Part shown: positions 1-64,000 of the stretch, in pieces
How positions within the stretch are numbered: the stretch's first letter is position 1
Layout: each line of letters opens with the position of its first letter
NCBI RefSeq assembly: GCF_024139115.2
Contig: NC_085139.1
Span: forward strand, 254,234,067-254,298,066
Length of the DNA stretch: 64,000 bases
Source: Armigeres subalbatus
Lineage: Eukaryota > Arthropoda > Insecta > Diptera > Culicidae
Direction of reading: 5' to 3'
Made by a program: the position numbers and the translations under genes
The notes under the pieces: model-generated
Seen by the model: the letters and a program-made list of their open reading frames with translations, nothing else
What the model was told of the DNA's origin: nothing
Databases searched by the model: none

Positions 1-3000
1 TTTGTCTTATTTGTCTTATTTGTCTTATTTGTCTTATTTGTCTTATTTGTCTTATTTGTCTTATTTGTCTTATTTGTCTTATTTGTCTTATTTGTCTTAT
101 TTGTCTTATTTGTCTTATTTGTCTTATTTGTCTTATTTGTCTTATTTGTCTTATTTGTCTTATTTGTCTTATTTGTCTTATTTGTCTTATTTGTCTTATT
201 TGTCTTATTTGTCTTATTTGTCTTATTTGTCTTATTTGTCTTATTTGTCTTATTTGTCTTATTTGTCTTATTTGTCTTTTGTATTTGTCTTATTTGTCTT
301 ATTTGTCTTATTTGTCTTATTTGTCTTATTTGTCTTATTTGTCTTATTTGTCTTATTTGTCTTATTTGTCTTATTTGTCTTATTTGTCTTATTTGTCTTA
401 TTTGTCTTATTTGTCTTATTTGTCTGGTTTGTCTTATTTGTCTTATTTGTCTTATTGTCTTATTTGTCTTATTTGTCTTATTTGTCTTATTTGTCTTATT
501 TGTCTTATTTGTCTTGTTGTCTTATTTGTCTTATTTGTCTTATTTGTCTTATTTGTCTTATTTGTCTTATTTGTCTTATTTGTCTTATTTGTCTTATTTG
601 TCTTATTTGTCTTATTTGTCTTGTTGTCTTATTTGTCTTATTTGTCTTGTTGTCTTATTTGTCTTATTTGTCTTATTTATCTTATTTATCTTATTTGTCT
701 TATTTGTCTTATTTGCCTTATTTGTCTTATTTGTATTGTTTGTCTTATTTGTCTTATTTGTCTTATTTGTCTTATTTGTCTTATTTGTCTTATTTGTCTT
801 ATTTGTCTTATTTGTATTATTTGTCTTATTTGTCTTATTTGTCTTATTTGTCTTATTTGTCTTATTTGTCTTATTTGTCTTATTTGTCTTGTTTGTCTTA
901 TTTGTATTATTTGTCTTATTTGTCTTATTTGTCTTATTTGTCTTATTTGTCTTATTTGTCTTATTTGTCTTATTTGTCTTATTTGTCTTATTTGTCTTAT
1001 TTGTCTTATTTGTCTTATTTGTCTTATTTGTCTTATTTGTCTTATTTGTCTTATTTGTCTTATTTGTCTTATTTGTCTTATTTGTCTTATTTGTTTTATT
1101 TGTCTTATTTGTCTTATTTGTCTTATTTGTCTTATTTGTCTTATTTGTCTTATTTGTCTTATTTGTCTTATTTGTCTTATTTGTCTTATTTTTCTTATTT
1201 TTCTTATTTTTCTTATTTTTCTTATTTTTCTTATTTTTCTTATTTGTCTTATTTGTCTTATTTGTCTTATTTGTCTTATTTGTCTTATTTGTCTTATTTG
1301 TCTCATTTGGCTTGTTGTCTTATTTGTCTTATTTGTCTTGTTGTCTTATTTGTTTTATTTGTCTTATTTGTCTTATTTGTCTTATTTGTCTTGTTTGTCT
1401 TATTTGTCTTATTTGTCTTATTTGTCTTATTTGTCTTATTTGTCTTATTTGTCTTATTTGTCTTATTTGTCTTATTTGTCTTATTTGTCTTATTTGTCTT
1501 GTTTGTCTTATTTGTATTATTTGTCTTATTTGTCTTATTTGTCTTATTTGTCTTATTTGTCTTATTTGTCTTATTTGTCTTATTTGTCTTATTTGTATTA
1601 TTTGTCTTATTTGTCTTATTTGTCTTATTTGTCTTATTTGTCTTATTTGTCTTATTTGTCTTATTTGTCTTATTTGTCTTATTTGTCTTATTTGTCTTAT
1701 TTGTCTTATTTGTCTTATTTGTCTTATTTGTCTTATTTGTCTTATTTGTCTTATTTGTCTTATTTGTCTTATTTGTCTTATTTGTCTTATTTGTCTTATT
1801 TGTCTTATTTGTCTTATTTGTTTTGTTTGTCTTATTTGTCTTATTTGTCTTATTTGTCTTATTTGTCTTATTTGTCTTATTTGTCTTATTTGTCTTATTT
1901 GTCTTATTTGTCTTATTTTTCTTATCTTTCTTATTTTTCTTATTTTTGTTATTTGTCTGATTTGTCTTATTTTTCTTATTTGTCTTATTTGTCTTATTTG
2001 TCTTATTTGTCTTATTTGTCTTATTTGTCTTATTTGTCTTATTTGTCTTATTTGTCTTATTTGTCTTATTTGTCTTATTTGTCTTATTTGCCTTGTTTGT
2101 CTTATTAGTCTTAATTGTCTTATTTGTCTTATTTGTCTTATTTGTCTTATTTGTCTTATTTGTCTTATTTGCCTTGTTTGTCTTATTTGTCTTATTTGTC
2201 TTATTTGTCTTATTTGTCTTATTTGTCTTATTTGTCTTATTTGTCTTATTTGTCTTATTTTTCTTATTTTTCTTATTTTTCTTATTTTTCTTTTTTTTCT
2301 TATTTTTCTTTTTTTTCTTATTTGTCTTATTTTTCTTTTTTTTCTTATTTGTCTTATTTGTCTTATTTGTCTTATTTGTCTTATTTGTCTTATTTGTCTT
2401 ATTTGTTTTATTTGTCTTATTTGTCTTATTTGTCTTATTTGTCTTATTTGTCTTATTTGTCTTATTTGTCTTATTTGTCTTGTTTGTCTTATTTGTCTTA
2501 TTTGTCTTATTTGTCTTATTTGTCTTATTTGTCTTATTTGTCTTATTTGTCTTATTTGTCTTATTTGTCTTATTTGTCTTATTTGTCTTATTTGTCTTAT
2601 TTGTCTTATTTGTCTTATTTGTATTATTTGTCTTATTTGTCTTATTTGTCTTATTTGTCTTATTTGTCTTATTTGTCTTATTTGTCTTATTTGTCTTGTT
2701 TGTCTTATTTGTATTATTTGTCTTATTTGTCTTATTTGTCTTATTTGTCTTATTTGTCTTATTTGTCTTATTTGTCTTATTTGTCTTATTTGTCTTGTTG
2801 TCTTATTTGTCTTATTTGTCTTATTTGTCTTATTTGTCTTATTTGTCTTATTTGTCTTATTTGTCTTATTTGTCTTATTTGTCTTATTTGTCTTATTTGT
2901 CTTATTTGTCTTATTTGTCTTATTTGTCTTATTTGTCTTATTTGTCTTATTTGTCTTATTTGTCTTATTTGTCTTATTTGTCTTATTTGTCTTATTTGTC

Positions 3001-5138
3001 TTATTTGTCTTATTTGTCTTATTTGTCTTATTTGTCTTATTTGTCTTATTTTTCTTATTTTTCTTATTTTTCTTATTTTTCTTATTTTTCTTATTTGTCT
3101 TATTTGTCTTATTTGTCTTATTTGTCTTATTTGTCTTATTTGTCTTATTTGTCTTATTTGTCTTATTTGTCTTATTTGTCTTGTTTGTCTTATTTGTCTT
3201 ATTTGTCTTATTTGTCTTGTTTGTCTTATTTGTCTTATTTGTCTTATTTGTCTTATTTGTCTTATTTGTCTTATTTGTCTTATTTGTCTTATTTGTCTTA
3301 TTTGTCTTATTTGTCTTATTTGTCTTATTTGTCTTATTTGTCTTATTTGTCTTATTTGTCTTATTTGTCTTATTTGTCTTATTTGTCTTATTTGTCTTAT
3401 TTGTCTTATTTGTCTTATTTGTCTTATTTATCTTATTTATCTTATTTGTCTTATTTGTCTTATTTGTCTTATTTGTCTTATTTGTATTGTTTGTCTTATT
3501 TGTTTTATTTGTCTTATTTGTCTTATTTGTATTATTTGTCTTATTAAATAAGACAATTTGTCTTATTTGTCTTATTTGTATTATTTGTCTTATTTGTCTT
3601 ATTTGTGCTAATTGTGCTAATTGTCTTATTTGTCCTATTTGTCTTATTTGTCTTATTTGTCTTATTTGTCTTGTTTGTCTTATTTGTCTTATTTGTCTTA
3701 TTAGTCTTATTTGTATAGTTGTCTTATTTGTCTTATTTGTCTGATTTGTCTTATTTGTCTTATTTGTCTTATTTGTCTTATTTGTCTTATTGGCTTATTT
3801 GTCTTATTTGTCTTATTTGTCTTATTTGTCTTATTTGTCTTATTTGTCTTATTTGTCTTATTTGTCTTATTTGTCTTATTTGTTTTATTTGTCTTATTTG
3901 TCTTATTTGTCTTATTTGTCTTATTTGTCTTATTTGTCTTATTTGTCTTATTTGTCTTATTTGTCTTATTTGTCTTATTTGTCTTATTTGTCTTATTTTT
4001 CTTATTTTTCTTATTTTTCTTATTTTTCTTATTTTTCTTATTTTTCTTATTTGTCTTATTTGTCTTATTTGTCTTATTTGTCTTATTTGTCTTATTTGTC
4101 TTATTTGTCTTATTTGTCTTATTTGTCTTATTTGTCTTATTTGTCTTATTTGTCTTATTTGTCTTATTTGTCTTATTTGTCTTATGTCTTATTTGTCTTA
4201 TTTGTCTTATTTGTCTTATTTGTCTTATTTGTCTTATTTGTCTTATTTGTCTTATTTGTCTTATTTGTCTTATTTGTCTTATTTGTCTTATTTGTCTTAT
4301 TTGTCTTATTTGTCTTATTTGTCTTATTTGTCTTATTTGTCTTATTTGTCTTGATTGGCTTATTTGTCTTATTTGTCTTATTTGTCTTATTTGTATTGTT
4401 TGTCTTATTTGTCTTATTTGTCTTATTTGTCTTATTTGTCTTATTTGTCTTATTTGTCTTATTTGTCTTATTTGTCTTATTTGTCTTATTTGTCTTATTT
4501 GTCTTATTTGTCTTATTTGTCTTATTTGTCTTATTTGTCTTATTTGTCTTATTTGTCTTATTTGTCTTATTTGTCTTATTTGTCTTATTTGTCTTATTTG
4601 TCTTATTTTTCTTATTTTTCTTATTTTTCTTATTTGTCTTATTTGTCTTATTTGTCTTATTTGTCTTATTTGTCTTATTTGTTTTATTTGTCTTATTTGT
4701 CTTATTTGTCTTATTTGTCTTATTTGTCTTATTTGTCTTATTTGTCTTATTTGTCTTATTTGTCTTATTTGTCTTATTTGTCTTATTTGTCTTATTTGTC
4801 TTATTTGTCTTATTTGTCTTATTTGTCTTATTTGTCTTATTTGTCTTATTTGTCTTATTTGTCTTATTTGTCTTTTTGTCTTATTTGTCTTATTTGTCTT
4901 ATTTGTCTTATTTGTCTTATTTGTCTTATTTGTCTTATTTGTCTTATTTGTCTTATTTGTCTTATTTGTCTTATTTGTCTTATTTGTCTTATTTGTCTTA
5001 TTTGTCTTATTTGTCTTATTTGTCTTATTTGTCTTATTTGTCTTATTTGTCTTATTTGTCTTATTTGTCTTATTTGTCTTATTTGTCTTATTTGTCTTAT
5101 TTGTCTTATTTGTCTTATTTGTCTTATTTGTCTTATTT
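1..5138. repeat. TTATTTGTC nonamer satellite, left block
   Basis: Near-perfect tandem copies of TTATTTGTC run from the window edge. Variants are TTATTTTTC blocks (near 1191-1240, 1915-1970, 2255-2345, 3050-3095, 3995-4050, 4606-4632), TTTGTATTA, TTTATC and TTTGTTTTA. The unit is 9 bp, so every forward frame is open (Phe-Val-Leu, Leu-Ser-Tyr, Cys-Leu-Ile), and so are two reverse frames. These long open frames are a by-product of the repeat and are not genes. Landmark variants recur at fixed distances (see findings), which points to segmental duplication inside the array. The left boundary lies outside the window. Confidence 0.97.
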
Positions 5139-6246
5139 GGAACTTCCGGAGGAATTCCTGGAGGAACTTCCGGAGGAATTCCTGGAGGAACTTCCGGAGG
5201 AATTCCTGGAGGAACTTCCGGAAGAATTCCTGGAGGAACTTCCGGAGGAATTCCTGGAGGAACTTCCGGAGGAATTCCGGAGGAACTTCCGGAGGAATTC
5301 CTGGAGGAACTTCGGAGGAATTCGGAGGAACTTCGGAGGAATTCCCGGAGGAACTTCGGAGGAATTCGGAGGAACTTCCGGAGGAATTCGGAGGAACTTC
5401 GGAGGAATTCGGAGGAACTTCCGGAATTCACGGAGGAACTCTCGGAGGAATTCACGGAGGAACCTCCTGAGGGTTTCCCGGAGGAACTTCTGGCGGAATT
5501 ACCGGAGGAACTTCCGGAGGAATTGCCGGAGGAACTTCCGGAGGAATTCCCGTAGGAACTTCCGGAAGAATTCCCGGAGGAACTTCCGGAGGAATTCCCG
5601 GAGGAATTACCGGAGGAACTTCTGGAGGAATTACCGGAGGAACTTCTGGAGGAATTCCCGGAGGAACTTCCTGGAGGAATTCCCGGAGGAACTTCGGAGG
5701 AATCCCGGAGGAAATTCCGGAGGCATTTTTGGAGGAACTTTCCGGAGGAAATTCCGGAGGAATTCGGAGGAACTTCCGGAGGAATTCCGGAGGAACTTCC
5801 GGAGGAATTCGGAGGAACTTCCGGAGGAGTTCCCGGAGGAACTTCCGGAGGAATTCGGAGGAACTTCGGAGGAATTCGGAGGAACTTCCGGAGGAATTCC
5901 CGGAGGAACTTCCGGAGGAATTCCCGGAGGAACTTCTAGAGGAATTCCCGGAGGAACTTCCGCAGGAACTTCCGGAGGAATTCCCGGAGGAACTTCCGGA
6001 GGAATTCCCGGAGGAACTTCCGGAGGAATTCCCGGAGGAACTTCCGGAGGAATTCCCGGAGGAACTTCCGGGGAATTCGGAGGAACTTCAGGGAATTCGG
6101 AGAAACTTCGGAGGAATTCGGAGGAACTTCCGGAGGAATTCCCGGAGGAACTTCCGTAGGCATTCCCGGAGGAACTTTCGAAGGCGTTCAAAGGCGTTCC
6201 TGGAGGAACTTCCGGAGGAATTCCCGGAGGAACTTCCGGAGGAATT
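5139..6246. repeat. 24-bp GGAGGAACTTCC/GGAGGAATTCC minisatellite inside the nonamer satellite
   Basis: About 1.1 kb of tandem units alternates GGAGGAACTTCC and GGAGGAATTCCC, with GGAATTCC palindromes in most units. Many units lose 3 bp or a few bases (for example TTCGGAGG in place of TTCCGGAGG). The array begins directly after a TTATTTGG unit and returns directly to GTCTTATTTGTC, so it sits inside the satellite with no other flanking DNA. The 24-bp period keeps frames open (Gly-Gly-Thr-Ser-Gly-Gly-Ile-Pro), but nothing suggests translation. Confidence 0.95.
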
Positions 6247-9200
6247 GTCTTATTTGTCTTATTTGTCTTATTTGTCTTATTTGTCTTATTTGTCTTATTT
6301 GTCTTATTTGTCTTATTTGTCTTATTTGTCTTATTTGTCTTATTTGTCTCATTGTCTTATTTGTCTTATTTGTCTTATTTGTCTTATTTGTCTTATTTGT
6401 CTTATTTGTCTTATTTGTCTTATTTGTCTTATTTGTCTTATTTGTCTTATTTGTCTTATTTGTCTTATTTGTCTTATTTGTCTTATTTGTCTTATTTGTC
6501 TTATTTGTCTTATTTGTCTCATTTGTCTTATTTGTCTTATTTGCCTTATTTGTCTTATTTGTCTTATTTGTCTTATTTGTCTTATTTGTCTTATTTGTCT
6601 TATTTGTCTTATTTGTCTTATTTGTCTTATTTGTCTTATTTGTCTTATTTGTCTTATTTGTCTTATTTGTTTTATTTGTCTTGTTGTTTTATTTGTCTTA
6701 TTTGTCGTATTTGTCTTATTTGTCTTATTTGTCTTATGTGTCTTATTTGTCTTATTTGCCTTATTTGTCTTATTTATCTTATTTGTCTTTTTTGTCTTAT
6801 TTGTCTTATGTGTCTCATTTGTCTTATTTGCCTTATTTATCTTATTTGTCTATTATGTCTTATTTGTCTTATTTGTCTTATTTGTCTTATTTGTCTTATT
6901 TGTCTTATTTGTCTTGTTTGTCTTATTTGTCTTATTTGTCTTATTTGTCTTATTTGTCTTATTTATCTTAATGTCTTATTTGTCTTATTTGTCTTGTTTG
7001 TCTTATTTGTCTTATTTGTCTTATTTGTCTTATTTGTCTTATTTGTCTTATTTGTCTTATTTGTCTTATTTGTCTTATTTGTCTTATTTGTCTTATTTGT
7101 CTTATTTGTCTTATTTGTCTTATTTGTCTTGTTGTCTTATTTGTCTTATTTGTCTTATTTGTCTTATTTGTCTTGTTGTCTTATTTGTCTTATTTGTCTT
7201 ATTTGTCTTATTTGTCTTATTTGTCTTATTTGTCTTATTTGTCTTATTTGTCTTATTTGTCTTATTTGTCTTGTTGTCTTATTTGTCTTATTTGTCTTAT
7301 TTGTCTTGTTGTCTTATTTGTCTTATTTGTCTTATTTGTCTTATTTGTCTTATTTGTCTTATTTGTCTTATTTGTCTTATTTGTCTTATTTGTCTTATTT
7401 GTCTTGTTTGTCTTGTTTGTCTTGTTTGTCTTGTTTGTCTTATTTGTCTTATTTGTCTTATTTGTCCTATTTGTCTTATTTGTCTTGTTGTCTTATTTGT
7501 CTTATTTGTCTTATTTGTCGTATTTGTCTTATTTGTCTTATTTGTCTTATTTGTCTTATTTGTCTTATTTGTCTTATTTGTCTTATTTGTCTTATTTGTC
7601 TTGTTGTCTTATTTGTCTTATTTGTCTTATTTGTCTTGTTTGTCTTATTTGTCTTATTTGTCTTATTTGTCTTAGTTGGCTTATTTTTCTTATTTGTCTT
7701 ATTTGTCTTATTTTTCTTATTTGTCTTATTTGTCTTATTTGTCTTATTTGTCTTATTTGTCTTATTTGTCTTATTTGTCTTAGTTGGCTTATTTGTCTTA
7801 TTTGTCTTGTTTGTCTTATTTGTCTTATTTGTCTTATTTGTCTTATTTGTCTTATTTGTCTTATTTGTCTTATTTGTCTTATTTGTCTTATTTGTCTTAT
7901 TTGTCTTATTTGTCTTATTTGTCTTATTTGTCTTATTTGTCTTATTTGTCTTATTTGTCTTATTTGTCTTATTTGTCTTATTTGTCTTATTTGTCTTATT
8001 TGTCTTATTTGTCTTATTTGTTTTATTTGTCTTATTTGTCTTATTTGTCTTATTTGTCTTATTTGTCTTATTTGTCTTATTTTTTTATTTGCATTATTTA
8101 TTTTATTTGCCTTCTTTGCCTTATTTTCTTCTTTGTCTTATTTTTCTTATTTTTCTTATTTGTCTTATTTGTCTTATTTGTCTTATTTGTCTTATTTGTC
8201 TTATTTGTCTTATTTGTCTTATTTGTCTTATTTGTCTTATTTGTCTTATTTGTCTTATTTGTCTTATTTGTCTTATTTGTCTTATTTGTCTTATTTGTCT
8301 TATTTGTCTTATTTGTCTTATTTGTCTCATTTGTCTTATTTGTCTTATTTGTCTTATTTGTCTTATTGTCTTATTTGTCTTATTTGTCTTATTTGTCTTA
8401 TTTGTCTAATTTGTCTAATTTGTCTAATTTGTCTTATTTGTCTAATTTGTCTTATTTGTCTTGTTGTCTTATTTGTCTTATTTGTCTTGTTGTCTTATTT
8501 GTCTTATTTTCTTATTTTTCTTATTTGTCTTATTTGTCTTATTTGTCTTATTTGTCTTGTTGTCTTATTTGTCTTATTTGTCTTATTTGTCTTATTTGTC
8601 TTATTTGTCTTGTTGTCTTATTTGTCTTATTTGTCTTATTTGTCTTATTTGTCTTATTTGTCTTATTTGTCTTATTTGTCTTATTTGTCTTGTTGTCTTA
8701 TTTGTCTTATTTGTCTTATTTGTCTTATTTGTCTTATTTGTCTTATTTGTCTTATTTGTCTTATTTGTCTTATTTGTCTTATTTGTCTTATTTGTCTTGT
8801 TGTCTTATTTGTCTTATTTGTCTTATTTGTCTTATTTGTCTTATTTGTCTTATTTGTCTTATTTGTCTTATTTGTCTTATTTGTCTTATTTGTCTTGTTG
8901 TCTTATTTGTCTTATTTGTCTTATTTGTCTTATTTGTCTTATTTGTCTTATTTGTCTTATTTGTCTTATTTGTCTTATTTGTCTTATTTGTCTTATTTGT
9001 CTTGTGTGTCTTATTTGTCTTATTTGTCTTATTTGTCTTATTTGTCTTATTTGTCTTATTTGTCTTATTTGTCTTATTTGTCTTATTTGTCTTATTTGTC
9101 TTATTTGTCTTATTTGTCTTATTTGTCTTATTTGTCTTATTTGTCTTATTTGTCTTATTTGTCTTATTTGTCTTGTTGTCTTATTGGTCTGTGTTGTCTT

Positions 9201-10254
9201 ATTTGTCTTATTTGTCTTATTTGTCTTGTTGTCTTATTTGTCTTATTTGTCTTATTTGTCTTGTTGTCTTATTTGTCTTATTTGTCTTATTTGTCTTATT
9301 TGTCTTGTTGTCTTATTTGTCTTATTTGTCTTATTTGTCTTATTTGTCTTATTTGTCTTATTTGTCTTGTCTTATTTGTCTTATTTGTCTTGTTGTCTTA
9401 TTTGTCTTATTTGTCTTATTTGTCTTTATTTGTCTTGTTGTCTTATTTGTCTTATTTGTCTTATTTGTCTTATTTGTCTTATTTGTCTTATTTGTCTTAT
9501 TTGTCTTGTTGTCTTATTTGTCTTATTTGTCTTATTTGTCTTATTTGTCTTATTTGTCTTATTTGTCTTATTTGTCTTATTTGTCTTATTTGTCTTATTT
9601 GTCTTATTTGTCTTATTTGTCTTATTTGTCTTATTTGTCTTATTTGTCTTATTTGTCTTATTTGTCTTATTTGTCTTGTTGTCTTATTTGTCTTATTTGT
9701 CTTATTTGTCTTATTTGTCTTGTTGTCTTGTTGTCTTATTTGTCTTATTTGTCTTATTTGTCTTATTTGTCTTATTTGTCTTATTTGTCTTATTTGTCTT
9801 ATTTGTCTTATTTGTCTTGTTGTCTTATTTGTCTTATTTGTCTTGTTGTCTTATTTGTCTTATTTGTCTTGTTTGTCTTATTTGTCTTATTTGTCTTATT
9901 TGTCTTATTTGTCTTATTTGTCTTATTTATCTTATTTGTCTTATTTGTCTTATTTGTCTTATTTGTCTTATTTGTCTTATTTGTCTTATTTGTCTTATTT
10001 GTCTTATTTGTCTTATTTGTCTTATTTGTCTTATTTGTCTTATTTGTCTTATTTGTCTTATTTGTCTTATTTGTCTTATTTGTCTTATTTGTCTTATTTG
10101 TCTTATTTGTCTTATTTGTCTTATTTGTCTTATTTGTCTTATTTGTCTTATTTGTCTTATTTGTCTTATTTGTCTTATTTGTCTTATTTGTCTTATTTAT
10201 CTTATTTGTCTTATTTGTCTTATTTGTTTTATTTGTCTTATTTGTCTTATTTGT
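6247..10254. repeat. TTATTTGTC nonamer satellite, right block with 8-bp units
   Basis: Same nonamer as the left block. This block is also peppered with 8-bp units (TTGTTGTC), each shifting the frame, increasingly from about 7130 onward. The TTATTTTTC runs of the left block are nearly absent. The array ends at TTTGTCTTTTTTTCTGC and passes into unrelated sequence. The different variant content suggests the two blocks have homogenised separately since the 24-bp array appeared between them. Confidence 0.96.
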
Positions 10255-12763
10255 CTTTTTTTCTGCTTTGTTTGACCGTGTGTGAAGTTGTTCGAACAAC
10301 CATTTGACAGTTGGCGGCTTGGTTGGAAGCAGGTTGGAAGCAATCAAAACGGTTGGATCTTGACTTGTGCTGTCGGGGGAGGAGTCAAGGCTCCCTGCAC
10401 ATGTTTGAGCGTTTGTAGTGAAGTTGTGCCATCCCCCATATATTTTTTGATGACGCCTCGGTTATTCGTGTAGGATATTTCTTGTCGAACAAATTGTGTC
10501 TGTGCTGCTGTTGGTGGAGGATGGTGGATGCTTCAGCGACCCAGCGATAGAATCGCGGCGACTAGTTGTCGCCGTCGCGGCGATGAAATCGCTTAGGTCT
10601 GGGGGAGCCTTATTTTTTTATGTTTGCAACATATTCATAGTACGAAATACCACTTCGACTTTAATCGCGTAGTGTGATTCAAATCGGGACACACGTTTGA
10701 GTAAATCTGTTAACGGTAATGCAGTTCATATACCGCTATTCTGATAATGTAATCAAACATTATTTCACAATCAATTGCGGTGTACAAGGAGGAGACAGTG
10801 AAAGGATATGCATTGCTCCCAAATGTACCGCGCTTTTACAAAGGTATAATACAACAGGTTTTTCCACAAAGCCACCAACCTTACGGTCAGCAATTCTCGA
10901 TTCCGGAAAAGCGAGCTCGCATACAACAGTGAGTTGCCTGCTTCGGACATCCGTTCGTTGTGTTTCATCCTAAAATGCATGTTTTTCCTTCCGCTCCAAC
11001 AACCAACGAGTCCGACATTGAATCGCGAGTGCGAGTGCAGTTCCTGACAGCTGGATGGAATTTGACACCCTCGAGGGATACGGCGCAAAATCAGTACCGG
11101 TGCTGCAGACTATAGCATTGGACTGCACTCCCATTCCCATTGTAGTGCAAAGAGCTGATATTTCACCTCGTTGGTCCGCTCGAGAAGAAACGAACATGAA
11201 CCGTACGTTCATGAACCGTCGGATGCAGCTTCCATCTGCATCGATGTTTCAAAAGCATTGGAGGAAAAAGTATACGAAAGCATCGCAGTGCTTACCGAAA
11301 GGCAGACAGTTTTGCCCGGCGAAACTGTTGCGTCATGTGTTTTTGAACTGTTGAACCGTCGTCGTTTGATAACATCTCCCGGACTTGGAGTCGCTTATTT
11401 TCGGTGGAACCCGAGTCGATGGAAGTGTAACACATTTCCAGACGTTTCAAACGTCAATTTAGTAGTAGAGTAAGTAGCAAAGAGTAATAAAACGGTGGTG
11501 AGTTTATGAATAACAGGAGTTCATTTTTGGTTACAAATCATCAATCGGGATGATGATAACAGATTGCACGATTCAACCATTTCCGACATGCCATAAACTA
11601 TGAACCTGATCCCGACAGTATAACGGTGGACCTGAGAGCAAAGCAATCATCACCGTAGGCTACAGATGCTACAGATTGAAATTTCGTTTCATCGATTGGA
11701 ATTTTTGTTGACTTTCTTTGTTGATTATCCTAGCGGAAGTGATCTGCCGGCGTAATCACTCGCAAAGCAATCAGTTTTAATTGAAATCTGAATCCGACGA
11801 TACGACTGAAAGATTAGGGTATTCGAGATGCCTCAACGCATCCGTCGGTGCGAGCAATCAGCTATCCTAAATTGAAATATTTTAGCAAAGGAATCCAATA
11901 TTGCTCGATTCGCCACTCTCGATTCCAGCTCAATGGCATGGAAAAGCTCAGATTATTCACATCTTTTAAGACAACGCCTTGCCGCAACACAGCAGATGAC
12001 TTTCCAGTTTGGAAATTCCCATGCTTCACCTGTTCAGAAGAAAACGAAAAATAGAAAATATTTCATCTCATCTTTCGTATCCAAACAAATCGTCATCTCG
12101 CAGTATAATAAAAACGCCACGTAACGTAACGACGACGGTGACATGAAGCAAATCAGACGCACCGAAATCCATTTGCCAAGATTGGAAAACTCGTCCTCCC
12201 AGAGCAGAGAGCGAGCACCCATCCTAAAACGACCCACTTTGTAAAAAGTCAAAATAACACGCCTATTGTCTTTGAGCAGTCGGCGGAACCGGCTCCCAGA
12301 GGAAATGATTGTGATGAAAATTTTCAGTCCATCAACGAAACTTTTCCTCCTTTTTTTTCGGGACTTTGCTTACTTTTGCGTCTGTCTTTCTTCCGCTTTG
12401 AGAACCAACGTTCGTTGGTTGGCTTGATGGTGGTGGCAATTCTCCGGCGGTGGTTGCCCGTACGGAAGTGGCTCGAATAAAAATAAGGACCGGTTCTGGC
12501 ACAACAGCCGCAGCAGCGGGTGGTGATGTGGCAAACCTGGATTGTAGTCAATTTACTTTTTTCTTTATTATGTCGAGTTGACGGGAGTGAAAAGTTTTAT
12601 GGATGAGTTTTCCTGCTCTGGTGGTTTGTATGGTAATTGTGATTTTGCTTGAGCCACATAATGATCCTGGGTTGTCATCATTACGAGGAATCATAAAGTT
12701 GGAGGGAAGATAATTGAAATCAGCATTCAGGAGAATGAGTTATATAAATTATCAAACAAAGTC
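10255..12763. other. No recognisable gene; unclassified sequence
   Basis: About 2.5 kb of mixed-composition DNA. Open frames here are 60-105 codons with no motif I recognise. Small structures: a GC-rich hairpin near 10550-10600 (CGGCGAC/GTCGCCG arms) and a repeated ATGAACCGTACGTTCATGAA palindrome near 11194-11220. 12330-12545 has a more host-like GC-rich composition but no convincing exon. This could be diverged transposon or host non-coding DNA. Confidence 0.5.
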
Positions 12764-12777
12764 GAAGAAAGAGTGAT
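12764..12777. repeat. Target-site duplication of element A, left copy
   Basis: GAAGAAAGAGTGAT at 12764-12777 is repeated perfectly at 19747-19760. It precisely defines the insertion of the intervening I-like element. A 14-bp TSD fits target-primed reverse transcription. Confidence 0.93.
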
Positions 12778-13082
12778 GTTTTGTTTGTTTGTTTGTGTAT
12801 TTACGACACGTTACACCGGAAGGGTGCATTCGTGTCGGAAGGAAGATTTTTGGGTGTACAATTATAAATTCTTTACATTGTAATATTTTCTTTTTATCCT
12901 CTACTCTTCTTTTCACGTTTCTCCTCATACTTCTCTCTCTCTCTCACTATCTTCTTAATCTTTCCTACCGGTGCTTCCAAGCTGGTTGCGGCAGAGCTGT
13001 GAAATAATAGCGCTTCCGTCTCCGTGGACCACTGTAGGAAAAAAAAGGTACAGCGGTAAACTCTGCGAGTGTGTGAAAACAC

Positions 13083-13440
13083 TGGTACTTGCCTGTGGGG
13101 CGCATTGCCCCACAGTACCAGCTGCTGTCGAAACCATTACACTAGTTTGCCAATACCGACAACAGCCGGCACTGGGGATGCGCTTTGTGTAATATTGCTT
13201 CGGTAACGGTCCTTCTCCAGGCGAGAATACGGTTGCGGTTTGATGGTAACCTGTAATGTTTTACAAGACAGTATCTGCTGGTGGATGAATAGACCGAGTA
13301 CTAACCTGTGGGACGCCAGTGCCCCACAGTGCCAGCCGTTGCCAAAACTACTACACCACTGTTTCCAGATACACCGGCACCGGCAACAGCCGGTACTGGG
13401 GAAAGGCTTTGTGTAGTATTGTCGACTGGATTCATCTTGC
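13083..13440 (-). repeat. Pair of about 215-bp repeats in the 3' UTR of element A
   Basis: Two related units, with hairpin cores near 13093-13115 and 13305-13332. Each contains TGTGGGGC...GCCCCACA-type inverted arms followed by a segment ending CACTGGGG...CTTTGTGTA. The same pair, in the same order and spacing, lies just inside the 5' end of ORF2 at 17130-17470. On the minus strand this copy begins immediately after the ORF2 stop (about 13455). Confidence 0.85.
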
Positions 13441-13452
13441 TCGTGTGTTGAC

Positions 13453-14975
13453 GCCATTTACAGCTGTTCAGACAAGTTTGTTTGCTGTAGAAACAGTAGC
13501 AGTCTCTTCGTTGTTTCGTCGGCATTACCCAGGGCAGCTCTGAGACTAGTTGCGTTGATGTCGTTGTCCGGTCGCTGCTGCTCATACTTCCGACAATGGA
13601 GGATGACATGCCGCACGTCGATGATAGTTCCGCAGCACTCGCAAGTGGGCGGAGGATCCTTCTTCAGCAGAAATGTATGGGTCAGTCTCGTGTGACCAAT
13701 TCATAGTCGGGTTAACGCACGTTGGTCCGCTGGATTGGTCTGATCCGTCCACCGGAGCGTATCGTCCTTGATTTCTCTTAGTTTCACGTCTCGGGAATCG
13801 TGCCACTGACGGTTCCATCGCCATCGTATAGCCTGCTTTATCGCTCTTAAAGCGTCTTCGCCCGGAATGGGCATATCGATTGCAGGTTGTCTCCTAGCCT
13901 CGTTTGCTAGTCGGTCGGCCTCGATATTTCCATTAATGCCGGCGTGTCCCGGGATCCAGCAGAATCGGACTGGTTTGTTGCGCATCACCTTTTCGATATC
14001 CTGTATCCACGGGTGTTTTGATGCCCCGGATTGTAATGCCAACAAACAGCTAGCCGAATCTGTAAGGATCACCATTTCACCCCTGGTGTTCGGGGTCGTT
14101 ACAGCTTTCTTGATTGCATATGCTTCCGCACTGCACGCTTGCGGAAGGCTGAACGATCTTGCGAGGCCGGTCGTGTGAAATGCGGCGCCTACAGCATCGT
14201 CAGATTTTGAGCCATCGGTGTAGATCACCGTCGACCCACGGAATCTTGTCGAGAGTAATTGTTGGACGACTGGTATAGCTATATCCGGCGGGGCCCCGGC
14301 TCGAACGCAGTTCTTCACATCCCACACTATTGATGGTCTTCGTGCATGCCAGACACGATCACTCTGCCTTGTTACCTGATCGATAGCGGGAAGTGCTGTG
14401 CCCGTATATTCGTAAAGACGGTCTGATGCCCGGCGGATCAGCGGAAGAGTGCTGTTGTTGAGACTTTTTGTCATAATTCGGATGGCCGTTCGCGCTATCG
14501 ATTGTGTGGCAAGTAGTCCAAACGGAAGAGTGCCGGCTTCGGCCATGATGGAGTTAATAGGGCTGGTCACAAACGCTCCGGAAGCGTAGCGTACCATTTT
14601 GTTGTACACTGGAGCGAGGGTCTGCAGAGTGTCCGCTCCTCCTCGGCTCAGTAGTCCAATTCCGTACGTCAACTTCGCTGTGATGAGCGCTGAACCCACC
14701 TGCAGCAGAGTTGCTCGGTTGCCACGTGGAAGCTTCGCTCCGATCATCTGGAAGATTCGCAGTCGTGATTCGCACGATTTCTTCACCGCTTTACAGTGCG
14801 GCTTAAACGTGAGCGTTCGGTCCAGAGTGACAACGTGATCCTTAGACGGTTGGTTTTTGGGACGGGAATTCGATCGATGGTGATCTCTTGCGCCGGCTCT
14901 CGACGCGCTTTTGGGCTGCAGTAAAACGTTTTCGATTTGGTCGCATATATAAAGAGTCCTACGATCTTCGCCCAT
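13453..14975 (-). pseudogene. Element A ORF2, RNase H and C-terminal part (broken)
   Basis: The largest open segment is 424 codons (14975-13701). It holds the thumb/connection region, with IGAKLPRGNR, and then an RNase H domain. The RNase H residues are visible: TDGSK, SAEAYAIK (Glu), LTDSASCL (Asp), and WIPGHAGINGN followed by EADRLANEA. After a break near 13700 a second frame supplies the C-terminal CCHC-like segment (CECCGTI, then H and C), closing at LRAALGNADETTKRLL and a stop near 13455. RNase H would remove RNA from the cDNA hybrid. The first codons of the 424-codon frame (14975-14880) are out of frame with the real protein, showing another shift near 14860. Confidence 0.88.
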
Positions 14976-16430
14976 TTGTCCACAGCTTTAACTGCGGTCT
15001 GCAGCCTGCGGTGTAAACCTTCCCCTTTTGCTCTACGCACCACGAGGAGGATGTCGTCCGCGTACAGAAGAATGTCAACTCCGGCGGGTAGCACGCGGAA
15101 AATAGGCTGCATCGCGATGAAAAACAGCGTACGGATAGGACGGAACCTTGAGGTACTCCGTTCTCTAGGAGGAACTCTTGAGACATATGCCCTCCTATGG
15201 ACCCCTGGAAGGTGCGTTCCGGAAGGAAACTCTGCAGTAGATTCAGCATCCGACCACGTGTCGCCAGGTGGTGTCGTACGCCTTCGATAGATCCAGGGAT
15301 GCTATTAGGTAGTGCTCGTCAGTAGTAGGCAGCGACCTATCGAGTTCGGCAAAGTACGTATCGGTGCCACGTCCAGCACGAAAGGCATGTTGGCGCTTTT
15401 CGAGTCGTCCACTTGATTCGAGCTCGGTAATCAGTCGCCGATTGATAATCCGCTCGAGAAGCTTCGCCATGCAGCTGGTAAGCGAGATTGGCCGGTAGGC
15501 ATTCGGTCCGGAATCGTGGCAGTTTGGTTTTGGGATAGGTACCACGATGGCATTCCGCCAGCTTGCGGGAAACTGGCCACTGCGCCAGATGTCGTTCAAC
15601 AGTTCGAGAAGGGTCGTTTTTACGGGGAGTGGAAGACGTTGCAGCAGAGGGTATCCGATCGAGTCTGGACCTGTTGACGCACTTCGCCCTTTGTCGAGAG
15701 CCCACAGAAGTTCGCTCAGGGTAATGTCGATGTTGTACATATCATCATTCTGGTGCGAAAAATCAATAGACCGTCGTTCAGCTGCCGCTTTCGCCATCTG
15801 GAACGATGGAGGGTAGCTTGAAGTCGCCGATCTCTCGCAATACACTTTCGCCAGTTCTTCTGCCACTTCTTCGGGATCGTCCGTGAATTCGTCCGCTCGC
15901 TTGAGGACTATTGGGCGTTGTTGCCGGTTACCGCGCAGAGTATTCACCGTCCGCCACAGTTCGGTTGTCGTGCTGCTGGGTGATATTTTTGCCACGAAGT
16001 TTTCCCATGACTGTTCTTTTGCCTTACTGATTGCCTTCCGTGCCGCTGCTCGTGCTTCCTGGAATTTCGCCAGCGCTTCGGGATGGCCCGGATCGCATTG
16101 CTGCATACGTCGAAGGGATCGGAGACATTTTCGCCTATGTCGAATTGCTGCTTTCGCTTCGGGACACCACCATGGTGCCGCTTTCGGTCCAATTCGGCCG
16201 CTGGTTCGTGGGATGGATTTTGCCGCTGCTGCTAGTATCTTCTCGGTGAAGCTGTCAACGTTCCACTCGGCATTTGGCCGTATGGTTAAGGCCGTAAGCC
16301 GCTCGTACAACGACCAATCTGCTTGATCGTAGATCCACTTTTGTCTTGTCGTTTTGTGGTTCATCCATCCGGGGATGAACAAGATGCTAGGAAGGTGGTC
16401 GCTATTATACGTGTCCGACAGGGTTCGCCA
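14976..16430 (-). pseudogene. Element A ORF2, reverse transcriptase part (broken)
   Basis: Main frame 16382-15243 (379 codons). It carries the linker (YDQADWSLYERL), RT motifs PDSIGYPLLQ, IPKPN, YRPISLTSC, QHAFRAGRGTD and the catalytic block ASLDLSKAYDTTW. It then stops at 15243, where about 50 bp of the family sequence appears deleted (compare element B near 37985). The next frames give NGVPQGSVLSV (about 15160) and YADDILLVV, the catalytic Asp pair (about 15055), with a further shift between them near 15130. The endonuclease C-terminal SDHLP lies at about 16400 in this frame. All RT motifs exist but in at least three frames. Confidence 0.87.
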
Positions 16431-16452
16431 AGTAAACCTAGGAGCCAGATTC

Positions 16453-17520
16453 TCAGAACAGATGCTTACGTAAATTGCCGATTGCCGTAGCCGGATCGAT
16501 GCGGGTGTGTGTGCCGTCGTTTAAAATCACCAAACGATGGGTTAAAGTAGTCTCGGCGATGAAGCGACCAAGCGGGCTCGACTGTTGAGACCCCCAAACG
16601 AGATGGTGCGCATTGAAGTCCCCAAGAAGTAACAACGGTCCCTCTAGCTGTTCGAATAATTCACCTAGTGCAGCCTGACACTGCGTAGAACTCGGCGGGA
16701 TGTAGACAGATACCACCGTTACCTGGATAGGTGCGTGGATACGCACTGCGATAACTTGCAGGGTGGTGTGGATCTGCACACGCTCGAACGGTATACCTTC
16801 TCGGATGGCTAGCCCAACCCCGTGTTGCCAGTAGTGTACGCTGTTCGACTCCAGAAGTAGCGTATAATGCTTGCCGACGAAATCTGGTGCAACAACGGAT
16901 TGATTCACCTTAGTCTCCTGTAGTGCAACGACGCAGGGCTCGAGATCGGCGATAAGGAGTTTCAATTCGCTAATGTTGCCCCTGAGGCCACGCAAGTTCC
17001 ACTGTAGGGCGCAAACGGAACTGGAGCGACTATCCGTTGCAGATCGTGGCGGACGACGATGTAGATGTCGGGTCGACGGGTCAGCTGTAGGAGATAAATT
17101 TGCCGCGGTAATCTCTGCAGGTGTTTGTATTATGCTGGGACTTGCCTGTGGGATGCTTTGCCCCACAGTGCCAGCCGCTGTCGAAACCATTACACTAGTT
17201 TTGCCAATACCGACAACAGCCGGCACTGGGGATGCGTTTTGTGTAATATTTCTTCGTCGGGACGGGCCTTCTCCGGGTGATAGAGCTGTTGTGTGTTGTT
17301 GACCTGTAAAGTTTTGCGAGACAGTATCTGTTTGGTGCAAGGAACATTGAGGACTGACCTGTGGGATGCCTTGCCCCACAGTACCAGCCGTTGCTGAAAC
17401 TTTTACACGGTTGCATCCAGATCTGCCAGCAACAGCTGGCACTGGGGAAAGGCTTTGTGTAGTAATATCAACTGCTCCGCTATTGACGCTTTCATCGGTT
17501 GTAGGTGCTGAATGATTCAT
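16453..17520 (-). pseudogene. Element A ORF2, N-terminal extension and APE endonuclease (broken)
   Basis: 355-codon frame from ATG at 17520, which overlaps the stop of the upstream middle frame as ATGA. Residues 1 to about 165 are Pro/Ser/Ala-rich and contain two SPVPAV repeats encoded by the duplicated DNA units. The apurinic-type endonuclease that nicks the target follows: QWNLRGLRGN, the catalytic Glu in LQETK (about residue 200), LLLLGDFNAHH (about 295) and HTRIDPA. The frame then fails at 16453, where the family motif SALDLTIC (seen in element B) is partly deleted, and the closing SDH motif is in another frame. Confidence 0.88.
17130..17470 (-). repeat. Pair of about 215-bp repeats at the 5' end of ORF2 of element A
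   Basis: Two units with hairpin cores at about 17149-17172 and 17361-17384 (TGTGGGATGC...GCCCCACA). They match the pair at 13083-13440 in order, orientation and spacing. Here they are translated as part of the ORF2 N-terminal extension. The equivalent region of related element B (about 40080-40340) does not show these units, so they look like a gain in the lineage of A. Confidence 0.85.
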
Positions 17521-17912
17521 GTTTGCTGGTGTAGGGCGGCGGCCAGGGCATAAGAGGGCTGCCCCTTCCGTCTATACCGGGATATCGGTGCGGTGAGAGT
17601 ATTAGTTTGTGTAGAGCGGCGGCCGCGGCAAAGAAGGGCTACCCCTTCCCCCTGCCATCTATCCCATGTTTCCGGTGTCGTGGTGTAATCAAAGTTTCCA
17701 TCGGATACGGGGGTGAATTCGTCATCTACGGGTTGGCGTAAGACGTGCCGGATGACTCCTTCAACCTGCTGTACTTGCGTCGGAAGAGGTACTACACTTT
17801 CCCTGCTTCCGAACCGATTTAGTTCGTTGTCCGTGTTCGTGCCGTGGTCGTCATTGTGGTGCATGCGGTGTTGGGAAGTGAATTTATCGAAGGCCTTTTT
17901 TATTGAGTGCAT
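17517..17912 (-). CDS. Small middle reading frame between ORF1 and ORF2 of element A
   Basis: 131 codons from ATG at 17912. It overlaps the end of ORF1 (stop near 17884) and runs into the ORF2 start by an ATGA overlap at 17520. No known domain. A diverged counterpart is visible in element B (minus strand, about 40770-40870): both contain ESVV, then QVxxQQVxG, then a basic/Asp stretch. That implies the frame is conserved as protein. It may be an independent small ORF or the true N-terminus of ORF2 reached by reinitiation. The role is unknown. Confidence 0.5.
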   Translation of the reverse strand: MHSIKKAFDKFTSQHRMHHNDDHGTNTDNELNRFGSRESVVPLPTQVQQVEGVIRHVLRQPVDDEFTPVSDGNFDYTTTPETWDRWQGEGVALLCRGRRSTQTNTLTAPISRYRRKGQPSYALAAALHQQT

Positions 17913-19172
17913 CCGATACTGCTGACTCCTCGCCGGAGAAATCCATTTCCGTGAGGTCGTGAGTGACGGGCTTTTTCGGCGGCGGGCTCAGATCAGGTGA
18001 GATAGGCGGTTTGTTGTAATTTAACTTCGTAGGTCGTCCGCGCTTCGCTTCCTGAATGGCTGGAGAATTGTTGCGTGAACGAGTAGTTGGGCCAGTCGTC
18101 GTGTGGGCTAGTCGTTGCTCACGGCTGTGATGCGGCTTTTCTTGGCTAATGGTTTCGCTATTCTGACTCATTTTTCCTTGGGCGGCTTGCTGTTTGGCCT
18201 GCTTGATGAAGACCATCATTTGAGCGATCTTGTGATCTTTCTCTTTGCTCTGCTCCTTCATTCGAGCAATCTCTTCATCTTTTTTCGCCATAGCCTGTTC
18301 CAGTTCCTTCAGTTTTTTTCGATTGCGTTATGTTGTATTGCTGCCTGCGCGTAGCTACCTGTCGCATGTTGTTCGGCTCGTTTCCTGGCCTCCGGGAAGC
18401 TTAAATTGTCACGTACTTTAATTTTAATGATCTCGACTTCTTTTTTATACATCGGACACTGGCGATTTGTTGGTCAATGGTTACCATTGCAATTCCGGCA
18501 GAATTGAGCCTCACCGCACTCTTCTTCTCCGTGGAAATTACCAGAACAGTTGTAACAGCGTTGAGGTCCAGGACATCGGGCACGAGTATGCCCGTAGCTA
18601 AAACACCCATAACATAACATCGGGTTGGGGAAGTATGGACGCGTTGGGACACGCAAAAGGCCAAATTTTATATAATCCGGGTAAGTCGTCTTACCGAACG
18701 TGAGGATCAGGGCGGCCGTATTCACTCTCTTGCCGTTTTCGTTCCTTGTGATTCGTTGGACACGGGTTACTTTTTCTTTAACCAGTTCTACAAGGATGTC
18801 CTTCTCCTCCATGTGGATCAAATCGTAGCACGAGACGACACAGCGACTGACGTTCAAGTTCGGGTGCGGGGCAACTTCCACTTCGGTTCCGTCAATTAAA
18901 TTTGTCAACTGTAGTAGCTTGGCAACTTGGGCCGGGTCACGGACACTCAGAGTGTATTTGGTTCCTTGCGCCTCAGTTTTGGCGTTTTCGATCGGACCAG
19001 CACACGCCTCTACAGATTTTCCAATAATGAACGGGTTTTTAGGAAGCGGGGTCTCGTCTTTTCCAGTTAACTGTAAAAAAGTCAATTCACCGAACTTATT
19101 CGTCGGATCCATAAATATCGGTAGCCTGCGTTTCACTGACCCTCCAGGGTCGCCGCTACTAGCGGCCGACAT
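17884..19172 (-). pseudogene. Element A ORF1, Gag-like nucleic-acid-binding protein (broken)
   Basis: Starts MSAASSGDPGG at 19172. A central fold of about 150 residues precedes zinc knuckles CYGCFSYGHTRARC and CYNCSGNFHGEEEC and the start of a third (CRNCNGNH). There the frame meets a TGA at 18474, apparently a Ser-to-stop substitution, because the same frame continues with PTNRQCP. A second break follows at a T7 tract (about 18310-18320, plus strand). The C-terminal 135 codons (18291-17884) are then open: a Lys/Glu-rich coiled-coil-like stretch and a basic, Pro-rich tail (SPPPKKP). I-group ORF1 proteins coat the RNA. Confidence 0.87.
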
Positions 19173-19746
19173 ATCCTTTTATCGTCGGAATTCTACAATT
19201 GGCAACGGTCACCCGTTACCTACCCCAAGCGAACACAAGAGAGGTAAAAAATGAACGATCTTACCTTCTTTGTCCCTTCGACGAATGTTTTTTGCAAGCG
19301 TACGTGAAATTTTGAGCCCCACTGTGTTCACACACTTTTGGAAGGCACTGTAGTACCTCCGTAATGATGTTCGGACACTTTCTAAAAATCGATTTTTAAT
19401 CGAAATTCCAAAACTTTTCGGCACTTTTAATTATCTCTGGAAATCTTCTTTTAGGCGTACCGCACACCACACCACCGAAGGCTGAATGAAAATAGCCAGG
19501 CAGCCAAACGATGGCTGTTTGTTTATTTCGTTCGGAGCACGTGTCCCACACAAAAAATCACTTTTTTCACACGTTTCTTCACCGATTTGCACCAAACTTT
19601 CACTGTTTGTTCTTTATACACCACCTTAGGCACCGATTGGTATGCGTTTCGACTACGGCGGCCGCGAATTTCAGGTAAAAAGCACCTGGTAACTTCGAGA
19701 GCGCACACTGTACCACCGTACATAACGGTGTGTCGGAACGACGATG
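19173..19746 (-). other. 5' UTR of element A
   Basis: 574 bp between the TSD and the ORF1 start. Non-LTR elements of this group normally carry an internal promoter here, but I cannot point to a defined initiator. A related 5' UTR is present in element B (52011-52580): both have a CACCCGTT(A/G)(C/T)(C/T)TACCCC block just upstream of ORF1 on the element strand and a GCGGCCGCG/CCGGCCGCG block near the 5' end. Confidence 0.7.
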
Positions 19747-19760
19747 GAAGAAAGAGTGAT
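19747..19760. repeat. Target-site duplication of element A, right copy
   Basis: GAAGAAAGAGTGAT, identical to 12764-12777. Confidence 0.93.
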
Positions 19761-20078
19761 ACCTTCGAATAAGCTTAAACATTCGAGCAATTTGAGTTTT
19801 TCGGGTCGATGGAGCAGGAGATGATTCTGATCGAAGCAGCCTGCTTCATTAGATGTCCTTCATTGAGCAGAAAAGAGGCTTTATTCACAGATTGCGGTAT
19901 ATGGAGACTCTTAAAACATTCATAATTTGGTTATTTGGGTTTCACATCCTATCTAACCGGAGAGTTGGTGCCTAGATTCCTGAAGTACACCACCTTTCTC
20001 ATCAAAGTTTCAGAAGGTTGTACACTGGGGTCGCTTTTTACTCGAATTTTGGAATTTTCGTGACTACGTTTACGTGGT
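19761..20078. other. No recognisable feature
   Basis: About 320 bp of flank between element A and the RTE tail. I see no coding or repeat signal. Confidence 0.5.
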
Positions 20079-20092
20079 ACGTATCGGCCACG

Positions 20093-20478
20093 AGCGTAAG
20101 GTGCTGTGGACAATACTCGGCGGTAAACAGGAGAACGGTATCTGGCGGCGTCGCATGAATCACGAATTGTACCAGGTGTATAAAGGGCTGGATATTATTA
20201 AGCTTATACAACACGGCAGATTACGGTGGGCTGGTCACGTTGTTCGTATGCCGGAAGAACGTCAAGCGAAGATAATATTTAGTAGAGAACCCGGAAGAGG
20301 CCGCAGGCTTCGTGGAAGGCCGCGTACACGATGGCTTTTTGCAGTTGAAGAGGACCTGAGGGCGCTCAATGTTCAGGGCGACTGGAAGCGATTGGCCCAG
20401 GATCGAGTCCAGTGGAGAAGGATACTCCATTCGGCGTAGGTTCATCGAAGAGCTGTAGCCCATCAAGTATCAAGTATC
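20093..20478 (+). mobile_element. 5'-truncated RTE-like retrotransposon tail
   Basis: 386 bp flanked by a perfect 14-bp TSD (ACGTATCGGCCACG at 20079-20092 and 20479-20492). About 115 codons encode the C-terminal end of an RTE-type ORF: RKVLWTILGG, WRRRMNHEL, GRLRWAGHVVRM, GRPRTRW, WKRLAQDR, then a stop. The 3' end carries short CAAGTAT repeats as the tail. This family differs from element D (about half the residues shared by eye). A dead-on-arrival insertion. Confidence 0.9.
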
Positions 20479-20492
20479 ACGTATCGGCCACG

Positions 20493-20883
20493 TAAAAACC
20501 GTCTCCAGTGTGAGACAGTCTTTAACGCCCAAATAATATTTGAGAAACTCTCCTGATTTCCTTGGTGCTGTATGCTATGCAACTTCGCATTTATCACCCA
20601 TCATGGTTCCATGGACTGCTATGACCTACCATGTTACTGTGGTATGTTAGGCTTGTTCATATGATAGGCCTGTCCATGCAACATCTTCTCTCATCTCTAA
20701 TAAAACGGCTAGTACCTTGTATTTCTGTAAGGAAAAAAACACTTCTGATCTGACACATTATGTATAATGAGGTATTCATCTGTTGGAGTGAATCGACAAC
20801 AAAGTGTACTAATCTCCTTGGAGAATTGTGCAACCTAAGTTTTCTTTAAATAAACAAGTGTCCAAGATTCTTCATTCCTCATG
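20493..20883. other. No recognisable feature
   Basis: About 390 bp of AT-rich sequence with no clear motif. Part may belong to the copia remnant that follows. Confidence 0.4.
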
Positions 20884-21204
20884 ATGATCGGCTGGATCTG
20901 GTGCGGGACAAGGAGACGTCAGAAGAAGAGGCACAAGGCTAAATACTTTCGCGTGAAGTTGAAGACAGGCGAGCATACTGAAGCAAACATTGCTCCCAAA
21001 GGTAAGGCGGTGGCCTTCATGACTGGAAGGCGCTTTCATAAGCAAGGAGAAGATGTGGTTTCCTTCAAGCTTGATTCTGGAGCCTCGGATCACCTTGTGA
21101 AGCACAGTTTCGCCAACCTCATCAAGATAGAGCAACCTAACATCATCAACGTGGCGAAAGATGACCAATCTCTAATTTCCTGGCATCGACGCACGATTAA
21201 GTAG
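20884..21204 (+). pseudogene. Ty1/copia-type Gag-protease remnant
   Basis: About 100 codons in one frame. The aspartic protease signature FKLDSGASDHLV is centred at about 21070-21100, followed by IINVAKDDQSLIS. DSGASDH with a downstream VA-K-x-G/D-Q motif is the copia protease pattern. The upstream KAKYFRVK and the basic start resemble the tail of Gag after a lost zinc knuckle. No copia integrase or RT is seen nearby, so this is an orphan fragment, cut off by the next repeat at about 21206. Confidence 0.7.
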
Positions 21205-22199
21205 GGGGGCTGGGGGTAATATGGACATGCAAAGGAATCGCTTCATTTTCACAAGGAAAACATCGTAATACTGGGGACTTAAACCACTTACGTGAATCTT
21301 AAATAGAAGCACTACGATGGCTTGAACGATGGAATACAATTGGATTTTATGATTTTTTTGACAATGAAAATCAGGATGACAAAATCTCGATTTAAAAGTA
21401 TGCGGGTGAAATGGACATATTGTGTGGGTAAATCGGACATATCAAGAATTAAGTTGATGAATTTTATGCATAGGCTAAGCATCTCTAAGATGAGCTTCTG
21501 GAAATAAAAATGTTGGATGATAATTAATATACAGGGGTTAGGCAAAATGATTGAGATAGGCGAAATTTCTCCCAAATTCAAATCCTTATAACTTTTTGAA
21601 AAATTGATGAAATTGGACAAAACCGGAAGCATTCGACGGCAAATTTAGTCAAGATTTAGGAACATGCACGGTCACGAATACTGGCCACCGGACACCGGAG
21701 ATGTTCCGGATTTTCGGAGGCCATGTCAAAAACACATTTTTTCTGTCGCTTGTATTTTTGTGTGGTTTGAAGTTACATCGATAAACACTATTTTCCTAGA
21801 AACTAGATCTTATTGAAAATTGAATGCGGGCGGTTGCGCTAAGATCCGTTGAAAAACATCCGAGATATGGCCATTTCAGTAAACCTGGTTCCGGATACTA
21901 TGGTCAATTATGTATATCCTTCCAATCACGTATATATTATCCGGTACCATATCAATATTGGTATCAAACTTCAAGATTTTTCATGGAGATGCTTCAGGAA
22001 GCATATGCAGGACGATCAGTTGGCCTGACCACTCTGTAGTAGGTTCCAGGTGCCCCGGGGGAAGTGGTCAATTTGAAAAACGTTCAGAACCATATCAATA
22101 TGGGTATCAAACTTCAAGATTTTTCGAGGTGTTACTTCTAAATGCATTTTAGAACCAGCAGCTGTCATGACCACTCTGTAGTAGGTTCCAGGTGTCTTG

Positions 22200-22605
22200 G
22201 TGACCGATGACCGGTCGATCCACCGTGACCGCTGCACGCCTCTTCTTCTTGTACCGGTCGGATTATTATCGAAGCATCGTCTCAATCGGGTTATCGTCTG
22301 ACATTCTGGCTTCTTGCCCGGCCCACTGTAACCGCCAAAATTGTACCATGTGGGTAGTTCTCCTAACAGTTACGAATTGTGGTTCATTAACCTCCACCAC
22401 CACCTCTATTGTTTTCCATCTGCACCCCACCATAGATGGTCCGCAACACCTTCCATTCGGAAACTCCAAGGGCGCGTTGGTCCTTCGCCAGCAACATCCA
22501 ACTTTCGTGGCCATAGAGGCCGACCAGTCTAATGAGCGTTTTGTAGATGGTCAACTTCGTGCTGCGGCGAACTCTATTCGACAGGAGAGTCCAAAAGCAT
22601 CTCCA
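22200..22605 (-). pseudogene. RTE-like C-terminal fragment captured inside the fold-back element
   Basis: On the minus strand this encodes, in shifted pieces, MSDDNPIETMLR, then DNNPTGTRRRGVQRSRWID, matching the C-terminus of element D (about 32395-32480: MSDNNPVKMVLDN..., PTGTRRRGAQRARWID). It sits between the left arm and the tandem units. It is present once, not mirrored, so it was inserted or captured after the fold-back formed. Confidence 0.82.
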
Positions 22606-23340
22606 TGAAAAACCTTGAACTTAGATACTCATTTTGATATGGTTTCGAACATTTTGCAAATTGGCCACTTCCCCAGGACACCTGGAACCTACTACAGAGT
22701 GGTCATGACAGCTGCTGGTTCTAAAATGCATTTAAAAGTATCACCTCGAAAAATCTTGAAGTTTGACACCCATATTGATAGGGTACTGAACGTTTTTCAA
22801 ATTGGCCACTTCCCCCGGAGCACCTGGAACCTACTACAGAGCGGTCAGGGTAACTGATCGTCCTGAATATGCTTCCGAGAGCATCTCCATGAAAAATCTT
22901 GAAGTTTGATACCCATATTGATAGGGTTCTGAACGTTTTTCAAATTGGCCACTTCCCCAGGGCACCTGGAACCTACTACAGAGTGATTAGAGCAACCGTT
23001 CATCCTGAATATGCTTCCTGAAGCATCTTCATGAAAAATCTTGAAGTTTGATACCCATATTAATAGGGTTCTGAACGTTTTCAAATTGGCCACTTCCCCA
23101 GGGCACCTGGAACCTACTACAGAGGGGTAAGAGCAACTGATCATCCTGAATATGCTTCCTGAAGCATCTTCATGAAAAATCTTGAAGTTTGATACCCATA
23201 TTGATAGGGTTCTGAACGTTTTTCAAATTGACCACTTCCCCCGGGGCACCTGGAACCTACTACAGAGTGGTCAGGGCAACTGATCGTCCTGCATATGCTT
23301 CCTGAAGCATCTCCATGAAAAATCTTGAAGTTTGATACCA
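22605..23340. repeat. Tandem units of about 190 bp in the fold-back interior and right arm
   Basis: Four successive units share AATCTTGAAGTTTGATACCC, ATAGGGTTCTGAACG, a CCACTTCCCC block and CACCTGGAACCTACTACAGAG. They are centred near 22640-22850, 22880-23010, 23030-23160 and 23170-23340. The last merges into the right inverted arm. The same motif occurs inverted in the left arm (21955-22200). Confidence 0.85.
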
Positions 23341-24030
23341 ATATTGATATGGTACCGGATAATATATACGTGATTGGAAGGATATACATAATTGACCATA
23401 GTATCCGGAACCAGGTTTACTGAAATGGCCATATCTCGGATGTTTTTCAACGGATCTTAGCGCAACCGCCCGCATTCAATTTTCAATAAGATCTAGTTTC
23501 TAGGAAAATAGTGTTTATCGATGTAACATCAAACCACACAAAAATACAAGCGACAGAAAAAATGTGTTTTGGACATGGCCTCCGAAAATCCGGAACATCT
23601 CCGGTGGCCAGTATTCGTGACCGCGCATGTTCCTAAATCTTGACTAAATTTGCCGTCGCATGCTTCCGGTTTTGTCCAATTTCATCAATTTTTCAAAAAG
23701 TTATAAGGATTTGAATTCGGGCCAAATTTTGCCTATCTCAATCATTTTGCCTAACCCCTGAATTGGTAACTTACAATGATTTTACTAAAAATCATGTAAC
23801 TTCAATAAAAATCACTTAAAAATGCAATTTATCTGAACAAAACTCGGAACTTTCCAAAATGAAATTTCGATGAAAAAAAAAGTATGTACTTTATATGGTC
23901 CATATTACCCACACCAGAACGTGTCCGTTTTACCCCCCCCATGATCCATTTTCTTTAAAAATTAAAAAAAAAACGAATTTTGATTACTATGTCTGAAACT
24001 TGATTATGCATATGTACAACGGTGGTACGC

Positions 24031-24155
24031 CATTTGGCATAAAGTCGTTCGGCATAACGCCGTTTGGCATAAGGCCGTTTGGCATAATGTCATTTGGCAT
24101 ACCGGCCGTTTAGCATAATGGCCATTTGGCATAATGGTCATTTGGCATAATAGTT
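24031..24155. repeat. TTTGGCATAA terminal array, copy 1 left
   Basis: Seven or so units of 17-18 bp of the form (C/A)(A/C)CGTTTGGCATAATGG, degenerate. Inverse of the array at 26760-26900. Confidence 0.9.
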
Positions 24156-25319
24156 GTGTAATCATCAATTTCGACACTTATGCATAATATGTTCAATTAT
24201 TTATAATGATTGTCACTTTAACATTATATAAGAGATGACATATATTCATTTCTTCAAAAGCATACTTTGTCGTTCATAAGTCTGAAAAGTATATGCTTCT
24301 TTTTTTAAGTAATGCATTTTTAGGCACATCACAAGGGAGAATATGTATGGTTCCTATTCTCAATGTATGCAATATTCAGTTCTATGAAAGGGAAGCTATA
24401 GCTCCTTCTTTCAAAGGATTAATTTTCTTGGCGAAGGCAAAGGGAGATTTCATTCATTTGTTCAGTTAAGGCATCTGCTCGGTTTAAGGCAAAGAGGGAA
24501 ATGATCCCTTCTTTCAAAGGATGCGCCTTCCCGACAGTTACATCAGAGAAGACATGGGTCATTTTTTCAAAGGGTACATTTACCCGGCAGTTGGAGAAAA
24601 ACGATATGCTTCCTTCTTCCAAATCAGGCATTTGCTCGGTTTAATGCGGGGGAAGATATGATCGCTTCTTTCAGCGAATGGCAGAAGGTCCAGAGAAGAC
24701 AAAAGATGATATGGTTCAATTCAAGGTTAGAGGCAAGGGAAGATGAATTTCTTTATTCAGAGGATGCATTTGCTCGGCAAAAGGTAAAACACGACATAGT
24801 TCCTTTATTCAAGGCGTTTTCTCGGTTTAGGGAAAGGAATATATGATCCTTTCATTCAGAAAATTCATTCGCCCGGCAGAAGTCCAGAGAGGAAATGGTG
24901 GCTCCACCCCTGTACTCCGAATGCCATTACCCCGGATGGGACAGTACCCCGAGATCCATTACCCCGAAAGTCTATTAGCCCGAATACATTTCGAATCTGT
25001 AGTTCTCTACTATTACTATTTTTAACACCCACAAGTACCTATTAATCGTAAAATGAAAATCTTTGAAAAGCATTTGTTCAGAATAAAAGTATATACTACT
25101 CAGAGTTACTTAGATAAAAGCAATAAAGCTTATGTTTAATAAACATTTTTGAGTTAAAGTATCATTCTATGCCATTATTATCTGGAAAAGAAACTATCGT
25201 ACGAAATGGTGTAAGTGAGGAGATAACTCCTTCTTTCTATTGACATAGGTGTACACTGTACAGTGTAAATAATACCTTTTTTAAATGAACGGTAACGGTT
25301 TATGGAAAACACATGAGGT

Positions 25320-25800
25320 AATGCCTAATCTTGAAATGAACGCATTTGCCCGGTTTAAGGCGAACGGAGATGATAATGCCTTTTTTTAATGAACGCATTT
25401 GTCCAATATAAGGCAAACAGAGGATAATGGCTTAAGGCGAACACAGGTGATAATGCCTTCTGTAGATAAACACATGTGCCCGATATAAGGCAAACAGAGT
25501 TGATAATGCCTTCTTTTAATGAACGCATTTGCCCGGTATATGGCGAACATGGAAGGTAACACCTTCTTCAAATAAATGCGTTTGCCCGGTTTAAGGCAAA
25601 CAGAGTTGATAATGCCTTCTTTAGATGAACACATTTGTCGGATATAAGGCGAACAGAGTTGGTAATACTTTCTTTTAATACGCATTTGTTTGTTTTATGT
25701 GTACAGAGATTATAATGCCTTGTTTAGATGAATGCATTTGCCCTATATAAGGCGAACAGAGATAACACCTCCTTTAAATGATTGCGTTTGCAAGGTATAA
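25320..25800. repeat. Core array of about 55-60-bp units, copy 1
   Basis: Direct units with consensus near GATAATGCCTTC, TTTAAATGAACGCATTTG, CCCGGTATAAGGCGAACAGA. About eight copies, some shortened. Matching units occur in copy 2 on both sides of element D (29040-29313 and 32621-32935). The outer CCTTCTTTC...CATTTGCCCGG units look like older relatives of the same repeat. Confidence 0.85.
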
Positions 25801-26759
25801 CGAAATTATTCCTGCCATGCTATGAGTGGAACAAGCATATTCGAAGAACAGAAGAGACTTTCTCATTCTAGGGTCTTGTCGTCATGCTCTTCTTGTCACA
25901 GTAAAGTTTATCCCCGGCATACCCATTTATTATGTTTAAATACATGTTCGCGAGCCGTCTCAAGCCCAGTCGACGTGAGCTGAAATTTTCTCGAAATTCT
26001 CACCTCAGCTTAAACAGTCCTTAAAGGTAGCACATGATATGTAATTTTTTTCACTGAAATGAACTATAAACTTGAAATCAGGACTACTGGGGGTACTGGG
26101 TCATTCGGGATAGAGTCCCACTCGGGGTGATATTCATTCGGGTAATGGTGTTCGTGGTAGTGGCCTTTGGGGTAATGGTATTATGGGTAATGGATATATG
26201 GGTAATGTCATAGAGTCGAAATGGTTCCTTCTTTCAATTCAGGAATTTGCTTGTTTTAAGACACGGGAAGATATTTCCTTTCTTTCAAAAGGTGCATTTG
26301 CCCGGCAGACGGCAAGAGACGATATGATTTCTTCCTTCAATTCAGGTATTTGCTCGGCTTAAGGAAAATGAAATAATTACCCCTTCTTTCACAGGAGGCA
26401 TTTGCCCAGCAGAAGCCAAAGAGAATATGACTCCTTCTTTCCATTCAAGAATTTGGTACGCTCGGTTCAATGCAAGGGGAGATATGATCCTTTCTTAGAA
26501 ATCGTTTGCTCAAGTACTCTGGCTTACAGAAAAAGCAAGCCCTTACAGAAAAAATCCAATGTCAATTTAATTTAATACTGATCTATCTTGCCGGTAGGTG
26601 TGTCATTTCAAATGGTCAAGTTTTGACAGGAAGCTTCTTTATTCTCAATTTGTCACGCCGTACAACTCCGTTCCCAATTATTTTCCATATGAAGGAAACC
26701 ACGTAACTGAATGGCTCAATAAATCTTACTTATCCATTACACACACAGCTCAAATAACA

Positions 26760-26900
26760 ATTATGCCAAATGACCTTATGCCAAACGACCATTATGCCAA
26801 ACGGCCGTTATGCCAAACGACCATTATGCCAAATTACTTTATGCCAAACGACATCATGCCAAACGGCATTATGCCAAATTACTTTATGCCAAACGGGGTA
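26760..26900. repeat. TTATGCCAAA terminal array, copy 1 right
   Basis: Eight or nine units of 16-18 bp of the form CATTATGCCAAACGGC or TTATGCCAAATGAC, inverse to the left array. It ends at CAAACGGGGTACAATC. Confidence 0.9.
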
Positions 26901-27610
26901 CAATCTATTTGGTGGTAGGTCATTTGGCATAAAGTCGTTTGGCATAATGCCGTTTGGCATAATGGCCGTTTGTTATAATGGTCATTTGGCATAATATGTG
27001 TGTAATCATCAATTTCGAAACATATGCATAATATGTTTAATTATTTGTAATGATTGTCACTTTAACACTATAAAAGAGATGTTTTAAATTGATTTTTTCG
27101 AATTAAAGTTCAGATTCTATCAAATCACTGCTTGAATGTACTTTAATTAGACTTTTTATTATCTGCCTATTTAACTTAAAATCTTTTTACCTCTGGGTAA
27201 GCAGTCAACGACGGCTAAAACAAACTACAATATACGGAAAGTCAAATAGCAAAATTGTAAGTGCAATAAACAGCAAATGAAGTTATTTCTGCATGATAAA
27301 TATTCATCTTTTTAAAAGCATACTTTGTCGTTCATAAGTCTGAAAAGTATATGCTTCTTTTTTTCTAGTAATGCATTTTTTAAGCATAACACAAGAGAGA
27401 ATATGTATGGTTCCTATTCTCAATGTATGCAATATTCAGTTCTAGGAAAGGGAAGATATAGCTCCTTCTTTCAAAGGATGCATTTTCTTGGCGAAGGCAA
27501 AGGGAGATTTTATTCAATTGTTCAATTAAGGCATTTGCTCGGTTTAAGGCAAAGAGGGATATGATCCCTTCTTTCAAAGGATGCATCTTCCCGACAGTTA
27601 CATAAGAGAA

Positions 27611-28617
27611 GATATCTTAAGTAACATTTTAAGTTTTATTCCGCTCTAGGAATGGTTTTCAAGATAAAATAATAAGATCTAACAATAAAACCCGCTATTA
27701 CATAACAACCTTGTGATGACCACTATAAGAGTAAGATATGGCCAAGTGGCCCTCTCTAGATAACTACTATAAACCTATTATAAGAGTATTTAGAAATCCT
27801 TTTTAAACCACTCGCAAAAAAGGGAATTTGGCGCGGCCGCAGTCAAAAATGTTTCTTATAAAAAGGGAAACAAGACTTTGCTGGAAAATGGTAACAAAAT
27901 TAATTGTTGATGGAGATCATAATGAGGATGGCTAGGTATAAAATAATTTTCTTTCAGGATTTCTTTTAATTCACTTCTATTCAAATGAGGTGCGCATTAT
28001 ATTTCATGGTGAAAGCTAGTGAGAAAATAAGATTGAACACCACGCGCTCTCAAAATAATGCAATTTTGGACATTTAATTTGAAATAATTATAACGTAGAT
28101 TATAACGTAATCGTAGATCTCAATTGAATCAATTGATTTTTCACCCTAATATATTTGTTAAGCATGCCAATCACAGAAAAAGGGTTTTACGCGGTGGAAC
28201 ATTGTTCAATCATGAATTTCAGGGATAAATTGCATTGACTTAAAATGCTTCTCCATTTTCAACATGGCCATCTCAAATTTCTATCAGGAAAATTTTGCTC
28301 TTATTAAACACCGTCATAAGCTCTTTGCAATGCAAATATCCTTATTGGGGTAATCCATTTGACCACATTACGACCAAAAATTGTAGCTTTTATCGAGCTT
28401 TGAAAATATGGTTTATCACGCTCTTTATCACTGCCGTAGAGCTGCTCATAAGATTAATAGGCGTTTGACGTTTGAAGCTTTTTTAGCATACTTATAAGAG
28501 ATTTATTGATAGCAATAAGATAGACAATAAAACTGAGCAACAGGCTGTGGCGATTGCTATGATAAATCCGCTATAAGAATTAAATAAATCCAAGAAGCAG
28601 GGAGATTGTTACTTGGG
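27611..28617. mobile_element. About 1-kb insertion present in copy 2 but not copy 1
   Basis: Copy 1 runs on through the block that follows CAGTTACAT(C/A)AGAGAAGA. Copy 2 departs there and resumes at a related unit near 28620. The extra segment starts near TTAAGTAACATTTTAAG and ends GATTGTTACTTGG, giving an 8-bp inverted pair AAGTAACA/TGTTACTT. AT-rich, no coding frame. It may be a MITE; the termini are tentative. Confidence 0.4.
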
Positions 28618-29301
28618 ATGGTTCCATTTTCCAAAGGATACATTTGCCCGGCAGATGGCGAAATACGATATGCTTCCTCCTTCCAAATCAGGCATTTGCT
28701 CGGTTTAATGTGGGGGAAGATATGATCACTTCTTTCAGCCCTTACCCCGGATGGGACAGTACCCCGAGATCCATTACCCCGAATACATTTCGAATCTGTA
28801 GTTTTCTGCTATTACTATTTTTAACACCGACAGATACCGATGAATCGTTAAATGACAATCTTTGTAGAGAATTAGTTTAGAATCAAAGTATATATTACTT
28901 TCAGTTACTTAGATAAACGCAATAAAGCTTATGTTTAATAAACATTTTTGACTTGAATTATCATTCTACGCTATCTGGAAAAGTTCTATCCTACGAAATA
29001 GTGTAAGTGAGGAGATAACACCTTCTTTCTATTAACATAGGTGTACAGTGAAAATAATGCATTGCATTTGCCCGGTTTACGGCGAACGGAGATGATAATG
29101 CCTTCTTTTAATGAACACATTTGTCCAATAAAAGTCAAACAGAGGATAATGGTTTAAGGCGAACACAGGTGATAATGCCTTCTGCAGATGAACGCATTTG
29201 CCCGATATAAGGCGAACAGAGTTGATAATGCCTTGTTTCAATGAACGCATTTGCCCGGTATATGGCGAACATAGAAGATAACACCTTCTTTAAATAAATG
29301 C

Positions 29302-29313
29302 TTTGGCCCGATT
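29302..29313. repeat. Target-site duplication of element D, left copy
   Basis: TTTGGCCCGATT at 29302-29313 is repeated at 32621-32632. The target is one of the core units of composite copy 2. Confidence 0.9.
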
Positions 29314-29568
29314 GATTAGGGGCAGCAGGGACTTTGTCCAAGGGCTTGACGATCCCTCCCCAGGCCATCTGCGAGTTGTGGCGCCTGCCTAGGATGTGGT
29401 GGGGTTTGACAGTGGGCCCTGTTAAACCTCTATAAAAAGCTGCATGTATCCGCAAGTAGGCTCCTCCAAAGCGACCGTGTGCCGCTCAAAGCGCACAAGC
29501 CCAAGTCCTGGTGTTAGGTGGGACGCTAAACAGCCCTGACACGACGGCCCTCCGGCGAGACAGGAGGT

Positions 29569-30681
29569 TTGCGCAGGCCCAATAAGCCGCCTGGAAAACC
29601 AATAATTACGAACAATATAAGAGATAATTCGACTCGATATAATCGGCAAAGACCTAGGCGACGAATACAGGATCACGATTGGAAGCTTGGAACATGGAAC
29701 TGCAAGTCGCTAGGTTTCGCAGGTTGCGACAGGATGATCTACGATGAATTACATCCCCGCAACTTCGACGTCGTGGCGCTGCAGGAGATTTGCTGGACAG
29801 GACAGAAGGTGTGGAAAAGCGGGCATCGGGCGGCTACCTTCTACCAAAGCTGTGGCACCACCAACGAGCTGGGAACCGGCTTCATAGTGCTGGGAAAGAT
29901 GCGCCAACGCGTGATTGGGTGGCAGCCAATCAACGCAAGGATGTGCAAGCTGAGGATTAAAGGTCGTTTCTTCAACTATAGCATCATCAACGTGCACTGC
30001 CCACACGAAGGGAGACCCGACGACGAGAAAGAAGCGTTCTACGCACAGCTGGAGCAGACATACGATGGATGCCCACTGCGGGACGTCAAAATCGTCATCG
30101 GTGACATGAACGCGCAGGTAGGAAGGGAGGAAATGTATAGACCGGTCATCGGACCGGATAGTCTGCACACCGTATCGAATGACAACGGCCAACGATGCAT
30201 AAACTTCGCAGCCTCCCGCGGAATGGTAGTCCGAAGCACCTTCTTTCCCCGCAAAAATATCCACAAGGCCACATGGAGATCACCTAACCAAGAAACGAAA
30301 AACCAAATCGACCACGTTCTAATCGACGGAAAATTCTTCTCCGACATCACGAACGTCCGCACTTACCGCAGTGCGAATATTGAATCCGACCACTACCTCG
30401 TTGCAGTTTGCCTGCGCTCAAAACTCTCGACGGTGTACAACACGCGTCGAAGTCGGACGCCGCGGCTTAATATTGGGCGGCTACAAGACGGTAGACTAGC
30501 CCAAGAATACGCGCAGCAGCTGGAAGTGGCACTCCCAACGGAAGAGCAGCTAGGCGCAGCGTCTCTTGAAGATGGCTGGAGAGATATTCGATCCGCCATT
30601 GGTAGCACCGCAACCGCTGCACTTGGCACGGTGCCCCGGATCGGAGAAACGACTGGTATGACGGCGAATGTGAGCAGTTAG
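29569..30681 (+). CDS. Element D endonuclease-domain frame
   Basis: About 370 codons; the frame opens after a TAA near 29527 and no good ATG context decides the start. APE-type endonuclease: GTWNCKSLG (Asn), LQEICW (catalytic Glu), YSIINVHCPHEG, VIGDMNAQVG (Asp/Asn), TWRSPNQETKNQIDHVLI, and SDHYLVA (terminal Asp-His) at about 30386-30406. The frame then leaves the family reading at about 30640, where one base appears missing before WYDGECEQL, and ends at 30681. The domain itself looks intact. It would nick target DNA for primed reverse transcription. Confidence 0.88.
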   Translation: MRRPNKPPGKPIITNNIRDNSTRYNRQRPRRRIQDHDWKLGTWNCKSLGFAGCDRMIYDELHPRNFDVVALQEICWTGQKVWKSGHRAATFYQSCGTTNELGTGFIVLGKMRQRVIGWQPINARMCKLRIKGRFFNYSIINVHCPHEGRPDDEKEAFYAQLEQTYDGCPLRDVKIVIGDMNAQVGREEMYRPVIGPDSLHTVSNDNGQRCINFAASRGMVVRSTFFPRKNIHKATWRSPNQETKNQIDHVLIDGKFFSDITNVRTYRSANIESDHYLVAVCLRSKLSTVYNTRRSRTPRLNIGRLQDGRLAQEYAQQLEVALPTEEQLGAASLEDGWRDIRSAIGSTATAALGTVPRIGETTGMTANVSS

Positions 30682-32608
30682 TAGAAGAGAAGAATGCAGC
30701 ATGGGCGAGATTGCTGCAACACCGCACGAGAGCGAATGAGGCACGATATAAACAGGCGCGGAACAGACAAAACTCGATTTTCCGGAGGAAAAAGCGTCAG
30801 CAGGAAGATCGAGACCGTGAAGAGACGGAGCAACTGTACCGCACTAATAACACACGAAAGTTCTATGAGAAGTTGAACCGTTCACGTAAGGGCCACGTGC
30901 CACAGCCCGATATGTGTAAGGACATAAACGGGAACCTTCTTACGAACGAGCGTGAGGTGATCCAAAGGTGGCAGCAGCACTACGAAGAGCACCTGAATGG
31001 CGATGTGGCAGACGAAGATGGCGGTATGGTGATGGACCTAGGGAACGCGTGCAGGACATAATTTTACCGGCTACGGATCTCCAGGAAATCCAGGAGGAGA
31101 TTGGTCGGCTGAAGAACAACAAAGCCCCTGGGGTTGACCAACTACCAGGAGAGCTATTCAAACACGGTGGTGAGGCACTGGCTAGAGCGCTGCACTGGGT
31201 CATTACCAAGATTTGGGAGGAGGAAGTTTTGCCGCAGGAGTGGATGGAAGGTGTCGTGTGTCCCATCTACAAAAGGGCGATAAGCTGGATTGTAGCAACT
31301 ACCGCGCAATCACATTGCTGAACGCCGCCTACAAGGTACTCTCCCAAATTTTATGCCGTCGACTAGCACCAATTGCAAGGGAGTTCGTGGGGCAGTACCA
31401 GGCGGGTTTTATGGGCGAACGCTCCACCACGGACCAGGTGTTCGCCATTCGCCAAGTACTGCAGAAGTGCCGTGAATACAACGTGCCCACACATCATCTA
31501 TTCATCGACTTCAAAGCCGCATATGATACAATCGATCGGGACCAGCTATGGCAGCTAATGCACGAAAACGGATTTCCGGATAAACTGACACGGTTGATCA
31601 AAGCGACGATGGATCGGGTGATGTGCGTAGTTCGAGTTTCAGGGGCATTCTCGAGTCCCTTCGAAACCCGCAGAGGGTTACGGCAAGGTGATGGTCTTTC
31701 GTGTCTGCTATTCAACATCGCTTTGGAAGGGTAATACGAAGAGCAGGGATTAACACGAGTGGCACAATTTTCAATAAGTCCGTCCAGCTATTTGGCTTCG
31801 CCGACGACATAGATATTATGGCACGTAACTTTGAGAAGATGGAGGAAGCCTACATCAGACTGAAGAGGAAGCCAAGCGGATTGGACTAGTCATCAACACG
31901 TCGAAGACGAAGTACATGATAGGAAGAGGTTCAAGAGAAGACAATGTGAGCCACCCACCGCGAGTTGGCATCGGTGGTGATGAAATCGAGGTGGTAGAAG
32001 AATTTGTGTACTTGGGCTCACTGGTGACTGCCGAAAATGATACCAGCAGAGAAATTCGGAGGCGTATAGTGGCTGGAAATCGTGCATACTTTGGACTCCG
32101 CAAGACGCTTCGATCGAATAGAGTTCGCCGCCGTACCAAACTGACCATCTACAAAACGCTCATTAGACCGGTAGTCCTCTACGGACACGAGACCTGGACG
32201 ATGCTCGTGGAGGACCAACGCGCACTCGGAGTTTTCGAAAGGAAAGTGCTGCGTACCATCTATGGTGGGGTGCAGATGGCGGACGGTACATGGAGGAGGC
32301 GAATGAACCACGAGTTGCATCAGCTGTTGGGAGAACCATCCATCGTTCACACCGCGAAAATCGGACGACTGCGGTGGGCCGGGCACGTAGCCAGAATGTC
32401 GGACAATAACCCGGTGAAAATGGTTCTCGACAACGATCCGACGGGCACAAGAAGGCGAGGTGCGCAGCGGGCAAGGTGGATCGATCAGGTGGAAGATGAC
32501 TTGCGGACCCTCCGTAGACTGCGTGGCTGGCGACGTGTTGCCATGGACCGAGCCGAATGGAGAAGACTCTTACATACCGCACAGGCCACTTCGGCCTTAG
32601 TCTGAATA
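30640..32608 (+). pseudogene. Element D reverse transcriptase and C-terminal region (frameshifted)
   Basis: Successive frames carry the continuous RTE protein: WYDGECEQL to MDLGN (to about 31060); LQEIQEEIGRLKNNKAPGVD to the CPIY block (to about 31270); NYRAITLLN, GFMGERSTTDQ, LFIDFKAAYDTID and RQGDGLSCLLFN (to about 31730); GFADDIDI, the catalytic pair (about 31797-31820); then from about 31870 TSKTKYM to the stop near 32605. The joins near 31060, 31275, 31727 and 31868 each look like a single missing base, several at short A or G runs. I noticed no in-frame stop from a substitution. Confidence 0.87.
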
Positions 32609-33844
32609 AATAAATAATAATTTGGCCCGATTTAAGGCGAACAGAGTTCATAATGTCTTCTTTTATTGAACGCAAATACGCTCGATATAAAGCGAACAGA
32701 GTTGATAACGCTTTCTTCAAATAAATGCGTTTGCCCGGTTTGAGGCAAAGAGAGTTGGTAATGCCTTCTTTAGATGAACACATTTGCCGGATATAGTTGG
32801 TTATACCTTCTTTTAATAAACGCATTTGTCGGTTTAATATGTACAGAGATGATAATGCCTTGTTTAGATGAATGCATTTGCCCGATATAAGGCGAACAGA
32901 GATAACACCTCCTTTAAATGATTGCGTTTTCAAGGTATAACGAAATTATTCCTGTCATGCCATGAGAGGAACAAGCATATTCGAAGAACAGAAGAGATTT
33001 TCTCATTCTAGGGTCTTGTCGTCATGCCCTTCTTGTCACAGTAAGGTTTATCCCCGGCAAATTTCAGAAGCAACTTTTTCTACCCCTTTACTCTGTTTAA
33101 ATACATGTTCGCGAGCCGTCTCAAGCCCAGTCGACGTGGGCTGAAATTTTCTCGAAATTCTCACCTCAGCTTAAACAATCTTCAAAGGTAGCACATGATA
33201 TGTAATGGGAGTTTTTGGACCAAGAACTAATCGTTCTATACTGTTTTCAAACAGTTCGAGTTTGATGAAACGAATCGCGAGTTCAACACGGTGAACCTTG
33301 TAAAAGGATCGAAAAATAAGTAAGGATCCACGATAAAAATTCTCGTAAAAATTGTGTAATTTACTCAACTGGAGTCGCCCTGCTATTGAATAAATCGTAA
33401 ACACGTAATTACCATTCACATGAATTATAAATAAATTTCCATTGATTAAATTTTGTTTTCACTGAAATAAACTATAAACTTGAAATCAGGACTACTGGGG
33501 GTACTGGCTCATTCGGGGTAGTGTCCCACTCGGGGTGATGGGTGATGACATTCATTCGGGTAATGGCGTTCGTGGTAGTGGCCTTTGGGGTAACGGCATT
33601 ATGGATAATGGATATATGGGTAATGTCATAGAGTCGAAATGGTTCCTTCTTCCATTTCAGGAATTTGCTTGGCTTAAAAAACGGGAAGATATTTCCCTTC
33701 TTTCAAAAGGTGCATTTGCCCGGCAGACGGCAAGAGACGATACGATTTCTTCCTTCATTCAGGTGTTTTCTCGGCTTAAGAAAAAGGAAATAATTATCCC
33801 TTCTTTTAAAGTGTTTACAATGGATAAATCGCCGCGAAATTGCT

Positions 33845-34150
33845 GGTGGAGATTCTCATCGATTTGTTTTCGGCGAAAAATGACAAAACAAAACTTTGTC
33901 AGACTGTCCGGACGTTTCGGTCGATTTACTGGCCTTCGACCATCTTCTGCGGACAAATCTTCCAGTCACTTATTTTCTAACAGACAGCCTAACAGTAGTA
34001 GTAATGGAAGTCTGTTAGAAAATAAGTGACTGTAAGATTTGTCCGTAGAAGATGGTCAAAGGACAGTAAATCGACCGAAACGCCTGGACAGTGTGACAAA
34101 GTTTTGTTTTGTCATTTTTCGCCGAAAATAAATCGATGAGAATCTCCACC
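33845..34150. mobile_element. 306-bp fold-back MITE with arms of about 140 bp
   Basis: Begins GGTGGAGATTCTCATCGATT and ends with its reverse complement. The arms run to about 33985 and from about 34009, with a loop of about 24 bp (AGCCTAACAGTAGTAGTAATGG). Mismatches are few: TTTCGG/CCGAAA, GACAAATC/GATTTGTC and CAGTCACTTATTTTC/GAAAATAAGTGACTG all pair. It is present in composite copy 2 and absent from the matching place in copy 1 (about 26390). No coding capacity. Transcribed, it would be an almost uninterrupted hairpin. Confidence 0.88.
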
Positions 34151-34671
34151 ACCCTTCTTTTAAAGGATTCATTTGCCCAGCAGTAGCCAACGAGAATATG
34201 ACTCCTTCTTTCAATTCAAGAATTTAATACGCATGGCTCAATGCAATGGGAAATATGATCATTTCTTAGAAACCGTTTGCTCATAAAAGGGAGAAATGGG
34301 CAAGTTTTCTTGCTTGTCCTTACATGAAAGACAAAACAAGCCACCAATGTCAATTTAATTTAATACTGATCTATCTTGCTGGTGTCAACATTTCAAATGG
34401 TCCCGTTTTGACAGGAAGCTTCTTTATTCTTAACTTTTCCTAACAATTCCGTTCCCAATTATCATGTATTGCCCATATGAAGGAAACCACGTAACTGAAT
34501 GGCTCAACAAATCTTACTTATCCATTACACAGCTCAAATAACTATTATGTCAAACCACCATTCTGCCAAACGGCCATTATGCCAAATGACTTTATGCCAA
34601 ACGACATTATGCCAAACGGCCGTTATACCAAACGGCCATTATACCAAACGGGGTACAATCGTTTATTTCGT

Positions 34672-34718
34672 CCCTATTTATACCATTTCGGTAGATTTGT
34701 ATAAAGGGATTATATCAT
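34672..34718. repeat. Inverted partner of 55990-56033
   Basis: CCTATTTATACCATTTCGG and TAGATTTGTATAAAGGGATT here are matched in reverse complement at 55990-56033 with about three differences. The two copies bracket the whole nested stack plus the 55023 fold-back. They may be the termini of one older transposon, or two separate copies in opposite orientation. Confidence 0.6.
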
Positions 34719-34744
34719 AATCAAACGCACAAGTTAGTACAACT

Positions 34745-35251
34745 CCCCGCAACACGCAATTTTTGCCTTCCGCTATTTCTCACCTTCCCATTAATCATCG
34801 TAGAACATCACGTCAAACGTTTACGGTATACTACCAAAACGTACGCGGTCTCCGTACCAAAACGCTCGATCTATCTTTGGCTTTGTCCAATAGTGACTAC
34901 GACGTCATTGCTCTCACGGAAACTTGGCTCCACGATAACATCGAGAATACCGAGCTCACAGACAATTACACGATATATCGTTGTGATAGGAATGAAAGCA
35001 CTAGCAGCTGTCTGCGCGGCGGCGGAGTGCTGATCGGCGTGAGAAATGGGATAAAAAGTATGCCTGTTAGCGTTGCTGGATGTGAACAACTAGAGCAAAC
35101 TATCGTTCGTATATCTTTTCCTGACCTCGACTTATTCGTTTGCACAGTATATCTGGCACCCAATAGTGAGGCGCTCCTGTACGAACAATATTCTATTTGC
35201 ATCGGAAAACTGCTCGATCTGGCCGGTGATCAAGGCCTCGTTTTGATTATT
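34745..35251 (+). pseudogene. Element C, endonuclease N-terminal half (interrupted by element B)
   Basis: Open frame with the start of an APE-type endonuclease: FTVYYQNVRGLRTKT, DVIALTETWL (catalytic Glu), YTIYRCDR, RGGGVLIGV, FVCTVYLAPNS. It ends at GLVLII where element B enters. The next residues, GDYNLPHLCW, lie at 52590 onward. No ORF1 is seen upstream, so the element is probably 5'-truncated near 34720. Lack of RNase H and the C-terminal style indicate the Jockey/CR1 group; the clade is not resolved. Confidence 0.87.
35243..35251. repeat. Target-site duplication of element B, left copy
   Basis: TTGATTATT at 35243-35251 is repeated at 52581-52589. Joining across it restores the endonuclease frame of element C without gaps. 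Confidence 0.85.
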
Positions 35252-35697
35252 TGGCTGTTGTTGTTGTTGTTTTTTTATTATTGACATTTTACACCATGGG
35301 AGTGTATTCATGTCCAGAAAATTAAGTATTTTTAATGTAATTTAACAATTAAGATTCATAAAGAAAATATCATGCATATCTTATCTGCTTTTCGTTGATG
35401 TTGTTTCTGGACTGGTTTTTCCGACTTCTTATTTGCTCCTTCTGTTGTACTGCTCTCGTTGTATTTCTCCTTTCCCATGTTTATTCTTTTCATTCACTTT
35501 CACTCTAATGTTACATATTCACTTCAGTCAGCTCCTTTTTTTTTCTCTTTTGCTTCTGGATTCTTAATCACTGTTCTTTTTCTTCCACCTTATCATCTTC
35601 TAAATCACTTTTGATATCTGCGTCGTTGCCTTAAACTTCTTCTTTCAGCTTCGTCATTTTCTTCTTCTCACATAACCACCTTTATTTCGTCTCCTTC

Positions 35698-36250
35698 TTA
35701 AAGCTTCGTATATAACTTAGTTTCTTGTAAGAAATTCAGCAAACGTTTTTCCTTGTCAGCATCATTTCCTAAGGCCAGGTATAGGCTGTCTGGGTCGATT
35801 TCAAATTTTATTCTTGGTTCTTCATATTTTCGGCAGTGCAGGATCAGATGACGAACATCTACGATTGTTCCACAGCATTCACATGTTGGTGGGGTTGATT
35901 TATCCAACAGAAACTCATGTGTTAGTCTCGTGTGTCCTATCCGTAGCCTCGTTAGAATTCGTTGGTCGATGAAACGTTCTTGATCAATCCACTTTTCGGT
36001 TCCATATTTTACCTCTCTCAATTTAACATTTGTTGAGCGATGCCATCTGTTACTCCATTGGCGATGTATTTTCTGCATCTTTCCCAGGGATTGCGACATT
36101 TATTGGTGGGCGATTTCGAGCATCACCGGCGAGGTGATCTGCTACTTCATTGCCATGAATGCCGGCGTGTCCAGGGATCCAGCAGAGTTTTATAGGGCGG
36201 TATCAGGTTTTCAATTTTTTTAATCCATGGGTGTTGTGATTTACCAGATT
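35698..36250 (-). pseudogene. Element B ORF2, C-terminal segment
   Basis: 133 codons (36099-35698) with LRIGHTRLTHEFLL, then the CCHC-like CECCGTIVDVRHLILHC, and the end LLNFLQETKLYTKL before a stop at 35698. Between 36100 and 36250 the rest of RNase H (PGHAG, final Asp region) is readable only in mixed frames. This segment is shared closely with element A (13453-13700). Confidence 0.85.
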
Positions 36251-37342
36251 ATATAGCCGACAAGCAGCTGGCAGAATCAGATAGGATAATCATAGGGTTC
36301 GATATCCGAGTGTTGACTGCCGATTTAATAGCAAATGCCTCCGCAGAAAAAACACTGCACTGTTGGGGTAGACCTATCGATTTCCGAACGTTCTCGTAGT
36401 ACACACCTGCTCCAACAGTGTCGTTCCCTTTGGATCCGTCGATGTATACCACCGTTGTATGCTGGAACCGGCCTTCTAGAAACTTCTGCACTGTTGGACG
36501 TACTATCGCCGGTGGATCTCCTGCTTTCAGTTGTTGTTTGATGTTCCATACAATTTGTGGCTTAGTTTCATACCAAACACGATTTCCGAGACGTTTTTTC
36601 GCAGCAATGGTTGGAATTGGTGTACCTGTCAATGCCAATAAACGGTTATTCGCTCTATTGACAACAGGGAGATCAACATTTCTACTATCTTTTTCCATCA
36701 TACGGATTGCAGTGCGTGTCAAATATTGCAGAACCATGAGGTCAAATGGTAGTGTCCCTGCTTCCGCCATGATTGCTATGACCGGACTGGTAACGTATGC
36801 GCCAGTAGCAAGCCGGACCATCTGATTATACACAGGGGCAAGTGTTTGTATGACCGAATCTTTTGCTCTACTGGCCAATGTCATACCGTAGACGAGACGT
36901 GAGGTGATAATAGCTGATCCGATGCATAACAGTGAGGCTCGGTTGCCGCGTGGTAGTTTGGCACCGATCATTCTTATTAAATGTAGTCTTGTATCGCAGG
37001 CTGATTTTACTAGCTGGAAATGCTTCTTGAACGAGAGTGTTCGGTCAATGGTGACACCGACGATCTTCAACATCCTTGTTGGTGGTATGTCTATTCGGTC
37101 AATACTGATGTTGCTGCTAGGTTCCCGACGAGCATTTGGACTGCCGTAGAAAATTTTTGATTTCTCAGCTGAAATTCTGAAGCCAACACTTTTCGCCCAT
37201 ATGTTTACTGCTTTTACTGCGGATTGCAAATTACGAAACAGCACCTGTTTTTTATTCCTTCGTACTATTAGCAGGATATCGTCCGCATACAGAAGCACGG
37301 ATACTGTGTGCGGGACGACTTTGAAAATTGGTTGCATTGCTA
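36249..37342 (-). pseudogene. Element B ORF2, RT palm end, thumb and RNase H
   Basis: One open frame running minus from the MITE junction. It has FKVVPHTVSVLL, YADDILLIV (catalytic Asp pair, about 37270-37296), IGAKLPRGNR, PVYNQMVR, and RNase H VVYIDGSKGND, SAEAFAIK, LSDSASCL. It ends early at 36249 after the third RNase H carboxylate. Relative to element A this frame is long and clean, so B was less damaged here. Confidence 0.87.
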
Positions 37343-37848
37343 GGGGAGAACGGTCCAAAATGCACCCCTTAAGCTTTTTCGATGTTTTCGCCCATATAAA
37401 CAAGAATACCCAACCATTTCAACGTATAGGTGCAAAATTTACAAACCCAGCTACATTTCACAATGATCTCCTATTCAAAACAATAAGGTTTTCATAACTT
37501 TTTAACGCATTTAAAAAATGTTTTAAAAATAGGCCTGGGGCAAAACGCCCGAATGGTGGTGTAAAATGACTCAATTGCATGTAAAATAATGGTGAACGCA
37601 TGGTTGTTTGTTTTTTCTTAATGGATTGAGCTGCAATCTTACGGATGTGGTGGAAGAATAGCAAATCGTTAAATTTGAGTGAATATGAAGGGATTTTGCT
37701 AATTTTTTCCAATGGAGCTCAATGATGGATAACTAATTATGAATTGTAATGGTAATATTCGTTCATAAATGTCCTACAACAGATTATATGAGTGATTTTA
37801 TGAGTGAGGCCATTTTGCCCCAGGGGTGCATTATGCACTGTTCTCCCC
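37343..37848. mobile_element. 506-bp TA-flanked MITE inside the RT of element B
   Basis: The 5' terminus GGGGAGAACGGTCCAAAATG and the 3' terminus (reverse complement GGGGAGAACAGTGCATAATG) form imperfect inverted repeats followed by CACCCC. TA flanks both ends (37341-37342, 37849-37850). Removing the insert plus one TA rejoins the RT frame exactly at LFLVAMQPI. TA duplication suggests mobilisation by a Tc1/mariner-type transposase. No coding capacity. Confidence 0.9.
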
Positions 37849-38806
37849 TACTAAGAACAGCGTGACCGATAGTACCGACCCTTGAGGTACACCATTCTCC
37901 AGCGGCATTTCACGTGATAGATGTCCTCCCACGTTTACGCGGAATGTTCTATTAGCGAGAAAACTATTCAAGATGTTGTACATCCTTCCACTTATCTGCC
38001 ACTTTCGGAGGGTGCGAAGAATGCCGAATTTCCATGTTGTGTCATACGCTTTGGAGAGGTCTAATGAAGCAATTAAACAGTGTTCGTCTGTGTTCGGCAA
38101 CGAGTTGTCTAGCTCTGCCAGATATGTATCAATGCCGTGACCAACTCTAAAGGCGTGTTGTCTTTTGTCAAGCCGCCCATTTTTTTCAAGCTCCGTTGTC
38201 AGCCTCCTATTCACGATGCGCTCGAAAACCTTTGCTATGCAGTTGGTTAGAGTTATGGGACGAAAAGCAGCAGGACCAGCCTCGGAGGAGTTTGGTTTTG
38301 GAATTGGTATAATGATACCTGTTCGCCAACTGGAGGGAAAATCACCACTACGCCATACTCGGTTTAGAAGTCCCAGTAGAGCTGTCTTTACGGATAGGGG
38401 TAGTCGTTGCAGCATTGGATACCCTACAGAGTCTGGGCCTGTGGAGGCACTGCGCCCTTTATCGAGTGCCCACAGCAGCTCATGAAGTGTGAAATCCGAA
38501 TTATAAATTTCATCGGTTTCTGGTAAGTGATCTACGCGATTCCGTTCTGCTTTTTCTTTGGCCATTTTAAACAATGGAGAATAGCTTGAGGTCGCCGATC
38601 TTTCGTAGTAGTGCTTAGCAAGCTCTTCTGCTACTTCTTCTGCCTTATCTGTGCAACCGTCGTTTCGTTTGATAACAGTCGTAGTGTATTTTCTCTTACC
38701 TCTTAGTGTGTTGACGGTCTGCCACATCTCTGCTGTGGTGCTGCTTGGAGATATTTTTCCCACAAACTCCTCCCAAGATTGATTCTTTGCGTCCTTCACT
38801 GTTTGC
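37849..38806 (-). pseudogene. Element B ORF2, reverse transcriptase fingers and palm
   Basis: About 320 codons: AKNQSWEEF, TAEMWQTVNTLRG, GRSASTGPDSVGYP, IPIPKPN, FRPITLTNC, HAFRVGHGIDTY, ASLDLSKAYDTTW, FLANRTFRVNVGG, GVPQGSVLSV. It ends where the MITE enters at 37848. Motifs are complete and in one frame, in contrast with element A. The N-terminal side is interrupted by the solo LTR at 38810-39189. Confidence 0.88.
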
Positions 38807-38809
38807 TAC

Positions 38810-39189
38810 TGTAACAGGTTAACTGTTCGGCGGGTGATATCTTTAAAAACGTTACACACTCGTCGAACGTTCAAACTAAACTGTTTATCAATTAAAATTC
38901 TTAACTTAACTTGAGCTCCCATTTGGAGGTACCTGAAGTCATTATATAAATCACACCGTCGACACTATCGTGCGACGGGTAGCATGGGAACAGCTTGCCC
39001 TGGGAAAAACCATAAAGCGATGACTCTGTAAAACGACACTTCCAAAACGAAGTGCATAAGCATTGCAAAAGGCATCGACTTGATGAGTCGCTGGATTATG
39101 GAGTCTAGAATTATATACGGCATGCCGCAAGGAATGCGATTTTATGGAATTGAACTAGGGTCGGTGACATACGTGATACGCATGCTACA
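38810..39189. mobile_element. Solo LTR (380 bp) inside element B
   Basis: The insert begins TGTAACAG and ends GCTACA (TG...CA with a TGTA/TACA inverted terminus). CTAC flanks both sides (38806-38809 and 39190-39193). The flanking RT linker of element B resumes on both sides. A 4-bp TSD fits a Ty3/gypsy-type LTR left after recombination. It is unrelated by eye to the 209-bp LTR at 45375. Confidence 0.62.
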
Positions 39190-39193
39190 CTAC

Positions 39194-40180
39194 TGAGTTT
39201 GCTTTCCGGAATTTTTCCAGTGCATCAAATGTTTCTAACCCCGCTGCTCTGATACGTTTAAGTGTTCTCAGTGCCTTCCGACGTTGCTTGATTGCCTTTT
39301 TAACTTCAGGAGATCACCATGGTACTGATTTTCTTCCATTTTACCGGTTCGGGGTATGCTAGCTGTAGCAGCTGTTAGGATATGTTCTACGAACTCATTT
39401 ACTTCTATTACATCACCTGGTTTAATGCTGTCTGCAATCAATCGCTCGTATTTCACCCAATCTGCTTGATCGTAAATCCATCGTCTTTTTTTCTTTTCTA
39501 CTGACGACCAACTTGGTGCCGATACGATGATCGGAAAATGATCGCTATTATGAGCGTCCAGAAGGGTTTGCCAGACAAATCTTTGAGCTAGCATCTCGGA
39601 ACATATTGTAAGATCCAATGCTGACGTAGATCCGGATGCAGGATCAATGCGTGTGTGCGATCTATCGTTCAGGATGATCAAGTGTTTTGTTAGCGTTTTC
39701 TCGGCAATGTAGCGGCCAAGTGTACTTGAAGTTGTGGAGCCCCACGCAGGGTGATGCGCATTGAAGTCGCCCAGAAGTAACAATGGCGCTGGTAGCCGTT
39801 CAAGTAGATCGTCTAGTTTGCTTTGACACTGTTGCGTATTTGGAGGGATGTATATTGATACTACTGTTAATGGGGTAGGGAGATGAATCCGGACTGCTAT
39901 AGCTTGGATATCAAGGTTGATATCGATGCGTTCAAAAGGCACGTTTTGTCGGATGGCAAGGCCTACTCCTTGTTGCCAATATCGACGACTTCCAGTTTCG
40001 AGAAGAAGAGTGTAGTTGTTGCCCACAAAATTGGTTGGAACTACTCGGTTGTCTGCTTTAGTTTCCTGCAAAGCTATGATACATGGTTCATGCTTGTTAA
40101 TCAGTAGTTTGAGTTCACTGATATTGGAACGTAGACCACGTATGTTCCACTGCAGTGCGAAGCATTTGCGGGTTCATCGC
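39194..40180 (-). pseudogene. Element B ORF2, APE endonuclease
   Basis: Main frame 40071-39268. It begins at the catalytic LQETKADN region and continues LLETGSRRYWQQGVGLAIR, LLLLGDFNAHHPAW, SHTRIDPASGSTSALDLTIC, NSDHFPIIV, then the RT linker (WIYDQADWVKYERL). The upstream residues (LRGLRSNISELK style) continue to about 40180. All endonuclease motifs are present, including the SALDLTIC block that element A has lost. The 3' side shifts frame near 39310 before the solo LTR. Confidence 0.87.
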
Positions 40181-40944
40181 AGCTCATTGTGGAGGATACC
40201 GATGATGACGATGATGATGATGAAGTAGTAAGATAGATTGGATGCCAGGAGAAGGCAGAGGATGCAAGGCACTCTTGACTAGTTTCATTCTCGTTCACCC
40301 GAATATCCACTTCACTAGAGAGGGAAGATGTTACATCACACTCTCCTTCCTAGAACATCGACGTAGAGCGGCTCCGATAAGCAGTTGAAAAGTGTTGTTT
40401 TTGTAATAATGGAGATGGGCGGGTATTTTACTGCAGTTGTTGAGAACGGGCTTCACTGGTGGCAGGTCGGGAGGAGAATTGCGAGGGCCGAACATCAGGT
40501 AGATGGATGCCACCGGGCAGATCCTTACATAGTAGGAAGTGGGGAAGCTACTTCCATCTCTTCTTCACCAAACCAGTTGCTAGACACAACGACGTTAGTG
40601 GTGCTAGGAAGGCTGTAGTTGTATGTGTTGCGCCGGGTGTGTTGTGCAGTTGATAGTGTTACGGCTATGTTTGCGATTGTGCTAGGTTCATTGTCAGTAG
40701 TTCTAGGTAGGGAAGGGGGTTTCATTCTGCTTCTACATGGTCGACCGCAGAGGGGATTCTCTGTCAACGCGTTGGGGTAAGGCGGCCCGGACAGATCCTC
40801 CCACCTGCTGCGCTCTCACCTGTGAGAGTGAAAGGGATACTACACTTTCCTCCATTCAAGTCGATTGTTTCCGGGGTCCAGTTCGTTTGTCAGGTAAGAA
40901 TTGCTGGTCGGTGATCGTATGGTGGGCCATTGGTGGCTCTTGCT
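40181..40944 (-). other. Element B ORF2 N-terminal extension and middle region, decayed
   Basis: The minus strand holds a Ser-rich run near 40200-40225 (TCA/ATC repeats) and short stretches similar to the middle frame of element A (ESVVSLSL, RAQQVGGS near 40800-40870). No long frame remains. It lacks the hairpin-bearing 215-bp repeats of element A. Confidence 0.6.
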
Positions 40945-41289
40945 TTATCGAACATGCTTGAGAGATGTTTCTCCGAACTCATTTTCATCGGCGTTTGCAG
41001 TTTCCTGATTAATACTAGTTTTTTCGTTAACTTTCTTTGGAGGTGGGCTTTGTCTACCGGGTGATGTGTGGTTGCTTCTATTATGTCTCTTGTTCTTTTT
41101 GCCATTTTCACTAGGTTTGGGTGGCACTATTGCTGGTGACCTATTTCGAAGTTGCATAGATGGTCCAGGTATTTGAGAATCTCCGAACTGCTTTGCTATT
41201 CTTTGCTGGTGTGTAAATTCTGCTGGTAAGGGAAGGGTTCGCTGGCGGCTGAAGTCGGCTTGACTGTTTGCATTGTTTTGAATATGCAT
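40945..41289 (-). pseudogene. Element B ORF1, C-terminal tail
   Basis: About 114 codons of basic, Ser/Pro/Asn-rich sequence. It has QLRNRSPAIV and GRQSPPPKK, and the end ENEFGETSLKH aligns with the ORF1 tail of element A (RSRNNSPAI, SPPPKKP, FSGEESAVSD). The zinc-knuckle segment that should precede it is missing; unrelated repeats start at about 41290. Confidence 0.72.
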
Positions 41290-42340
41290 TGGGTTTAGAC
41301 AGTTGCTGGGATTGCATTTAATACCCTAGTGACGAAAGCTGGAAGATGCGCAGTAGAATCGTACTGGGCCCATAACCTATTGGAGATATGGGAACCCCCT
41401 CACAAAGAAAACACAATACTAGAGTATCCTCCAACCTATGGCAGGCTACTAATTGATACTTTTGCCAAGAGCTGCAGCTCTTCCTAATCTTGAACAGATC
41501 GCTTCCTAATCTTGATGTTAATCGTTAATTTATCGTTATCGCCGATAAAGTTAATTGTGTTCAACGTAATCGCTTGCTGCGATAAAGATGAATCAACTCA
41601 ACTATTATCGGAGTTCTATAATTTAACGTAAGTTAACTCGATAATTTAACAATAATGGGGTTGATAGATTACGCGATTAAAGTTGGTATATAATTTTGAC
41701 ATAAGCCGAGAATTGGACAAATTGATTGCAGCCTGTTGACCAGAGTTGATTTTGATCGAAGCGATACACCAAAAAAATTAGGCAGAGCATCGGGGTCGGA
41801 CCACTTGTACTTGCGCATGTGCTGGAAAGTTTGTTGTACGAACGTCGATTGGAAGGACATGAATTGGATCAAGAATTGTTTTGGAGGCAAGATGCTCAGG
41901 AAGACTGACTCAATGTTGGGCGGCGCGAGGAGAATGTCAGCTAGTGTACACAACCTCGCTGTAGACGGAATATGGGGAGGAAGCAGGCGCCAAATAGATG
42001 TAGCTGATCTTATACTGTAGATACTTGTTGTTTAATTAATAGAGAGCTGAAGCTGCTGGAAAAAGTATAAGTCAGTAGCCCTCCATTGAGTGGTATAGGG
42101 GAATCTAATATTTTTTGTGAAGGTGTTCTATTAACTATCTCCGATATTTTCATGACTGTTCCTCTCTTACTAATTTAATAATAAGATGATATCGAATGTG
42201 CATCACAAAGAACATTGGCTCCATACGAACTTGAAAAAAAAAATCATGTTTGATGGGAGGTATAAAAATATAATATCAGTTTATCACCTAAGTTGGGTGT
42301 AAGAAGAAAAATTACACTGTTTGCGAACCAGAAATGAAAC
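41290..42340. other. No recognisable gene inside element B
   Basis: About 1 kb of mixed sequence. 41500-41660 is AT-rich with TTAACG/CGTTAA-style motifs. The open frame near 41736-42020 has no familiar motif. Probably inserted repeats whose ends I cannot define. Confidence 0.4.
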
Positions 42341-42344
42341 AGTA

Positions 42345-42465
42345 TTTTTGTCCCGGGTATCCCGGGATTTTCGGGATTTCAAAAATAATATCCCGGGAAT
42401 CGGGAAATCTCGAATTTTCCTTAATCCCGGGATTTTTTGTCCCGGGATGTCCCGGGATGGAAACT
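42345..42465. repeat. CCCGGGA palindrome cluster
   Basis: Within 120 bp, TCCCGGG/CCCGGGA occurs about seven times in both phases, interspersed with TTTCGGGATTT and ending TGTCCCGGGATGGAAACTC. Highly self-complementary. This resembles the terminal palindromic part of a short DNA element. I see no TSD. Confidence 0.75.
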
Positions 42466-42747
42466 CTAGACGAGAGACATGTTTGTGAATTGGTGTTTGG
42501 GAATCCATGAATCAAACTACTCCTTCAAGAAACCATGAGTACGAGCAGATTGAATCCATCAAATATTATACCTACGGGACGGAGATGCTTCCAACCTAAT
42601 TATTCAGGATACCCATTTTGTTTCGGTACATCGGTGAGGCTAATCTGGGTCTCTGTTGGTAAGTTATAAGTGCTTCCTACTTTTGTAAGGCCTGTCATTC
42701 CAAGCGAGGTAAGAGGTTTTATTTTACAATTTAACATGAGTGATCTC

Positions 42748-43048
42748 GGGGGGGGGGGGGCTCCTTAGCCGTGCGGTAAAACGCGCGGCTACAAAGCAAG
42801 ACCATGCTGAGGGTGGCTGGGTTCGATTCCCGGTGCCGGTCTAGACAATTTTCGGAGTAGAAATTGTCTCGACTTCCCTGGGCATAAAAGTATCATCGTG
42901 TTAGCCTCATGATATACGAATGCAGAAATGGTAACTTGGCTTAGAAACCTCGCAGTTAATAACTTTGGAAGTGCCTTATGAATACTAAGCTGCGAGGCGG
43001 CTCTGTCCCAGTGTGGGGATGTAATGCCAATAAGAAGAAGAAGAAGAT
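42748..43048 (+). mobile_element. tRNA-derived SINE, about 300 bp
   Basis: The tRNA-like head has an A-box-like TTAGCCGTGCGG (42765-42776) and a B box GGTTCGATTCC (about 42822-42832). It is followed by a conserved SINE body (ATTTTCGGAGTAGAAATTG, TCGTGTTAGCCTCATG) and a GAA-repeat tail at 43032-43047. A second copy starts at the window's right edge. GATCTC occurs on both sides (42742-42747, 43052-43057) and may be part of a TSD. Feilai-type SINEs of Aedes are tRNA-related; I infer but cannot confirm that identity. Confidence 0.85.
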
Positions 43049-43049
43049 G

Positions 43050-44250
43050 AAGATCTCAGCATTAATGTGTAACCTAAGGGTTGTTACTGCGAGCATTCAA
43101 GCGAATGATGTTGCTACCTGTTGCTACCACGTCAGCGTCGATCATCTGTCTCTAGTTGTCTCTTCAGAATTATATGAGAATTTTCTTACGTTATACCGTC
43201 ACCCGACAGTGTGACGACGCTTTGGAAATAAAAAAATAAAAAAATGTCGCTCGGGAAAATCCGGTTATCAGTGTAATAAAAAAGTTTTGGTTTTCAAAAT
43301 GTATCTTGTCGATGTATAGTCGACATATGTTTCAACAAAATGCGATGCACAAGCAAAATTATTGATACTAATGATAAATTATTTCATGCCATATTTCTCA
43401 ATTTTTGTGTGGCGTAAATTTAGAGTAAAATGGCCGATGTGATATATTATTCATCGAAAAATAAATGATGCTCACTGAATCTTACACACAGAATATTTAA
43501 TATTCACCAGACGGTCAAATATTTAAATTTTTTAGTTGAGGTCTTTCTTTATAAATCATTACTTATTTTGAATAGATAGCTATCTGGTTATTCAAAATGA
43601 TATCCGATTTAAATATTTGAATACGTAATTAAATAATGTGAATATTTTGAAATTCGTTTCCATCAGAATAGTTTTATAATCATATATTCTGAATACTTTC
43701 ACAGAAATTTGAATTTTGAAACTAATTCGAAATACGTGAGCTTCCAAGAGATCGAAGATGTTTTCCACTGGATTTTGGATACAGCTGGATCAGAATTCAG
43801 GCACATGCTGGAGGATGGAAACGAGGCTAGATTTCAAGTGCTTTTCTACGATATTAAACATCAACCTGAAATGAACTTCAATCAACTGCAGATATGGTGA
43901 GTCCGTTTCATGCTTGTAATATAAATTGATTTCACTAAATACGGGCTAGGGTCACAGATGTGTATTAATGATGTATATCATTGATATAAATCTTCATCCC
44001 GGAAGTGTAAATATACTGCAAATGTCGCTTTGATGTCTGAGTGTATTTATGCGGGGCTTACTGTGCTGAAAATTACCTCAAGATGAGGTCTGTAGCTTCT
44101 TGTTATAGGGTCTTTGGATGCACAGTAGAGCTACCACCTTCTATCTCCAGGGCTAAAAATGTTTTCATCTATTGCATTGTTCTGCTTTGTGCAGTCAATA
44201 ATTAGTGCACGTTCGAATGTTTTCCTTCTGCTTCTCTACACCTTGCACAT
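43050..44250. other. No recognisable gene
   Basis: AT-rich. 43250-43690 is rich in ATATTTAAAT-like motifs with several inverted TATTTAAAT pairs. The 63-codon frame at 43709-43900 has no motif I recognise, though its codon use looks more protein-like than the surroundings (ENF, GSEFRHML). A host exon or decayed gag cannot be excluded. Confidence 0.35.
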
Positions 44251-44253
44251 CGT

Positions 44254-44660
44254 TTGCCAAGATTTTCCAGTAAGCAGAGCGATCGGCCGGTCGTTGAAAT
44301 TAAAGCCCCAAACGCAATACAACGGAACGGCGACGGAAACGGAAAATTTGACAGTTAGCCCATATATTTTCTGTCAAATTTGCCGTTTCCGTCGCCGTTC
44401 CGTTGTATTGCGTTTGGGGCTTAAGTTTTGCTTTGTGCGGAAAGCAAAACGATCGGCCGGTAATCGAAATTTTGTTCTGCATTGTGTGAGTGAGTGAATT
44501 AATCATAAAGTCTAAATTTGTTTCTTTCCAGTCGTGTTTCTCCAGTAAGCAGGACGACCGGCCGGACGTCGAAATTTAGTTTTGCTTTGTGCGGAAAGCA
44601 AAACGATCGGCTGGTCACCGAAATTTTGTTCTGCATTGTGCGGGGGAGTAAATTTATCAG
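44254..44660. repeat. CGATCGGCCGG-containing tandem units
   Basis: Three to four copies of a unit with (CG)ATCGGCCGGT..TCGAAATTTTGTTCTGCATTGTG and GCTTTGTGCGGAAAGCAAAAC. They lie near 44275-44300, 44425-44490, 44550-44590 and 44600-44640. The first copy is split by the palindrome at 44303-44424. Confidence 0.78.
44303..44424. mobile_element. 122-bp near-perfect palindromic MITE
   Basis: The arm AAGCCCCAAACGCAATACAA (and on to CGGAAACGG, TTTGACAG) is mirrored by its reverse complement ending TTGGGGCTT, with a 16-bp loop (TTAGCCCATATATTTT). TTAA-like ends (ATTAAAG... and ...GCTTAAG) hint at a TTAA or TA target. It splits one unit of the surrounding tandem repeat, so it inserted after that array formed. 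Confidence 0.88.
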
Positions 44661-45098
44661 AAAGTGAAAATTTAGCTCGCATCCAGTTGTGTAGTGGGGT
44701 CAATAATTTAAATAATTAGCGTTCGTTCGATTGTTTTTGTTTTAAATGAAACTACACGCTATACACGGCATACCGTTTACCAAAACGAACCCTGCCACAC
44801 TCCCTACCCCATATATCCAACATCCCAGTGATTTCTCGTGGAAGTGCAGATGACTCGTCGGCTTCTATCAAAGCGAGTATCACGTCAACAATTTCCTACC
44901 TATTCCTCAATTGACCTGCATTCGGACACGGCCGGCGCTGGTATTGCTTATTTTTGGGTCATCAGTTCTTACACATTGAAGGTGATGTTAGTCCCAAACT
45001 TCATCTGTTGGTTCTCTGTGTAATTACAGCTGACCTGGCAATAACGGAGTAGCAACCGTGGGCGGTCAATCATGCTCATGCTCATGCTCATGCTCAAA
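44661..45098. other. Unclassified sequence with ATGCTC microsatellite
   Basis: No gene seen. (CATGCT)4 lies at 45071-45095, at the edge of the ORF1 fragment of element B. It marks the breakpoint where the middle of ORF1 is lost. Confidence 0.45.
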
Positions 45099-45099
45099 C

Positions 45100-45370
45100 G
45101 GGTCAATTCAAAGCAGGAAATCACACATCGACTTATATTCAGAGTTGGATGTTCCCGAATGATGACTTCGGTACCATCCATGAGCATGGATAGTTTTAGT
45201 AGTCTATCAGCCTGGACCTGACTTCTAACTTTCAGCATGTATCGTGTTCCCCTAGCTTCCGTTGATGCTCCTTCGATTGGTCCACCTGCGGCTTTCTCCA
45301 CCGATATCCCAACAATGAATGGACCATCCGGCAGTGGCCTACTATCGTCCTTTGGGATCAACTGTAGATA
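45100..45370 (-). pseudogene. Element B ORF1, N-terminal part beyond the gypsy insertion
   Basis: About 90 codons: LQLIPKDDSRPLP, GPFIVGISVEKAAG, GPIEGASTEARGTRY, LMDGTEVIIREHPTLNISRCVISC. These align closely with element A ORF1 (NPFIIGKSVEA, LIDGTEVEVAPHPNLNVSRCVVSC). Its upstream codons are at 51922-52010 on the far side of the gypsy element, proving the insertion. Confidence 0.9.
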
Positions 45371-45374
45371 CGTT

Positions 45375-45583
45375 TGTGGTAGACGCTGCTATGGATAACC
45401 TACTCTATTCTATATTGAACGATTATATGATATCACTAACACCAATGTGCTCTATGGCGAGTCAGTTGAGTAGTCTACCGATCCTCCATCTACGACTAGT
45501 CTTCTCGCGTCTTTCGTACTGTGCGGCCGTAGTCTATCAATACGTTTCGACTGATTGAATAGTTGACGAGTTCGGCTACCACA
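45375..45583 (+). repeat. 5' LTR of the gypsy element
   Basis: Begins TGTGGTAG and ends CTACCACA (8-bp inverted terminus). It differs from the 3' LTR by C/A in the CTATTCTATATTG segment and by G/A in GTGCGGCCG. A TATATTGAAC segment near its 5' third may serve as a core promoter; this is weak. Confidence 0.96.
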
Positions 45584-46813
45584 AACCGTGGCGACGAGGT
45601 GAAAAACGGCAGTGAAATTACGTGGAAAGTAGTGATAAAGGTACGTGAAAATAGTCGGGTAAAGTTCTTAGAAAGAATCCTCTAGAAACGGTGATAATAT
45701 TATGAAATGACGCCATGTTGGAAAAAGCATTTATATTGCTTACGAAAAAAAAAAATAAATATTCAATTTCAACCATTTTGTGTAAAACTGTGAAAACATT
45801 TTGGAGAGAATGTGTGTCTGGAAATGGCAAGTTATGGTCATTCGGTGGAAAATAGAAACAGGAAAGGATAATCGCCGATAAAGTGACGCCATTTTTGCAG
45901 CCCGAAAAAAAAAAAGTGAATTGCTTGTATATGTGTGAGGAACGTGATCAAAGTACAGCTCCTGAAGCGACGCTACCTCAAACCAAATAAAGTTCTGAAA
46001 CCTGTATAGGTAATTGTGAGAAACAAAAGCATTCATATGGTAACGCCATTTTTCTGGCGTGAAAAGGGGAATCTTTGTGTATGTGTGTGGAGACGGGCTA
46101 AAATTAGTGTATGTAAGGTGACGCTGTTGCGGAACAAAAGAAAATATTGAAACTTGTATACGTGAGGCGGTGAGAATCAAGAATGAAATATTCTTTACCT
46201 TCGAGCTGATCGGATACAATATTGCAGCATATGTGTCTTAGTGTCAAACGCAAATGCACTTTAAAATCAAGAAGAATGAGAAATGCGATCAATATATATT
46301 AGAAAATTGACGGTGGTTTGCAATAAGGATGATATGCGAATGCAAGCAAGAAAAAAAAAGAGAAGAAAGAAAATCTAATTAGAAGTGTGCACAGATACAT
46401 AGCACGTGCAATCGATTAAATTCCGGTTGAAAATGAAGCGAAATGTGTTTGTGTTGTTTTCAGTAACCGATTCAATTCCGGTTAGAAAATGCGACGTCAT
46501 CATCGATGAGAAGTTACCGATTAAATTACGGTTATGATGTTTGATGAATGAATCATGATAAATGGAACGTATCGTATGTGCCGAAACCGATTGAATTCCG
46601 GTTGATAAGATGAACTTCGATTATCGTGTGTTATGGAGAATATTCCTTTTGAAGTTTTATGAGAATTAAAATTGTGAAACATAAAGATCCATAAAGCTTG
46701 ACTGACATAGTGCAAATAGTATTAGGAATGCTTTGTTCTAGTGCATGGAATTATTGTTTTCCTTAAGTGATTATAGTTTTTTTTATTCAAATAGAGGAAT
46801 AATATCGGAAAAA
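45584..46813 (+). other. Long 5' untranslated leader of the gypsy element
   Basis: 1.2 kb. The first bases, AACCGTGGCGACGAGG, start right after the LTR and contain TGGCGACGAGG, the likely primer-binding site; the tRNA is not assigned. Two families of degenerate repeats follow: GTGACGCCATTTTT-like units (near 45703, 45881, 45965, 46040, 46119) and four AACCGATTNAATTCCGGTT-like units (46410-46612). No long frame. Leader repeats in other gypsy elements bind regulatory proteins; that role here is inference. Confidence 0.75.
46410..46612 (+). promoter_or_regulatory. Four quasi-palindromic AACCGATTNAATTCCGGTT sites
   Basis: Sites at about 46410-46434, 46466-46492, 46515-46539 and 46585-46612, spaced 49-70 bp. 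The core CGATT(A/C/G)AATTCCGGTT is kept in three, and the third has TTACGG. AACCG/CGGTT arms make each a near dyad, as expected for a dimeric DNA-binding protein. Function unproven. Confidence 0.5.
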
Positions 46814-47652
46814 ATGGAAGATATCGATATTAGCGAACGAGTAGTTCAACAACATGTGCAGTTCTTCAGCCCGGCGTCATACAATCTACCCCACTTTAAG
46901 TACAAGCATCTTCCGGCATCCGAAGTCAGGAATGCTTGGAATATGTGGATTCGGTGGTTTGAAAATGTTATGGCTGCGGCTAATGTATTGGAAGGACCAG
47001 CAAGAAAAATGCAGCTTTTGGCCATGGGAGGAATAGAGCTGCAGTGTGCATATTATGGCCTGCCAGGTGCTGAAGATGAAACAAACGATGATCCCAATGC
47101 ATACCTAAATGCAAAACCAGCCTGACGCAACACTTCTCGCCAAAGCACCATGAAAGCTTTGAGCGTTTTCTATTCTGGTCGTTGGCTCCTGAAGATGATG
47201 AACCGATCGAAAAGTTTTCTCTTAGAGTTCAACAAAAAGCAGAAAAGATTTGCTTCGGAAAGACGGCCAATGAGAGTCGCCATATTGCGATCATTGACAA
47301 GGTAATACAATATTCTACGGATGATTTGCGACAGAAATTGTTAGAGAAGGAGGTCCTTACGTTGGATGACACAACGAAAATTGTTAACGCACACCAAGCA
47401 GTGCGGTATCAATCCTCCAAAATGAACAGCAGCAGAGGTGATTGCCGAGCAGCCAGTAATGTCAACCACCTAGTTACGAAGAATAGTTCAACCGATGACG
47501 GAAAACCGAAATGTTTTCGTTGCGGATACAGAGCTCACCAACCTGGAGACCGATGTCCGGCAGCAAACCGAACATGCTTGCAGTGTGGTAAAGTGGGCCA
47601 TTTTCGAACAATGTGTCGTACAAAGCATGGGACGAAGCTCAACAATGAATGG
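46814..47652 (+). pseudogene. gag: gypsy gag (one frameshift)
   Basis: ATG at 46814 (MEDIDISERVV). The capsid-like region spans about 46814-47115, then a one-base shift, then ERFLFWSLAPEDDEPIEKFSLRVQQKAE continues in another frame (from about 47118). Two CCHC knuckles near 47513-47615 are CFRCGYRAHQPGDRC (5-residue spacing before the last Cys) and CLQCGKVGHFRTMC. The frame ends in the first intron: unspliced, it adds 7 codons and stops at TGA (about 47675). Gag would form the particle and package RNA. The start is chosen because the capsid similarity begins there. Confidence 0.85.
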
Positions 47653-47717
47653 GTAAGTCAGAACTTTTTTATTTGAATGCAATTTGATATTTGAATATGA
47701 GGGATACAACTATTTAG
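47653..47717 (+). other. Intron 1 of the gypsy element (65 bp)
   Basis: GTAAGT at 47653 and TATTTAG ending at 47717, with AT-rich content between and a possible branch-like TTTGATAT. Phase 0 after a Trp codon. Downstream GGATCACAG opens in the frame that leads into protease. It contains an in-frame TGA, so retention ends Gag here. Size and sites are typical of minimal insect introns. Confidence 0.8.
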
Positions 47718-48094
47718 GGATCACAGAAACGTAAGCACAGTTCAGGAGCTGGTAAAGATTATTATCGTCCGGAAAAACGCACCAGAAACGTTTTTAATGT
47801 GACTGAAAATGACAGCGACGAAACACCCGAAGATTTGCCAGTTTACAATGTGGGCGATAGAGACGATGAAGCTATTCAATGTCGTGTAGGTGGAGTTCAG
47901 ATCGTTATGTTAATCGACTCTGGATCCAAGCACAATCTAATTGACGATACAACATGGGAGCTAATGAAACTGCGAGATGTGAAGATAACCAACCAAAGAT
48001 TGGATAAGAGTAAACGATTCTTGGCGTACGGACGCATACCTTTGAAGCTCATCACAACCTTTGACGCTGAACTTGAAGTTGATGATAAGGGAAC
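47718..48094 (+). pseudogene. gypsy protease region
   Basis: In frame with gag across intron 1. A Lys/Arg/Asp-rich linker, then IQCRVGGVQIVMLIDSGSKH with the catalytic DSG (about 47915-47925), and NLIDDTTWELM. The family's ALG/DSG partner features are not clear to me. The frame stops at TGA (48099-48101). Moving back one base at ACTTGTTG joins the RT frame. No canonical slippery heptamer is visible, so I treat this as a single-base lesion. Confidence 0.85.
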
Positions 48095-49029
48095 TTGTTG
48101 AGAACTAACACCACCTTTTATGTAATTGAGAAAGGACAACAGCCGTTGATGGGAAAACTAACTGCCCAAAAACTAGGAGTCTTGACAGTCGGGCTGCCTA
48201 GCACTCGTTCTCTGTCTATTAGAAAAATTGATAGTTCATCGAAAACATTTCCCAAGATGAAGGGCATTAAATTGAACATCCCTATCGATAGGACAGTTCC
48301 TCCCGTCATTCAACCATTGCGTCGTTGTCCAATTCCACTCCTAGAAAAGGTAGAGAACAAGCTGACTGAGCTTTTAGAAATGGACATTATTGAAAGAGTA
48401 ATGAAACCAACATCATGGGTTTCACCTCTAGTTCCCATTCTGAAGGAAAATGGAGAACTGCGTTTATGTATCGACATGAGAAGAGCGAATCGAGCAATTC
48501 AGAGATTAAACCATCCGCTTCCTGTGTTTGAAGACCTTGTATCGCGTTTCCGTAATGCCAAATTTTTCACATCGCTTGACATCAAACAAGCTTTTCATCA
48601 AGTGGAATTAGCGGAGGATTGCCGTGATGTCACGACCTTTATTACGAACTGGGGGTTGTATCGTTACAAGCGTCTTTTATTTGGAATAAACTGTGCCCCT
48701 GAGCTGTTCCAAAATCTGATGGAAAGCATTCTGGGTGGATGTAGGAACACTGTTGTGTTCATAGATGACATCATGATATTCGGAGAAACTGAAGACGAGC
48801 ACGACGCGGCTGTGAAACAAACTCTACATGTCTTGAGCCAGTACGGAATATTATTGAATGACCATAAGTGCAGATTCAAACAACGCCAAGTCATGTTTGT
48901 TGGACACAAACTTTCAGCTGATGGGGTTTCCGCAAACGAAGAAAAAGTCAAATCCATCCTATCTTGCAGAGCACCACACACAAAAGAGGAGCTTAGAAGC
49001 TTTCTTGGTCTTGTGACGTATGTTTCTAG
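48095..49029 (+). CDS. gypsy reverse transcriptase, first exon part
   Basis: About 310 codons, uninterrupted. RT motifs in order: PVIQPLRRCPIPL, WVSPLVPILKENGELRLCIDMRRAN, FFTSLDIKQAFHQVEL (first catalytic Asp), FGINCAPELFQNLME, VVFIDDIMIFG (catalytic Asp pair, about 48755-48787), FVGHKLSADGV, then LRSFLGLVTYVS where intron 2 begins. Copies RNA to DNA in the particle. The domain itself is intact. Confidence 0.92.
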
Positions 49030-49088
49030 GTAAATTTCTGATTGTGTTATTTTGTTTTGATTATTTGACTTTTACTATTCATGTTTAG
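49030..49088 (+). other. Intron 2 of the gypsy element (59 bp)
   Basis: GTAAAT at 49030 and CATGTTTAG ending at 49088, preceded by a TTATTTGACTTTTACTATTC tract. Phase 2: AG before and G after give Arg, then FIPNL, the expected RT connection. Unspliced reading stops at once (TAA at 49031-49033), truncating Pol before RNase H and integrase. Confidence 0.8.
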
Positions 49089-49559
49089 GTTTATTCCAAA
49101 TCTCACAACCGTGAATTATCCTCTGAGACACCTTTTGAAACAGGATACTCCTTCGAATGGAAATCGCAACACCAAGAGTCCTTTGAACACGTTAAACGGC
49201 TTATTGGATCTGCAGGGAGTTTAGGGTTTTATGATCCGAAAGATCGTACACTGGTTATTACGGATGCATCCGGAGTAGGATTAGGGGCCGTGCTAATCCA
49301 GTTTAAAGACGCTAAACCAAGAATAATAAGTTATGCGTCTAAAAGTTTAACCGACATTGAGAAAACTTATCCGCCTATTGAAAAGGAAGCTCTAGGAGTC
49401 GTATGGGCAGTAGAAAGGTTCAAAACCTATTTGTTAGGAATCACTTTCGAGCTTGAGACTGATCATCGTCCACTAGAAACATTATTTACAGCAACATCCA
49501 GACCAACCGCAAGGATTGAGCGATGGTTGCTTCGCATTCAGGCTTTTAAATTCAAAGTA
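49089..49559 (+). pseudogene. gypsy RNase H region (one frameshift)
   Basis: Continues FIPNLTTVNYPLRHLL in the post-splice frame, shifts one base near 49153, then runs through the RNase H: LVITDASGVGLGAVLI (Asp), SYASKSLTDIEKTYPPIEKEAL (Glu), VVWAVERFKTYLLG, ETDHRPL (Asp). It is interrupted at FKFKV by the MITE. The residues after the MITE (VYRKGSANLADCLSRL) are the expected RNase H end. Confidence 0.88.
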
Positions 49560-50084
49560 CCGTCAACTGGGGGGAAGATGATCATTTTTAAGACAAAACA
49601 TGCAATAACAATGTGTGTTTACATTTTAAATCGAAACAAATATTTTCAAAACATGTACTGCTATACGTTGCAATAATCAACAACTTTAGTTTTCTGAAAT
49701 GCGTTCGCATTTATTAAAATAAATTAAATTATCACACATTTTTTGAATAATCTGGTTTGGGGTGAAGTTGATCAAGACAGCTCTACTAAAACCATTATGA
49801 CCTAGTACACTAGCTTATTTGTATGAATGTTGAATTTACTACGTAAAGAAGTCTAAGAAATCAATATTTGAAACGAAAATAGCGTATTTGTGACTATCTC
49901 TCTCTTTCTTCCACAAAATACATTTTCATGATTATAATCGAAAAACTCGGATTTCTACCTAGCGGTAACATTACTTGAACGAAGAATATTGTTGACTACC
50001 GTTTCATAAAAAAATTTGGCACTTTTGACTGACACATCAAATGATCATCTTCACCTCAATGATCATCTTCCCCCCAGTTGACGG
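49560..50084. mobile_element. 525-bp TA-flanked MITE inside gypsy pol
   Basis: Perfect inverted termini of at least 25 bp beginning CCGTCAACTGGGGGGAAGAT and ending with the complement. A second GATCATCTTC motif lies just inside the right end. TA duplication at 49558-49559 and 50085-50086. Removal of the insert and one TA rejoins the frame (GTA then GTATATCGC). It has no coding capacity. Youngest layer of the stack. Confidence 0.95.
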
Positions 50085-50086
50085 TA

Positions 50087-51228
50087 GTATATCGCAAGGG
50101 TTCTGCCAATCTGGCCGATTGTTTGTCTAGACTAGCAGCTCATGTTGACGATCCAAACTGGACCGAAGAAACAGATATGTACATAAGGCGTGTCATGGTA
50201 CATTCTCTGTCAACTCTCTACGATAGACGAACGAAGTTTTGATTCGGAAACTGAAGAAATAATCAGAGTTGTTCAAGAGTATGCTGCAATCGATATTGAA
50301 GAAGTGGTAAGGGCAACAGAATCGGATCAGGATTTACAAAATTTGATCAAAAGTATTGAAACTGATAAATGGGATCTGGAAAATCTGAAGCAGTATAAAC
50401 CATTCCGTTTAGAACTTTCCTACATTAACAAGCTAGTTATGCGGGGAACTAAATTAGTGATCCCAAATTCGTTACGAACAAGGATGTGTGAATTGGCTCA
50501 CGAGGGACATCCCGGCCAATCAATGATGAATAGGAGGCTTCGAGAGCGATGCTGGTGGCCGGGAATCGATCAAGATACGGTGAAGTTCTGCGAGAGGTGG
50601 GAAGGTTGCCAGCTAGTACAATCTAGTGATCCTCCAGAGCCAATGATGCGACGTGCACTCCCAGAAAAGCCCTGGGTCGACTTAGCAATGGACTTTTTGG
50701 GCCCTATGCCATCTGGTGATTATCTTTTAGTTGTGATTGACTACTATAGTCGGTATATTGAGATCGTAATAATGAACCGTATAACTGCGCAAGACACCAT
50801 TAAAAGCTTGAAGCAAATGTTTAGGACATGGGGTCCACCCAGAACATTAACTCTTGATAACGCGAAACAGTTTGTTTCGACGGAATTTAAGGAATTTTGC
50901 TCAAATAACGGAATACATCTCAATCACACTACGCCATATTGGCCACAAGCAAATGGCGAAGTGGAACGGCAAAACCGGTCCCTATTGAAACGGATGAGAA
51001 TCGCCCACGCTTTACATGACAACTGGAAAGCCGAACTTGAACATTATTTGAATTTGTACAACAATACGCCACACACCATAACCGGAAAAGCTCCAAGCGA
51101 ACTGCTGCAGGGAAGAAAATTACGATCAAAATTGCCCCAGGTAGATGACCTTGAAACAGTACCCCCAAGCACTGATTTCAGAGACCAAGACATGGCTAAA
51201 AAGATCCAGCAGAAAGAGAGAGGATACT
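50087..51228 (+). pseudogene. gypsy integrase (one frameshift, one altered zinc-binding residue)
   Basis: After the RNase H end a one-base shift near 50215 leads to the main frame (to 51230). The zinc-binding region has ELAHEGHPGQS, CWWPGID, then CERWEGCQLV: the family normally has a C-x2-C pair here and Trp replaces the first Cys. Catalytic core: MDFLGPMPSGD (Asp), LTLDNAKQF (Asp), PYWPQANGEVERQNR (Glu), the DDE set. YNNTPHTITGKAPSELL ends the core. Integrates the cDNA. Confidence 0.88.
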
Positions 51229-51690
51229 AGAAGAAGAGCTAAACCCAACGACATCTCCACAGGTGATACTGTTCTCATGAAAAACCTTCTTCCGTCGAAT
51301 AAGTTAGCTACGCCCTTCCTGAATGAGAAGTTTACAGTATTAGGCCGAAATGGTTCAAACGTAACTGTGCAGTCCAATAGCTCAGGAAAACAATTCGATA
51401 GAAATATTTCACATCTTAAGAAATGGAACGGATCATCGGATGCTGATATTGGGGGACCTGTGGAGTCGGGGGAAAAAGCTTCGCATACCAGGCAGCTATT
51501 AGAAGCTAATCATCTAGCAGAGTCATCTCATCCAGAAAGCCCTGTGAGTGTGGCACCTCCACCAGAACCAACAAGGCGTTCGCTGCACAGTCAGACCTGC
51601 AGTCAGATTCAGTCCGTAAAGATAAGTAACATTTCATTCTTAATGTATCTAACCAATATATTTAATTATTTTGAAATAATAAATCTCTAA
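51200..51690 (+). pseudogene. gypsy integrase C-terminal tail (separate frame)
   Basis: A one-base shift near 51215 moves to a frame with RRRAKPNDISTGDTVLMKNLL, KLATPFLNEKFTVLGRNGSNVTVQS and DRNISHLKKW: the SH3-like fold that follows many gypsy integrase cores. Then a Pro/Ser/Glu-rich end to a stop at 51690, 18 bp before the 3' LTR. No env frame. Confidence 0.8.
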
Positions 51691-51698
51691 AAAATAGT

Positions 51699-51708
51699 AA
51701 AAGAGGGA
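51699..51708 (+). promoter_or_regulatory. Polypurine tract
   Basis: AAAAGAGGGA directly precedes the 3' LTR and would prime plus-strand DNA synthesis. Confidence 0.85.
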
Positions 51709-51917
51709 TGTGGTAGACGCTGCTATGGATAACCTACTCTATTATATATTGAACGATTATATGATATCACTAACACCAATGTGCTCTATGGCGAGTCAGT
51801 TGAGTAGTCTACCGATCCTCCATCTACGACTAGTCTTCTCGCGTCTTTCGTACTGTGCAGCCGTAGTCTATCAATACGTTTCGACTGATTGAATAGTTGA
51901 CGAGTTCGGCTACCACA
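51709..51917 (+). repeat. 3' LTR of the gypsy element
   Basis: 209 bp, 207 identical to the 5' LTR. Followed by the CGTT target duplicate. Confidence 0.96.
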
Positions 51918-51921
51918 CGTT

Positions 51922-52010
51922 AAACCTCCAAAACCATTGGTCGAATTTCCTAAACCTGGCCATTGTCCCTGTGTTGACCTACCGGGGTCGCCGCTACTTG
52001 CGGCTGCCAT
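51922..52010 (-). pseudogene. Element B ORF1, first codons
   Basis: MAAASSGDPGRSTQGQW from ATG at 52010, then NSTNGFGGLT, matching MSAASSGDPGG and NKFGELT of element A. It continues at 45370 beyond the gypsy element. Confidence 0.9.
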
Positions 52011-52580
52011 AATCCCCCTTCCCTACTCTACCAGTTTCTCGCTATTATATTCGGCGGACGTTGGAAATCGGAATAGATTAACAACGGCCACCCGTTGTTT
52101 ACCCCAGAACGTTAGAATAGACAAATACTAAAGATTTCCTATCTTGTGTTCCTTCAACGTCGTGTATGAAACGTCTGATAACAGTCAAAGGTAGTTTTTT
52201 TTAACTACCTTGCCGAACTTTTCGCCAAGAATCGCAAAACAGGATAGTTTTGATTTGAAAACTTTCACTCACTCGGGTTACGCACCGTCGAAGCTTCAAT
52301 GAACCACCGTAAGCAACCCAACACCTATGTGTTAGCGGCCTGTTGTTTTGCCGGTTCATTGCGGTAGAAGCACTATTTCACTCACTTTTGCACACACTAA
52401 TTTTGATGTTTTTTCACCGATCTTGGTCGGGTTTTTGGTTGTTTCACTAATTGGCACTAATTCCTAGCCGACGATTGGCTTTTATGCGCGATCCGGCCGC
52501 GAAAACCACCAAAAGAATCGATATAATTCCGAGCGCGATACAGTCACTCTGCAACAAACACAGTGTCCCGAGCTCGAATG
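52011..52580 (-). other. 5' UTR of element B
   Basis: About 570 bp, the same length as in element A and with matching blocks near the ORF1 start. It ends at CTCGAATG, next to the right TSD copy TTGATTATT (52581-52589). Like A it appears complete at the 5' end. Confidence 0.75.
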
Positions 52581-52589
52581 TTGATTATT

Positions 52590-54961
52590 GGCGATTATAA
52601 TCTACCCCATTTATGTTGGATGCACGACGAAGAAATAGATTCTTTATTGCCAGTAAACGCCTGCTCTAAGCAAGAAATCACGCTTGTGGAAACTGTCATT
52701 GGCTGCGGGCTTCATCAAATTAATGATTTCTGCAATGTGAATGGGCGACTCCTTGATCTGGCATTCGTCAACGAGAAAAAACTTTTCGAGTTACTCGAGC
52801 CACCGTTGCCATTGCTCCGTATCGATAATCATCACAAGCCTTTAGTGTTGACATTTGCAACCGCAGATAAGTGTAACGATGATTGGAATTCAGAAGACCC
52901 TTTAGATTTTGGTTTTCGTCAATGTGACTTTGTATTGCTGAAGGCATTAACTTCTGCCGTTCGCTGGGACGAATGTCTCTATGGGTGCAATATTAACGAG
53001 GCCGTAACAAATTTCTACCAACGAGTGTTTTCCATTGTCCGAGATGTAGTCCCGACGAAACAACGATGCTACCTATGAGGAAAAGACAGCCTTGGTGGAA
53101 CAGAGAGCTACAGCATCTCCGTAACCGTTTGCGTAAAGCTAGGAAGCGATATTTCCGTTCAAGGGATGAACAACGCAAAGTTGAGCTGCGTGACATAGAG
53201 AGCAAATACAACTCTTTGCACGCGCAATGCTTTAGCGGCTATATTCATTGTCCGGAAGAAAACTTTAAACGACATCCAACATCATTCTGGTCGTTCGTAA
53301 GACGTCGAAAACAGACGAGCGGAATCCCTCAACGAATTAGTTACCACGAAGCTATTGCTGAAACAACCCTCGAATCAGCTAATTTGTTCTCGTCGTTCTT
53401 TCGAAGCGTGTTAAGTAATAACCGATCACCTTCGTCTGAAGAGTACTTGAGCAGTTTGCCTCGATACGAATTGAGTATACCGCCATTCAACTTTTCTCCG
53501 GAGGATGTGTCCAGCAAACTCCGAGGTATAAATGACTCCAAAGGTGCTGGACCCGATCGTCTACCCCCGCTTTTCATCAAGAACTGTGCCGATTCACTGA
53601 CTCTACCTGCGACTATTCTCTTTAATCGTTCTTTGACGGAAGGTATATTTCCTAGTGCATGGAAATCTGCTGACATCACTCCCGTACATAAAGCTGGCAG
53701 TTTGCACAACGTCGAAAATTACCGTGGAATCTCTATTTTGAGCTGTCTACCGAAGGTTTTTGAAAGCCTTATCCACGATGCGCTTTACCCACAAGTGCAT
53801 CATATTATTTCGGAATTTCAACATGGATTCGTGAAGAAACGTTCTACCACTTGGTGAAATCGCTTGATAAGCAACAGCAAATTGATGCCATTTATATCGA
53901 TTTTGCCAAAGCGTTTGATAGAATGCCTCACACTTTGGAAGTAGAAAAGCTGGACAAAATGGGTCTACCTACCTGGTTGACGAGCTGGGTGCTTTCGTAT
54001 CTTACGGAACGTAGCGCTTGCGTACGCATTGGCGAAACTAAGTCGGACTCTTTCCCTATCACATCTGGTGTGCAGTCAGTTATCTTGGCCCACATCTTTT
54101 TGTATTGTTTGTCAACGATCTCTGCATTGCAATTAAATCTCCAAAGCTAATGTTTGCCGATGACTTAAAATTCTTTTGTGTAGTGTCATCAGTTGCTGAG
54201 TGCTATGCTATCCAAGCCGACATTGACACATTACCTAACTGGTGTAAGTTGAACGAAATGGAAGTAAATGTCAAGAAGTGTAATGCGATTTCATTTTGTC
54301 GAACGAGGAATGCAACTGTTTTCAACCATACGATGTGATCTGCCAGCATCGCCCGAGTTAACACTGTCAAGGATCTTGGAGTACTACTGGATGAAAAACT
54401 CAATTTTGCTCAGTAACGACTGCAAAAGCTTACGCAGTGCTTGGTTTCATAAAGCGCAATACGCAGCAGTTTACCGACGTCTATAGTCTGAAGTCACTCT
54501 ACTGTGCACTTGTACGGAGCATTCTTGAATATGGTGTGCTGGTCTGGGCACCATATCAGGCCGTTAACACCAACCGGATCGAACGAATTCAAAGAAATTT
54601 CCTTCGTTTCGCTCTTCGCCTCCTGCCATGGAATGATCCCGTTCGTTTGCCACCATATGAGCATCGTTGCGCCTTGGTACATCTGCCAACTTTGGCTAGC
54701 AGGAGGATTCTCTTGCAGCGCTTATTCGTGTTTGACATATTAAGCAGCAACTTCGACTGCTTGGAACTTTTGAACAACATCGATCTCAACGTTCTGGCTA
54801 GAAATACTCGACGTGCAGAATTCCTTCGTCTTCCTGTTCATCGTACTGTTTTTGGGCAAAACAACCCTTTCAATGTTTGTTGTCGTCGTTTTAACGAAGT
54901 GTCTGCGAAATTTGATTTTAATTTGTCCAAGTTAATGTTTAGAAATAGGATTAGTGAATAG
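52590..54961 (+). pseudogene. Element C, rest of endonuclease and reverse transcriptase (frameshifted)
   Basis: Resumes GDYNLPHLCW and QINDFCNVNGRLLDLAFV (to about 53075). After a shift: RKRQPWWNRELQHLR, GAGPDRLPPLFIKNC, ITPVHKAG, NYRGISIL, FQHGFVKKRSTT (to 53855). Then IYIDFAKAFDRMPH (catalytic Asp), SGVQ (53870-54080; the PQG after SGV is damaged), LFVNDLCIA, LMFADDLKFF (catalytic pair, about 54145-54175), and after more damage (54340-54430) the C-terminus YGVLVWAPYQAVN, RIERIQRNFLRFALRLLPW to the stop at 54960. No RNase H. At least four breaks. Confidence 0.87.
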
Positions 54962-55022
54962 TTTTATCTGTCTGTGCGACCAGTTCGAAGACTAGTAGAA
55001 ATAAATAAATAAATAAATAAAT
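54962..55022 (+). other. 3' UTR and ATAA-repeat tail of element C
   Basis: Short 3' UTR, then (AAAT)n from about 54998 to 55022. It passes directly into the fold-back element, which apparently inserted in the tail. Confidence 0.8.
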
Positions 55023-55982
55023 AAAAATCATGGTGACACCTGTTCCAGAACAGGCCAACAATAGGTTTCTTTGAATTGACCTCTTGGGATCCGGCCCCAA
55101 AATGGCCAGTTCAATACTTCCGCTCCATATTAGCAATATGGGTATCAAACTTGAGCATTTTGCAAGACAAGTGGAACTATGGTATTCGGATATGATGCTG
55201 GGGAAATTGTCCACCCTGTGGTCAGTTTCGAGGCTCTTGAGAAGCATCAAAATCGGCCATTTTCGAAATGTCACAAACTATGGCAATATGGGTATTGGGT
55301 ATCAAGATTCAGCATTTTGCAAGACAATGTTATCCGGATATGATTCTGGGGATATTGGCATGAAGGCAGTTCCGTGGTCCTTCGAGGAGCTTCCGGAGGC
55401 ATCAAAGTTGGGCATTTTCAAAATACTACAAACTATAGCATTATGGGTATCAAGCATCAACGTTTTGCAAAACAAGTGGAATTGTGACATACAAATATCT
55501 TTCTGGGGATATTGGCCACACTAAGAGAGTCCGAAATGGGTATCAATCAGACCTCAGTGTGGTATTTTGAAAATGGCCGATTTTGATGCTTCCTGAAGCG
55601 CCTTTTAGAGCCTCGGAACTTACTTCAGAATGACCAGTATCCCCAGAAACTTATCCGAAAGTCATAATTCGACTTATCTTGCAAGGTGCTGAAGTTTGAT
55701 ACCCATATTGCCAACGTTTATGATATTTCGAGAATGGCCGATTTTAATGCTTCCGGAGTCTTCCTCAAGGGCCTCGGAACTGACCCCAGGGTGGCTAATG
55801 TCCCCAGAATCATATCCGGACAACATAATTCTACTTGTCTTGCAAAACGCTGAAGTTTGATACCCATGTTGCTAATATGGAGGGAAAATATTGAACTGCC
55901 CTTTTTAAGGCCGGTTCCTAAAGAGTCACTTCAAAGAGACCTGTTGTTGGCCGTTTCTGGAACAGGTGTCACCATGATTTTT
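55023..55982. mobile_element. 960-bp fold-back element
   Basis: Starts AAAAATCATGGTGACACC and ends with its complement. The arms match with moderate divergence for at least 300 bp (TTCCAGAACAGGCCAACA versus TTCCAGAAACGGCCAACA). The interior alternates AAGTTTGATACCCATATTGC-type blocks and TTGCAAGACAAG blocks in both orientations. It shares AAGTTTGATACCCATATTG with the 21532-23760 fold-back. No coding capacity. Confidence 0.85.
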
Positions 55983-55989
55983 GGTTCTG

Positions 55990-56033
55990 GTATAATCCCT
56001 TTATACAAATCTAACGAAATGGCATAAATAGGA
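55990..56033. repeat. Inverted partner of 34672-34718
   Basis: Reverse complement of the block at 34672, with ATAATCCCTTTATACAAATC and GAAATGGCATAAATAGG. It follows the fold-back element by 7 bp. Confidence 0.6.
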
Positions 56034-56400
56034 ACTTATATCGCCAAAAAAGGAAGTTGAGGTCAAATTGAATGCATCTGACCCAGTGACCCACAGGAAT
56101 TACTCCGAAGAAGCGGATCACATCACAAGTCCAAACATGTATTCTGATGATCCGTACGAACAGAACAGTGATAAAACCAGGCCAATACGACAAAGAATGA
56201 CGAAATGGCAGCAATAAGTTTTTTCCTTCACTCTGGCCGATACGAGTTAAATATGCATAATATACTAAAATTAAATTAATTCCATTGCCATTTACATAAA
56301 AAAATCTTGATATTTTCAGCCATAGCGCTTAGTTCATATTTTCCCGTTTTGAATGGTTTTTTGGGTGCCGACAACCGATCACCTTTTTCTAAACACCATA
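56034..56400. other. No recognisable feature
   Basis: Intergenic-looking sequence; no gene or clear repeat. Confidence 0.4.
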
Positions 56401-57640
56401 AAATTAACACCTATCAAAACTAGAACTCGTGGAGTCAGCAAACAACATCTCGCTAGCCTCGAGCTCTGTCATGGGTAGGCTACTCTTACCCACGAAAAAA
56501 TGGGGCACAAGAGGTAGCAACCACGCACCGATCACGATCCTCGTGGCGCTGGATAGTCAACCAACAGAGATCTCTCCCCACGAATCTATGCAGATTGTTG
56601 CCCCAGTCAACAGGAAATCGAACACACAAGCCACCAACTACGGTTATGGGGTTGGCTGAGATGATAGTTCGAGCAGCTAGTAACTTCATCCCTAAAACCA
56701 GCACAAACCCAAAGCAAATCGCGAGGAAGCAAAGAAAGGGCTCAAAAGAGCCAAAAAGCGATTGTCACCGGATAGCCCAGCGTTGGAAAACATCTGTTCT
56801 GAATATCAAGCTGCCAGAAATGAAAGCCGACAGACGATCAGAGAAGCCAAGGAGAAATCGTGGAAATAATTCCAGGACGGCATAAACAGCGAGCAATCGA
56901 CAACCGAAATGTGGCGGTTGTGTGTGAAATTTTTCCAGCGGAAAAGGTGACTGAAGATATCACTCTGCAATCTTTCCGGAAAAAGCCCCTCCCCCCACTC
57001 TTCCGCTAATATCATCGCTTTTCATTTGCAAGTAGAATCCGCCGGCCCAGGTAATATGGAACCTTAAGCAGAACTCTGCGACTTTATCGTAGTGGTTAAG
57101 CAAAAGTGGAAGTCCCTGCTTAAATCCAGTAAGACGTCAGAGAGAAAACTTCGATTACTTAATGAGGAGAAGAACTGTGCGTTAGGCCGGGTTGCGATAT
57201 TGCGATGACGGATGGTCGCCACCATAGCAACTCCTATGTTGCCGGCCCGAAGGATAGAAGAAATCCAGCTCCGGCCACAAGTGAAGGTGCCGAAATTTTC
57301 CGGGAGGAGAGCCTACCCTGGAGGGAGGTGAAGCAAGAAGGTGAAGGCCCAAGTGAAAAAAAACTTCAACAAAGCTTTGGAAAGGTGATGAAACGACTGG
57401 GGCCAAGAAGGAAGACGCCCGTAGAGCTGAAGGCGCATCGTTCAGAGGACGCGGCAAACCAAGAGATAGATGCGAGACAATTATCGTCAAAGCTGACGAT
57501 AGAAGCTATGCCGAAGTCATGAAGGCCATGAGATGCGAATTGAAGCTTCCTGGCTTACAGGAAGCTGATCGCAGAACCTTCGGGGTAGTTGAGCGTAAGG
57601 TGCTGCGAACAATATTCGGCGGTATTAGGGACTCGCGATA
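56401..57640 (+). pseudogene. Mosaic of decayed non-LTR ORF1 and ORF2 fragments
   Basis: Pieces in several plus frames. 56820-56925 reads TIREAKEKSW and EQSTTEMW, the linker before RT in R1/Jockey-type ORF2. 57120-57200 reads ERKLRLLNEEKNCALG and 57450-57560 reads VKADDRSYAEVMKAMR, typical of Gag-like ORF1 in the same groups. 57565-57620 reads RRTFGVVERKVLRTIFGGI, an RTE C-terminal motif. They are not collinear with one element, so this looks like several overlapping truncated insertions. No intact frame. Confidence 0.55.
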
Positions 57641-59390
57641 TAATTCGGGTTCAAGTGAAATCTACGTCACGCTTTCTATGTTCCATTTCAAGTGGCAGGA
57701 TTTGCGGATACAATAAACAACGTAAAATCAGTCACTAGATTATTCTTCATTTCCAATCATGTAATTAGATATTAAAAATTAAAAGCAAAGTATCGGTCAA
57801 TTATTCAGAATTTTAAACATGATTAAAATAGCCGGATAATCGATTTTAACCTATATTTATCCACGCATGTATTTGTGTAACATGGGCAAACAACAGGAGT
57901 CAAATGAAATTATATGAATCGGAACAAACGATCTACCTGTGAATAAAAATTAAAACAACAATTAATCCCAATCAATCAATTCATCACATACGAAGCACGC
58001 ATTTCCCCTCCATGCTCCCAAAACCTTGCTGCTCCATGCTGCGAAGCCTTGGTGAACGTGATGGTCTCGATGGTCATTGGTCTGTCATAAACCGACAACC
58101 AGCATCTCACCACCAGACTGAAATGGCACCCATTCCGGGACCAGGACCCCATGCGCGTCCACCCAGATTGCATCGCAGGCAGCACCGGAACGAAAACCGC
58201 AGATCCATGAACAGAACATGCACTCCGAGAGCCGGGTATCAACGCATCGAATCGAAACCCACCTTCAACCGAAAAGCTTGCTTTGCACTTCATTCAACGA
58301 TGATTCGACGATGATGATGATGATGATGACGGCGACGTGGCGTAGTGTGGACAGTGCGGCGGGGACCGGCAGGATGTGTAAATGAGCATAATGAGCCAGG
58401 GGTATTGAGCAGAGAACAATCAACCGAACCGCAAGCGCCGCCCTTTCGACACCGGCGCCACACAGTCCCCACTTGTGGCATCATTTTGTCAGTAGTGCTT
58501 TGAGGGTGATAGTCAAATGAATGCTTAATAATAAAGAAGAATATGATTCTGGGAAACATAGGCGAAATTTTTATTATGTTTTGAAGATCAATATATTTTT
58601 ATAACACCATCGTTAGAAAATCTAATGTTGATATCGGTGTGCTCGTTCCTATCTTTTCTAAAATAATATCTCATATCCTACACAGATCAAAGCAACTGTA
58701 ATTCCGGTTTTTCGTAGAAAACCTGTCTTTTCCAGAGAAACTAAAATTCTTTTCATATTTTACAAAATATTGGATTTCTTTTTATTTTCAAAAACAATTC
58801 TCAATTTTTCATTGAACAGTCATATTTTAGTTTTTCGGTATTTGAGGTAGTGGTCTTTCCTGGCTGCTCTGTTGTGTAGGGATATGCAAGAATCGCATAC
58901 AATATGCACAGGATGCGACAACGAATGTGCTCCCGGGAATACATTATCGAGTACATGCAGCTCCAGCGCCAGCAGCAACAGAGGCAAACACACCGGAGGT
59001 TTTGGTTTGTGCTGTTTGCACTACCGGGTATTGGTAACAATTCGAACCACTACCGATGGTAAAGTAAAGATTTATAGAACAGGATTCCATCACTCTGACG
59101 GGGAGAATATTTCAATCAGAATTGCTGTATAGCTTTTAAAGCTCTGTTGAAAGATCTGTATAAAATTGTATTCTTACTACTATTTTAACTCACTCAAATA
59201 GGTTAACAAGATTTTTCGCCAGAATTTATTTTAAATTTCTTCATATTTCGATTTGAAATTGTATAGACGAAATACGTAACACAAGGAATTAGGCAACGAA
59301 AAACCACGTCATGCAAGACGTTCAAAAAAACATTTTCGGTTCAATCATTAAAGAGTGTGGGCATCGGCGGCAATTTTTTTTTTCATTCAA
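57641..59390. other. No recognisable gene; possibly host non-coding DNA
   Basis: 57640-57960 AT-rich. 57970-58460 is GC-richer with a (GAT)n run (58300-58330) and conserved-looking character but no exon I can defend. 58550-59390 AT-rich, with a Ser/Cys-rich frame at 58872-59132 of unknown meaning. This is the longest stretch without clear transposon signal. Confidence 0.4.
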
Positions 59391-59416
59391 GTGATTGATT
59401 TTGGAGCCTCATCGGT

Positions 59417-61140
59417 ATGGATCAAACGCAGTTCCAACAGTTTTTAAATTACCAGACGCAGCTATTGACAAAGCTGATGCAGGACATGGTGGCACAGCAG
59501 TCGTCATCTTCCAGTATTCCCGTTCCTCAACCTTCGCCGTAGCCATAGAGGGCGACATGGAACAGAATATGGATTTCTTCGAGCGGAGCTGGAACGAGTA
59601 TACGAGAGCAACGGGAATGGTCGATTGGCCACTGTCGTAGCCAAGCAAATCTGTTCTCCGACCCAACTTGCTTTTTTGTTGAAAATAAGCGTTGGACACT
59701 TGCAAACAAATGGCGTGTTCACGCCTCAAGAAACGAACACTAGATGATCTTTATTTACTTTCTTTGTCCCCTTTCCCTGTCAGCCTACTGAGATTCAATT
59801 TCAAATTTCTTCTCATAAGCTTCTTTGTTTGCTGGCATTTCAATGCCTACTACGATAGAATTTCAAATTCGTTATCATTTAATTTTATTTAAATTCTATT
59901 TTATTTATCAATGTAACCAAAAACTGCAAATGCTTTTTTCAGGCTCACTTTATTCACCACAGCCACAAGGAGATAATGCAAAGTCAGTATTCTTCTATCA
60001 GTAGTCAGTGAAGCGGTCAGAAGACAATATTTCAATTTCGATCTAACAGCGGCACAACAGGCAGATCCCGCGACTGCACTGGCCGCCATAAAAGCTAGAG
60101 TCATCACAAAGCGCAACGTCATTATTGATCTGCTAGATTTTTTTCTGCTGGCCAATATTCAGTTGAATCAATCGATGATTATGTTAGTCGTCTCAAGACA
60201 CTGGCAAAAGTAGCTAAGCTTGGGGTGATCGAGGATGAACTTGTTACGTTCAAGATCGTCACATCTAATCGAAGGCCACAACTGAAGGCGAAAATGTTAT
60301 CCATGGCCGACATCACGCTAATGAAAGCCGTGGATTTATGTAGAGCAGAAGAGATCGCGACCAAACGACCAACACCCAAAGTAGGTTAACAAGGTGAGTC
60401 AAAGCAAAGCAGCAGTGAGCTTTCTCCGTTGCAAATTTTTCGGAGACCGTCACGAATTCAGCAAAGGAAGTTGCCCGCCTTAGGCAAACGCTGTCATAAG
60501 TGCAACGGAAAGAACAACTTTGGAAAAGTATGCAAGGCCAACAGGAAACGGAAACAACGGAGATCACGACGAATAAAAGAGATGAAGGACGAAAGCAGTG
60601 ACTCAAACGATGAAACTTCAGGATGCGTCGAATCTTCGGATGAATCGGACGCGGAATACGAGTTAGGAAAGATTTTCGACAACTCGGATCATAGAGGAAG
60701 TGTTCTGGCTGAAATCGATCTGAAATTCGACAATGTTTGGAAGTCCGTAACATGTGAGGTTGATACAGGCGCTAACACTAGTCTGATTGGATTTGCAAGA
60801 CTAGCAAAACTTTCTGAAATCGATCATCCTCCAATGCTGTCTTCAAAGCTACGCCTTCAAAGCTTCGGAGGAAATCCAATTAAGGTACTAGGTCTTGGAC
60901 TAGGACTACCACTTGGTCCTTCAAATAGTAGACGTCGACCATCGTCCCTTGCTATCGGCAAAAGCAGCTCGTGAATTGGGGTACGTGAAGTTCTGTAAGA
61001 CAGCCATGTTTAGCAAATCGAAGTCTATGAATACATTCGATAAACTTTTCAATATTTATCGGATTGAGGCACAGTAATATTTTCCACTATAGAGGCTAGG
61101 AAGGGGTTTTGGCATGTAATATTGGACGAAACAAGCAGTA
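59417..61140 (+). pseudogene. Decayed Ty3/gypsy gag-protease fragment (different family)
   Basis: MDQTQFQQFLNYQTQLL from 59417 and AIEGDMEQNMDFFERSWNEY (shifted frame). After a gap, AAIKARVITKRNVIID and YVSRLKTLAKVAKLG with FKIVTSNRRPQLKAKML (60080-60385). A knuckle, CHKCNGKNNFGKVC, in which the expected His is Asn (about 60492-60535). Protease EVDTGANTSLIG (about 60758-60795). A last RT scrap, EARKGFWHVILDE, lies at about 61092-61130. Most RT is missing and no LTR is seen. Distinct from the element at 45375. Confidence 0.75.
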
Positions 61141-61815
61141 GGGTAAGACGGTATAATGCGCCCCACCTGGCCAAAACGCCCCCCTTTGATTTCTAGAAAA
61201 CTATAACTAACTAAGGGTCAAAATCAGTTGGTACCTATAAATATTTGTAAAACCATCATACTATGTGAATGTGGAAGTATTTTGTATTACATAATGAAAA
61301 TAATACCAGAATACAAAAAGTGACAGTTTTGATGTAACTTTTCATGTTTGTTTGCTTAACATTCTGGAGCGACGCTAACATATTGTCCGCAAAACTTGCA
61401 CTGGAATACTCAGTTGGGCAACAAAATAACTTTTCTCATGATATAAAATTGCTTCTATCTTCAAAATTTACATTTTTCGAAAATATGTTTCACTGGTTTC
61501 ACTGGAACCAGGTCCAAAATCGTCTTTGACAGATGAAAAACCACATTCGTAAAATGAAAACCTAAAGATCATAGTTTTCTACACTGCTGTTATAATAGTT
61601 GGCTTGTTGATGTTTTTAAGAAAGCATACATGCACATGTCATTTCAATATGTTTTGTACCAAACTTTAGATCAACGAACAAAAAAATGCCTCGCACCAGT
61701 GGTCTAAATTTCAGTTCCAAATTTATGCCACTTTTCTGCTCTATTACTTTAGATCTTGTGTAGATGTTGGTCCATTTTTGCTCATCTTTGGGATAAGGTA
61801 CATTTTTAAAATATT
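61141..61815. other. Start of a GGGTAAGACGGTATAATG-type repeat, then AT-rich DNA
   Basis: 61141-61195 (GTAAGACGGTATAATGCGCC, CCAAAACGCCCCCC) resembles the ends of the TA-flanked MITE at 37343 and cuts the gypsy RT scrap. I could not find the opposite end. The remainder has no gene. Confidence 0.45.
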
Positions 61816-61819
61816 ATGT

Positions 61820-62260
61820 ACTTTAATTTAATATTCAATATTTAATATTTGATATTTAATATTTAATATTAAATATTAAATATTAAATATTTAATATTTA
61901 ATATTGAATATTAAATATTCAATATTTAATATTTAATATTTATTACTTAATATTTAATATCAAGGAAATACCTTAGGGGGGGGGGCGAAATTTAATATTT
62001 AATATTTAATATTTAATATTTAATATTTAATATTTAATATTTAATATTTAATATTTAATATTTAATATTTAATATTTAATATTTATTATTTAATATTTAA
62101 TATTTAATATTAAATATTTAATATTTAATATTGATTATTTAATATTTAATATTTAATATTTAATATTCAATATTTATTATTTAATATTTTATATTGAATA
62201 TATAATATTTAAAATTTACAATTTAATATTTAAAATTTATGATTTAACATAAAAAAACTT
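61820..62260. repeat. TTTAATA 7-bp array
   Basis: About 60 degenerate units of TTTAATA, with stretches inverted to TATTAAA (61855-61895), interrupted at 61976-61987 by a G10 tract in GGGGGGGGGGCGAAA. It fades into AAATTTAC-type variants. Confidence 0.93.
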
Positions 62261-62333
62261 ATCATTTCGCATTTATTATTGAACATTTTATATAAAAAAA
62301 ATATCTTTCTGTAGTTTTCCATCATGCTGCATT

Positions 62334-62640
62334 TCGTTTTTGGATAGTGGATTTTTTATTTTTATTTTTTTATTTCTTTATTAAAGAGGCTTGCAGCCCT
62401 AGACTGGCTCACCTCTAAATAGTGGAATTATGAGTTTCCATATACCTATAATCCAGTATTCGGTAAGTACTTTCGTTTCTTCTTCTCCGTCAATCATAAA
62501 TGGGTTATGCCGCAGTTCTCTGCCTGTCGATATCTCAGCTGTCGCTGAATTATGGGTTGTCCCCCGGTTGAGCCTCTGATACTCGTGTCACATTAGAAAA
62601 GCGCCGGCTGACAAAACTATACCTCCTGGATTCTCGTATT
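62334..62640 (-). mobile_element. 3' end of a minus-strand non-LTR element (fragment)
   Basis: A T-rich tract (62350-62385) followed by TTATTAAAGAGGCTTGCAGC and TAGACTGGCTCACCTC looks like the inverted 3' UTR and A-rich tail of a retrotransposon. Further in there is a run compatible with ORF2 C-terminal codons but no frame I can defend. 5'-truncated near 62640. Confidence 0.45.
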
Positions 62641-62805
62641 AAAATTTCAAGTGTCAATAACTGAAGAGGTACGGACAGATTGAAACGAAATCTACGCATA
62701 CAGCTGCTAATCTGTTGTTTTATTGAACAATGTTAACGAGAATGAATGTTTACAAAATTCTAAGATAAGCTTTGAGCAGAACGACCATATAGATAATCTT
62801 CTTCT

Positions 62806-63053
62806 TCTTCTTCTATATACATAAAAATGAATTTCTGTCTGTCTGAAACTTATAGACTTCGAAACTACTGAACCGATCGGCGTGAAAATTTATATGCAGA
62901 GGTTTTTGGGGTCGGGGAAGGTTCTTAAGATGGTTCGAGACCACTCCCTCCTTTAGAAAGGGGGGCTCCCATACAAATGAAACCGAAATTTCTGCATAAC
63001 TCGAGAACTCATCAATTTTAGGCGAAACGAAGTTTGTCGGGTCTGCTAGTTAA
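62806..63053 (+). mobile_element. Short non-autonomous element, TATATACATAAAAATGAATT to CTGCTAGTT
   Basis: Begins after TTCTTCTTC with ATAAAAATGAATTTCTGTCTG. Contains ACTGAACCGATCGGCGTG and GGCTCCCATACAAATGAAAC, and ends GTTTGTCGGGTCTGCTAGTT. The CTAGT end and lack of inverted termini are Helitron-like; family membership is inference. Confidence 0.5.
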
Positions 63054-63139
63054 TAATAAATCGCTTGTGCCTTGTCGAAAAAAAATGCACTACAGCAGCG
63101 GTTCTCAACCTTTCTCTTGAGAGGTACCCCTTCGCACTT

Positions 63140-63715
63140 TTGCATTAATTGAGGTACTCCCACTTGAAAGTAGTCTTCCGTGCCTCCTGAAAAATCAATT
63201 CCGGGCGCTTTGAAGGGAGAATTCCGAGCCTCTTGTACGGACCTTCTGAATCTCTTGAAAGTAGGCTTCCGTGCCTCTTGTTGAAAGGGCTTTACATATT
63301 AAAAGGATGCTTCAAAGCCTCTTGAAAGTACGCTTCCGAGCTTCTTGAAGTTAAGATTACGAGCTTCTTGAAAAAAAGGTTACGATCCTCTAGAAAAAAG
63401 ATTTCCGAGCCTTTAAAAAGAAACCTTTTGAGCTGCTTGAAAGGAGTCTTCCGAGATTTTTTAAAGGAGCCTTCTGAACCCTCACAAATAGAGGCTTCCG
63501 AGCCTCTTAAAAATAGGCTTCAGGGCCTCTTAAAAGGATGCTTCCAGGCTTCCGAACCTTTTGTAAAGAGCTTTCTGAGCCTTTTGAAAAGAACCTTCCG
63601 AATTGGAAGGAGCCTTTTGAGCTTTTTGAAAGAAGGCTTCTGAACCTTTTGAAAAGAGGCTTTCAGGCCTCCTAGCACGAGGCTTCCGGGCATCTTGAAA
63701 GGAGGCTTCCGGGCA
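63140..63715. repeat. Degenerate CCGAGCCTCTTGAAAGG minisatellite
   Basis: Roughly 18-20 units of about 30 bp with the theme CTTCCGAGCCTCTTGAAAGGAGG or its AAGATT variants. A 91-codon open frame across it is a by-product. Confidence 0.85.
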
Positions 63716-63945
63716 ATTCTTCTAGGAACTTCGCGGGGCATTCCTCTCGGAACTCTTCCTTTAATTCCTACGGGATTACTTCCAGGAAATTTTCCGGGAA
63801 TACCTCCAAACATTCAATAGCGAAATCATCCAGCATTCCAATCTGGAATTCTTTTGGCAATTACTTCAGAATATCCTTCAAGAAATCCTCTAGAAATATC
63901 TTCATGAATTTCTCCTGGAATTCGTCCAAGTATTTCCCCAGAAAG
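63716..63945. repeat. Degenerate GGAATTCCTCCAG-type minisatellite
   Basis: Units of about 24-27 bp such as GGAACTTCGCGGGGCATTCC, CAGGAAATTTTCCGGGAATAC, TGGAATTCTTTTGGC. Strongly reminiscent of the 24-bp array at 5139-6246 but far more diverged. Confidence 0.7.
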
Positions 63946-63946
63946 G

Positions 63947-64000
63947 GCCCTCCTTAGCCGTGCGGTAAGACGCGCAGCTACAAAGCAAGACCATGCTGAG
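63947..64000 (+). mobile_element. Start of a second tRNA-derived SINE (cut by window edge)
   Basis: CTCCTTAGCCGTGCGGTAAG and CTACAAAGCAAGACCATGC match the head of the SINE at 42748 with two or three differences. The B box, body and tail lie beyond the window. Confidence 0.85.

What the first reader, a model, noticed from the sequence alone, without database searches (positions are those of the whole stretch)
47653..49088. Ty3/gypsy element with two spliceosomal-type introns, the first acting as a possible Gag/Gag-Pol switch
Seen: a 65-bp GTAAGT...TTTAG segment (47653-47717), phase 0, and a 59-bp GTAAAT...TTTAG segment (49030-49088), phase 2. Removing each joins flanking frames with the expected protein on both sides. 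Intron 1 lies between the second CCHC knuckle and protease, and unspliced reading stops 8 codons into it. Intron 2 separates the RT core from the connection and RNase H. Known: gypsy elements usually set Gag:Pol by ribosomal frameshifting or a single fused frame. Inference: unspliced RNA would give Gag and serve as genome (introns persist in this young copy, so its template was unspliced), while spliced RNA would give Gag-Pol. This is a regulatory arrangement I do not recognise for this group.
Basis: partly seen in the sequence, partly recalled or inferred. Interest (0 to 1): 0.88.

Follow-up and report, generated by a model that had tools for sequence, protein, structure and literature searches.

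The report
Jumping gene that splices its RNA
A mosquito jumping gene carries two short introns, the first shared by related elements at the same spot, so that uncut RNA can make only its shell protein while cut RNA seems to be needed for its enzymes; a similar trick is known from plants.

Summary
Both segments (47653-47717, 49030-49088) are present, AT-rich and, by comparative evidence, spliceosomal introns in a Ty3/gypsy element of a mosquito, probably Armigeres subalbatus. All three sister copies found keep both. Of 19 genomic copies (about eight families) with a readable second zinc knuckle, 18 have an in-frame donor just after it, 16 a complete phase-0 intron, none a clean absence. Interiors differ. 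Intron 2 is clade-specific: among 16 other readable loci it is present in 3 and cleanly absent in 12; an RT tree needs one change (support 99/96). RT and RNase H on its two sides are under strong purifying selection. Intron 2 cuts RT, so Pol needs spliced RNA, yet the copies came from unspliced RNA. Best reading: unspliced RNA gives Gag and the genome, spliced RNA gives Gag-Pol. Plant Ogre elements use this principle, so this is a new variant of a known kind. No RNA was available: splicing is inferred, and whether it is controlled is open. The window copy itself is broken and carries a 529-bp MITE that the finding does not mention.

The parts
45375..45583 (+). 5' LTR, 209 bp, TGTGG...CCACA; element flanked by a CGTT duplication
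51709..51917 (+). 3' LTR, 99.0% identical to the 5' LTR
46814..47122 (+). gag, N-terminal reading-frame piece (no Pfam hit)
47128..47652 (+). gag, C-terminal piece with two zinc knuckles (first by eye); exon 1 ends at 47652
47653..47717 (+). intron 1, phase 0, GTAAGT...TTTAG; in-frame stop at codon 8
   Evidence: same place in relatives
47718..48098 (+). exon 2 start and protease region
48089..49029 (+). reverse transcriptase core (RVT_1)
49030..49088 (+). intron 2, phase 2, GTAAAT...TTTAG; the donor itself creates the stop codon
49089..49557 (+). connection and RNase H coding region
49558..50086 (.). MITE-like insert with exact 29-bp inverted ends (TA included); absent from the three sister copies, not part of the element
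50187..51227 (+). integrase (H2C2 zinc domain and rve core)

Best explanation
This is a broken, recent copy of a Ty3/gypsy LTR retrotransposon family whose gag-pol reading frame is interrupted by two spliceosomal introns. Shown by sequence: both introns are in all four family copies found. Intron 1 sits at one homologous place, a few codons after the second zinc knuckle and before protease, in many related mosquito families. Intron 2 sits in the RT-RNase H part of one sub-clade only. Inferred: RNA that keeps intron 1 is translated to Gag, ending in or just after the intron, and also serves as the genome, which is why new copies still carry the introns. RNA with the introns removed is translated to Gag-Pol. 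The Gag to Pol ratio is then set by how often the introns are removed. Intron 2 was gained once, later, in elements that already made Pol from spliced RNA, and is tolerated for that reason.
For: Four of four family copies found keep both introns with identical splice sites; interiors differ by substitutions and indels (64/65 nt; 55/59 nt), and the window copy and two sisters have their own target duplications. Of 19 genomic copies with a readable second knuckle, 18 have an in-frame donor, 16 a complete phase-0 intron, 0 a clean absence. Of 40 Gag hits with a second knuckle (of 45 hits), 38 turn 5-13 codons after it into a tail that starts V-S, V-G, V-R or similar, as a GTAAGT-like donor dictates. 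In two readable pairs a run-on relative continues exactly at that point: P0146 against P0141 (87% alike) and P0134 against P0132/P0133. Intron 2: one change on a 43-row RT tree, support 99/96. RT and RNase H show pS 0.76-0.94 against pN 0.12-0.29 between the window and other families; RNase H of the window against L016, which also holds intron 2: 0.79 and 0.14. Intron 2 truncates RT, so in these families Pol must come from spliced RNA.
Against: No RNA read, junction read or protein was seen. Run-on proteins may be spliced transcripts, gene models or intron-lacking elements; their source molecule is unknown, and if P0134, P0136, P0146 or P0148 are genomic, clean intron-lacking copies do exist elsewhere. 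For run-on rows other than the two pairs the junction could not be read by eye. One sister copy (L007) has no in-frame stop inside intron 1; its frame leaves the intron out of register. Shuffled Gag tails give a V[SGRKN] pair in 61.5% of cases, so that motif alone is weak. Three rows of the Gag tree were unclear (P0118, P0143, P0144), the gene model P0115 runs on, and L040 lost the donor in a deletion. No signal that keeps RNA unspliced was looked for or found.
Confidence: 0.8

Rival explanations
1. A passive form of the best explanation, not exclusive of it: the introns are real but inefficiently spliced, nothing controls it, and the Gag to Pol ratio is simply the leak rate.
For: Short, AT-rich introns with ordinary sites; no control element is known here.
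Against: No clean intron-lacking copy among 19, which a leak with free packaging of spliced RNA should produce now and then; the sample is small.
Confidence: 0.4
2. The segments are non-coding inserts that kill Pol; these copies are non-autonomous and use Pol from other elements.
For: The window copy is broken, and several of the loci examined have frame breaks or stops.
Against: Same place and phase in about eight families with unrelated interiors; strong purifying selection downstream of both introns.
Confidence: 0.04
3. Gag and Pol are joined by frameshifting or stop read-through, as in many gypsy elements, and the segments are never spliced.
For: PMC3735527 states that most Gypsy elements use +1 frameshifting (passage).
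Against: Intron 1 lengths of 57-121 nt in 13 copies with all three remainders mod 3, and an in-frame stop in 12 of 13; intron 2 stops RT a second time.
Confidence: 0.03
4. Splicing also gives a third product: RNA with intron 1 removed and intron 2 kept encodes Gag-protease-RT core ending at YVSR, without RNase H and integrase.
For: The intron 2 donor itself makes the stop codon in the window family and in L012, L014 and L016, and P0001-P0004 and P0012 end exactly there.
Against: P0005 reads 26 residues on; an AG-GTAA or AG-GTGA donor in this phase gives a stop without any selection for it.
Confidence: 0.1

Closest known systems
Ogre elements (plant Ty3/gypsy, Tat lineage)
   Same: [quoted passage not shown] the primary paper was not held).
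   Different: There the spacer lies between Gag-protease and RT-RNase H-integrase and averages 274 bp; here intron 1 lies before protease and is 57-121 nt in the 13 copies measured, and a second intron lies between RT and RNase H. The hosts are mosquitoes.
copia, BARE1 and EVD (Ty1/copia)
   Same: Splicing sets Gag against Gag-Pol (passages in PMC3735527, and PMC8892269).
   Different: Opposite polarity: there the spliced RNA makes Gag and the unspliced RNA carries Gag-Pol.
Cer1 of C. elegans (Gypsy/Ty3-related)
   Same: Unspliced genomic RNA must leave the nucleus although it holds splice sites (passages in PMC10309623).
   Different: Cer1 RNA has no stop between gag and pol; splicing there makes the export factor CERV. 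No such protein was looked for here.
Invertebrate retroelements with introns (Arkhipova et al. 2003)
   Same: Introns inside invertebrate retroelements, by title only (seen in the reference list of PMC5718144).
   Different: Not compared here; recalled to be Penelope-like elements without LTRs of this kind.

Membership tests
Ty3/gypsy LTR retrotransposons | Order protease, RT, RNase H, integrase between LTRs | tested here: met
   (protease hit below Pfam's cut-off)
Ty3/gypsy LTR retrotransposons | RT nearest to Ty3 among solved structures | tested here: met
   7q5b, named Ty3-G Gag-Pol, E 5.9e-34; 4ol8, named only RT/RNase H (Ty3 by recall), E 7.4e-35
Ty3/gypsy LTR retrotransposons | LTRs TG...CA with 4-5 bp target duplication | tested here: met
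   CGTT, GTTAC and GCCTG at three copies
mag lineage | Place among named mag elements in an RT tree | not tested
   suspected from recall and the label K02A2.6-like only
Spliceosomal introns | GT...AG ends, AT-rich; reading frame continuous where the segment is absent | tested here: met
   continuity for intron 2 in genomic DNA, for intron 1 only in two pairs of predicted proteins
Spliceosomal introns | Removed from RNA | not testable with these tools
   no RNA reads on hand
Ogre-type partial splicing | Spliced and unspliced RNA both present | not testable with these tools
   unspliced template implied by retention in copies; spliced RNA implied by selection on Pol
Ogre elements | Intron between protease and RT | tested here: not met
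   intron 1 lies before protease, intron 2 after the RT core

The most novel reading that the evidence does not exclude
A whole clade of mosquito Ty3/gypsy elements has replaced translational recoding by controlled intron retention. The element itself decides which RNA is spliced for Gag-Pol and which stays whole for Gag and packaging, and spliced RNA is barred from becoming new copies. Under that regime one sub-clade gained a fresh spliceosomal intron inside pol, an intron birth in a selfish element that can be placed on its tree.
Probability: 0.35. Interest if true: 0.85.

Novelty: new variant of a known kind. Interest (0 to 1): 0.72.

Why it matters
Retroelements copy RNA, so they should tend to lose introns. 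Related families that keep one at the same place suggest that the retained intron does something, and make it possible to ask how an animal element keeps part of its RNA unspliced, exported and packaged. Intron 2, with intron-free relatives in the same genome, is a clear case of probable intron gain.

Tried and rejected
Copy-specific insertion: rejected, since the window copy and all three sister copies found carry both segments. Frameshift or read-through: rejected on intron lengths and stops. Dead inserts: rejected on selection and spread. Chance motif: the V[SGRKN] motif alone is weak (61.5% of shuffles); genomic DNA carried the argument. One blastn search of the phage collection gave no match. 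In three papers on mosquito LTR elements or element proteins (PMC3286476, PMC3026039, PMC5248466; all places with 'intron' or 'splic' shown) no intron inside an element is mentioned. Eight full-text searches of open-licence papers listed no paper that by title or start of abstract reports this arrangement in an animal; three lists were capped (15 of 262, 20 of 271, 15 of 72), and held no paper at all. Passages of PMC12786077 were also read. The Ogre splicing paper was not held.

Rows dropped: one search left out 5 of 45 Gag hits without a readable second knuckle. One search left out RT hits at 44% identity or less, with too short a stretch, or with an unclear end (P0026 among them), and of the intron 2 loci it holds L016 but not L012 and L014. 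Loci L027-L029 repeat L020, L021 and L017. Of the 17 remaining loci, 8 had no readable second knuckle (L013 has a MITE end there; L017 and L018 are rearranged or cut). Loci L036, L037, L041, L044 and L045 are the same copies as L014, L016, L022, L023 and L026, by their coordinates.

Full report
What was checked. The window holds an LTR element at 45375-51917 with 209-bp LTRs that differ at 2 positions. Pfam finds protease (below cut-off), RT, RNase H and integrase in the order of Ty3/gypsy elements. The two best solved relatives of RT are 4ol8 and 7q5b, the latter named Ty3-G. The two segments of the finding are exactly where stated. The host is probably the mosquito Armigeres subalbatus: two contig lengths of the genome handle equal those of records so labelled.

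State of the copy. The window copy is not intact. Its coding parts are split over several reading frames, and a 529-bp insert with exact 29-bp inverted ends (TA included) lies between RNase H and integrase. The three sister copies lack that insert.

Sister copies. A DNA search with the intron 1 region found four places in the genome, the window included; such counts are lower bounds. All four carry both segments. The window copy and two sisters are bounded by their own target duplications, CGTT, GTTAC and GCCTG; the fourth lies on a short contig. Splice sites are identical in all four, while interiors differ: intron 1 is 64 or 65 nt, intron 2 55 or 59 nt. So the RNA templates of these insertions were unspliced.

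Intron 1 in other families. A search with the RT region gave 24 places: 4 family copies, 3 repeats of other loci, and 17 others. A second knuckle was readable in 9 of the 17, and all 9 have a phase-0 intron there. A search with the Gag exon gave 15 places: 4 family copies, 5 already seen, 6 new. Of the 6, 5 have the donor and 3 a readable acceptor and exon 2 (L038 lost the acceptor, L043 is cut, L040 has a deletion). Together 19 copies: 18 donors, 16 complete introns, 0 clean absences; about eight families, grouped by eye. In the 13 copies lengths run from 57 to 121 nt with all three remainders mod 3, and interiors of other families match the window's at 37-58% by global alignment. In 12 of the 13 the Gag frame stops inside the intron; in L007 it leaves the intron out of frame.

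Intron 1 in predicted proteins. Of 45 Gag hits, 40 have a second knuckle, and 38 of these change 5-13 codons later into a tail that begins V-S, V-G, V-R or similar; P0118 reads V-I, and the gene model P0115 runs on into protease. The motif alone is weak, since shuffled tails hold it in 61.5% of cases; the tails look unrelated to each other, by eye. A search that allowed longer proteins gave 55 hits: 42 Gag-only by length and 13 run-on, 9 of these NCBI records and 4 of contig origin (P0134, P0136, P0146, P0148). Where the junction can be read, run-on proteins continue at the same residue: KANVDRT-VRIDC in P0141 against KANMDRT-ATKRRH in P0146, and RSKPTTNN-VGIHI in P0132 against RSKPPMNN-ASQDRK in P0134; the others could not be read that way. 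The Gag tree has 69 rows: 50 intron, 16 run-on (9 NCBI), 3 unclear. Run-on rows need 12 changes against a shuffled mean of 14.5 (about as low in 22-25 of 500 shuffles), and the bootstrap had not settled: partly scattered, as spliced RNA or repeated losses would give, with distant run-on rows at the base. Distant relatives from the RT search also run on, so intron 1 probably belongs to this clade and not to all kin.

Intron 2. Of the 17 other loci, RT could be read to its end in 16. Three have an intron at the homologous place and phase (L012, L014, L016), twelve read straight on into FIPNL or a near variant, one is rearranged. P0001-P0004 and P0012 end exactly at the donor, and P0005 reads 26 residues on. 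On a 43-row RT tree the 8 rows with the intron are one side of one branch, support 99/96, in 99% of 200 bootstrap trees. Nine of the 35 intron-free rows are read from genomic DNA; the rest are predicted proteins. One gain is the simplest history.

Function of the flanks. Between the window and other families RT shows pS 0.83-0.93 against pN 0.145-0.237 in 7 comparisons (2 loci with stops left out), and RNase H pS 0.76-0.94 against pN 0.121-0.285 in 8 (3 left out). Synonymous change is saturated, so no ratio is given, but selection on protein downstream of both introns is plain. For L016, which shares intron 2, this was measured on RNase H only (0.79 and 0.139).

Mechanism. In families with both introns unspliced RNA cannot give a working Pol, since intron 1 ends Gag and intron 2 ends RT. 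Selection shows that Pol is made, so spliced RNA must exist (inference). New copies keep the introns, so unspliced RNA is the template (shown by the copies). Hence two RNA pools: whole RNA for Gag and genome, spliced RNA for Gag-Pol. Whether the split is controlled or a leak is open. What keeps spliced RNA from being copied is unknown; no clean intron-lacking copy was found among 19.

Relation to what is known. Plant Ogre elements splice an intron between Gag-protease and the rest from part of their RNA (passage in PMC6317226); copia, BARE1 and EVD use the opposite polarity (passages); Cer1 shows that an animal gypsy-like element needs a factor to export RNA with splice sites (passages). The present clade differs in the place of intron 1, in a second intron, and in host. 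It is filed as a Ty3/gypsy element that works like Ogre, not as an Ogre. The mag label is from recall and untested.

Noticed in passing
49558-50086: MITE-like insert of 529 bp with exact 29-bp inverted ends and TA at its borders, in the RNase H-integrase part; the same terminal sequence lies about 100 nt upstream of exon 2 in L013, a copy of another family.
   Followed up: partly
52527-54961: Broken reading frames with weak endonuclease and RT hits (Pfam below cut-off), probably an old non-LTR retrotransposon next to the 3' LTR.
   Followed up: partly
55560-55875: Two direct copies of a 155-nt unit, 77% alike.
   Followed up: no
44421-44673: Two 99-nt direct repeats, 88% alike, upstream of the element.
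   Followed up: no
L040 (G000:C3): Relative whose second knuckle runs directly into sequence that resembles the 3' part of pol by eye, an apparent large internal deletion that takes the intron along.
   Followed up: no
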